A DNA stretch of 40,953 bases. Source: Alienimonas chondri. Its GTDB lineage: Bacteria > Planctomycetota > Planctomycetia > Planctomycetales > Planctomycetaceae. The position numbers and the translations under genes were made by a program. The stretch spans positions 1 through 40,953 of the forward strand of contig NZ_WTPX01000029.1 in assembly GCF_013036045.1 (NCBI RefSeq), given 5' to 3'. Below the pieces are notes generated by a model. It saw only the letters and a program-made list of their open reading frames with translations. It ran no database searches and was not told the DNA's origin. This document shows, in pieces, positions 1-40,953 of this stretch (positions are counted from its first letter, which is position 1; every line of letters begins with the position of its first letter).

Positions 1-5
1 CGCCA

Positions 6-662
6 ATGACGACGAGTTCGCCGACGGAGGCGCGGGACGTGGTAGGGTACGGCGTTCTCGCCAGCGCTCGCCACGGTCCCATGCCCCAACCCAGCCCCGA
101 CGTCGCGGCCGCCGGACCCGCAGCCGACGACTCACCCGACCCGGAGGACCGTTTATTGCACGGCGGTCGCTTCCTCGAACTGCGGGCGAAGGGGACCTGG
201 GAGTACGCCCACCGTCCGAACGCCACCACGATCGTCGCCGTCTTCGCGGTGCATAAGGGGCACCTCATCTGCGTCGAACAGGAGCGCCTGCCGGTGGGCA
301 AGTCGGTCCTTGAAGTGCCGGCCGGTCTGGTGGGCGACACGATCGACGGCGACGTCCCCGACGACGCGGCTCGGCGAGAGTTGGAAGAAGAAACCGGCTA
401 TCGGGCCGAGACGCTGGAGCTGCTCACCATCGGCCCGCCCAGCGCCGGACTCTCGGACGAAGTCGTCCACTTCTTCAAAGCGACGAATCTCGTTCGCGCA
501 AGCGCCGGCGGCGGGGTGGACGGCGAAGAGATCACCGTGCACCGCGTCCCGTTGGAGTGCGCCACGGCCTGGATCCAAGGCTGGTCGACGACCAGCGAGC
601 GGCTCGTCGACCCGAAGGTCTGGGCCGCGCTGTGGTTCCTGCGCGACGAGATCGCGGAGTGA
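6..662 (+). CDS. Nudix hydrolase, ADP-ribose pyrophosphatase-like
   Basis: Probably hydrolyses a nucleoside diphosphate linked to another group (ADP-ribose-like) in the cytoplasm. The Nudix box lies at about residues 110-131 and ends in RRELEEETGY, matching the REUxEExGU core. The first conserved Glu of the box (G-x5-E) is Asp here (GDTIDGD), and the loop before it is about three residues longer than usual. The upstream strand with WEYAHRPNATTIVAVF and the run EQERLPVGKSVLEVPAGL are typical of the ADP-ribose pyrophosphatase branch. The start is uncertain: the frame is open to the left edge, ATG at 6 gives 218 aa, and ATG at 81 (MPQPSPDV) would give a more usual 193 aa. Neither has a clear Shine-Dalgarno. 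The family call is firm, the substrate is not. Confidence 0.85.
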   Translation: MTTSSPTEARDVVGYGVLASARHGPMPQPSPDVAAAGPAADDSPDPEDRLLHGGRFLELRAKGTWEYAHRPNATTIVAVFAVHKGHLICVEQERLPVGKSVLEVPAGLVGDTIDGDVPDDAARRELEEETGYRAETLELLTIGPPSAGLSDEVVHFFKATNLVRASAGGGVDGEEITVHRVPLECATAWIQGWSTTSERLVDPKVWAALWFLRDEIAE

Positions 663-665
663 CCA

Positions 666-740
666 GGCGAGCGGGGGACGTCAGTCCCCTGAGATCCTGA
701 CGCAGCGAAACGCTCAGGGGGCTGACGCCCCCCGCTCGCC
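666..740. repeat. Long intergenic inverted repeat, GCGAGCGGGGG family (full palindrome)
   Basis: A left arm starting GGCGAGCGGGGGACGTCAG and a right arm ending CTGACGCCCCCCGCTCGCC pair over about 28 bp around a loop of roughly 20 nt. It fills the whole space between the convergent Nudix and transaldolase genes and could act as a bidirectional terminator, although neither side has a T-run. Half-site copies of the same sequence recur at 8708-8735, 8863-8890 and 8895-8920. Confidence 0.85.
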
Positions 741-741
741 G

Positions 742-1785
742 TTACGCCAGCTCCGCCCGCTTGTCAGCGATCAGCTTGATGAGGTCCTTCTGCGGCTCGG
801 CGAACTTCCGCAGACCCTCTTCCATCAGGGCTTCGTGCATCGCGGCGGCGTCGACCTTCTCGTCGATCTCGTCCTGTACGGGCTGCGGGGGGAGTTGATC
901 GACGGTGCGGGTGAAGGTCTTATCCATCTTCCGCAGGGCGTCGTTGGTGCTCGGCGGGTTTGTTTGGATGTCGCTGCCGGCGAGCGCCGCGACGTACTTC
1001 TCCGGCGGGTCGCCTTCCAGCTTGGCGCCGGTGCTGGCGAAGATCATCTCCTGGGCCAGCGGAATCTTCTTGCCGGCCCAGAAGTCGCAGTTCTCCCGCC
1101 AGATCCGCTTGGCGTTCAACAGGCCGACTTTGCCTTGGGCCTCCGGCGAGAGATCCACGTTCTTGCTGGTGTAGACGTCGATCCGGGAGATGAAGATCGA
1201 GTAGACGCTCTTGAAGCCTTCCAGCGAGGCCCGCTTCTTGGCGCCCTTCCACACCGCGTCGCGGGCGGCGCGGTATTGGTCGTCGCTGAACAGCAAGGTG
1301 ATGTTCAGCGTCACGCCGGCGGCGGCCAGTTCCTCCAGCGCCGCGATCCCGCCGGGCGTGCCCGGCACTTTGATCATCCGGTTCTTGTGCCCGGCGGCGT
1401 ACTTCTTGCCGAGTTCGATGTAGCGCGCCGTGCGATCGGCCTCCGGGATGCTGTCGACGGTGTCTTCCAGCAGCGGATCGAGTTCAAAGCTGACCCAGCC
1501 GGCCTCGCCGCCGGTGCTCTCCCAGATTGGCAGGAACCGCTCCTGAGCGTCCGCCACGAGCTTGTCGCACAGCGCCCAGGCGATCTCGGAGTCGTCTTTC
1601 CCCTCGTCGGCCAGGCGTTTGATGTCGTCGTCGAACCCGCCGGCGGCGATGATCCCGCCGATGATCACCGGGTTCGAAGTGGCTCCCACGGCGCCGTCTT
1701 CCAGCGCCTGGCCGATCTCTTTCGGGTCCACGCTATCGAGGTACAGACGCGTGCCGGTGGCGATCAGACTTTGCAGCGCAGACAT
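742..1785 (-). CDS. tal: Transaldolase
   Basis: Transfers a dihydroxyacetone unit between sugar phosphates in the non-oxidative pentose phosphate pathway (cytoplasm). At 347 aa it is in the range of the long transaldolase class. The N-terminal strand YLDSVD and the TSNPVI motif (about 36-41) fit the family. The Schiff-base lysine is K139 in [12 protein letters not shown], followed by [19 protein letters not shown] and the LLFSDDQY motif. The start ATG at 1783-1785 gives the usual short lead before the first strand. Its stop lies one base from the inverted repeat at 666-740, and its 5' end faces leuD across 113 bp, so the two probably use divergent promoters. No pentose phosphate partner genes are adjacent. 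Confidence 0.93.
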
Positions 1786-1898
1786 CGGAGTGCGGGGGTC
1801 GGGATGTTGGAAAACGGATGTGGTATCGTGCGAACATCCTAAGGGGTGTCGGCGTCCGTCACATCCAACCCCCCGTTATCCGCGCTTTCGGCCGTCCC

Positions 1899-2492
1899 AT
1901 GTCCCCCGTCTCCCAAATCGTCGCCCGTGGAATCCCGCTGCCCGGGGACGACATCGATACCGACCGCATCATCCCCGCCCGGTTCCTGCGGTGCGTGACG
2001 TTCGACGGTCTCGGCGAGCATGCGTTCGAGGACGATCGCGCCCAGGACGCCAGCCACCCGTTCGACGACGCGAAGTACGCCGACGGCGGTCTGCTGGTGA
2101 CCGGCAACAACTTCGGCTGCGGCTCCAGCCGCGAGCACGCCCCCCAAAGCCTGATGCGGGCCGGCGTGCGGGCGATCATCGCCGGCTCGTTCGCGGAGAT
2201 CTTCGCCGGGAACTGCACGAACCTCGGCGTGGCCTGCGCGACCGCGACGCCCGAGGTGCGTTCCGAACTGATCCGCCTGATCCAAGCGGATCCGACGGCC
2301 GAAGCGACGCTCGATCTGGAAGCCCTCACGGTGACGATCAGCGGCGAAACGTACCCGGTCGCGATGGCCGACGGCGCCCGCGACGCGCTGTTGACCGGAC
2401 AGTACGACTTCCTCGCCCAACTGCTCGAAGCGGCCCCGGAGGTCGCCGAGGCGGGACAGAAAGTGCCCTATCTGTCCGGGTTCAAAGCCTGA
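1899..2492 (+). CDS. leuD: 3-isopropylmalate dehydratase small subunit
   Basis: Small (swivel-domain) subunit of isopropylmalate isomerase, which with LeuC converts 2- to 3-isopropylmalate in leucine synthesis. The protein of 197 aa has the expected IPLPGDDIDTDRIIPARFL opening and the signature GNNFGCGSSREHAP (about residues 69-82) that positions substrate in the LeuCD complex. The ATG at 1899 (MSPVSQIVARG) was chosen because the open frame upstream, back to 1818, encodes nothing family-like. LeuC is not adjacent. The next gene, surE, starts 64 bp downstream and may be cotranscribed. Homoaconitase small subunits look similar, but length and context in a bacterium favour LeuD. Confidence 0.93.
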   Translation: MSPVSQIVARGIPLPGDDIDTDRIIPARFLRCVTFDGLGEHAFEDDRAQDASHPFDDAKYADGGLLVTGNNFGCGSSREHAPQSLMRAGVRAIIAGSFAEIFAGNCTNLGVACATATPEVRSELIRLIQADPTAEATLDLEALTVTISGETYPVAMADGARDALLTGQYDFLAQLLEAAPEVAEAGQKVPYLSGFKA

Positions 2493-2556
2493 TCGCGGCG
2501 GGCGTTTCGTCGGTCGGCCGGTGGGCGAAGCGGGCGTCGGCGGATAGAACGACGTC

Positions 2557-3372
2557 ATGCACATTCTGCTGACGAACGACGACGGGATCCGCGCCGCCGG
2601 TCTGGCGACCCTCGCCGCGGCCGCCGCCCGGCACGCGGGACCGGACGGATCGGTGACCGTCGTCGCCCCCGACCGCGAACACTCCGGCTGCGGCCACCGC
2701 GTGACTGTGGCGGAAACGCTCACGCTGTTCCGTGAGGACGACGGCCCCGATCAGCCGAACGGCGTGCGGGTGCGGCGGTTCTCGCTGGACGGCACGCCGG
2801 CCGATTGCGTGCGGATCGGCCTGCATCACTTCGCTGACCTGCGCGAGGCCGGCGCTCAGGGGGGCGGCTCCGGCGATCGGCCGTTCGATTGGGTGCTCAG
2901 CGGGGTGAATCACGGCGGGAATCTCGGGGTGGACGTGTTCCTGTCCGGCACCGCCGCGGCGGCCCGCGAGGCGACGTTGGCCGGGGTGCCCGCGGCGGCG
3001 CTCAGCCGCTTTCGGCGGGGTGCAGACGCCGCTTGGGCAGACTCCGTCGACCTGTTGGACCGCGTGCTGACGGAGATTCTCTCCGAGCCGCCCGGCCGCG
3101 GCGCCTACTGGAACGCCAACCTGCCGCATCCGCCGGACGTGCCCGCCGACAAGCGGCCGGAAGTCGTCCGCTGTCATCCGGAGGCCGGTCCGCTGCCGGT
3201 GAACTTCGAGCCGGTCGAGCCGGACGCCTCCCACGCCGCCGAAGAGGGCGAGGTCGTCGGCCGATACCGCTACCGCGGCCGCTATCCCGAGCGTAGTTCG
3301 GAACCCGGTTCGGACGTCGCCGTCTGCTTCGGCGGCGCCGCGGCGCTCTGCCGGCTGCCGCTGTTCCCCTGA
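2557..3372 (+). CDS. surE: 5'/3'-nucleotidase SurE
   Basis: Metal-dependent phosphatase acting on nucleoside 5'- and 3'-monophosphates, with a stationary-phase survival role in other bacteria. It begins [10 protein letters not shown] with the metal-binding D8-D9 pair. [16 protein letters not shown] supplies the conserved Ser (S43). [13 protein letters not shown] (from about 114) has the Asn ligand N118, and [12 protein letters not shown] follows. At 271 aa it is slightly long, with a Gly-rich loop at about 98-107. The last 91 bp overlap the 3' end of the convergent prepilin peptidase gene. Confidence 0.93.
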
Positions 3373-4544
3373 TCGTCGCGCGGCGCGTCGTCAGGGATCG
3401 CGTCGTCGGGATTCGGCGCCGGATTCGAGGGGGCGGGATCGAGGTGCGGAAAGAACGCCCGATCGATCAGCACGCCGACGCCCAGTAAGAACAGCGCCGG
3501 CGCCCCGCTGCCCCAGGCTCTCACCAGCAGCGAAGGCGGATCGGTCCCGATCAGAATCCATCCGAGCGGCACGAGGGCGCTCGCCATCGCCGCCAAGGTG
3601 GGCGGGGCGACGCGGGATCGCAGCAGGCCGGCGGCGTAGAGCATGGGGGCCGCGACCGTGACGGCCCCGCCCAGCGCCAAGCCCCAGCCGCCGGCCCACA
3701 TCCCCCACCACGCCCCGGCTATTCCGCCGATCAGCAGGAGGTTCGTTCTCTCCGTACCGGTTCTAAGCAAGGGAAACAGGAGTCCGCCGATCAACGCACA
3801 GAGCGCGGCGCCTCGCAACACGTCCAGTGGCCCGGCGAGGTTCGGAGCGAAGCGATACGGGCCGAGGGCGAACCCGCCTTCCGCCAACTGCCAAGGGCCG
3901 CCGCCCCACACCTCCGCGGCCCCGATCCGAACGCCCGGCCACAGCCCCGCAGCGATCGCCGGGAACAGCAGCGCGAACGCGACGAACCGCCACGGCAAGC
4001 GGTGCCCGTCCAAGGCGATCAGCCCCGCCCCGAACAGCGTCGCCGAGCCGATGAACAGCACGCCGCAGACCGCGATCGCTGCCGGTTCCAATGCTCGCAG
4101 GAACAGCGCCGACGGCGAGGAACGACCGATTTCGACCGGCAGATTGACCCCGCCCATCAGCACGATTTGCAGCGCTAGCAGCGCCAGAGCCGTCCCGCAC
4201 ACGGCCTCCACCAACGGATACCGAGCCGCGATCGGCAGTCCGCAAGCCCGGCAGCGGCCCCGCAATCGCAGCCAGCCGATCACCGGGAGATTGTCCGTCG
4301 CCCGGATCGGGGTCTCGCATCGCGGGCAACGGCTTTTCGGCCGCGAGAGGTTCAGCCCCGCGGGGAGCCGATAGACGACGACGTTCAGAAAGCTGCCGAC
4401 GCTCGCCCCCAGGGCGAACGACCACAGCACGATGAACGCCCGCAGCAGACCGGTCAGCCACTCGTTCGACGCCGCCGCCCCGGCCCATGGCAGGCCGGCC
4501 AAAGGCAGGATGAATGCCCAGTCCGCGAACCCCGACGGCGGCAT
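3282..4544 (-). CDS. Prepilin peptidase (A24)-like protein without the GxGD aspartate
   Basis: Polytopic membrane protein of 420 aa. The N-terminal half matches the type IV prepilin peptidase/N-methyltransferase family: [16 protein letters not shown] (about 46-61), then two CxxC pairs (C73/C76 and C98/C101) around [15 protein letters not shown] and the RYPLVE motif. In the peptidase half the first catalytic aspartate appears to be D179 ([11 protein letters not shown]). The position of the second, normally GxGD, reads [21 protein letters not shown] (GTER at 263-266), so that aspartate is absent. The tail from about 375 is hydrophilic and Pro/Asp-rich. The coding region lies 42 bp after the gene at 4587-5495 and probably shares its transcript. 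It may methylate or bind prepilins without cleaving, or act on another substrate. Confidence 0.8.
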
Positions 4545-4586
4545 GCGATGGGCGGGAACGGGGACGAGGGGGCGGAGAACCGCAGC

Positions 4587-5495
4587 CTATCGCGCCCATT
4601 CCAGTTTGGTGAGTCCGAGCCGGCCCGCGGCGTTCTTGGCGTGCGCGACCGCCCGCTCCGCCGTTTTGTTCATCAACTCCGGCGGGGCGCCGTCCGACCG
4701 CAGTTCGACGGCCTGTTCCAGCGTGTTGAGCGCCCGGTCGATCTCGCCGCCGGCGGAGGCGTCCGGGGCGGCTTCGACCAGATAACGCAGTTCGGGCCGC
4801 GTCGCGTCGAACTTCGCCCGCCACGCGACCCACTGTGGCTCGGGGGCGTGAGCGACGTCCACGAATTCGTTCGTCAGGTCGTCCAACTGGTCGAACGCCT
4901 CCCGCCACTCCGCCCGCGTGGATTGATGCTTGCCGAACGCCGCGTTCAGTCCGAACAACAGCGCCGGGACCGTCAGGACAGTCGCGAGCACGAGCACGTT
5001 GGGGTTCACCTTGCTCGACGGCTCCGGCGTCGCGGCAGCGGACTGCGTCTTGCGCCGCCGACGCGGCGGCACGGGGCCGGCGGCCAACGGCTGTCCGACG
5101 TCAAACTGGTCATCCTCGAACTCGCCCTCGAGTTCGTCCTCTTCCCGCTGACGGATCGCGTCGAGCAGACCCGCCGCGGCCCCGGCGGACTTGGCGTCCT
5201 CGGCCTTCTTCGCCGGAGCCGGCGCCGGGCGAGGCCGGGATCGCTTCCGTCTGGGTTCCGCCCGCACCTCGGGGAGATCGAGTGCGGTGAGAAAGTCCGC
5301 ATTGGTCGCGACCAACGAGTCCGGCAGGTCGTCGTCTTCGATCGCCTCCATGTCCCCCGCGTCCGTCGGCGACGCTTCGGCGGGCGAGAGATCGAACCCG
5401 GACAGATCCATCACCGAGCCGTGCGACTCCCCGTAGGAGTCGTCCCCCGCGCGTTTGGCGAGACGGGCGCCGGCCTCGGGCTGGCGAGTGGTCAT
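4587..5495 (-). CDS. Hypothetical single-pass membrane protein
   Basis: Not a family I recognise. The ATG at 5493-5495 (MTTRQPEAG) was preferred to the upstream ATG at 5609, because the intervening residues look like translated noncoding sequence. It yields 302 aa: an acidic, disordered N-terminal 80 residues, a basic Pro/Ala/Lys/Arg stretch (EPRRKRSRPRPAPAPAKK), an acidic run (EEDELEGEFEDDQFD), a second basic patch, one TM segment (NVLVLATVLTVPALLFGLNA, about 182-201), and a helical C-terminal domain of about 100 residues. The topology suggests a cytoplasmic tail and a periplasmic helical domain. It sits directly upstream of the atypical prepilin peptidase, so a shared envelope role is possible but not shown. 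Confidence 0.7.
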   Translation of the reverse strand: MTTRQPEAGARLAKRAGDDSYGESHGSVMDLSGFDLSPAEASPTDAGDMEAIEDDDLPDSLVATNADFLTALDLPEVRAEPRRKRSRPRPAPAPAKKAEDAKSAGAAAGLLDAIRQREEDELEGEFEDDQFDVGQPLAAGPVPPRRRRKTQSAAATPEPSSKVNPNVLVLATVLTVPALLFGLNAAFGKHQSTRAEWREAFDQLDDLTNEFVDVAHAPEPQWVAWRAKFDATRPELRYLVEAAPDASAGGEIDRALNTLEQAVELRSDGAPPELMNKTAERAVAHAKNAAGRLGLTKLEWAR

Positions 5496-5776
5496 TGTGG
5501 ATTCGCTTCGTGCGGTGCGGCGATCTCGGGGAGCGCCCCAAGGCGGGCCACGATAGAACCGCGGCCGGTCCCGCGGAGGCCCGATTCCCCCCTCGCCGCC
5601 GATCCTCACGGACTCTTCATCACGCTCTTCACAACTCGGGCCTCTTCACGCGGCGGAGAGCTGTCCATCTAACGCGAGCCGAACCTCCCGGCGGGCGGTT
5701 TGTCCGCGGAGCAGGGGACCGGTACCGTCCCCGCGGCCCGTCCGCGCCGCTCCGTCGCCCCCAATTCGCTGCCCCA

Positions 5777-6805
5777 ATGATCGTCGTTCTCCACCGCTCC
5801 GCCGCGTCGGAGGATGTCGCCGCCGTTGCGGATCGCGTCGCCGCCCTCGGCATGATGGCTCACGTGATCAACGGGACGGAGCGAACGGTCGTCGCCGCGA
5901 CCGGCTCCGAGGACGAGGCCCACCGCGAAACGCTGGCCAGCATGGCGCAGGTGGAGTCCGTCATGCCGATCCTCGCCCCGTACAAGGTCGCCAGCCTCGA
6001 AGCGAAGCCGGAACCGACCCAGGTCGTCACGGGCAGTCTGACGATCGGCGGCGGCGTCTGCGGGGTGATCGCCGGGCCGTGCAGCGTGGAGAGCGAAGAA
6101 CAGATCATGACCAGCGCCCGGGCCGTCAAAGCGGCCGGCGCCACGGCGCTGCGGGGCGGGGCGTTCAAACCGCGGACCAGCCCCTACGCCTTCCAAGGCA
6201 TGAAGGAGGAGGGGCTGAAGCTGCTCGCCGCGGCCCGCGACGAGACGGGGTTGGCGATCGTCACCGAAGTGATGACGCCCACCGACGTCGAACTGGTCGG
6301 CGACTATGCGGACGTGCTGCAGATCGGCGCCCGCAACATGCAGAACTATCGGTTGTTGGAAGCCTGCGGCGAGTCGCCCGCGGCGGTGCTGCTGAAGCGG
6401 GGGATGTCCTCCACGATGGACGAGTTCCTGCTGGCCGCGGAGTACGTGCTGAGCCGGGGGAACGAGCGGGTGATGCTCTGCGAACGCGGCGTGCGGACGT
6501 TCGAGAGTCACACCCGCTTCACCCTGCCGTTGGCGACCGTGCCCTACCTGCACGCCCGCACGCACCTGCCGATCGTGATCGACCCCAGCCACGGCACCGG
6601 CGTGGCGAGTCTCGTCCCGCCGATGATGAACGCCGCGATCGCCTGCGGGGCGGATGGCCTGATCGTGGAGGTGCACCCCGACCCGCCCAACGCCGCCAGC
6701 GACGGCCCGCAGTCCCTCACGCCGGATGCTTTCGCCAAGGCGATGATCGCCTGCGGCAAGGTCGCCGATGCGGTCGGGCTGACGATGGACACGACGAACG
6801 TGTGA
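5777..6805 (+). CDS. aroF: 3-deoxy-7-phosphoheptulonate synthase (DAHP synthase) with N-terminal ferredoxin-like domain
   Basis: Condenses phosphoenolpyruvate and erythrose 4-phosphate in the first step of the shikimate pathway. ATG at 5777 (MIVVLHRSAASEDV) opens an N-terminal domain of about 70 residues resembling the ferredoxin-like regulatory domain of Thermotoga-type DAHP synthases. The barrel follows: IAGPCSVES with metal ligand C102, LRGGAFKPRTSPYAFQG (about 126-140), LQIGARNMQNY, and the C-terminal PSHGTG. Total length is 343 aa. The frame upstream to 5495 is not family-like. A TetR-type regulator starts 10 bp after the stop, which suggests cotranscription. Confidence 0.93.
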   Translation: MIVVLHRSAASEDVAAVADRVAALGMMAHVINGTERTVVAATGSEDEAHRETLASMAQVESVMPILAPYKVASLEAKPEPTQVVTGSLTIGGGVCGVIAGPCSVESEEQIMTSARAVKAAGATALRGGAFKPRTSPYAFQGMKEEGLKLLAAARDETGLAIVTEVMTPTDVELVGDYADVLQIGARNMQNYRLLEACGESPAAVLLKRGMSSTMDEFLLAAEYVLSRGNERVMLCERGVRTFESHTRFTLPLATVPYLHARTHLPIVIDPSHGTGVASLVPPMMNAAIACGADGLIVEVHPDPPNAASDGPQSLTPDAFAKAMIACGKVADAVGLTMDTTNV

Positions 6806-6815
6806 GGAGCCGACC

Positions 6816-7433
6816 GTGGCTCGCCCCCGCACCTTCGACGCCGACGCCGCCCTCGATGCGGCGCTGCGCGTGTTCTGGATGCGGGGCTACCGCGGCGCCT
6901 CGCTGGAGGAGCTGACGAACGTCAGCGGCGGCTCCCGGCCGAGTCTGTATGCGGCGTTCGACGACAAAAACGGCCTGTTCGCCGCCGCGCTGCACCGCTA
7001 CCGGGAGCGCTTCGACGCGGAGGCGCTCGCCGTATTGGAGAGCGAAGCGGACGGTCGCATCGCGATCGAGCGGTTCCTGCGCCTCTCCGCCCGCCGGTTC
7101 ACCGACCCGGACCTTCCCCCCGGCTGCCCGATCGCGATGCAGTGCGCCGCGATGGAACCGGAGCCGGCGACCGACGCGGACGAGAACGCCCAGTCCGTCG
7201 CCGCCGAGCTGGATGCCGCCCTGCACGCGAAACTCCGGGCCCGGCTGGCTCGGGCGAAGGCGGACGAGCAACTTCCCCCCGGCGAGCCGCTCGGCCCGCT
7301 GGCGGACTACCTTCATGGCGTGCGTCATGCCCTGAGCGTCGCAGCCCGCCTCGGCCGCAGCGAGCGGGCGTTGCGGGCGATGATCGACGTCGCGATGCGA
7401 ACTTGGCCGGACGAACGCGCGTCTGTCGCGTAG
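6816..7433 (+). CDS. TetR/AcrR-family transcriptional regulator
   Basis: DNA-binding repressor of 205 aa. The first 50 residues form the TetR helix-turn-helix domain: MARPRTFDADAALDAALRVF, then WMRGYRGASLEEL and GGSRPSLYAAFDDKNGLF. The C-terminal two thirds is a helical ligand/dimer domain with PPGCPIAMQCAAME, typical of the AcrR subgroup whose members start ARPR(E/T)FD. It starts at GTG 6816, preceded by GAGGAG at about 6804-6809, which overlaps the end of the DAHP synthase gene. The ligand is unknown. It is followed by the inverted repeat at 7457-7548, which may end the transcript. Confidence 0.88.
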   Translation: MARPRTFDADAALDAALRVFWMRGYRGASLEELTNVSGGSRPSLYAAFDDKNGLFAAALHRYRERFDAEALAVLESEADGRIAIERFLRLSARRFTDPDLPPGCPIAMQCAAMEPEPATDADENAQSVAAELDAALHAKLRARLARAKADEQLPPGEPLGPLADYLHGVRHALSVAARLGRSERALRAMIDVAMRTWPDERASVA

Positions 7434-7456
7434 TCTTCCTCAAGCTGGTGAAGCCG

Positions 7457-7548
7457 TACCAGCCCGACGCGCGAGCGTCGGCCGTCGGCGCAGCCGCCAA
7501 CGTCACAGTGCCTCGACGCACTGCCGACGCTCGCGCGTCGGGCTGGTA
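7457..7548. repeat. Long intergenic inverted repeat, CCCGACGCGCGAGCG family
   Basis: Arms 7457-7482 and 7523-7548 are perfect 26-bp inverted copies (left arm begins TACCAGCCCGACGCGCGAGC), separated by a 40-nt loop. It lies between the TetR gene and mnmA, ending about 35 bp before the mnmA start. It could form a long RNA hairpin or a cruciform, and there is no T-run. Confidence 0.9.
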
Positions 7549-7582
7549 TTCTCGAACGCTCCCCCCCTTCCTCGCGACGTCC

Positions 7583-8734
7583 ATGCCTCGAATCGTCTTA
7601 GCGATGAGCGGCGGCGTGGACAGCAGCGCCGCCGCCGTGCTGCTCCAGCGGGACGGGTGGGAGGTGGTCGGGCTGTTCATGCGCAGCGGGGCGGAGGCGG
7701 AAGTCTGTGCGACGGATTCGCCCCTCACGGTGTTGCCGAGCGCCAAGGCGCATAAGCAGGGGTGTTGTTCCGCCAGCGACGCCGCGGATGCCCGCCGGGT
7801 CGCGGATCGATTGGACATCCCCTTTCACGCGTTGAACTTCGCGGGGGAGTTCGGCCGCATCAAGGATTACTTCGCCGACGAGTACCTCGCCGGTCGCACG
7901 CCCAACCCCTGCGTGCAGTGCAACAACTGGCTGAAGTTCGGCCGGCTGTGGGAGTTCGCCCAGTCCATCGGCGCCGAGGCCGTCGCCAGCGGGCACTATG
8001 CCCGCGTCGAAACGGGCGACGACGGCCGACCGGCGTTATTGCGGGGCGTCGATCAGGGGAAGGATCAGAGCTACGTGCTGTTCGGCGTGACGCCGGACGC
8101 GCTCGCCCACACCCGCTTCCCCTGCGGCGGGCTGACGAAGCCGGAGATCCGCGAACTAGCGGGTGAGGCCGGGCTGCGGGTCGCGGACAAGCCGGACTCG
8201 CAGGAGATCTGCTTCGTTCCCGATAACGATTACGCCGGCTTCGTGAAGCGGCACCGCGGCGAGCAGGACACCGCCGGCCAGTTCGTGGATGTCGCCGGCC
8301 GGCCGATCGGGGAGCACCCGGGCTACGAACGCTTCACCATCGGTCAGCGCAAGGGGCTGGGCGTGGCGTTCGGCGAGCCGCGGTACGTGCTCCGCATCGA
8401 AGCGGAGAGCCGCCGCGTCGTACTCGGCACCCGTGACGATCTGCGGTGCGGCGGACTCACGGCCGGCGAGGCGAACTGGCTGATCGACCGCCCGACTGGC
8501 CCGCTGCGGTGTTTCGCTCAGATCCGCTATCAGCACCAGGCCGCGGCCTGCGAGGTGGAAGTTGAGGCCGACGGAAAGGGCTTCACCGTGCGGTTCGACG
8601 AGCCGCAGCACGGCGTCGCCCCCGGACAGGCCTGCGTGCTGTACGACGGCGATCCGGCCACCGGTGAGACCGGGGATCGAGTATTGGGCGGCGGGTGGAT
8701 TCGCGAAGGCGAGCGGGGGGCGTCAGCCCCCTGA
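7583..8734 (+). CDS. mnmA: tRNA-specific 2-thiouridylase MnmA
   Basis: Activates uridine 34 of Lys, Glu and Gln tRNAs with ATP and inserts sulfur to give the 2-thiouridine wobble base. The ATG at 7583 opens MPRIVLAMSGGVDSSAAA, with the PP-loop SGGVDSS at 9-15. The first catalytic Cys is C110 in TPNPCVQCN and the second is C210 in DSQEICFVPD. DQSYVLFGV and FTIGQRKGLGV are also present. Length 383 aa. The last ten codons (GEGERGASAP region) and the TGA lie inside a copy of the GCGAGCGGGGG repeat, so the natural C-terminus has been rewritten or extended by the repeat. A frame open upstream to 7142 overlaps the TetR gene and is not used. Confidence 0.94.
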   Translation: MPRIVLAMSGGVDSSAAAVLLQRDGWEVVGLFMRSGAEAEVCATDSPLTVLPSAKAHKQGCCSASDAADARRVADRLDIPFHALNFAGEFGRIKDYFADEYLAGRTPNPCVQCNNWLKFGRLWEFAQSIGAEAVASGHYARVETGDDGRPALLRGVDQGKDQSYVLFGVTPDALAHTRFPCGGLTKPEIRELAGEAGLRVADKPDSQEICFVPDNDYAGFVKRHRGEQDTAGQFVDVAGRPIGEHPGYERFTIGQRKGLGVAFGEPRYVLRIEAESRRVVLGTRDDLRCGGLTAGEANWLIDRPTGPLRCFAQIRYQHQAAACEVEVEADGKGFTVRFDEPQHGVAPGQACVLYDGDPATGETGDRVLGGGWIREGERGASAP

Positions 8735-8735
8735 G
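8708..8735 (+). repeat. GCGAGCGGGGG repeat half-site overlapping the mnmA stop
   Basis: Reads GGCGAGCGGGGGGCGTCAGC followed by CCCCTGAG. It is nearly identical to the left arm of the palindrome at 666-740. In the mnmA frame it encodes the final residues (ERGASAP) and the TGA stop. Confidence 0.85.
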
Positions 8736-8804
8736 GTTCCCCGAGCGAGCTGCGAAGCTCGGCCCGCGTTGCCCCCCACGGCGCTTCGAGGCGATGATCG
8801 GGGG

Positions 8805-9710
8805 GTGACCGTCGACCCGACTCCCGCTTCTGCGACCGCGACGCGTGCGGCCGACTCGCCGTCTCAGAGGGCTGACGCCCTCCGCTCGCCTGGGGTGAGG
8901 GCTGACGGCCTTCGTTCGCCGCAGGAGGCGCTCGATCTGGCGAAGCCGCCGGCGGACGACGTGCAGAGCGATCACTTCGATCTGCTCGACCCGGATCAGA
9001 TCGTCAAGACGATCGCTCGGATCGAGGGCCGCATCGCCGATCGCTTCCCCGACGCGGGGCTGCGCCGCGTCTGTCGGAAGCTGCACGGCATTTCACAATC
9101 GGCGGGCGAACGTTCGGAATCGTTCGGGCGGCCGAACCTGTGGTTTCGTGCGCTCATCTGGCTGCTGGTGATCGGCGTCGCGTTCACCTTGGTGGCGACG
9201 GTCGTGATGTGGGCGAAGCCGACGACCGAGGAACTCGGCTTCATCGACTTCGTGCAGGTGCTTGAAGCGGGCATCAACGACGTCGTGCTGATCGGCGCCG
9301 CCCTGCTGTTCCTCACCACGCTGGAGAACCGCATCAAACGGCACAGCGTGCTGGCGGCGATCCACGAGCTACGGGCGATGGCTCACATCATCGACATGCA
9401 CCAGCTCAATAAGGATCCGGAGCGGATCCTTCACCCGGAGCTGATTCTGACGGAGCCGAACGGCCAGGATCGGCGGCTCTCCGCGTTCGATCTCTGCCGC
9501 TACCTCGATTATTGCAGCGAGATGCTGAGCCTGATCGGCAAGGTCGCGGCGCTGTACGTCCAGCGGTTCGACGACGCGACGGCCCTGTCCGCGGTGAACG
9601 AGGTGGAGAACCTCTGCTCCGGCCTGTCCCGCAAGATCTGGCAGAAGATCATGATCATCGAAGCGGCGATGCCCCGGTCGAACCCTCTGACGCCCGGCGG
9701 CCCGGGGTGA
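8805..9710 (+). CDS. Hypothetical protein with two transmembrane segments
   Basis: Unrecognised. The frame is open from 8562, inside mnmA. The most plausible starts are GTG 8805 (301 aa) or a later codon, because residues before about 45 are encoded by repeat sequence (two tandem GGCTGACG copies) and look unlike the rest. A conserved-looking region begins at DHFDLLDPDQIVKTIARIEG. A first TM (LWFRALIWLLVIGVAFTLVA) and a second (VVLIGAALLFLTTLENRIKR) follow, then a helical cytoplasmic domain of about 130 residues with KIWQKIMIIEAAMPRSNP near the end. It probably sits in the inner membrane. It is adjacent to mnmA with no evident functional link. Confidence 0.7.
   Translation: MTVDPTPASATATRAADSPSQRADALRSPGVRADGLRSPQEALDLAKPPADDVQSDHFDLLDPDQIVKTIARIEGRIADRFPDAGLRRVCRKLHGISQSAGERSESFGRPNLWFRALIWLLVIGVAFTLVATVVMWAKPTTEELGFIDFVQVLEAGINDVVLIGAALLFLTTLENRIKRHSVLAAIHELRAMAHIIDMHQLNKDPERILHPELILTEPNGQDRRLSAFDLCRYLDYCSEMLSLIGKVAALYVQRFDDATALSAVNEVENLCSGLSRKIWQKIMIIEAAMPRSNPLTPGGPG
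8863..8920 (-). repeat. Two tandem inverted-orientation copies of the GCGAGCGGGGG repeat
   Basis: 8863-8890 (CTCAGAGGGCTGACGCCCTC then CGCTCGCC) and the more diverged 8895-8920 (GTGAGGGCTGACGGCCTTCG then TTCGCC) are reverse complements of the copy at 8708-8735. Together they form a spread-out palindrome across the mnmA/hypothetical junction. Both copies lie in the 5' part of the hypothetical gene's open frame. Confidence 0.75.
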
Positions 9711-9792
9711 CGGCGCTCGTCAGTCGTTCGCTGGAAGACGACGGTTGCTGGGCGTCAGGGGGCAGTTTGCGGTCTCTTCAGGAGGCGGGCGT

Positions 9793-9846
9793 CGCTTGCG
9801 GTTTCGCGGCGTCCCACAGTTCTCGGACGCTGCGAAACCGCAAGCG
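9793..9846. repeat. Long intergenic inverted repeat, CGCTTGCGGTTTCGC family
   Basis: Arms 9793-9814 and 9825-9846 pair over 22 bp with one mismatch around a 10-nt loop. It lies between the convergent ends of the two-TM hypothetical gene and the MMPL transporter gene, so a bidirectional terminator role is plausible. A closely related element sits at 29406-29459. Confidence 0.85.
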
Positions 9847-9903
9847 TTCATCGGGGGCGCCGCTCTCCCTCAGGTGCTTAGCAGATTGGCAATTGCTTCG
9901 CGC

Positions 9904-12903
9904 TCACGCGGCGCGGCGGCGTTGGCGACGGGGGGCGTCTTCTTCGTCGTCCTGGTCACTGGTCTTGCCGGCGACGGCCTTGGCTTCCTTCGGCTCGCGG
10001 CTCAGCAGGGCCAGCGTGCCGGGCAGCAGGAACAGACTGACGAACAGGCAACAGCCGATGCCGGTGACCAGCGTGATGCCGACGCTGAACAGCCCGCGGT
10101 GCCCGGCGATGCACAGGCTGCCGAAGCCGACCATGCTGGTGAGGCTCGTCAGCACGATTGCCCCCGCCGTGCTGACGCTCGGCTGATAGGCATTCCGTTT
10201 GCCCAGGCTGCCGGTTGCGAACCGATTGCGGAAGTCGTGCACCACGTGGACGCCGTCGTCCACGCCGATGCCCAGCACCAGCGGCAGGACGATTAGATTG
10301 GTGGGGTTCAGCGGGATCCCGCACAGGGCCAGGATGCCGAACATCATCACCCCGCCGGCCAGCGGCGGCATGAGCGCCAGCATCGCGTCTCGCATGTTGG
10401 TGAAGTCGAGGATCGCTCCCACCACCAGCACCATCGCCACATAGCCCCCCGCACACAGCACGGGGTCGAGTTCGATCCCGCGGGTCAGCAGCGTCATCGC
10501 GGTGAAGCCCACGACCAGCAGCGGCGGGAACAGCACCAGCAGCTTGTTCTCCTGGGCGAGGAAATCGGAGAGCAGCACGAGGCTCACGATCGCCAGGGCG
10601 TACAGCGCCGCGCTGCGGTAGCTGTGCATGATCTGCCGACCCGCTTCGTAGTTCTGCACCGGCGTGCCGGTCACGGAGGCGTCCACGGTGCGGAGATCGG
10701 AGACGAACCGGCCCAGCGGTTCGAAGTCCCACACGTCCTGCTTCGGGAAGATCTGCAACAGCCACTTCCCGTCCTCGGAGACGTACCGCTTCCGCAGCAC
10801 GGTCGGGATGTCACGGATATTGAGCGGCGTGGAGTCGCTGGAGGCGATGGACAGCTCGCGGAACTCCCGCACCAGCTCGCTGGCCGCGCGGCCCTGATAG
10901 CGGTCCAGCACGACGACCTGTTTGTTGCCGTCGTCCATGGCGGCGAACGCTTCGCCGAAGCGGTCGAGTTTCTCCGCCAGCGGTTGGAGGTCGGCCCGGC
11001 CGCTGTCGAGAGCGACCTTGCGGAGAATGTCCGCCCGGCGACCGAAGTCGCTGGGCTTGGGAGCCGGCAGGTCACCGACGCCGGCGTTCCGCGGCAGCGA
11101 GGCCAGTTGCCCCCGCACCCGGGCGATGCCGGCGTTGGTCTCCGCCCGATCCCCGCCGGGCAGACGGCGGGCGAGGTCTTCGACCCGTGCCACCGTGGGC
11201 AGCGCCTCAAACTTCGCCGCCAGTTCGCGGGCTTCCTCGGCGCTGTTCGCCATCGCGACGGCGTACAGCAGGCTCGGTCCGCCGGCTTTCCGCAGGCGTT
11301 CGCGGCCGTCGGCGCTCTCCGCATCGCCCGGTCGCAGAGCGAGGAGGTTGTGGTCGAACTGTAGCTTCGACCCCGCTCCGGTTCCGTCCAGGTGCACCGC
11401 CTGCATGCCGATTCCGATGACCGCGGCGAAGCCCAGCACGGTCACGATCGCGGGGAATCGGGCGGTGCCGGTCCGCAGCCAGCCGAAGCCCATCGGCTTG
11501 GGCAGGCGCTTGGCCGGGACGTGTTCGTCCGCCAGCGCGATCAGGGCGGGCAGACACAGGAAGGTCGCCAGGGCACACAGCAGCACCCCGCCGCCGGCGA
11601 TGATGCCCAGCTCCGCGACGCCCAGGAAGCGGGTGAAGGTGGCGCAGAAGAAGGCCAGCGCCGTGGTCACCGCGGCCGTGGTGATGCCCACGCCCACGCC
11701 CGCCGCGGTCTCGCAGAGGGCGTCTTCCAGGTCCAGTCCCTCGCTGCGATGCTGGAGGTAACGGGCGAGGTAATGGATGCCGAAGTCGATCCCCAGCCCG
11801 ATCAGGATCACCGCGAAGGACACGCTGAGGATGTTCAGGTGCCCGACCGCGAAGGTGGTGAAGCCGAAGCTCCAGGCGAGTCCCACGGCCAGCACGAACA
11901 GGGCCAGCACCGGGTGCTTCACGCCCCGGAAGCCGATCAGCAGCAGGATGCCGACCGCGGCGAACGCCACGGCGCCGGCGCGGAGCATGTCGGCCCGACC
12001 GCGGCGGACTTCGTCGATCTCCAGCGCCGGAACGCCGGTGACGGAGACCTTGACCGTGCCGCGGTCCGCTTCGACCGCGGAGGCCACGGTGCGGAGCCGA
12101 TCAAGCACCGCTTCGGGCGACGTCGGGCCGTCCGCCGTGCGGGCGGGGGCGACGCGGATCAGCCCCAGCGTGCCGGCGTCGTTCAGGAAATAGGTCGCTC
12201 CGCCCAGTTCGCGGGTCATCTCCGCGGAGCCGTCCCCGCCGACCAGGCTCGGCCAGGGCGAGCGGAAGTTATTTGCATCGCCCACGTGGGAGGTCAGCCC
12301 GTCGGCGAGCCGTTCCGCGCGATCGGCGACTTCGCGAACCTCGGCGTCCCGCCCGCTCTTGACCGCTTTGTCCAGCTTCACCGTCAGGGCATGGATCTGC
12401 ACGTCGAGCCGGGCGCGGCTGGCGTCGCCGCGGAGGATCGGGGAGAACTCCGCGACCCGCTCGGAGACGCGATCCAGCTCTTCGGGCGACAGGCTTTGCA
12501 GCCCCTTGCGACGGCTGCGGGTCGTGTTGATGCGAGAGAGGACGGACCCGAACGTCTCCGGTTCCCGGTTCAGCCGCTCCGCGAGATCGTCGATCGCGCT
12601 GCGGACGGCGCCGGGGTTCTCGCCCTCGACGGCGACGACGAAGTCGTTCCCGTCGTCGAACCGGGCGGTGTAGGCGTCCCAGTGGGCGCGGGTGGGATCC
12701 CGCGGGTCGATCAGATCGCCGCGCTCGCTGTGGAAGCCGAGGTAGCAGAGCGTCAGCCCGACGCTGGCTCCCGTGGCCATCAAGACCAGCAACAGCACGA
12801 CCTTCGGCGCCGCGGCGACCGCGGCGGTGATGGTGCGCAGTGCGTCCGGCAGGACCGGACCCCCGGCGTGCTGGCTTCCGCGATCGGCGCCTGGGGATGA
12901 CAT
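9904..12903 (-). CDS. MMPL/RND-family transporter (HpnN-like)
   Basis: Inner-membrane exporter of 999 aa, probably driven by the proton gradient and moving lipids or other hydrophobic compounds. The layout is the usual duplicated one: TM1 at about 33-56, a large periplasmic domain, a bundle of five TMs, TM7, a second periplasmic domain, and a second bundle. The paired family signatures are GLGIDFGIHYLARY in the first half and LGIGVDDGVHVVHDFR in the second. The basic C-terminus ends PRRQRRRAA. The start is ATG 12901-12903. It faces the LolC/E-like gene across a 306-bp gap. HpnN-type proteins carry hopanoids to the outer membrane, but I cannot assign the substrate from sequence. Confidence 0.87.
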   Translation of the reverse strand: MSSPGADRGSQHAGGPVLPDALRTITAAVAAAPKVVLLLVLMATGASVGLTLCYLGFHSERGDLIDPRDPTRAHWDAYTARFDDGNDFVVAVEGENPGAVRSAIDDLAERLNREPETFGSVLSRINTTRSRRKGLQSLSPEELDRVSERVAEFSPILRGDASRARLDVQIHALTVKLDKAVKSGRDAEVREVADRAERLADGLTSHVGDANNFRSPWPSLVGGDGSAEMTRELGGATYFLNDAGTLGLIRVAPARTADGPTSPEAVLDRLRTVASAVEADRGTVKVSVTGVPALEIDEVRRGRADMLRAGAVAFAAVGILLLIGFRGVKHPVLALFVLAVGLAWSFGFTTFAVGHLNILSVSFAVILIGLGIDFGIHYLARYLQHRSEGLDLEDALCETAAGVGVGITTAAVTTALAFFCATFTRFLGVAELGIIAGGGVLLCALATFLCLPALIALADEHVPAKRLPKPMGFGWLRTGTARFPAIVTVLGFAAVIGIGMQAVHLDGTGAGSKLQFDHNLLALRPGDAESADGRERLRKAGGPSLLYAVAMANSAEEARELAAKFEALPTVARVEDLARRLPGGDRAETNAGIARVRGQLASLPRNAGVGDLPAPKPSDFGRRADILRKVALDSGRADLQPLAEKLDRFGEAFAAMDDGNKQVVVLDRYQGRAASELVREFRELSIASSDSTPLNIRDIPTVLRKRYVSEDGKWLLQIFPKQDVWDFEPLGRFVSDLRTVDASVTGTPVQNYEAGRQIMHSYRSAALYALAIVSLVLLSDFLAQENKLLVLFPPLLVVGFTAMTLLTRGIELDPVLCAGGYVAMVLVVGAILDFTNMRDAMLALMPPLAGGVMMFGILALCGIPLNPTNLIVLPLVLGIGVDDGVHVVHDFRNRFATGSLGKRNAYQPSVSTAGAIVLTSLTSMVGFGSLCIAGHRGLFSVGITLVTGIGCCLFVSLFLLPGTLALLSREPKEAKAVAGKTSDQDDEEDAPRRQRRRAA

Positions 12904-13209
12904 GCGGCGGGGCGTCCTGCCCGAGTGAAAGGAGTGCCGAACGGCGGGGCGTCGTGCCCAAACGGGGTGTTCGGTCCGACCGCGACGACCGCGTGAGCGT
13001 CCGACGCGATCCCCGGTTCGCCGGGCGAATCGTCAAACTCCGCCACGCTTTCCAAAACACGAGGCTCTGCGGAGCCTCGGCGTTCCGGGAAATCCTTCGT
13101 CCGCGAACCGATCTTTCCGTCGGAACCCAGTTCCCGTATCTTCCCGCGGACCCCGTCAAGGGGGAACCCCCGTCCGGGGATCCCCCGCCTCCCCGCTCGC
13201 ACGGACGCG
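12904..13209. promoter_or_regulatory. Divergent intergenic region (MMPL / LolC/E-like) with a hairpin
   Basis: This 306-bp gap between divergent genes should hold both promoters. A perfect 8-bp stem (CGAGGCTC TGCG GAGCCTCG) lies at 13060-13079, near the middle. It may be an operator or a leader hairpin. No clear -10/-35 pair could be picked, and no small gene is evident. Confidence 0.45.
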
Positions 13210-14997
13210 ATGTACAAGTTCCTCCTCTGCCGGCGGTACCTCCGTACCCGCTATATCGCGCTGGCGAGCATCATCTCCGTCACGCTGGGCGTGGCGACGA
13301 TGATCGTGGTGAACTCCGTGATGGCCGGGTTCACCACGGAGATGAAGGACCGCATCCGCGGCCTACTGGCCGACGTGGTCATCGAAACGCACAGCTTGCA
13401 GGGCCACGAAGACCCGGACGCGTTGATCGCCCGGGCGATGGAAGCGGCCCCCGGCATGATCGAGGCCGCCACCCCGACGGTCGAGATGTACGCCGTCATG
13501 AGCTTCGACTACGCCGGCGAGCCGATCCACCGCCCGGTCCAGCTGATCGGCATCGACCCGCGGGGCAAGTCGAAGGTCGGCCCGCTCAAGGAGAACCTCG
13601 CCAGCTATCAGGACGTCATCAAAGACGGCGTGATCGTGGCGAAGGCGGAGCGGAAGCCGAACGAACCGCTCGGCTGGACCCTCACCCCGATCGGCATGGA
13701 GATCGCCCGGCGGGAACAGGCGATGATGATGTACCGCCATCACCTCGCCTCCGCCCAGAACGCCGGCGGGGGCGTCGTGTCCGCCGCAGGCGCCTCCGCC
13801 CAGGGAACCGACGACGGCGCTGCCGCCAGCGACGATTGGGGCGGCGACACGACGTTTGAACCGAGCGAAGTCGCCCCCGTCGCCACCGCGCAGGACCCCT
13901 TCGAGGCGTTCGCCGCCCCGTCCGCCCAGCCGGTCGCCAAGAAGAACGGCGTGCTCGACGGGCGCCTGTACGTCGGCAAACAACTCATCAGCGTGCCTTT
14001 CGAAACCGCCGAGGGCGAGATCGAGGAACGACTGCTGGTCCATCCCGGCCAGAGCGTCTCCCTGACCACGGTGAAGGCCGGGGGGAACGGTCCGCCGGAG
14101 TCCGCCACGATGGCCGCGACCGTCACGGACGTCTTCAAGAGCGGCATGAGCGAGTACGACAGCCGCGTCGTCTTCTGCAACATCGAGCGCTTGCAGGAGG
14201 TCCGCGGCATGCTCGTACCGGACGAAAACGATCGCACCGTGAAGGTCGGCCGGGAGGTGCGGCTGCTCAGCGGGCCGCACGCCCAGCAGACCGGGCAGGT
14301 CGTCCGCACGGACGGCCCCTTCGCCGTGGTGCGATTGGGCAACTGGTACGACCCGCAGCAGCAGGAGGTCTCCATCCCCAAGGTCGATTGCCTGCCGCTC
14401 TCCCGCAGCGTCACCACGGTTCAGATCAAGCTGAAGGAGGGCGTCGACGAGAAAGCTGCCGTCGCCGCGCTCAAGCGAGCCTTCCCCGCGGAGCAGTTCA
14501 GCGTGGGCACCTGGAAGGACAAGCAGGGACCGCTGCTGGCCGCGGTCGATATGGAAACGACCATCCTGAACGTGTTGCTGTTCCTGATCGTCGCCGTGGC
14601 CGGGTTCGGAATCCTGGCGATCTTCTACATGATCGTCGTGGAGAAGACGCGGGACATCGGCATCCTGAAAGCCCTCGGCGCCGGGTCGCGGGGCATCCTG
14701 AGCATCTTCCTCAGCTACGGCATCAGCCTGGGGATGGTCGGCGCCGGCGCCGGCGTCGTGCTGGGGCTGGTGTTCGTGCACTACATCAACGAAGTCGAGA
14801 AGTTCATCTCGTACATCACCGGCCGGAAGGTGTTCGACGAGCGGATCTACTACTTCCCGGAGATCCCCACCAAGGTGGACCCGGCGACCGTGTTCTGGGT
14901 GGCGCTGGGGGCGGTGTTTATCGCCGTCGCCGCGAGCATCCTGCCCGCCCGCCGCGCCGCCGCCCTGCACCCGGTGCAGGCGCTGCGGTACGAGTGA
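13210..14997 (+). CDS. ABC transporter permease, LolC/LolE (FtsX-domain) family
   Basis: Inner-membrane permease of 595 aa, likely part of a Lol-type system that extracts lipoproteins for the outer membrane, or a MacB-like exporter. TM1 (about 17-40) is followed by VVNSVMAGFTTEMKDRI, the characteristic LolC/E stretch. A long periplasmic region follows. The last 150 residues hold three TMs (ILNVLLFLIVAVAGFGILAI; ISLGMVGAGAGVVLGLVFVH; VFWVALGAVFIAVAASILPA) with the coupling motif VVEKTRDIGILKALGAG and the terminal PARRAAALHPVQALRYE. Odd: residues about 178-245 are a low-complexity Ala/Gly/Asp/Pro insert within the periplasmic domain. The matching ATPase starts 119 bp downstream. Only one permease gene is present, so it may act as a homodimer. 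Confidence 0.88.
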   Translation: MYKFLLCRRYLRTRYIALASIISVTLGVATMIVVNSVMAGFTTEMKDRIRGLLADVVIETHSLQGHEDPDALIARAMEAAPGMIEAATPTVEMYAVMSFDYAGEPIHRPVQLIGIDPRGKSKVGPLKENLASYQDVIKDGVIVAKAERKPNEPLGWTLTPIGMEIARREQAMMMYRHHLASAQNAGGGVVSAAGASAQGTDDGAAASDDWGGDTTFEPSEVAPVATAQDPFEAFAAPSAQPVAKKNGVLDGRLYVGKQLISVPFETAEGEIEERLLVHPGQSVSLTTVKAGGNGPPESATMAATVTDVFKSGMSEYDSRVVFCNIERLQEVRGMLVPDENDRTVKVGREVRLLSGPHAQQTGQVVRTDGPFAVVRLGNWYDPQQQEVSIPKVDCLPLSRSVTTVQIKLKEGVDEKAAVAALKRAFPAEQFSVGTWKDKQGPLLAAVDMETTILNVLLFLIVAVAGFGILAIFYMIVVEKTRDIGILKALGAGSRGILSIFLSYGISLGMVGAGAGVVLGLVFVHYINEVEKFISYITGRKVFDERIYYFPEIPTKVDPATVFWVALGAVFIAVAASILPARRAAALHPVQALRYE

Positions 14998-15017
14998 ATC
15001 GCTTCGGCCGGTCCGCC

Positions 15018-15081
15018 AACCCGACGCGTCAGCGAGGGCCGGTCACGATCTCGGGTTCGTCCCTCGCTGACGCTTCGGGTT
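15018..15081. repeat. Long intergenic inverted repeat, AACCCGACGCGTCAGCGAGG family
   Basis: Arms 15018-15038 and 15061-15081 pair over 21 bp with one mismatch around a 22-nt loop. It lies inside the putative permease-ATPase operon, where it could attenuate transcription or stabilise the upstream message. Confidence 0.85.
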
Positions 15082-15116
15082 AGTAGCCCCTCACCATCGA
15101 TCGACCCCCCGGCACG

Positions 15117-15845
15117 ATGAACGAACAGCCCCAACCCCTGCACGCCGTCGCGGTCGAAAAGGCGTACCGCAAGGGCGAGCACGCCGTCGACGTGCTGCGG
15201 GGCGTCAATCTGACGATCCACCCGGGCGAGTTCGTCTCCGTCGTCGGTCAGTCCGGCTGCGGCAAGAGCACGCTGATGCACCTGCTCGGGCTGCTCGATT
15301 CGCCGGACATCGGCGAGATCCGCCTCGGCGACGACCGCATCGATCACCTCCCCAGCCGCACCCGCGATCGGCTGCGGAACCGGGTCTTCGGTTTCGTCTT
15401 CCAGTTCTACCACCTCCTGCCGGAGCTGACGCTGCTGGAGAACGTCCTCACCCCGCTGATGATCCGGCATTCGATGCCGGCGTACTGGAAGAACCGCAAG
15501 GTCTATCGCCAGCGGGCGTCGGACATCCTCGACCGGGTCGGCCTCGGCCACCGGCTGACGCATACGCCGAAGGAACTGTCCGGCGGGGAGATGCAGCGGG
15601 CCGCGATCGCCCGGGCGCTGATCTCCGAGCCGCAGATCCTGTTGGCCGACGAACCGACCGGGAACCTGGACGGCGAGGTCGAAGCGGAGGTCATCGCGCT
15701 GCTTCGCGAGTTGAACGCCGAGGGGCTGACCGTCGTGATGGTCACCCACGACGACGCCCTGGCCAAAGCGGCCGATCGAACCGTCCGCCTGCTGCGGGGG
15801 CGGGTGGAGGACCGGATCGAAACGCCGCTGCGTCGCGCCGCCTGA
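15117..15845 (+). CDS. ABC transporter ATP-binding protein, LolD-like
   Basis: Cytoplasmic ATPase of 242 aa powering the permease encoded just upstream. It shows Walker A GQSGCGKST (about 43-51), a Q-loop in FVFQFYHLLPELTLLENV, signature LSGGEMQRAAIARAL, Walker B ILLADEPTGNLD and H-loop VVMVTHDDALA. The sequence HLLPELTLLENVLTPLMI is characteristic of the LolD/MacB/FtsE branch. The start ATG 15117 lies after the inverted repeat. ilvE begins 48 bp downstream and may be read from the same transcript. Confidence 0.92.
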   Translation: MNEQPQPLHAVAVEKAYRKGEHAVDVLRGVNLTIHPGEFVSVVGQSGCGKSTLMHLLGLLDSPDIGEIRLGDDRIDHLPSRTRDRLRNRVFGFVFQFYHLLPELTLLENVLTPLMIRHSMPAYWKNRKVYRQRASDILDRVGLGHRLTHTPKELSGGEMQRAAIARALISEPQILLADEPTGNLDGEVEAEVIALLRELNAEGLTVVMVTHDDALAKAADRTVRLLRGRVEDRIETPLRRAA

Positions 15846-15893
15846 GCGTCGACGGATTCCCGGGCGGGGCGAACGGGCGTTAGACTCCCGCGC

Positions 15894-16772
15894 ATGTCCC
15901 AATCTGTCTTCCTCGCCGGCCGCCTCGTCCCCGAAGCGGAGGCGACCGTCAGCGTCTTCGACCACGGATTGCTCTACGGCGACGGCGTCTTCGAGGGCAT
16001 CCGCGTCTACGGCGGCGCCGTCTTCCTGCACGACGCCCACATCGCCCGGCTGTTCGAGTCCGCGAAGGCGATCTCGCTGGAGATCCCGATGACGCCGGCA
16101 GAGGTGAAGGACGCGGTCGAACGCACCGTCGCGGCCAACGGCGTGACCGACGGCTACGTTCGCTTGGTCGTCACCCGCGGCGCCGGGGCGCTGGGGTTGG
16201 ACATCCGTAAGACGGCGAACCCGCAGGTGATCGTCATCGCCGCGGACATCGCCCTATACCCGAAAGAGCTGTACGAAAGCGGCTTGAAGCTGATCACGGC
16301 GGGCACGATTCGCAATCACCCCGCGGCGCTGCCGGCCCGGGTGAAGTCGCTGAACTACCTCAACAACATCCTCGCGAAGATCGAGGGCTTCGCCGCCGGG
16401 GCGGGGGAGGTGCTGATGCTGAACCATCACGGCCACGTCGCGGAGTGCACCGGCGACAACATCTTTGTCATCAAGCACGGCGTGCTGCGGACGCCCCCGC
16501 TGGACGCCGGCATCCTCGCCGGCCTGACCCGGGCCGCGGTGATCGAACTCGCCAAGCGCCGCGGCATCGAAGTGCGGGAGGAGACGCTGGTTCGGCACGA
16601 CATCTACACCGCCGACGAGTGCTTCCTGACCGGCAGCGCCGCCGAGGTGATCGCCGGGGTTTCGCTGGACGGCCGTGATATCGGCGACGGCAAGCCGGGG
16701 CCGATCACGAACGACCTGCTCGCCGACTTCCGAGCGTTGACCCGCGGAGAAATCAAGGTGGAGTTGGTTTAG
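15894..16772 (+). CDS. ilvE: Branched-chain amino acid aminotransferase
   Basis: PLP enzyme transferring the amino group in the last step of Leu, Ile and Val synthesis. At 292 aa it is a standard class IV aminotransferase: VFDHGLLYGDGVFEGIRVYGG near the N-terminus, the Schiff-base lysine K151 in ARVKSLNYLNNI, the E184 region VAECTGDNIFV, and the C-terminal ECFLTGSAAEVIAGV. The start is ATG 15894. It could pair with leuD elsewhere in the window for leucine synthesis. A D-amino-acid transaminase has the same fold, but the KSLNYLNN motif and R-x-Y-G-G region favour IlvE. Confidence 0.9.
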   Translation: MSQSVFLAGRLVPEAEATVSVFDHGLLYGDGVFEGIRVYGGAVFLHDAHIARLFESAKAISLEIPMTPAEVKDAVERTVAANGVTDGYVRLVVTRGAGALGLDIRKTANPQVIVIAADIALYPKELYESGLKLITAGTIRNHPAALPARVKSLNYLNNILAKIEGFAAGAGEVLMLNHHGHVAECTGDNIFVIKHGVLRTPPLDAGILAGLTRAAVIELAKRRGIEVREETLVRHDIYTADECFLTGSAAEVIAGVSLDGRDIGDGKPGPITNDLLADFRALTRGEIKVELV

Positions 16773-16814
16773 CAGCGCAACTCGCGTGGGGCGCGGCGGT
16801 AGAATGGGAGAGAT

Positions 16815-17630
16815 ATGAACATTCTCCCGCTTGCCGTGCTGCTCCCGACGCTCCTCGCGGAGCCGCCCGCCGAGCCTGTCCCCGCAGGGCAGAACGCGAT
16901 TTCGGCGGAGAACGGCGCCTCCGCGGCGGGCGCCCTCTCGCCGGAGGCCGCGAAGCTCGCGCTCGCGCCGCTCAACCCGTACGTCGGGCAGTGGCGGGGC
17001 GTCGGACAGGTCCGCCGCGGCTCGCGGCAGGGGGCGTGGAGCGAAACCGGGGAATGGATCTGGGACTTCTCCGATCCGAGTCGCCCGGCGGTTCGTCTGC
17101 AGGTCGAGGAAGGGAAGGAACTCAGTCGCCTACTGGTGCGGCCCTCGCCCAAAGGAACCGGATTCGTCGCGACGCTGACTCAGGCCGACGGGGCGACGTC
17201 GATCCTCACCGCCGCGGAACTGGGCGACTCCGTCGAATTCCTCCCCGTCGACGACGGTTCCGACCGTCTGACGCTCAAGCGCCTCAACGAGAAGCGGTTC
17301 ACCCTGCTGATCGAGCGTCGTTCCTCCCCGACCGGCCGCTTTCGCCGGGTGGCGGAGGTCGGCTACACCCGCCAGGGGCAGCGGCTGGCGGAAAGCTCGC
17401 TGGGCGGGCCGGAGTGCGTCGTCAGCGGCGGTCTCGGCACGGTCGAGGTCAGCCACGCGGGGAAGACGTACTACGTTTGCTGCACCGGCTGCGTGGCGGC
17501 GTTCGAGGCGGACCCGGAGGGAACGCTCGCCGACTACCGCGCCCGCAAGGCGGAGGAGGCGGCCGCAGCGAAAGCGGACGCAGCGAAGGGCGAAACGCCG
17601 GACGAAGGCCCGGAACGTCAGCAGGAATGA
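16815..17630 (+). CDS. Secreted hypothetical protein with C-terminal TRASH/YHS-like cysteine motif
   Basis: 271 aa. The start ATG 16815 has a good Shine-Dalgarno, GGGAGAGA, at 16806-16813. The N-terminus (MNILPLAVLLPTLLAEPP) looks like a short signal peptide. Residues about 52-195 are strand-rich, starting LNPYVGQWRGVGQVRRG, and resemble a lipocalin-like barrel. C201, C222, C223 and C226 (GKTYYVCCTGCVAAFEADPE) match the metal-binding core of TRASH/YHS domains (C-x19-22-C-x3-C), but without the usual leading DPVCG. The tail is Ala/Lys/Glu-rich. A periplasmic copper or heavy-metal sensor, carrier or scavenger is plausible but inferred. It lies 42 bp after ilvE. Confidence 0.78.
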   Translation: MNILPLAVLLPTLLAEPPAEPVPAGQNAISAENGASAAGALSPEAAKLALAPLNPYVGQWRGVGQVRRGSRQGAWSETGEWIWDFSDPSRPAVRLQVEEGKELSRLLVRPSPKGTGFVATLTQADGATSILTAAELGDSVEFLPVDDGSDRLTLKRLNEKRFTLLIERRSSPTGRFRRVAEVGYTRQGQRLAESSLGGPECVVSGGLGTVEVSHAGKTYYVCCTGCVAAFEADPEGTLADYRARKAEEAAAAKADAAKGETPDEGPERQQE

Positions 17631-17743
17631 CGGCGCCGAGGAAAGTTTTCAGACCGGGGTTTCGCGCGCGTCGTTTGCGGACCTAAGAGAGACCCGCGTC
17701 GCCCGACACGCTCCCACGCACACCCGCGCCCCAACGCCCCTCG

Positions 17744-18922
17744 ATGTCTCAGAATCAGACCCCGGTCCCGTTCATCGACCTGCGGGCGCAACACGCTACC
17801 ATTCGCACCGAAGTGATGGAGGCCGTCAGTCGGGTCTTCGAGAACCAGTCCTTCGTGCTGGGCGAAGAGGTCTCGAGCTTTGAAGCCGACGCCGCGGAGT
17901 ACTGCGACGCCGATCACGCGATCGGCTGCGCCAGCGGCACGGACGCGTTGCTGCTGGCCCTGATGGCCTGCGGAGTCGGCCCGGGCGACGAAGTCATCAC
18001 CAGCCCGTTCACCTTCTTCGCGACGGCCGGCAGCATCCACCGCGTCGGCGCCACGCCGGTGTTCGTGGACATCGAGCCGGACGGCTTCAACATCGATCCC
18101 GACGCGATCGAAGACGCGATCACCGATCGCACCAAGGCGATCATGCCGGTGCACATCTTCGGTCAGGTCGCGGAGATGGACCCGATCTGGCGGATCGCCG
18201 CCAAGCACGACCTGCACATCATCGAAGACGCCGCCCAAAGCATCGGCGCCGAATACCGCGGTCGCCGCAGCGGCGTGCTGGGCACGATCGCCTGCTTCAG
18301 TTTCTTCCCCACCAAGAACCTCGGCGGCGCCGGCGACGGCGGGATGATGACCACCGACGACGACGAAGTCGCCGCTCGGTTATCGCGGCTCCGTGTGCAC
18401 GGCGACGTCGGCGGCTACGAGCATTTGGAAGTCGGCCTGAACAGCCGGTTGGACGCCCTCCAGGCCGCCGTGCTGAAGGTGAAGCTGCGCCACCTCGACG
18501 ACTGGACCGAGGCCCGCCGGGCGAACGCGGAACGCTACGACGACCTCCTCGCCGACTACCGCGTCGCCGATGCGATCGTCCCGCCGGTCCGTCTGCCGGA
18601 GCGTCGCCACGTCTACAACCAGTACGTCACCCGGGTGCCGGGCGGTCGTCGCGAGGGCGTGCTGTCGAAGATGCGGGCCGCCGGCGTCGGCGCCGCCGTC
18701 TACTATCCGAAGCCGCTCCACCTGCAGACCTGCTTCGCCGACCTCGGCTACAAACGCGGCCAACTGCCCGTCGCGGAGCAGGCCTGCGACGAAGTGATGG
18801 CGCTGCCCATCTTCGCCGAACTGGGCGAGGAACGGCAGGAGATCGTCGTTCAAACCCTCTGCAAAAGCCTCGGCCGCCAAGCCGTCCCCAGCCGCCCGCG
18901 CGTGATGCGGGCCGCCGCCTGA
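17744..18922 (+). CDS. DegT/DnrJ/EryC1/StrS-family sugar aminotransferase
   Basis: PLP-dependent enzyme that aminates a nucleotide-bound keto sugar, usually for envelope polysaccharide. 392 aa. It opens [17 protein letters not shown], with [13 protein letters not shown] (PLP phosphate site), the [13 protein letters not shown] motif, [11 protein letters not shown] with the PLP-binding Asp (D162), and the Schiff-base lysine K191 in [14 protein letters not shown]. The C-terminal YPKPLHLQ and LPIFAELG motifs fit the family. The start is ATG 17744. No sugar-nucleotide genes are adjacent, so the substrate is unknown. A hairpin at 18945-18977 probably ends its transcript. Confidence 0.92.
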
Positions 18923-18944
18923 ACGACCTGACCGTCGACATACC

Positions 18945-18977
18945 CACGCCCCGGCCGGTTCACCCGTCCGGGGCGTG
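18945..18977 (+). terminator. Probable terminator after the DegT-family gene
   Basis: CACGCCCCGG (18945-18954) pairs perfectly with CCGGGGCGTG (18968-18977) across a 13-nt loop, 23 bp after the stop. Only a weak T-run follows (TTCGTG). Confidence 0.7.
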
Positions 18978-19521
18978 TTCGTGCGCGCGGCATGGCAAGA
19001 GCGAACCGCAGTTTGTCGTAGCGGCGGCTTCCAGCCGCCGACTCTCGGCGAGTCCTTACTTGCCCCCGCTCGCTGCGCTCGCGGACGGCGGCTGGAAGCC
19101 GTCGCTACTGATCAACGCGGACTGCGCTAAAGCGAGGCTGAACGAGGTCGGCCATGGAACACGGCCTCGGCTCGCGCCTCGGGCTGTCGATTCGCGCTCG
19201 ATGCGGTTCGCCCACCCGGCAGGCGCGGCACGGTCGTCAGAGTCGCAGGCGCATACTTCGCTCGCGAATCGTTGTGCATCCGACCCACGGGCGTTGTGGG
19301 ATTTACAGTTCGGGGAACGGTCCGTCGACGGCGTCTCGCCCCTGCAATCGTAGCTTCGGAGTCGTTTCGCCATGCGATCGGCACGCCGTTCGCGATGAAG
19401 TCCTCTCGACGACCCGCCCCGCGGAGATCGTTCACCGCCCATGAGGGGCGGCCCGCCCGAATTGGTCCGCCGGCGATGGAGCCGCCGCCCGGACGCCCCG
19501 CCCGTGCCCCACGGAACCCGT
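18978..19521. other. Noncoding gap between the DegT-family and large secreted-protein genes
   Basis: Together with the terminator, the two genes are about 600 bp apart. Apart from the repeat at 19018-19108, I see no convincing gene. Short frames on both strands have low-complexity Arg/Ala/Pro products. At about 19143-19169, CGAGGTCGGCCATGGAACAC followed by GGCCTCG forms an imperfect palindrome. The upstream control region of the next gene should be in the last 100 bp or so. Confidence 0.6.
19018..19108. repeat. Long intergenic inverted repeat, GTAGCGGCGGCTTCCAGCCG family
   Basis: Arms 19018-19040 and 19086-19108 pair over 23 bp with one mismatch. The 45-nt loop includes a smaller GAGCG-rich fold (CCGCTCGCTGCGCTCGCGG). 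It lies just past the terminator of the DegT-family gene. Confidence 0.88.
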
Positions 19522-21294
19522 ATGTTTCGCTCTCTTTGTACCGGCGCCCTGCTGCTCGCAACGCCGGTGTTGTCCGCTGCCGAACCGCCGGTCGAGGTCG
19601 CCTCGGTTGAGGTCGCCTCGGTGGAGCCGTCCGCCGCATCGACCGCGGAGCTGGTCGACCCCGCCGTTCTCGATAAGGAGGAGGCGGCCCGCAAGTCGGC
19701 CGCGGTCACGCTCAACTATTGCCGGGCCAGCCTGTACCGGATCCGCTGTTCCCCGACCGATCAGGTGCTGTCGGAGGAGCGGGCGAACATTCTGTCGAAC
19801 CTGAACCTCGCCGCGATCGAGGACGAAGAGGTGCTGCGGCTCTACACCGCGGTCCTCGACGAAATCGCCGCCGTTCGGATCGCGGAGCGGGACCGCACGA
19901 TTTTGCAGCAGTCGCACCTGCGGGGCGTTTCCCGGCACACGACGATCACCGCGTTCAGCCTGCTGGGGCACGCGGCGACGGCGGACGTGGCGGGCGCCGT
20001 CCGCACCGGCGCCGGCAGCTGGTGGGATCTGCGGGGGATGCAGGTGGACCGCGATCAGGGCATGTGGAAGGTCGATCGCGACCGCGTGAAGGGCGTGCTG
20101 GACAAGAGCGGTGCCTTCCTCGACACCAGTTGGAAGCTGGCCCGGAAGCGGAACATCCCGGACAGCTGGCTCGTCCGCGACGACGACCTCCGCCGTCTCG
20201 CCGAGGTGCAGGCCGACCCGGACGCCGACGCCCGCTTGCGGCGCCTCACCCGGCTCCAGCGATACCTGACCCATCACCCGCCGTACTGGTACGCCCTGGC
20301 TCGCACGCAGCAGCGGTTGGGCATGTTCACCGATGCGGAGCAGACCTACGCCCACTTGGCCACGCTGGGCGGCGGGCACTTCCGTCGCGATCAGATGCTC
20401 GCCGCGGGCTGGGCGAACGTGGCGATGATCCGCGAACACACCGGCGTGGCCGGGGCCGCGGACGCCGCGGAGAAGGCGCTCGCCTGCGGCGGGGACGCCT
20501 GGGAAGTGAACCTCGCCGCGGCCGGGGTGCTCGCCAAGCATCGCCGGTACGCCGCCGCCGAGGACGCCGTGCTGCGGAACCTCGATTCCGACCTGGAGAG
20601 CGAACAATCCTCCGCCGCGTTGTGCGTGGTGTACGCCGACGCCGGCACGCATCTGGAAGGGGCCGGGGCGAAGCTGGTTGAGCGGCTCCGCGATCCGCAG
20701 ACGGTGGCGAATCTCCCGCCGGCGGCGTTGGTACGGTGTGCGGCCGCGGTCTCCGGCGAACTGCCGGCGGTCGCCGCGGAGGCGTTGCGTCAGAGCGTGT
20801 CCGTCACGGCCGACCCGCGTCACGGCATGATTCTGACCGCCGACCGGGCCTGGGGCTTGCCGTCGGCGGTGTTCCACGCGGCGGACGTCGCTCGCGGCGA
20901 GGAGCAGGAACTGCGGCCGCTGGTTGCCGCCCGCACGGCGGACCCGAGCCGGGAAGCGGTCCGCTTCACGGATCTCGGAACCTGTGAAGACGGTTGCGTC
21001 CGGCTGGCGGTGCAGTTCGGCGAGGACGAACCGATCACCCTCACCTTCGCCGGAGCGCCGGAACCGGAGTCGCGCTCCGCCCGTCGCGAGGCGACCTCAC
21101 GCTGGCCCTTCTCGCTGGGGAGCAACCCGCTGCCGACCCGTCGGGAACCGCCCGCGGCCCGCGAATTGCCGCTGGCTCGGGTCGAGACGGCCGGTCGCGT
21201 CGTCGCGCTGGCGCCGAGCGAGATCGGGACGATCCTGAGCGAGAGCCATCGCCCGCGGATGTCGGCCCGGCCGGTGATGCCCGCGGGGCGGTAA
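19522..21294 (+). CDS. Large secreted hypothetical protein, helical/TPR-like
   Basis: The start ATG 19522 gives MFRSLCTGALLLATPVLSAA, a clear signal peptide cut near residue 20, and 590 aa in total. The frame upstream to 19441 is noncoding-like. After the signal there is a short tandem repeat (VEVASVEVASVE). The middle, about residues 60-450, is rich in helices with a TPR-like pattern: YALARTQQRLGMFTDAEQTY, then ALACGGDAWEVNLAAAGVLA. The C-terminal 120 residues look strand-rich and basic. It is probably periplasmic or surface-located. I do not recognise the family and no enzyme motif is visible. Only 34 bp separate its stop from the convergent BON-like gene. Confidence 0.75.
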   Translation: MFRSLCTGALLLATPVLSAAEPPVEVASVEVASVEPSAASTAELVDPAVLDKEEAARKSAAVTLNYCRASLYRIRCSPTDQVLSEERANILSNLNLAAIEDEEVLRLYTAVLDEIAAVRIAERDRTILQQSHLRGVSRHTTITAFSLLGHAATADVAGAVRTGAGSWWDLRGMQVDRDQGMWKVDRDRVKGVLDKSGAFLDTSWKLARKRNIPDSWLVRDDDLRRLAEVQADPDADARLRRLTRLQRYLTHHPPYWYALARTQQRLGMFTDAEQTYAHLATLGGGHFRRDQMLAAGWANVAMIREHTGVAGAADAAEKALACGGDAWEVNLAAAGVLAKHRRYAAAEDAVLRNLDSDLESEQSSAALCVVYADAGTHLEGAGAKLVERLRDPQTVANLPPAALVRCAAAVSGELPAVAAEALRQSVSVTADPRHGMILTADRAWGLPSAVFHAADVARGEEQELRPLVAARTADPSREAVRFTDLGTCEDGCVRLAVQFGEDEPITLTFAGAPEPESRSARREATSRWPFSLGSNPLPTRREPPAARELPLARVETAGRVVALAPSEIGTILSESHRPRMSARPVMPAGR

Positions 21295-21328
21295 GGAGCG
21301 ATCCGACGTGCCCCCCGGAGCGGGCTTC

Positions 21329-21601
21329 TCAGCCGACCGCGATGCGGTTCCGAACGACCCCGCCGGGGGCGGCGGCCATCGCGGCGACGCCGGCCAGTTG
21401 TTTGCAGTAGAACGTCCCGCACCGGCCGGTGAGGATGATGGAGAACTCGCGATCGGCGCTCGGAGCCGGGGCGACGTCGACTCGAAGGTCGCGAAGCAAC
21501 GCCCCGGTGCGGTCCCGAACCAGCCGGTTCACCGCATCGCTGACGGTCTCTCTGCGGGGGGGAAGCGTTTCGGTTTCGAAACGGTCGATTGTAGCGATCA
21601 T
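21329..21601 (-). CDS. Small BON-domain-like protein
   Basis: 90 aa from ATG 21599-21601 (MIATIDRFETETLPPRRET); an ATG 13 codons further upstream is possible. The body VSDAVNRLVRDRTGALLRD, then strand LRVDVAP, REFSIILTGRCGTFYCKQLA, and GVAAMAAAPGGVVRNRIAV follows the alpha-beta-beta-alpha-beta order of a BON domain, including the LxGxxxTxxxKxxA-like centre and the G-V-x-x-x-N-x-I ending. BON domains bind phospholipid or other membrane partners. No signal peptide is seen. The assignment is by pattern and is moderate. Confidence 0.6.
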   Translation of the reverse strand: MIATIDRFETETLPPRRETVSDAVNRLVRDRTGALLRDLRVDVAPAPSADREFSIILTGRCGTFYCKQLAGVAAMAAAPGGVVRNRIAVG

Positions 21602-21876
21602 CGGCCGCATCCTTCGGCAAAGCGGGGGCAACCCCGGCATCGTCGCGGGGTCGGTCGGGCGATCCGGATCGGAAACTTTGAATCGGGTCCGGCCGATGCG
21701 AGATTACCGTCACAATCTGATCCGGGCAAGCATTTGATCTGACTGATGGATTACTTTCGGCCGGCGTCGGTCGGCCGACATCGGTCGGTCGCCGTCTTCC
21801 CCCGAGCCGGGTATAACGCGGGCCGAGATCGACCGATCTGATTTTGCTTCCCCCGTCGCTCCCCCCCGTCGTGCCG
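21602..21876. promoter_or_regulatory. Divergent intergenic region with GTCGGTCGGCC repeats
   Basis: This 275-bp gap between the BON-like gene and the M42 peptidase gene is less GC-rich than its surroundings in the middle (for example CTGATGGATTACTTTCGG). At about 21759-21792 the short word GTCGGTCGGC/TCGGTCGGTC recurs, with GGCCGGCGTCGGTCGGCCGA reading as overlapping palindromes. This could be an operator. No -10/-35 pair was assigned. Confidence 0.4.
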
Positions 21877-22965
21877 ATGACCGACGACGCCCGCGAGTTT
21901 CTCGACCGACTGCTCCTCACGCCCGGCACCAGCGGCTATGAGGAAGGCATTCAAGCGGTCGTGGGCGAGTACGCCGCCGGTTGGGCCAAGGTCTCCACCG
22001 ACTGGCACGGGAATCTGACCGCGGCGGTGAACGCCGGCGAGGACGGCCTCGGCGCCGACAAATTGCGGGTAATGCTCGCCGGTCACTGCGACCAGATCGG
22101 GCTGGTCGTCCAGCACATCGACGATCAGGGCTTCCTGCGGGTCTCCGCGGTCGGGGGCTGGGACGTGCAAACGCTGATCGGCCAGGCCGTCGAAGTGCAC
22201 GGCGCCGACGGTCCGGTCGCCGGCGTGATCGCCCGGAAGGCGATTCACCTGCTCTCCCAGGACGAACGGAAGCAGGTGCCCGAGGTGAAGGATCTGTGGG
22301 TCGATCTGGGGGTGGAAGGTAAGGCGGAGGCGTTGGAGTTGGTCGCCGTCGGCGATCCGGTGACGTTGCGGCTGGGGTATCGGGCGCTGCGGGGCGGCGT
22401 GCTGGCCGGACCGGCGATGGACGATCGCGTGGGCGTGTGGGTGATCGTCGAAGCGGCCCGCCGGGCCGCGGCTCGGAAGCCCGAGGCCGCGATCTTCGCT
22501 GTCTCCACCGTGCAGGAAGAGATCGGTCTGCGGGGCGCGAAGACCGCGGCCCACCGGATCGACCCGCACGTCGGCATCGCCGTGGACGTGACGCACGCTT
22601 CGGACTGCCCGACCGTCGAGAAGGGCGAGGTGGGCGACGTGCGGATCGGCCGCGGCCCGGTCGCCTTCCGCGGGCCGAACATCAATACGCCGCTGTTTCG
22701 CTCGCTCGTCCAGCTGGGCGAAGAACATGAACTGCCGGTGCAGGTCTCCGCGCTGTCGCGCGGGGCGTCGAACGACGGCAACGCGATCCAACTGACCCGG
22801 GGCGGCCCGGCGACGGGCATCGTCGGCATCCCGCTGCGATATATGCACAGTCCGGTCGAGGTGATCTCGATGGACGATCTGGACGCCGCCGCCGATCTGC
22901 TCTGCGAGTTCTGCCTGTCGCTGTCGTCGGACAGCGACTTCACCCCCGGCGTGGATCGCTTGTAG
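21877..22965 (+). CDS. M42-family metallo-aminopeptidase
   Basis: Dinuclear zinc or cobalt peptidase trimming peptides in the cytoplasm (glutamyl-aminopeptidase/FrvX/TET group). The ATG at 21877 (MTDDAREFLDRLLLTPGTSG) gives 362 aa. All expected metal ligands and catalytic residues can be seen: H70 and D72 in AGHCDQIGL, D182 in GPAMDDRVG, E214/E215 in TVQEEIGLRGA, D237 in DVTH, and H324 in LRYMHSPVEV. The usual AHMDE is AGHCDQ here. These proteins often form dodecameric shells. A sugar-degrading role has been proposed for some family members, but peptidase is the safe call. Confidence 0.92.
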   Translation: MTDDAREFLDRLLLTPGTSGYEEGIQAVVGEYAAGWAKVSTDWHGNLTAAVNAGEDGLGADKLRVMLAGHCDQIGLVVQHIDDQGFLRVSAVGGWDVQTLIGQAVEVHGADGPVAGVIARKAIHLLSQDERKQVPEVKDLWVDLGVEGKAEALELVAVGDPVTLRLGYRALRGGVLAGPAMDDRVGVWVIVEAARRAAARKPEAAIFAVSTVQEEIGLRGAKTAAHRIDPHVGIAVDVTHASDCPTVEKGEVGDVRIGRGPVAFRGPNINTPLFRSLVQLGEEHELPVQVSALSRGASNDGNAIQLTRGGPATGIVGIPLRYMHSPVEVISMDDLDAAADLLCEFCLSLSSDSDFTPGVDRL

Positions 22966-23096
22966 CGACCGTTACGGGGCGGTTTCGGACCGGATGAAGA
23001 TTGCGAGCGCCGAGTCGTTAACGGCGAGGCTCTCTCCGCCTTGGTTCTGTAACCTGCCCGCCGAATCACTCCAGCCAATCTCGATCTGCCTCGCTC

Positions 23097-24029
23097 ATGG
23101 CCATCCCCGAACACCTCCGCGTCGACTTCCCCAACGACGCCCCCGAACTGAACGACGACGCGGTCAAGGAGGAGATCTGCGAGATCGGCCGCCGGCTTTA
23201 TAACAAGGGCTACGCCGCGGCGAACGACGGGAATATCTCCGTCCGCGTCGGCGAAGACATGGTGCTGTGCTCGCCCACGATGATCTGCAAGGGGTTCATG
23301 ACCCCCGAGGACATCTGCGGCGTGGACATGCAGGGCAACCAGATCTACGGCCAGCGGAAACGCACCAGCGAGATCCTGCTGCACCTGTCGATCATGCGGA
23401 ACCGGGACGACGTGAAGAGCTGCGTGCACTGCCACCCGCCGCACGCGACCGCCTTCGGCGTCGCCGGCGAGCCGATCCCGCAGGGCGTGCTGCCGGAAGT
23501 CGAGGTCTTCCTGCACGAAACCCCCTTCGCCGCGTACGAGACGCCCGGCGGGCAGGTGTTCGCGGATACCGTGCTGCCGTATCTGAAGGGCACGAACCAC
23601 CTGATTCTCAAGAATCACGGCACGATCTCCTACGATAAGACGTTGGAAGAGGCGTACTGGAAGACCGAGGTGCTGGACAGCTACTGCCGCATCCTGCTGC
23701 TCGCCAAGCAGATGGGGCCGATCGACTACCTCGCGGAGCGTCACACCCGCGAACTGCTGGAGCTGAAGCAGAAGCTCGGCTTCGACGATCCCCGGTTCCA
23801 TTACCCGGACGCCGACCTCGTCGGGAACACCGCGTTCCGCGAAGTCTACGACAGCGAAGGCGAGAACCTGTACGCCCCCAAGGCGTTTAATCCCCCGCCG
23901 AGCTTCGGCCCGATCGGCAAGCCAGCCGGCAAGGCCTCCGGCGAGTTGCCGCCCACCCCGCCGCTCAAGGACGACCCGCTGGTCGCCGCGATCGCCCAGA
24001 AGGTGGTCGAGTTGATGAAGCAGGGCTGA
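23097..24029 (+). CDS. Class II aldolase with C-terminal encapsulation-peptide-like tail
   Basis: 310 aa. The core (about 22-260) is a class II aldolase/adducin fold of the fuculose-/rhamnulose-phosphate aldolase type, cleaving a ketose phosphate to a lactaldehyde-type product and DHAP. AANDGNISVR is the phosphate loop. E92 (RTSEILLHL) is the likely catalytic acid. The zinc ligands are H111, H113 (VHCHPPHATAF) and H174 (LKNHGT). Unusually, a Pro/Gly-rich linker (about 265-292) leads to a short amphipathic helix, DPLVAAIAQKVVELMKQG (293-310), as in enzymes targeted into bacterial microcompartments. No shell-protein gene is in the window. A terminator follows directly. Confidence 0.9.
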   Translation: MAIPEHLRVDFPNDAPELNDDAVKEEICEIGRRLYNKGYAAANDGNISVRVGEDMVLCSPTMICKGFMTPEDICGVDMQGNQIYGQRKRTSEILLHLSIMRNRDDVKSCVHCHPPHATAFGVAGEPIPQGVLPEVEVFLHETPFAAYETPGGQVFADTVLPYLKGTNHLILKNHGTISYDKTLEEAYWKTEVLDSYCRILLLAKQMGPIDYLAERHTRELLELKQKLGFDDPRFHYPDADLVGNTAFREVYDSEGENLYAPKAFNPPPSFGPIGKPAGKASGELPPTPPLKDDPLVAAIAQKVVELMKQG

Positions 24030-24048
24030 GTCGGTTCGACCCGCTCTC

Positions 24049-24085
24049 GCGTCCCGGTCGCTCCGAGCGTCCGGGACGCTTTTTT
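24049..24085 (+). terminator. Rho-independent terminator after the class II aldolase gene
   Basis: GCGTCCCGG (24049-24057) pairs with CCGGGACGC (24071-24079), the inner CGCT/AGCG pairs as well, and six T follow at 24080-24085. This is a strong intrinsic terminator 20 bp past the stop codon. Confidence 0.93.
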
Positions 24086-24107
24086 GTACCCGAACCGCAA
24101 AGATGCG

Positions 24108-24368
24108 ATGGCGTGGGACGACGACTCCGGCGAGTTCGAACCGTACGAGGACGACGCCTACGGCGACGACGACGCCGAGGAGTTGCCGTGCCCGTCCTGC
24201 GGCGAGCCGGTTTACGAGGAAACCCAGCGCTGCCCGTATTGCGGCGACTACATCACCCCCGGTCGCAGCACGGCCCTGCGAAACGTTCCGCAATGGGCCG
24301 TCACGCTGGGAGTGATCGGCGTGGTCGCGACCATCTTCGCCCTGCTCGGCGGAATGGCGATCTTTTAG
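24108..24368 (+). CDS. Small zinc-ribbon single-TM protein
   Basis: 86 aa from ATG 24108 (MAWDDDSGEFEPYEDD). The N-terminal 25 residues are very acidic. A double CxxC zinc ribbon follows (ELPCPSCGEPVYEETQRC, then PYCGDYITPG). One TM at the C-terminus (WAVTLGVIGVVATIFALLGG) leaves only four residues after it, so this is a tail-anchored protein with the ribbon in the cytoplasm. I recall proteins of this layout being common in planctomycetes with no assigned function. A TTG at 24084 overlaps the terminator T-run and is unlikely to be the start. Confidence 0.8.
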   Translation: MAWDDDSGEFEPYEDDAYGDDDAEELPCPSCGEPVYEETQRCPYCGDYITPGRSTALRNVPQWAVTLGVIGVVATIFALLGGMAIF

Positions 24369-24411
24369 GACGTTTCACGGATTGCCGTGGCGGTCTGCGA
24401 AGCCCTTCGTA

Positions 24412-24466
24412 AGCCCGAAGCGCAAGCGAGGCGGGGCGGTTCCGGGTCTCGCTTGCGCTTCGGGCT
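24412..24466. repeat. Long intergenic inverted repeat, AGCCCGAAGCGCAAGCGAG family
   Basis: Arms 24412-24430 and 24448-24466 are perfect 19-bp inverted copies around a 17-nt loop. It lies 43 bp after the zinc-ribbon gene, between convergent transcripts. Confidence 0.9.
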
Positions 24467-24578
24467 CACAGGCGAGCGCCGAACTTATCCAACGGGCGCA
24501 CTGGCAGGCGCTGCGTCGAGGCGTCTTGGAAGAACGAACGAGCCGGCCTGGCCTCGCTATCCAGATGGTCGAAGCATG

Positions 24579-24618
24579 AAAAAAAACCGCCCGCCCCGGT
24601 CGGAACCGGGACGGGCGG
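24579..24618 (-). terminator. Rho-independent terminator of the ammonium transporter gene
   Basis: Read on the minus strand, a 14-bp stem with one mismatch (24587-24600 with 24605-24618, loop CGGA on the plus strand) is followed by eight T (24579-24586 as A on the plus strand). It lies 34 bp past the amt stop. Confidence 0.93.
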
Positions 24619-24652
24619 GCGTTCCGCAGCTGCTCTTGAAGCCGGCTCGGGA

Positions 24653-26104
24653 TCAGGTCGAGTAGGCGGTCATGCCGTGCTCGGAGATATCCAGGCCGCG
24701 TTCTTCGTCCTCGGCGCTGACCCGCAGGAAGCCGATCATCTTCAGACCGAAGAACAGCACGTACATCGTGGCGAACGCCCAGATCGCGTAGCAAATCAAG
24801 CCGGTGATCTGTGCTCCCCACGTGCCGTACTGCTCGCCAGCATCGTTGAGGCCGTAGGTAGCGAAGATGGGGATCGCCAGCAGGCCCCACATGCCGCAGA
24901 CGCCGTGGACCGGGAAGGCGCCGACGGGGTCGTCGATCTTCAACTTGTCCATCGCGATGATCGCCGCGACGACCAAGGCGCCGGCGACGGCGCCGATGAT
25001 CAGGGCCGAGCTGTTGGTCACCCCGTCGCAGTTCGCGGTGATGCCGACCAGGCCGCCGAGCATGCCGTTCAGCCCCATCGAGAGGTCCGGCTTGCCGAAC
25101 ATCCCCCAGCTGACGAACGTCGCCACGACGGCGCCGGCGGAGGCGGCGAGCAGCGTGTTGACCGCGATGATCGAGACGGCGTCGGTGTTCTCGCTGCCGT
25201 AGATCGCCAGCTGCGAACCCGGGTTAAATCCGAACCAGCCGATCAGCAGGATGAACGTTCCCAGCGTAGCCAGCGGCAAGCTGTGGCCCGGCGCGGCGAT
25301 CGGCTTGCCGTCCGGCGTGTATCGACCCAGACGGGGGCCGAGGACTAAAGCGCCTGCCAGGCCGGCGAAGCCGCCGACCATGTGCACCACGCCGCAGCCC
25401 GCGAAGTCGTAGAAGCCCGCTTGCTCCAGAAACCCGCCGCCCCATTTCCAGTACCCGCTGATCGGATAAACGAGGCCGGTCAGGATGGCGGAGTAGACAA
25501 GGTAGGCGCCGAACTTCATTCGACCGGCGACGGCGCCGGCGACGATCGTCGCGGCGGTCGCGGCGAAGGCGACCTGGAACAGGAAGTCGATCTGCGGGTT
25601 CAGCGTGCCGGCGCCCGGGGCGGTCGTCGCATCCATCCCGACGGCGATCTTGCCGACGTACCCGTCCGCGATCAGGCCTTCGTCACCCGGATACATCAGG
25701 TTGAACCCGATGAGGTAGAACAGCAGCACGCCGACGCCGAGGTCCAAGGCGTTCTTAAAGAGAATGTTGACCGTGTGCTTCGACGGACAGAAGCCCGCCA
25801 CCACCATGGCGAAGCCAGCCTGCATGAACAGCACCAGCACGGCGCAGAAGAACAGGAACAGGTTGTCGATCGTGTAGCCGACCTGGGCGTCGACGTCGGC
25901 CGCGGTCGCGACGATCGGCGGAGCGGGTTCTTCCGTCACCGGATCTTCAGGGGCGGCCAGATCTTCCTCGACGATCTCCAACGTCGGATCGGCCTCGGCC
26001 ATGCCGTCGTCCTGCGCGTAGGCGGAGGACGGCGCCGTGCACAGCAGTGCGGCGAACAGGAGCGGGAGCCAGGCCCCCGGGCGGGTGGTGGAAAGTGACG
26101 TCAT
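24653..26104 (-). CDS. amt: Ammonium transporter, Amt family
   Basis: Inner-membrane channel for ammonium/ammonia, 483 aa. The N-terminus has a cleavable signal peptide (LLFAALLCTAPSSAYA, cut about residue 30), as in other Gram-negative Amt proteins. An unusually long acidic, Pro-rich segment (about 31-65) then precedes TM1 (NLFLFFCAVLVLFMQAGFAM). Conserved sites are D233 (FYDFAGCGVVHM), the pore twin histidines H241 and H400 (FPVHGVCGMWG), and GWFGFNPGS. Eleven TMs are expected. No glnK/PII gene is adjacent. It has its own terminator, and a hairpin-bearing gap separates it from the porin gene upstream. Confidence 0.94.
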   Translation of the reverse strand: MTSLSTTRPGAWLPLLFAALLCTAPSSAYAQDDGMAEADPTLEIVEEDLAAPEDPVTEEPAPPIVATAADVDAQVGYTIDNLFLFFCAVLVLFMQAGFAMVVAGFCPSKHTVNILFKNALDLGVGVLLFYLIGFNLMYPGDEGLIADGYVGKIAVGMDATTAPGAGTLNPQIDFLFQVAFAATAATIVAGAVAGRMKFGAYLVYSAILTGLVYPISGYWKWGGGFLEQAGFYDFAGCGVVHMVGGFAGLAGALVLGPRLGRYTPDGKPIAAPGHSLPLATLGTFILLIGWFGFNPGSQLAIYGSENTDAVSIIAVNTLLAASAGAVVATFVSWGMFGKPDLSMGLNGMLGGLVGITANCDGVTNSSALIIGAVAGALVVAAIIAMDKLKIDDPVGAFPVHGVCGMWGLLAIPIFATYGLNDAGEQYGTWGAQITGLICYAIWAFATMYVLFFGLKMIGFLRVSAEDEERGLDISEHGMTAYST

Positions 26105-26320
26105 CGCGAGTCGAAGCGAGCGGCGGGGAAGAGAGGCGGGAAGGCCGGGCGGCGGCAGCTCACGGATCGAATCACGAGAGCGCCACAGCGGCGAGCCAGA
26201 TTGTGGATCAGCTGAGCATGCGTCGCGAGCGTCTCACAACGGAGGTTTGGCAATTCCCGGGGATTTCCGTGGCGAATTCGCCCAAAACCCGATCGCCGCG
26301 TGTTCGGGTGCCTCTTGTTG

Positions 26321-26334
26321 GTGCATTGATGCAC
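26321..26334. promoter_or_regulatory. Palindrome GTGCAT-TG-ATGCAC upstream of amt
   Basis: A perfect 6-2-6 inverted repeat about 217-230 bp upstream of the amt start. The half-site TGCA/GTGC resembles the outer bases of NtrC sites (TGCAC-N-GTGCA), but the spacing is too short for the classic consensus. It may be an operator for nitrogen control; this is speculative. Confidence 0.3.
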
Positions 26335-26393
26335 TTTGTGTGAGCAATGCTGCGTGGGCGGGCAGGCGCCGGTGCCTACTGTCTGCGCAAACA

Positions 26394-26433
26394 GAAACGC
26401 CGCCGTTCGCCCGGAGGCGAACGACGGCGTTTC
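26394..26433. terminator. Long hairpin in the porin-amt gap
   Basis: GAAACGCCG/CGTTCGCC pairs with GGCGAACG/CGGCGTTTC over about 18 bp with one mismatch and a 4-nt loop. The outer AAA/TTT ends suit a terminator. It is about 255 bp past the porin stop, so it is a backup terminator or an insulator for amt. Confidence 0.65.
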
Positions 26434-26662
26434 CTGGCCGCCGACTGACGGGTCCGTCCTGGACACCGCGACTCACGCCCGAGGGCGATCGTTGCGGGGT
26501 TTCAGCCGGTCGGGATGTCGGGGCCGTAGCTTGTGGACCTCAGCTCGAAGAGCGTCGGTCCGATGCTGTTCTTATCGGTCAGCCGACTGGGCGAACTTCA
26601 CCCTGCCGGCGACCGAACTCCTCAAACTTCCGTACTTGTCGTCTCCGTCCCTGCTGACTCGT

Positions 26663-26681
26663 CCCCGGCAAGGCGCCGGGG
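26663..26681 (-). terminator. Hairpin directly after the porin stop
   Basis: CCCCGGC (26663-26669) pairs with GCCGGGG (26675-26681) around a 5-nt loop, 6 bp beyond the porin stop codon. There is no T-run on the minus strand, so it may act as an mRNA 3' stabiliser rather than an intrinsic terminator. Confidence 0.5.
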
Positions 26682-26687
26682 AGGGGA

Positions 26688-28115
26688 TCAGAAGGTCAGG
26701 ATGGCATCGACGCCGAAGATGCCCTGATCGACGACCGCGGTGCCGTCGCCGATGGCGGCGTAGCCGGCGGCCGAGCCGAACTGGTAGCGGTACTCGGGAC
26801 GAATCACGAGGTTGGCCGTCGGGCGAATGTTCACGCCGCCGGTGACTTCGTAGATGCTCTCGCCGTCCACCTTGAGCCATTCGGCGCGACCGCCGACCGC
26901 CAGGCAGTCGTTGATCGTGTAGAACAGGTAGTTGTTGGCGCCGTAGTACTGGAAGTCCACGCCGCCGCGGTTGACGTCGTAGTAGTCCGACTGGAACACG
27001 TAGTTCCAGTCGTCGTCCATCTGCCAGTCGGCGACGATGCTGTGGGTGTAGCCTTCGCCGATGGTGCCGAGGTCGCCCCAGGTGTTGATGTAGGTCAGCG
27101 TGATGCTGTCGGTCAGCGCGACGCTGGCTCCGCCCAGGTAGTTCGACCCGTCGCTGTTGTCGCCGTCGTTGAAGTCTTCGAAGCCGGTGTCCCAGCCGAA
27201 GGTGTAGCCGTTGTACAGCGTGAGGTCGTCGGACGCTTGGTAGGTCGTCAGCACGCCGGTGTGCGTGAACGCCTCCGCGTTGTACATCGTGAGGGCGTGG
27301 CTGTAGAAGAAGTTATCCGGAGCGGTAACGACTTCGTAGCCGAGCAGCGTGTAGAAGTGACCGGCGATGACGCTGAAGTCGCCGTAGGCGGCCTCGGCGT
27401 ACAACTGCGGAATCGCGAAGCCGTAGGCGCCGCGGTTGAAGAAGTTGTTGGGGTTCGCCTGGTTGTCGAACGTGTTCGGCGGGTTGCCGAACGACTGGGT
27501 GTCGCCGGCGTCCAGGCCGTACATGAAGTCGGCGCGGTAACCGAGGTCCCAACCGTTGGACCCGTCGGCGACGTCTTCGATGTAGACCCAGCTCTGGTGG
27601 TTGGCGAACTGGTCCGGCCGGTTGTTGAACTGGCCGGTCGACTTGTTGTGGTAGCCGAACTGAACCCAGCCGCCGATCACCGGGCCGCCTTCGTCGCCGC
27701 ACAGGCCGCCGTCGCAACCCACGGCACAGCCGTCGTCGCAAACGGTATCGCAGCCGGTGTCGCAGCAGCTGCCCAGATCCAGGCAGCTGAGGTCGAGGCA
27801 GTCGGTCAGGCGCCACGGATCGCCGAGGTTGCAGCAGTCGGTGCCGCAACCGTCGCAGCCGTCGGCGCAACCGGCGTCGCAGCAGCTACCGACGACGGAG
27901 CCGCAGCCGACGGCGCCGTGGGTCAGGGCATCGTAGTTGGAGGTGCAGCCTGAGGGGGCGGCGCAAACCGGATCGCAACCGCCCGGGGCGGCGCAAACGG
28001 GGGCGCAGTCCTGGGCCATCGCCGAGGTCGTTCCGGAGAGCAGCAGGCCGAATCCGCCGGCCCACGCCCACCGGCGACCGGCCCGCCAAAGGGCGGTGTC
28101 GCTAAGGCGCAACAT
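26688..28115 (-). CDS. Outer-membrane beta-barrel porin with a cysteine-rich N-terminal domain
   Basis: 475 aa. A signal peptide (TM-like WAWAGGFGLLLSGTTSAMA, cut about residue 35) is followed by 22 cysteines between residues 37 and 139 (repeats such as CDAGCADGCDGCGTDCC), with Asp/Gly-rich spacers. From about 145 the protein is a barrel of the putative beta-barrel porin-2 type: GGWVQFGYHNKSTGQFNN, SWVYIEDVADGSNGWDLGYR, VIAGHFYTLLGYEVV, and a C-terminal aromatic strand ending GVDAILTF. Only one cysteine is in the barrel. The start at ATG 28113-28115 is fixed by AGGAG six bases upstream. It probably lets small solutes through the outer membrane. The Cys-rich part may be cross-linked by disulfides in the periplasm, or anchor to the cell wall. 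Confidence 0.85.
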   Translation of the reverse strand: MLRLSDTALWRAGRRWAWAGGFGLLLSGTTSAMAQDCAPVCAAPGGCDPVCAAPSGCTSNYDALTHGAVGCGSVVGSCCDAGCADGCDGCGTDCCNLGDPWRLTDCLDLSCLDLGSCCDTGCDTVCDDGCAVGCDGGLCGDEGGPVIGGWVQFGYHNKSTGQFNNRPDQFANHQSWVYIEDVADGSNGWDLGYRADFMYGLDAGDTQSFGNPPNTFDNQANPNNFFNRGAYGFAIPQLYAEAAYGDFSVIAGHFYTLLGYEVVTAPDNFFYSHALTMYNAEAFTHTGVLTTYQASDDLTLYNGYTFGWDTGFEDFNDGDNSDGSNYLGGASVALTDSITLTYINTWGDLGTIGEGYTHSIVADWQMDDDWNYVFQSDYYDVNRGGVDFQYYGANNYLFYTINDCLAVGGRAEWLKVDGESIYEVTGGVNIRPTANLVIRPEYRYQFGSAAGYAAIGDGTAVVDQGIFGVDAILTF

Positions 28116-28121
28116 AAAAAA

Positions 28122-28126
28122 CTCCT
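28122..28126 (-). promoter_or_regulatory. Strong ribosome binding site of the porin gene
   Basis: AGGAG on the minus strand, six bases (all T) before the ATG. It is among the clearest Shine-Dalgarno sites in the window and suggests high expression. Confidence 0.8.
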
Positions 28127-28410
28127 AAAGGTGAAGGGTCGTCCGTGACCGCCGTGGGCCTCCATGACCGACGGCGTTCCGGCGTCGTTCGAGTGCGGGT
28201 CGACGCAGGAGTGGGGGACGGCCGCCCGCACGCCTTGGCGCGGTGGTGCGGGCGTTCCCCCTCGCAATACATCGGCGCCGCAGGCCGCCCGACCCTTTAT
28301 CTCTCCCAAGAAAAAGGGACCGAAAATTCCATTTCTCGGTCGAGGACCTCAGAACCCCACCTATTCGCGCCCGAATTCGCCGTCGAAAAATCGAATTCCG
28401 CTTGCGGTCC
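28127..28410. promoter_or_regulatory. Upstream control region of the porin gene
   Basis: Noncoding and clearly AT-richer than the window average between about 28300 and 28440. It contains two CGAATTC copies at 28372-28378 and 28392-28398, exactly 20 bp apart (two helical turns), about 260-285 bp upstream of the start. They may be binding sites for a regulator. No gene is seen. Confidence 0.45.
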
Positions 28411-28440
28411 CGAAAAAGGATGGATCAGTCCGCTTTTTCG
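28411..28440 (-). terminator. Terminator of the ftsY gene
   Basis: CGAAAAAGGA and TCCGCTTTTTCG are inverted around a short loop. On the minus strand the stem ends in a T-rich arm (CCTTTTTCG), five bases past the ftsY stop codon. The symmetrical A/T arms could serve either strand. Confidence 0.7.
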
Positions 28441-28445
28441 CCGCG

Positions 28446-29393
28446 TCAGATCTCCAAGGCCCGCACGAACTTCTCCGGCTCGAACACCGCGAGATCCCCC
28501 AGCCCCTCGCCGAGACCCACGAATTTGACGGGAATGCTCATGCGACGGCGAATCGGGATGACGACGCCGCCCTTGGCGCTGCCGTCGAGTTTGCTCAGCA
28601 CGATGCCCGTACAGCCGGCGGCTTCGGAGAACTTCTCCGCCTGACTCAGTCCGTTCTGCCCGGTGGTGGCGTCGATCACCAACAGACTCTCGTGCGGCGC
28701 CCCGTCGATCTGCTTGCCGACGACCCGGCGGATCTTCCCCAGTTCGTTCATCAGGTTGGTTTGCGTCTGCAGCCGACCGGCGGTGTCGAGGATCAGCACG
28801 TCCGCCCCGAGTTCCTTGGCCCGCGCGGCGCCGCGGTGGGCGACGCTCGCCGGGTCGCTGTTCGCCTCGCCGGTGACGATCTCGCAGCCGATCCGACCGG
28901 CCCACATCGTCAGTTGCTCCACCGCGGCGGCGCGAAAAGTGTCGCCGGCGGATAGCACCACGGACTGCCCCGCGTCGGTCAGCAGCTTCGCCAGCTTCGC
29001 GATCGAGGTGGTCTTCCCCACGCCGTTCACGCCGGAGACCAGGATGACCGTCGGTCCGTCCGGGTTGAGGTTCAGCCGGGTCAGCGGATCCGCGTTCTCC
29101 TCTTCGCCCCCCTCCGCGCGGTCCTCGCCGGAGAGCAGGTCGCGGAGCTTCGCATTGACGGTCTCCGCGATCGCCTGCGGGTCGACCGTGCGCCCGAGGT
29201 GCTGCTTGCGCAGCTCCGCGACGATCTCGTCGGCGGCCTCGACGCCCATATCGCTGCGGATCAGGCGCCCTTCGAACTCCTCCAGCATTTCCTCGTCGAG
29301 GATCGCGCCGGCTTTGAACAGATCGCGCACGTCGGTGTTGAGCACCTGACGGGTCTTCTGCAGACCGGACTTAAACTTCTCGAACAGGGCCAT
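28446..29393 (-). CDS. ftsY: Signal recognition particle receptor FtsY
   Basis: SRP GTPase receptor that docks ribosome-SRP complexes at the inner membrane for cotranslational insertion. 315 aa, with a short N-region (MALFEKFKSGLQKTRQ) instead of the long acidic A domain of E. coli. The helical N domain is about 10-90. The G domain has the P-loop GVNGVGKTTS (121-130), DTFRAAAVEQL (151-161), DTAGR (203-207), SKLDG (267-271, Ser replacing the usual Thr) and GLGEGLGDLAVFEPEKFVRAL at the end. The start is ATG 29391-29393. It is downstream of the rhamnulokinase gene with an inverted repeat between them. Confidence 0.95.
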   Translation of the reverse strand: MALFEKFKSGLQKTRQVLNTDVRDLFKAGAILDEEMLEEFEGRLIRSDMGVEAADEIVAELRKQHLGRTVDPQAIAETVNAKLRDLLSGEDRAEGGEEENADPLTRLNLNPDGPTVILVSGVNGVGKTTSIAKLAKLLTDAGQSVVLSAGDTFRAAAVEQLTMWAGRIGCEIVTGEANSDPASVAHRGAARAKELGADVLILDTAGRLQTQTNLMNELGKIRRVVGKQIDGAPHESLLVIDATTGQNGLSQAEKFSEAAGCTGIVLSKLDGSAKGGVVIPIRRRMSIPVKFVGLGEGLGDLAVFEPEKFVRALEI

Positions 29394-29405
29394 CGGGGCG
29401 GGCGT

Positions 29406-29459
29406 CGCTAGCGGTTTTGCGGGCGCTTAGGATGTCCAGGCGCCGCAAAACCGCAAGCG
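29406..29459. repeat. Long intergenic inverted repeat, CGCTTGCGGTTTTGCGG family
   Basis: Left part 29406-29426 and right part 29440-29459 pair over about 20 bp with one mismatch and one bulge around a 13-nt loop. It shares the core GCGGTTT(T)GCG with the element at 9793-9846. It fills the gap between rhamnulokinase and ftsY, ending one base from the rhamnulokinase stop. Confidence 0.82.
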
Positions 29460-29460
29460 G

Positions 29461-30996
29461 TCAGGCTCGATCGGAGAGTTTCCGCAGCCGCGTTTTCGCG
29501 GCGGCCCAGTCGTCGTCGGCGTTCGGCTCGAATCGCGTCACCTCTTCACTACGTCGCACGACGGCCCGCAGCTCGGCGAGCGAATCGATCTCGAACGCCG
29601 CCCGCATCTGCATGAGGACGTTGCCCAACGCCGTCGCCTCGACCGGCCCGGCCAACACCGGGACTCCGCAGGCGTTGGCGGTCAGTTGGTTCAGCAGACC
29701 GTTCCGGCAGCCGCCGCCCATCACGTGCACCACCTGCGGGCGCTCGCCGGTGAGGTCCGCGAGGGTCTCCAGCACCGCGGCGTAGCGGAGGGCGAGGCTG
29801 TCCAGGCAGCAGCGCACCATCGCCGCGATGTCCTCCGGCTCCGGCTGCCCGGTCTCGCGGCAGTAGCCCACGATCTCCGCGGCCATGTCCGTCGGGGCGA
29901 GGAACCGGGGATCGTCCGGGTCGATGAGGCTCACCAGTCCTTCGGCGGCGGCCGCCCGGCGGGTCAGTTCGGCGTAGTCCAAGTCGTCGCCGCCCCGGGC
30001 GAACGACCGCCGCACGCCCTGCACCAACCATAAGCCCATTACGTTCTTCAACAGGCGGTTCGTGCCGTCGACGCCGCCCTCGTTGGTGACGTTCGCCGCG
30101 AGCGCCTGCTCGCCCAGGACGGGCCCCTGCGTTTCGATCCCCACCAGAGACCAAGTGCCGCTGGAGATGTAGGCCCAATCGGCGTGGCCGGTGCGTTCGG
30201 TCGGCGCCGCGGCGACGGCGCTGCCGGTGTCGTGCGTGGCGGGGGCGACGATTTTCACGCTTTCCGGCAGGCCGGTTTGCTGCGACAGCGAGGGGAACAG
30301 CGTGCCCAGCTCCGTACCCGGCGCCGCGATCGGGCCGAAGATGCGATCCGGCAGATCGAGCTTCGCGATCAGGTCGCGGTTCCAATCGCGGGTCTTCGGA
30401 TCGACTAGCTGCGTGGTGGTCGCGTTGGTGAACTCGACGGCCTCCGACCCGCACAGGCAGCGGTGGAACCAGTCCGGCATGAGGACCAGCCGCGTCGCCG
30501 CGGCGAGCAATTCCGGATGATCCCGCCGCGTCGCCCGCAGTTGGTACAGCGAGTTGAACGGCAGGAATTGAATCCCGGTGCCGGCGAAGATCTCCTCGCG
30601 CGGCACGTCGGCGAACGCTTCGTCGAAGGCGTTCTCGGTGCGGGCGTCGCGGTAGTTCCACGGCAGACCGAGGGCCTCGCCAGTTTCGCTTAGCAGGACG
30701 TAATCGACGCCCCAAGTATCCACGCCGATGCTGACGACCTCCCCGCTGTACCGCGTGCCGGCCTTCGTCAGCCCGATGACGATCTCTTTCCACAGCGCCG
30801 GCAGATCCCATCGCAGGGACAGCGCCCCGTCGGGACCGGGAATCGCGACGGGACCGTTCGGGAAGCGATGGACCTCTTCCAGCGCCACCGTCCCGCCCTC
30901 GCCGCTCGCTTCGGAGGTCGGGGGCGTGAAGCGACCGGCGATCACGCGGCCGCTTTCGGCTCCCAGATCGACGGCAAGGAAGACGGGATCGGGCAT
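29461..30996 (-). CDS. rhaB: Rhamnulokinase, FGGY sugar-kinase family
   Basis: Phosphorylates L-rhamnulose (possibly L-fuculose) with ATP, making the substrate for a class II aldolase. The ATG at 30994-30996 (MPDPVFLAVDLGAESGRV) gives 511 aa. The actin-like phosphate motif DLGAESGRV (10-18), WDLPALWKEI, SIGVDTWGVDYVLL (91-99 core), LPFNSLYQL and MPDWFHRCLCG are all rhamnulokinase-like. The likely catalytic Asp is in THDTGSAVAAAP. The second half has YISSGTWSLVGIE, GTNRLLKNVMGLWLVQ and VMGGGCRNGLLNQLTANA. An ATG 12 codons upstream is a less likely start. Its divergent neighbour is dodecin. Confidence 0.9.
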   Translation of the reverse strand: MPDPVFLAVDLGAESGRVIAGRFTPPTSEASGEGGTVALEEVHRFPNGPVAIPGPDGALSLRWDLPALWKEIVIGLTKAGTRYSGEVVSIGVDTWGVDYVLLSETGEALGLPWNYRDARTENAFDEAFADVPREEIFAGTGIQFLPFNSLYQLRATRRDHPELLAAATRLVLMPDWFHRCLCGSEAVEFTNATTTQLVDPKTRDWNRDLIAKLDLPDRIFGPIAAPGTELGTLFPSLSQQTGLPESVKIVAPATHDTGSAVAAAPTERTGHADWAYISSGTWSLVGIETQGPVLGEQALAANVTNEGGVDGTNRLLKNVMGLWLVQGVRRSFARGGDDLDYAELTRRAAAAEGLVSLIDPDDPRFLAPTDMAAEIVGYCRETGQPEPEDIAAMVRCCLDSLALRYAAVLETLADLTGERPQVVHVMGGGCRNGLLNQLTANACGVPVLAGPVEATALGNVLMQMRAAFEIDSLAELRAVVRRSEEVTRFEPNADDDWAAAKTRLRKLSDRA

Positions 30997-31132
30997 CGGG
31001 GGAGCAATCCGATTGAGCAAAACGTGGGGCATTCAGGGATAGGGGTCGGCCCGGTGAGCACGACGCCGTCCGGTTCTACACTCCTCGGGCACGCAATTCC
31101 TTTCCACCCCTCCCCCAACCGCCCCGCCCGCC
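30997..31132. promoter_or_regulatory. Divergent control region, rhamnulokinase / dodecin-msrPQ
   Basis: 136 bp between divergent starts, so both promoters should lie here. I could not assign clear promoter boxes or an operator. Confidence 0.4.
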
Positions 31133-31348
31133 GTGAGCGACCACGTCTACAAGAAGCTCGAACTCGTCGGCTCCTCCGAGACCAGCATCGAGGACGCCAT
31201 TCAGAACGCCGTCAACCGCTGCGGCCAGACCATCAAGGACATGCGTTGGTTCGAAGTGGTCGAGACCCGCGGCCACCTCGAGGACGGCAAGGTGCAGCAC
31301 TATCAGGTGACGATCAAAGTCGGCTTCACCATCGCCGAAAGTCGCTGA
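31133..31348 (+). CDS. Dodecin (flavin-binding storage protein)
   Basis: 71 aa from GTG 31133. It matches the dodecin family over its whole length: [40 protein letters not shown], then [20 protein letters not shown] and KVGFTIAE. W39 is the tryptophan that stacks on paired flavins, and Q58 ([10 protein letters not shown]) the glutamine that holds the ring. Dodecins assemble into hollow 12-mers that store or buffer riboflavin/FMN. It is 121 bp upstream of msrP on the same strand, so a link to the flavoprotein encoded there is possible. Confidence 0.93.
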
Positions 31349-31469
31349 ACGACAGCGCGGCCGGCCGTCGGCCCGGCTTGTCGGCGGGGGGGCGACCCCC
31401 TAGAAGGGACGCCGACCGTGATCGGGACGTCTCCGTTCCGATCGCCCGCCCTCTCGCCCGCTGCCCGCC

Positions 31470-32537
31470 GTGTCCCACGATCACGACGCCGATCCGGTCA
31501 CGCCGTATCCGGTGTATTTGAATCGGCGCCGGCTGCTGCAAGCCGGCGTGCTGGCCGGCAGCGCCGCGGCCACCGCGGGGCTGTACCGCCTCGGGACGAA
31601 CGGCGCCGCGGACGGCGACCTCGGGGCGGAGACGGAGAAGCTCGCCGGGTTGGATCGATCCGTCACGGAAACGCCGGAGGCTCCATCAACTCCCGCCACA
31701 GCCGGCGAGGAGCCGGAACCGCCGCCCGAAGAACCCGCGGAACTGACCGACGCCGAGCGGGCCGAACGCGGCTTCACGGTCGACGAGCCGCTGACCGAGC
31801 GCGTCGCCGCGCTGACTTATAATAACTTCTACGAGTTCACGACCGATAAGGCCGGCGTCGCGACGGTCGCGGCCGACTTCAAGACCGACGACTGGACGCT
31901 GGAAGTCGGCGGTTTGGTCGAGGAATCCCGCACCTTCACGCTGCCGCAGCTCAAAGCGCTGGCACCGTTGGAGGAGCGTATCTATCGGATGCGCTGCGTC
32001 GAGGCGTGGAGCATGGTGCTGCCGTGGGCCGGCATCCCCCTGTCCGCGTTGTTGGACGCCGTCCGCCCGACCGCCGCCGCGAAGTACGTCGCCTTTGAAA
32101 CGTTTTACGCCCCGGAGCGGATGCCGGGGCAGAGGACGAACGTGCTGGATTGGCCGTACGTCGAAGGGTTGATGCTCTCGGAGGCGCAGCATCCGCTCAC
32201 GTTGTTGGCGCTGGGGCTGTACGGCCGGGAGCTCGCCCCGCAGAACGGGGCGCCGGTGCGGTTGGTCGTGCCGTGGAAATACGGCTTCAAAGGGATCAAA
32301 TCGATTGTGAAGGTCACGCTGACGGATACGCAGCCGATCGCCACCTGGAACGAAGCGGCGCCGAACGAATATGGGTTCCTCGCCAACGTGAATCCGAACG
32401 TCGACCATCCGCGGTGGAGTCAGGCGACCGAGCGACGGATCGGCCTGCCGGGCCGACGGCCGACGCTGATGTTCAACGGGTACGCCGATCAGGTCGCCCA
32501 CCTTTATAACGGCATCGACCTGACGGAGATGTTTTGA
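31470..32537 (+). CDS. msrP: Periplasmic methionine-sulfoxide reductase, molybdopterin subunit MsrP
   Basis: Reduces oxidised methionines in envelope proteins using a molybdopterin cofactor. 355 aa from GTG 31470. A Tat signal ([20 protein letters not shown], about 17-36) directs export. The sulfite-oxidase fold begins near [13 protein letters not shown] (115-127), a clear MsrP/YedY motif. C176 in [11 protein letters not shown] ligates molybdenum. [22 protein letters not shown] and the [15 protein letters not shown] motif complete the family signature. Odd: a Pro/Glu-rich linker (about 66-95) separates the signal from the catalytic domain. The stop overlaps the TTG start of the next gene (TTGA), implying translational coupling. 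Confidence 0.94.
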
Positions 32538-34297
32538 GCGTTGCCAGCCCCTCGGTCGCCGCTCCCGGATCGGCCGGGCGGGACGCACCGGTGTTCGATG
32601 CGAAGTTTCTCAAGCTGCTGGCGACCCTGAATGGATTGGTGCCGCTGGCGCTGCTGATCTGGGATGCGACTCGGGGGAACCTCGGCGGCGATCCGGTGAA
32701 CGCGGCGCTGCACACCTCCGGGCTGACGTCGCTGATCTTTCTGCTGCTGTCGCTGGCCGTCACGCCGATTCGACTGCTTACCGGCTGGAACGCCGTGATC
32801 GCGGTGCGGCGGGCGCTGGGGCTGTTCGCATTTCTGTATGCGATCGTGCACGTCGTCGTGTATGTCGTGTGGGAGCGAGCGGGGATTCTCTCAAGCGTGT
32901 GGGACGAACTGCTCGCCCGCCGCTATCTGCAGGTCGGCGCCGTGGCCCTGGTGGCGATGGTTCCGCTGGCGGTCACCTCCACCGGCGGCATGATTCGGCG
33001 GATAGGGCCGGTCTGGTGGAAGCGGCTGCACCGCCTGGCGTATCTCTCCGCCGCCGCGGGCGTGCTGCATTTTTATATGCAGGTCAAAAGCGACGTGCGA
33101 TTGCCGCTCGCCTTCGCCGCCGTCCTGGGACTGCTGCTCGGCTTTCGGGCGATCAAGCACTACCGCGAACTGAAGATCGCCGCCGATGCGGCGACGGTCC
33201 CCGCGACCGTGGCCGCGACCGCCAAGTCGAAGCACTGGCGGGGACCGTTGAAGGTCGCCCGGATCTTCGAGGAGACGCCGGACGTCAAAACCTTTCGGCT
33301 GATCGCCCCCGACGGCGGCGATCTGCCGTTCGACTATGAGGCCGGGCAGTACCTCACCGTGTCGCTCCCGGTGCAGGTTCCCGGCGAGGGGGGCGTCGAC
33401 CAACCGGCGACGCTGCGGCGTCCCTATTCGATTTCGTCTTCGCCGACTCGCCGCGGGTTCTGCGAACTCACGGTGAAGCGCGATCCGAACGGTCTCGGCT
33501 CCCAGGCGCTGCACGACACGGTCGCCGAAGGCGATCTGCTGACCGTCGCCGGCCCGGCGGGGAAGTTCCTATTCGCCCCGGATCCCACCGCCGCGGGCGT
33601 GGTGCTGATCGCCGGCGGGGTGGGCGTCACGCCGATTCTGTCCCTCCTGCGATCGCTGACGGATCGTTCCTGGCCGGGGGAGATCTACGTGGCGAACGTC
33701 CAGAAGACCCGCGCGGATCGCATCGCCGAAGCGGAGCTCCGATCGCTCGCCGCACGATTCCCGAACGTGCATCTGCTGACGACGCTCACCCGTGAAGACG
33801 CCGACGGCGATGACGTGGCGGCCGGTCGGCTGACGGCGGAGCGACTCGCCGAATTTGTGCCGAATCTCAGCGACTTGCCGGTCTACCTGTGCGGCCCCGA
33901 GCCGATGATGGCGGCGACCCGCGACCTGCTGACGTCGCAGGGCGTCCCGCCGGAGCGGATCACGGTCGAGGAGTTCGTCGCCGGAGCGCCGCCCCAACAT
34001 TCGGAGGCCCACGAGGGCGACGCCCCCGTCGAGTCCGCGGCGATCGCCTTCTCACGATCGAACCTCACTGCCGCGGTCCCCGGCGAGACGACTGTCCTCG
34101 AAGCCGCCGAATCGGTCGGGGCGGCGATCCCCTACGAATGCCGATCCGGCATCTGCGGGCAGTGCAAGGTGCGGTGTACGGAAGGGGCGGTGACGATGGC
34201 CCACCGCGACGCCCTCAGCCAGAAAGAGGAACAGGCCGACTACATCCTCGCCTGTCAGGCCCGGGCGACGACGGCGTCCCTCACGATCGAGGCGTAG
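32534..34297 (+). CDS. MsrQ-ferredoxin reductase-ferredoxin fusion (electron donor to MsrP)
   Basis: 587 aa with three parts. Residues 25-210: a heme-binding MsrQ/ferric-reductase-like membrane domain, five or six TMs, with His at 60, 106, 166 and 179 as candidate heme ligands. Residues 235-485: FAD/NAD(P)H reductase, with [12 protein letters not shown] (296-306), GGVGVTP (361-367) and CGPEPM (453-458). Residues 503-587: plant-type [2Fe-2S] ferredoxin with C536, C541, C544 and C574 (C-x4-C-x2-C-x29-C). It probably passes electrons from cytoplasmic NAD(P)H across the membrane to MsrP. Standard MsrQ has only the first part (about 200 aa) and uses a separate flavin reductase. The start TTG 32534 overlaps the msrP stop. 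Confidence 0.9.
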
Positions 34298-35252
34298 CGG
34301 CGTCGAACCGCTGCACCAGCTCCCGGGCGGCCGCGGGCCATTCGGGGAATTGAAACGTGAATCCGGCGTTCGTCAGTTTGGCGGGGATGACGCGACGGCT
34401 CTTCAGCACCAGTTCGCTCTCCGAGCGCATGAACAGCGTGCCGAGTTCGATCATCGCGGCGGTCGCCGGCAACCCGATTCGCACGCCGCACGCCTCCCGC
34501 AGCGCGGCCATGAACGCCGCGTTCGGTAGGGGATTCGGCGCCGCCAGATTCACCGGGCCGGCGAACGAGTCGTCGGCGATGAGCCGATCGACCGCGGCGC
34601 AGAGGTCCGCGTCGTGGATCCAACTGACGTACTGCGAGCCGTCCCCCTGTCGCCCGCCGAGCCGAGCTTTGACGAGGTTCCGAAACACCGCGAAGGCGCT
34701 GCCGCGGTCGGGGTTCATCACGATCGCGGTGCGAAGCAGAACCAGCCGGGTACGATCGAGTTGCGGCTTAAACGCAATCGCGGCTTCCTCCCAGCGGTTG
34801 GCGACGTCGAAGCTGAACGCCCAGGTGTCCGGCGGGTCCGGCTTGTTGCCGATCGGGTCGGCCTCCGTATTGCCCGGCGGATCGACCGTGTGCGGGTAGA
34901 TCGTGGCGGTCGAACTGTTCAGCCAGACCCGCGGCGGCGACGGACAGGCGGCGAGCGCTTCGCCGAGGACGCGGGTCGAATCGAGGCGGCTATTCAAGAT
35001 CGCGGCCCGGTTCTGCGCGTGGTAGCGGCAGTTCACGCTGCGGCCGGCAAGGTTGATGACGACCTCCGCGTCCGCCAGTTCCTTCGTCCAGTCGCCCAGA
35101 GTCGCCCCGTCCCAACCGACCACGCGAGCCGGATAGCCCCGCGCCGCTTGCGGCGAACGACTGAGGGCGACGACCTCATGCCCGCTTTGAACGAAGTGAC
35201 GGGCGAGGACCGTGCCGACCTGACCGCAGCCGCCGGGTAGAAGGATCTTCAT
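34281..35252 (-). CDS. TIGR01777-family epimerase (extended SDR)
   Basis: 323 aa. It has an N-terminal NAD(P)-binding Rossmann motif, MKILLPGGCGQVGTVLARHF (GGCGQVG in place of GGTGFIG), VINLAGRSVNCRYH, NSRLDSTRVLGEAL, and a C-terminal domain with LAAPNPLPNAAFMAALREA, the hallmarks of the TIGR01777 / YfcH group of nucleoside-sugar-epimerase-like proteins. ELVLKSRRVIPAKLTNAGF near the end is also typical. The substrate is unknown for the whole group. The start is ATG 35250-35252. Its last 17 bp overlap the 3' end of the convergent MsrQ-fusion gene. Confidence 0.9.
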   Translation of the reverse strand: MKILLPGGCGQVGTVLARHFVQSGHEVVALSRSPQAARGYPARVVGWDGATLGDWTKELADAEVVINLAGRSVNCRYHAQNRAAILNSRLDSTRVLGEALAACPSPPRVWLNSSTATIYPHTVDPPGNTEADPIGNKPDPPDTWAFSFDVANRWEEAAIAFKPQLDRTRLVLLRTAIVMNPDRGSAFAVFRNLVKARLGGRQGDGSQYVSWIHDADLCAAVDRLIADDSFAGPVNLAAPNPLPNAAFMAALREACGVRIGLPATAAMIELGTLFMRSESELVLKSRRVIPAKLTNAGFTFQFPEWPAAARELVQRFDAATPRS

Positions 35253-35268
35253 GCTCGATGAACCGAAA

Positions 35269-35297
35269 CGAGCCGGAGGGATAAACCCCCCGGCTCG
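35269..35297 (-). terminator. Hairpin after the DUF4139 gene
   Basis: CGAGCCGG (35269-35276) pairs with CCGGCTCG (35290-35297), with GGG/CCC extending the stem and an ATAAA-containing loop. It lies 30 bp past the DUF4139 stop on the minus strand and 17 bp before the epimerase start, so it separates the two genes. Confidence 0.7.
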
Positions 35298-35326
35298 CGG
35301 TCGTTCTCACTCTCCGAAGGGTCGGC

Positions 35327-37057
35327 TCACCAGCGCCAGAAGTACTGCCACTCGTAGGTGACGGTGACGGTCTTGCCGGGCGGAACGGACACTTCCCATT
35401 CGATCTCGGTGGTCGGGTTCAGCGAGACCCACCAGTTGGGCACGCCGTAGCGGGACAGGTTGATCGCCCCGTCCGGGTAGCCGGCCATGTCCGCGGGGCC
35501 GAGTTCCCGCTTCTTCGCTTCGTTCGAGACCGCGGTCACCTCGCCGGGGACCAGCTTGGTGAGGTTCACGGTCGTCGCTTCCGGCCGACGGTTCGTGATG
35601 TCGATGGAACCCTTCAGCATGATCCGCTCGAAGCGGTCCATGCCCCGCAGGTTGGGTTCGTCCTTACGGCCGGTGATTGACTCCGTCACGTCGGTGCGAA
35701 CCTCGACCGCGGTCCCGAGGTTCACGTCGCTCGTGCCGCCGGGGGCGGCGTAGGTCATCAACGACTGGGCGAGGATCTGCCCGTCGCGGTACAGCAGCGC
35801 CGGGGCGGTGGTGAAGGGGGCGTCGGTCTCGTTGGTGAGCGTGACGGAATGCTCGACCGTGCTGGCGGCGATCAGGCTCCCGACGCGGCGGCGTTCGTTG
35901 TCGTCGGACAGCAGTTCCCGCGGCGGGATCACCGGCAGCAGCGCCTCGTAGCGATCCTCGTAGGGCACGTCGAACTCCTTGACCGTGACCGTCATCCGCT
36001 CCCCCTTGGCGAGCGTGACGTGTTCGAGCGTGTAGACGTAGAGATCCTCCGTACGGGCGCCGCCGGTCACCTCCGGGGCGGGAGCAGCTTCCGCCTCCCG
36101 CCGGCCGCGTCCCATTCGGACCTGCGTTTGAATGCTGTTCATCAGCAACGCGCCGTTGCCGTTAAAGTCGTAGCGGTCGACTGCGCCATTGGTCGCCCGA
36201 GTCACCTGATCGTAGGCGACCTGCAAACTGATCGGGTCAGTCTGCCCCTTGAAGGCGAAGGTCGGCACGCCGACGACCAACCGCACGGTGGCGTCCTCCA
36301 CGTCGATCAGATCGTTGACCAGCGCGGCTTGCAGGGTGATCTTCGCCCGGCCGTCGTCACCGAGCATCACGCGGTATTGCGGCACCCATTTGAAGCCCTG
36401 CTGCACGTACGACAGCCCGGCCGTGACGTTCTCATCGGGTTTCGGACCGTCCACGCGGAGCTTCAGACCGGTACGGATCACCTCTTCCTCGATCGTCTCC
36501 GGCGCGGGGCCGACGAGGGTGAATTCATTGATTTTGCTGATCGGGACCACGCGGGTGCCCTGCGGCGTGCCGAGCAGGATCATCGGCCCGCGGACCGGCA
36601 GCGTCGGCTGACCGCCCCCGGCGGCGGGATCGCCGTCGTTCGCGTCCTGCTCCTCAGCGCTGCGCGTCGGCCGGCCGAGGATCGTTGCTTCGTAGGAGAC
36701 GTCCTCCGTCTCGCGAGCCTCGTGCACGATGATCTTCGTGCCGATCGCCGCGGTCAGCATCTCCTCCGCCGACAGCGGCGTGCGGCTCAGCGTGACCTTC
36801 TGATAGCCCGCCGTCGTGCTCTTCAACGTCACCCCCTCGCCCTTCGCATAGGGCCAGAAGGTGCCGAAGACCGGCTCCGGCAGTCCGTCGATCCGGGCGA
36901 CGCCGGCGTCCAGCGGAACGGTTCCCTCCCGTCGGACGAGCGCGTGGCCGTCCTTGAAGGCGGTCAGTTCGACGACCGGCAGTCGTTCGAGGTCGGCCCG
37001 GGCGGACGTCGGACAGCAGAGCGCCGGCAGGAGGAGCGCGAGCGGGGCGAGTTTCAT
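35327..37057 (-). CDS. Secreted DUF4139-type protein
   Basis: 576 aa with a signal peptide (MKLAPLALLLPALCCPTSARA, about 21 residues). The opening VVELTAFKDGHALVRREGTVP and DGLPEPVFGTFWPYA, with a central strand-rich domain (VQQGFKWVPQYRVMLGDDGRAK, then LQAALVNDLIDVEDATVRLVVG) and an ending like WEVSVPPGKTVTVTYEWQYFW, fit the DUF4139 family of bacterial secreted beta-sandwich proteins. A Glu/Ala-rich hinge lies near the middle (RMGRGRREAEAAPAPEVTGG). Function is unknown. It is probably in the periplasm or on the outer membrane and has no obvious operon partners. Confidence 0.8.
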   Translation of the reverse strand: MKLAPLALLLPALCCPTSARADLERLPVVELTAFKDGHALVRREGTVPLDAGVARIDGLPEPVFGTFWPYAKGEGVTLKSTTAGYQKVTLSRTPLSAEEMLTAAIGTKIIVHEARETEDVSYEATILGRPTRSAEEQDANDGDPAAGGGQPTLPVRGPMILLGTPQGTRVVPISKINEFTLVGPAPETIEEEVIRTGLKLRVDGPKPDENVTAGLSYVQQGFKWVPQYRVMLGDDGRAKITLQAALVNDLIDVEDATVRLVVGVPTFAFKGQTDPISLQVAYDQVTRATNGAVDRYDFNGNGALLMNSIQTQVRMGRGRREAEAAPAPEVTGGARTEDLYVYTLEHVTLAKGERMTVTVKEFDVPYEDRYEALLPVIPPRELLSDDNERRRVGSLIAASTVEHSVTLTNETDAPFTTAPALLYRDGQILAQSLMTYAAPGGTSDVNLGTAVEVRTDVTESITGRKDEPNLRGMDRFERIMLKGSIDITNRRPEATTVNLTKLVPGEVTAVSNEAKKRELGPADMAGYPDGAINLSRYGVPNWWVSLNPTTEIEWEVSVPPGKTVTVTYEWQYFWRW

Positions 37058-37128
37058 CGGGTGAACCCTTTCGAGCGAGGCGGAGATTGGTTGGACGCCG
37101 GCGCCGCACGGAAAGTTCCCGCCGGTTC

Positions 37129-37185
37129 GCCGTCGCCGCTAGGCGGCGCGTTTTGTGAGCGGGCGCGCCGCCTAACGGCGACGGC
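37129..37185. repeat. Long intergenic inverted repeat, GCCGTCGCCGCTAGGCGGCG family
   Basis: Arms 37129-37150 and 37164-37185 pair over 22 bp with one mismatch (GCTAGG versus GTTAGG sense) around a 13-nt loop. It lies between the AAA ATPase stop and the DUF4139 start on the minus strand, and is a likely terminator or processing site. Confidence 0.88.
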
Positions 37186-37192
37186 AAACCGC

Positions 37193-39037
37193 TCAGCCGA
37201 TGCCCAGTCGTTCCAGCGCCCGCAGCTCGGTTTCCCATTCGGCCCGCTCCTCGACGGTGACGTCCGGATTCGGTAGCAGGCTGCGGCGGGTGCAGTTCAC
37301 GAGCGCCTGCAATTCCTGATAGCGGCGCGTCTGCTGAATCGCTGGCGGCAGCCGATCGCGGACGGCGGCGAACACGGCGTCTTCGCTCAACGGCTCGCCC
37401 GCCGGCTTTCCTTCAGAGGCCATCGCCCGCCGGGCTTTGAGATCGCTCCGCAAACTGGCGAAGGCGGCGGCGCTGGTCGTGGGCGAGAGTTCGTCGTCGA
37501 GCCGATTCACCAACGCTTCGTTCGGCTCGCCGTCGAGCACGGGCTTCACCACCCAGCGAATGAACGCCCGGCGATCCAGCCCCGTTGGGTCGAGGACGGG
37601 AATGATGAGGTCGCCCACGCGGCCGGGGCGGCGGATGTCGGGGCTGAGGAGGTGGATGCGGGCCGTCATCAGGAGCCAGAGGATGCGGCCGCGGAGCTTC
37701 GGATCGCTCATCATCGCCTGCACCTTGCCGGTCAGGCGGCGCTCCGTCTCGTGCGAACCGCTGCCGACGCCGCCGAACTGGGTGTCGGCCTCGTCCACGA
37801 AGATCACCGCCTTCTGCAACGCTTCGAGCACCCGCCGCAGCTTCTCGAACACCACGTCCGTCTGTCCGAACCACTGGCTGCGGATGTTCTTCAGCACCAA
37901 CACCGGCAGACCGAGTTCCGCGGCGACCGCCTCCATGAGAAACGTCTTTCCGCTGCCGATCGCCCCGGCGACCGCGGCGCCGGGGAGCGCCGCTTCGCCG
38001 CTCGCTTTGAACCGCGGGATCAATTCGCTGCGGAGAAACGCTTTGAGATCTTCAAAACCGACGACGTCCTTGAGGGAATGCTCCGGCTTCTTGAACTCGA
38101 TGACGTCCTCGCCGAGCTGCGCTTTGATATATTCCTCCACCTTGCCGATGACCCCCGCGGGCGTCAGCGGCTCCCCGCTATGAGCGGCGCCGGCTAAGAG
38201 CTGCCTGAGAGCGTGCAGATTTAATCCGGCGGTGAAGTCTGCGAGGCTCTGCGGGCCGGCTTCCTCCCCCGCCCACAAGCGCACCGGGCGATCGGCGTCC
38301 TTGAGGAAGTCCTCAATATAGTCGAGTCGCAGCCGCACGTCCGGCGCGGGGACCTCCACGCCCAAAACCTGCGGCAGGCGTCCGACCCGCGGGTGCACGG
38401 CGCTGCGGCTGTCGGCGATGAGCACGACGCTGTCGTTGCCCTCGATAAAGTCCGGATCGCAGAACCAGTCCTCGACGATCGCCACCCGCCGCAATTGATC
38501 GGTCGGCAACCCGCTGACGCCCCCCTGTCCGGCGGGCAGCAGCACGTCCGCCGCTTCGATCAGGATGAGCAGGGAACCGCTGAGGGCTTCGCGGCTGCAA
38601 ATCGTGAGTTGGCGAAGGAACTCCAGCGCCTGCGTAGGGCGGCCGATCGCCTCGTGCATCAGGGTGTCGAACTCCCGGCCGAGCAGGTCCCCTTCGCTCG
38701 GGCCCTTTCGGCCGAGACCGCGGAGCAGCAGGGTGTCCGCATCCGTACCGGCTTTCCAACGCACCCAGGCGTCTTTCAGCGTCGCGCGATCGGCTTCGCT
38801 CACCCGGACGGGGCCGTTCAATTCATAGACGACACGGATCAGCCCCGCGGCCTCGGTCCGTTCCAGCATAAACGGGACGAGCGGGACGAACGCCGCGTCG
38901 CTGGAGCCGCCCATTTGTCGGGGCGGTCGGGCGATCGGGAATAGATCGTGGACGTTGCCGGACAGCACCACCGCCCGCGTTTGCCCGCTGTTGAGCAGCC
39001 GGGCCAGATCGGTAAAGAACGCGGGAGCGGCGGACAC
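37193..39037 (-). CDS. AAA ATPase with degenerate N-terminal ATPase half (Ycf46-like)
   Basis: 614 aa from GTG 39035-39037. The N-terminal 280 residues resemble a worn AAA domain: VLSGNVHDLF, a Walker-B-like SLLILIEAADVLL, and LIADSRSAVHP, but no Walker A. The C-terminal AAA+ module has Walker A GAIGSGKTF (358-366), pore-region KNIRSQWFGQTD, Walker B VIFVDEADTQ (411-420), sensor-1 region LLMTAR, and the arginine finger in IRRPGRVGD (468-476). This two-half layout is that of the Ycf46 group. The target is unknown. Such proteins act as chaperone-like remodelers, and regulation of carbon uptake is known only for cyanobacterial relatives. It may share a promoter region with the sulfatase gene upstream (67 bp gap). 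Confidence 0.85.
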   Translation of the reverse strand: MSAAPAFFTDLARLLNSGQTRAVVLSGNVHDLFPIARPPRQMGGSSDAAFVPLVPFMLERTEAAGLIRVVYELNGPVRVSEADRATLKDAWVRWKAGTDADTLLLRGLGRKGPSEGDLLGREFDTLMHEAIGRPTQALEFLRQLTICSREALSGSLLILIEAADVLLPAGQGGVSGLPTDQLRRVAIVEDWFCDPDFIEGNDSVVLIADSRSAVHPRVGRLPQVLGVEVPAPDVRLRLDYIEDFLKDADRPVRLWAGEEAGPQSLADFTAGLNLHALRQLLAGAAHSGEPLTPAGVIGKVEEYIKAQLGEDVIEFKKPEHSLKDVVGFEDLKAFLRSELIPRFKASGEAALPGAAVAGAIGSGKTFLMEAVAAELGLPVLVLKNIRSQWFGQTDVVFEKLRRVLEALQKAVIFVDEADTQFGGVGSGSHETERRLTGKVQAMMSDPKLRGRILWLLMTARIHLLSPDIRRPGRVGDLIIPVLDPTGLDRRAFIRWVVKPVLDGEPNEALVNRLDDELSPTTSAAAFASLRSDLKARRAMASEGKPAGEPLSEDAVFAAVRDRLPPAIQQTRRYQELQALVNCTRRSLLPNPDVTVEERAEWETELRALERLGIG

Positions 39038-39104
39038 GGGCGAATTCCAAGTGTGGCGACGGGATCAGACTACCGGGCCGCTCGTATCGCCGCTTCCCCT
39101 CGGC

Positions 39105-40607
39105 TTAGCGCCGCCCGCCGTCCCCCGCGGGGTTCGGTCGACGGGGCTTACGATTCGCCGCGGGAGGCGGCACGGGATCGCGGATCCCTTCCAGATACCA
39201 GTCATAAAACTTCACGCCCTGGGACCGCATCGCCTCCGACTTCAACGCCCCGATTCCCGGCGGGCTAAGCTCCCGCGACCAGGCGCGCAATTCGCCGAAT
39301 AGTTGCGCAGCCTGTTCCGGGCGATCGGCGAGCCGATTGTGCTTTTCCTCCGGATCAGCGACCAAGTCGAACAAATACTCCCGACCGCCGCCGCGGAGAT
39401 ACTTCCAGCGGCCTTTGCGGATCGCGGATTGATCGAGCCAGCGCCAGTACAGGGCGCGGGGCGGGGCGGAGGGGGGTTCCCCCGTGAGACGAGGCAGGAG
39501 GTCGACGCCGTCCAGCGCCTCGTCCCGCGGCGTCCCGGCAAGAGCGAGCGCTGTGGCCGCCACGTCCAACGAGATCACCGGGTCCGAAGAGGTCTGTCCG
39601 CCGGGGATGACTCCCGGCCAGGCGGCGACGAACGGGACTCGCACGCCGCCCTCCGTGAGCATGCCCTTCTCGCCGTTCATCGGGGTGTTGAGGGAGCCGT
39701 CCCAGCCGGGGCCGCCGCCGGGGGCGTCCAGCATGTGCATCTTGAGCGGAGCGCCGTTGTCGCCGATGACGAAGATCAACGTCTGTCGTTCGAGGTCGTG
39801 TTTCCGCAACGTCTCGACGATGCGGCCGACGCCGTCGTCCACCGCGGAGATCATCGCCAGCGCCTGCCGGCGGCGTTCCGGCATCTCGCCGGGGAAGCGG
39901 TCGAGCAATCGCTTCGGCGCGTCGAGGGGCACGTGCGGCGCCCGCGGGGCGAGATAGAAGAAGAACGGCTTCTCGTGATGCCGGTCGATGAAGGCGCAGG
40001 CGAAGTCCGCGATAAGTTCCAGGTGATATCCGCCGCCTTGATGCAGGCTCGGCGGGACGTCCTCGCCGTCGAGATTCATGCTCCAGAAGCCGGCGCCGTT
40101 TGACTGCTTCAGAAAGACGTGATCGAACCCGTGCCCGCTGATTTGCGGGGGCGGGCCGAGATGCCACTTCCCCGCCATCCCGGTGACGTAGCCGCGGTCC
40201 CGGAGGCGTTCGGGAAGCGTTTGCTGCTGTCGGAAGCGCTGCATCACGCCGGCGTCCGCGGCGTCCGGATTACTCTCCAGACCGAATCGATTTTGATAGC
40301 GGCCGGTGAGAATCCCGGCCCGCGACGGAACGCACTGCGGGGCGGTGACGTAACCGTCGGCAAAGCGCACGCCCCGGGCGGCGAGGGCGTCGATATGCGG
40401 CGTGCGCACGTCATCCCGCACGCCCTGGACGCCGAGGTCCGCGTAGCCGTGGTCGTCGGTGAAAATCACCACGACGTTCGGTGGGCGATCTCCGTCAGCG
40501 CCGGCGACCCCGTTCCCCGCCGGATCGTCCGCGTAAGTCCCGCCCCCGCTGACTAACAGCCCGGCGAGCGCCGTGTACCAAACCTGAGACCAATCGACTC
40601 CGCACAT
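39105..40607 (-). CDS. Sulfatase (S1 family), secreted
   Basis: Hydrolyses sulfate esters, probably from algal polysaccharides or glycans, outside the cytoplasm. 500 aa. The N-terminal 26 residues (VWYTALAGLLVSGGGTYA) look like a signal peptide. The metal site opens NVVVIFTDDHGYADLG (D51, D52). The formylglycine signature is C92-V-P-S-R96 in QCVPSRAGILTGRYQNRFG. Also present are GYVTGMAGKWHLG, FFFYLAPRAPHVPLDAP, FVIGDNGAP and GEKGMLTEGGVRVPFVAAWPG. The C-terminal RKGRWKYLRGG and FDLVADPEEKHNRLAD are typical of the arylsulfatase A / GALNS branch. Activity needs a formylglycine-generating enzyme encoded elsewhere. Confidence 0.93.
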   Translation of the reverse strand: MCGVDWSQVWYTALAGLLVSGGGTYADDPAGNGVAGADGDRPPNVVVIFTDDHGYADLGVQGVRDDVRTPHIDALAARGVRFADGYVTAPQCVPSRAGILTGRYQNRFGLESNPDAADAGVMQRFRQQQTLPERLRDRGYVTGMAGKWHLGPPPQISGHGFDHVFLKQSNGAGFWSMNLDGEDVPPSLHQGGGYHLELIADFACAFIDRHHEKPFFFYLAPRAPHVPLDAPKRLLDRFPGEMPERRRQALAMISAVDDGVGRIVETLRKHDLERQTLIFVIGDNGAPLKMHMLDAPGGGPGWDGSLNTPMNGEKGMLTEGGVRVPFVAAWPGVIPGGQTSSDPVISLDVAATALALAGTPRDEALDGVDLLPRLTGEPPSAPPRALYWRWLDQSAIRKGRWKYLRGGGREYLFDLVADPEEKHNRLADRPEQAAQLFGELRAWSRELSPPGIGALKSEAMRSQGVKFYDWYLEGIRDPVPPPAANRKPRRPNPAGDGGRR

Positions 40608-40752
40608 GAACGCCGCCTGAAAAGTGCAAACGGCGACCGGTCGCCAGAGAACTGCACGAACGTCTCAAAGGAGTCCGAGCGGGGCAACCGACGTCGGATT
40701 CACGCGTGCGTTCTGAGCCAAACGCGACGCGGGAGACTGAGATCGAACGATA
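40608..40752. promoter_or_regulatory. Upstream region of the sulfatase gene
   Basis: About 145 bp noncoding that should hold the sulfatase promoter on the minus strand. No distinct boxes were assigned. Confidence 0.35.
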
Positions 40753-40781
40753 CGAGCCGCTCTCCCAAGGAGAGCGGCTCG
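40753..40781 (-). terminator. Perfect hairpin ending the right-edge gene
   Basis: CGAGCCGCTCTCC, CAA loop, then the exact complement GGAGAGCGGCTCG, a 13-bp stem. It lies 27 bp past the stop of the partial gene on the minus strand and isolates it from the sulfatase gene. No strong T-run follows. Confidence 0.82.
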
Positions 40782-40808
40782 CATGGACTCGACGCAAACC
40801 CTGGCGGC

Positions 40809-40953
40809 TTACCGGCGCTGCAGAACCTTCAAGGCGGCGCGGATGTCCGGCTGCTGGTTCAGGGGCAGGCTGGTTTGGGGGACGCGGGGGCCGGTTTTGC
40901 CCTGGGCGATGCGGCTGGGGCGGTAATTGCTGGTGCGTTCGCCGCGGACGTTC
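40809..40953 (-). CDS. 3' end of a gene running off the right edge
   Basis: The minus strand reads 47 codons and TAA. The peptide begins NVRGERTSNYRPSRIAQGKT and ends QQPDIRAALKVLQRR. Codon use matches the neighbours, and the hairpin just downstream supports a real gene end. The product is not recognised. The basic, Asn/Gln/Pro-rich tail resembles the C-termini of secreted or ribosome-associated proteins, but nothing firm can be said. Confidence 0.6.
   Translation of the reverse strand, partial: NVRGERTSNYRPSRIAQGKTGPRVPQTSLPLNQQPDIRAALKVLQRR

Follow-up and report, generated by a model that had tools for sequence, protein, structure and literature searches.

Alienimonas chondri carries a real, clade-wide and apparently undescribed variant of the MsrPQ system, in which MsrQ, an FAD/NAD(P)H reductase (FNR) and a plant-type [2Fe-2S] ferredoxin domain (Fer2) form one polypeptide encoded immediately downstream of msrP. 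The variant is seen in gene order, domains, ligand residues, conservation and co-inheritance with MsrP in the analyzed stretch of 40,953 nucleotides (hereafter, the window) and its relatives. The two genes probably make up a self-contained envelope-repair system, whereby electrons would flow from NAD(P)H through FAD, the [2Fe-2S] cluster, MsrQ heme and MsrP to methionine sulfoxide.

Results

The msrP gene and the fusion gene

The msrP gene starts with GTG at 31470 and ends with the stop codon at 32535-32537, and its product passes the NCBIfam MsrP equivalog model NF003767 (429.5 bits vs. a cut-off of 207; Table 1). The initial sequence-only reading had assigned to this MsrP a Tat signal and the cysteine C176; the motif NRRRLLQ and C176 within RMRC were located accordingly, and in the alignment, NRRxxhh lies close to the MsrP N-terminus in many relatives. 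The window MsrP is predicted to reduce protein methionine sulfoxide. The gene 121 bp upstream encodes dodecin, a flavin-binding protein adjoining a flavin-dependent system; it has a counterpart in the same-genus genome G365 and none at the remaining fusion loci examined. Its membership in the msrP-fusion unit is possible. A larger conserved operon was considered and rejected: across loci, the msrP-fusion pair alone recurs.

The fusion gene starts with TTG at 32534 and overlaps the msrP stop codon as TTGA; both this overlap and the length of 587 amino acids agree with the initial reading. An alternative GTG start is present at 32591 (residue 20), and hence the first 19 residues are uncertain. 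The domain search that the same reading had proposed yielded Pfam matches to Ferric_reduct, FAD_binding_6, NAD_binding_1 and Fer2, and all motifs it had listed were found at the given residues, namely, RPYS at 296, GGVGVTP at 361, CGPEPM at 453 and the four Fer2 cysteines spaced C536-x4-C541-x2-C544-x29-C574.

The full-length protein is 47% identical to proteins from two other genera. In a same-genus pair, amino acid identity is 65% for MsrQ, 78% for FNR and 73% for Fer2, above the 55-58% agreement of third codon positions, indicating that selection acts on all three parts. The four cysteines are invariant in 22 of 22 complete copies, and the heme residues and the main FAD/NAD motif residues are invariant or nearly so across the copies that reach them.

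Table 1 Features of the msrP-fusion locus and of compared loci (positions in the window unless a locus is named).
Feature	Position	Strand	Basis
Dodecin (flavin-binding protein)	31133..31348	+	Pfam Dodecin, 107 bits
MsrP, periplasmic molybdenum methionine-sulfoxide reductase catalytic subunit, 355 aa	31470..32537	+	NF003767; Pfam Oxidored_molyb 136-292
Twin-arginine (Tat-type) motif NRRRLLQ, MsrP residues 18-24	31521..31541	+	sequence
MsrP C176 in RMRC, predicted Mo-coordinating cysteine	31995..31997	+	position computed; role by analogy with E. coli MsrP
MsrQ-FNR-Fer2 fusion protein, 587 aa from TTG	32534..34297	+	Pfam, NCBIfam, homologue alignment
MsrQ domain, residues 20-215	32591..33178	+	NF003831; Pfam Ferric_reduct (63-176)
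R92, TM3 arginine marking YedZ/MsrQ cores	32807..32809	+	invariant in alignments
H106, heme ligand position	32849..32851	+	invariant including E. coli MsrQ
H166, heme ligand position	33029..33031	+	invariant including E. coli MsrQ
H179, heme ligand position	33068..33070	+	invariant including E. coli MsrQ
FAD-binding domain, residues 240-345	33251..33568	+	Pfam FAD_binding_6
NAD(P)-binding domain, residues 358-463	33605..33922	+	Pfam NAD_binding_1
Plant-type [2Fe-2S] ferredoxin domain, residues 512-579	34067..34270	+	Pfam Fer2, 62.2 bits
Verrucomicrobiota FRD-FNR-Fer2 fusion, upstream 531-aa protein (no Pfam match), cytochrome c gene (five CXXCH)	L227 6561-8279, 8291-9883, 9886-11925	-	
FNR-Fer2/membrane protein/heptaheme cytochrome c loci	L232, L233, L211, L215, L255, L256, L257, L258		

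Identity of the membrane core

The membrane domain passes the NCBIfam MsrQ equivalog model NF003831 (146.3 bits vs. a cut-off of 130), and R92, H106, H166 and H179 are invariant in the alignment with MsrQ of E. coli, Deinococcus, Chloroflexota and Acidobacteriota. The heme histidines, on which the initial reading had made the novelty of the fusion depend, are present. According to the survey of ferric-reductase-type membrane domains (FRD), YedZ (MsrQ) proteins have an arginine in place of the first TM3 histidine, retain three histidines and are typically single-domain, whereas in the dehydrogenase-bearing long forms TM3 and TM5 contribute two heme histidines each, four in total (PMC3591440). 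In Pfam, the window protein shows the long-form order (FRD, then FAD and NAD(P) domains), but not the four histidines: with R92 at the first position and three histidines only, it combines the long-form layout with a YedZ-type core. By these sequence marks, the membrane domain is a genuine MsrQ, and it is predicted to pass electrons to MsrP.

Distribution of the fusion and linkage to msrP

In an MsrQ-domain scan of 84,980 species genomes, the top eight matches were seven planctomycetes and one bacterial MAG, all fused and with MsrP upstream, one of them ending at a contig end ahead of Fer2. Among the 198 genomes of the class survey, 22 had MsrQ over the cut-off, and 20 of these were fused (17 complete copies and three cut by contig ends); the two genomes with unfused MsrQ belong to a single genus (g217). 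In each of the 20 fused copies, msrP precedes the fusion gene on the same strand (closely in 19, and at about 0.9 kb in G407), and every genome with an MsrP above 428 bits has MsrQ. The order survey (170 genomes) gave 20 genomes with the fusion, five with unfused MsrQ and one decayed copy. Altogether, the survey of MsrQ fusions in Planctomycetota for which the sequence-only reading had called identified at least 31 fused genomes; since unfused MsrQ occurs in two planctomycete genera, the fusion is not required. The decayed copy, in G397 (L242 2340-3884, minus strand), has its frame fragmented by in-frame TAG stops, and two of its four cluster cysteines are replaced by serine.

Outside the planctomycetes, MsrQ-bearing genomes numbered at least 188 of 398 in Pseudomonadota, 57 of 199 in Acidobacteriota and 48 of 201 in Chloroflexota, and no FNR or Fer2 part was detected at the MsrQ loci examined in Pseudomonadota (among the matches listed), Acidobacteriota and Chloroflexota. 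The possibility that the fusion is the common form of MsrQ in many phyla, which would have removed its novelty in the initial reading, is not borne out at these loci. Twenty long MsrQ frames among the listed Pseudomonadota matches were examined as candidate fusions and discarded, being transporter-MsrQ proteins or high-GC frames overlapping msrP, none of the 20 with FNR. In MamZ-like Pseudomonadota proteins of about 650 aa (L126-L130, L132, L133, L135-L139), a transporter-like N-terminal part precedes an MsrQ-like domain at the C-terminus; there was no msrP near them within the stretches examined.

About 20 planctomycete genomes (L108-L116, L192-L198) encode MsrP of a separate clade (314-391 bits, support 100). 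In these genomes no MsrQ match exceeded the limit, and none of the genes flanking this msrP is conserved; the adjoining genes are unrelated, and a partner sought among them was rejected.

Evolution of the gene pair

In the MsrQ tree, the planctomycete domains, whether fused or not, make up a single group that includes a Limisphaerales MAG (100/99), beside Acidobacteriota MsrQ. The MsrP tree contains the same planctomycete group (support 94) with similar neighbors, including the Acidobacteriota group. Given the agreement of the two trees, msrP and the fusion gene appear to have been inherited together. The unfused MsrQ of genus g330 nests among fused ones (97/86), which suggests loss of the reductase half there. 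When more unfused forms were added to the MsrQ tree, a purely fused clade was rejected (p = 4.5 × 10−5) because unfused forms nest inside it. Trees of the FNR-Fer2 half shift with sampling: for a single origin of the fusion, the AU test in one tree gave p = 0.006, whereas better sampling gave one side of a 90/93 branch. One fusion with later losses and two fusions are both possible.

These comparisons bear on two alternative readings of the locus. That assembly or gene calling has united separate genes is refuted by the independent genomes carrying the fusion: an identical open frame is found in at least 31 genomes, single-contig assemblies among them, and purifying selection extends across all three parts, leaving an artefact with practically no probability. 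Somewhat less remote, though still very improbable and disfavoured, is an NAD(P)H-dependent ferric or oxygen reductase, i.e. a bacterial NOX/FRE long form, that adjoins msrP by chance. The domain order is that of bacterial long FRD forms plus Fer2, but the core is of the YedZ/MsrQ type, with the TM3 arginine and three histidines, as opposed to the four histidines given for long forms in PMC3591440; moreover, the MsrQ cut-off is passed, linkage to msrP is class-wide, and the MsrP and MsrQ trees agree.

Predicted electron path

In the proposed repair system, a hydride from NADH or NADPH would be transferred to FAD in the cytoplasmic C-terminal half, and single electrons would pass from FAD to the fusion's own [2Fe-2S] cluster and on to the heme(s) in the membrane-embedded MsrQ part. 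The outer MsrQ heme would then reduce periplasmic MsrP, whose molybdenum center would reduce methionine sulfoxide of exported proteins. Cofactor occupancy, membrane topology, electron order, the choice between NADH and NADPH, and the substrate are the predicted elements of this scheme. We place the cluster in line between flavin and heme by analogy, because related FNR-Fer2 enzymes release electrons through the cluster and because no intact copy lacks it. Individual domains are modelled confidently by AlphaFold (mean pLDDT 82) but their mutual arrangement is not (pTM 0.52), so that the placement of Fer2 relative to heme is not read from the model. Foldseek matched SpNOX over the membrane and dehydrogenase parts, and phthalate dioxygenase reductase (2pia; flavin/NAD/2Fe-2S) over the C-terminal half.

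The match to SpNOX also fits a NOX-like variant, in which FAD would reduce the inner heme directly, the accepted route in SpNOX and NOX, and the ferredoxin domain would be a side port to soluble ferredoxin partners. In FNR-Fer2 proteins of the 2pia, PaaE, Hcr and GbcB types, however, electrons normally exit via the cluster, and the full conservation of the four cysteines in all complete copies suggests an in-line role. We regard the NOX-like variant as unlikely, even though E. coli MsrQ is reduced by Fre, a separate enzyme of the FNR family, without a Fer2 domain (PMC11031084). Against the proposed scheme, E. coli MsrQ has also been tied to the quinone pool (PMC6211008). A further alternative concerns the substrate: the pair might reduce another periplasmic oxide, e.g. 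an N- or S-oxide, rather than protein methionine sulfoxide, given that DMSO and TMAO are in vitro substrates of MsrP-type enzymes (PMC6211008). The match to MsrP is, however, at the equivalog level, and next to the pair no transport or respiratory gene is conserved, which makes this alternative improbable. The sequence-only reading had further supposed that NAD(P)H would be coupled to envelope repair without free Fre. No Fre over the cut-off (NF005963) was indeed found in the fused genomes, but this is not specific: the result holds in 31 genomes, for fused and unfused relatives alike. The fusion itself scores 59 bits against this model (cut-off 230). Compensation by the fusion for an absent Fre was rejected, there being no contrast between fused and unfused genomes.

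Comparison with known systems

The E. coli MsrPQ-Fre system shares with the window the protein families, the msrP-msrQ order, the heme ligand positions and the principle of an NAD(P)H-flavin donor (PMC11031084), but its MsrQ, of about 211 aa, is unfused, and Fre is a separate general enzyme without an iron-sulfur domain. SpNOX and the long FRD forms likewise carry a membrane heme domain and, after it, an FAD/NAD(P)H dehydrogenase on the same polypeptide. SpNOX, however, lacks a ferredoxin domain, and the cores of the long forms carry four heme histidines, in contrast to the MsrQ/YedZ core of the window with its TM3 arginine and its gene paired with msrP. A catalogued architecture, model M8 of Zhang et al. 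(2013), combines a ferric-reductase-type membrane core with Fer2, as the fusion does; the available text of that source neither assigns M8 to the MsrQ/YedZ type nor ties it to MsrP (PMC3591440).

Phthalate dioxygenase reductase, PaaE, Hcr and GbcB have flavin, NAD and C-terminal plant-type [2Fe-2S] domains in the same order, and the C-x4-C-x2-C-x~29-C pattern of such reductases is present in the fusion. Unlike the reductase half of the fusion, which is joined to a membrane cytochrome, they are soluble and serve oxygenases or Hcp, and the fusion falls below the respective NCBIfam cut-offs (Hcr, 183 vs. 383 bits; PaaE, 176 vs. 421; GbcB, 174 vs. 500). A Verrucomicrobiota FRD-FNR-Fer2 protein (L147) shares the domain order but differs in its FNR, which is nearest Hmp (263 bits), and in its core, which scores 76 bits as MsrQ (cut-off 130); its genome gave no match to MsrP. 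Two genes away from the Verrucomicrobiota fusion, which is apparently independent in origin, there is a multiheme cytochrome c gene.

Relatives of the reductase half

On plasmids, the FNR-Fer2 half is best matched (40-44% identity; Methylocystis, Rhizorhabdus, Legionella and Spirosoma) by the C-terminal regions of proteins about 525-677 aa long. Plasmid, planctomycete and verrucomicrobial FNR-Fer2 homologues adjoin members of a family of roughly 250-aa membrane proteins that have conserved histidines and share 33-60% identity across phyla (the copy in Legionella is short); the four tested have no Pfam match. In five of five loci checked, a cytochrome c is encoded next to the membrane protein, and it has exactly seven CXXCH motifs. 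The cluster of FNR-Fer2, membrane protein and heptaheme cytochrome c was observed in planctomycetes, Verrucomicrobiota, Alphaproteobacteria, Spirosoma and Legionella; it is possibly a separate, undescribed NAD(P)H-driven electron-export system. This adjacency supports heme proteins as the putative natural acceptors of the FNR-Fer2 module. In a separate case, an 842-aa planctomycete protein (L235 2164-4689, minus strand) combines a 4Fe-4S part and an SCP2 domain with FNR-Fer2, reusing the same reductase module.

More tentatively, FNR-Fer2 may be a module repeatedly plugged into transmembrane heme systems to supply electrons from NAD(P)H, attached to MsrQ in planctomycetes, to an independent FRD near a multiheme cytochrome in Verrucomicrobiota, and acting in trans, across several phyla, with the membrane protein rich in conserved histidines and heptaheme cytochrome c. 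In every case the cluster would then lie in line, between flavin and heme, adding a step that NOX and E. coli MsrPQ lack.

Discussion

MsrQ, FNR and Fer2 are each known, and the domain order FRD plus Fer2 was already catalogued in 2013 (PMC3591440). The sequence-only reading had taken the extra iron-sulfur domain as a step foreign to the standard system. It is absent from the E. coli system, but an FRD core with Fer2 is model M8 of the same source, and the domain order itself is not new. The apparent novelty lies in a YedZ/MsrQ-type core of an FNR-Fer2 fusion, clade-wide and tied to MsrP. The searchable MsrQ/NOX literature, a scope that leaves out the 2017 and 2021 MsrQ-Fre papers and the 2004 YedZ-fusion paper, contained no MsrP-linked MsrQ-FNR-Fer2 protein.

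The source of electrons for MsrQ in E. coli, quinone pool or Fre, has been argued, and a covalently attached donor in one lineage suggests that the electrons come from NAD(P)H. With a single protein, the whole path becomes measurable, including the proposed step through a cluster that would link flavin to heme. The fusion also shows that the MsrQ core resembles that of NOX in having become joined to a dehydrogenase.
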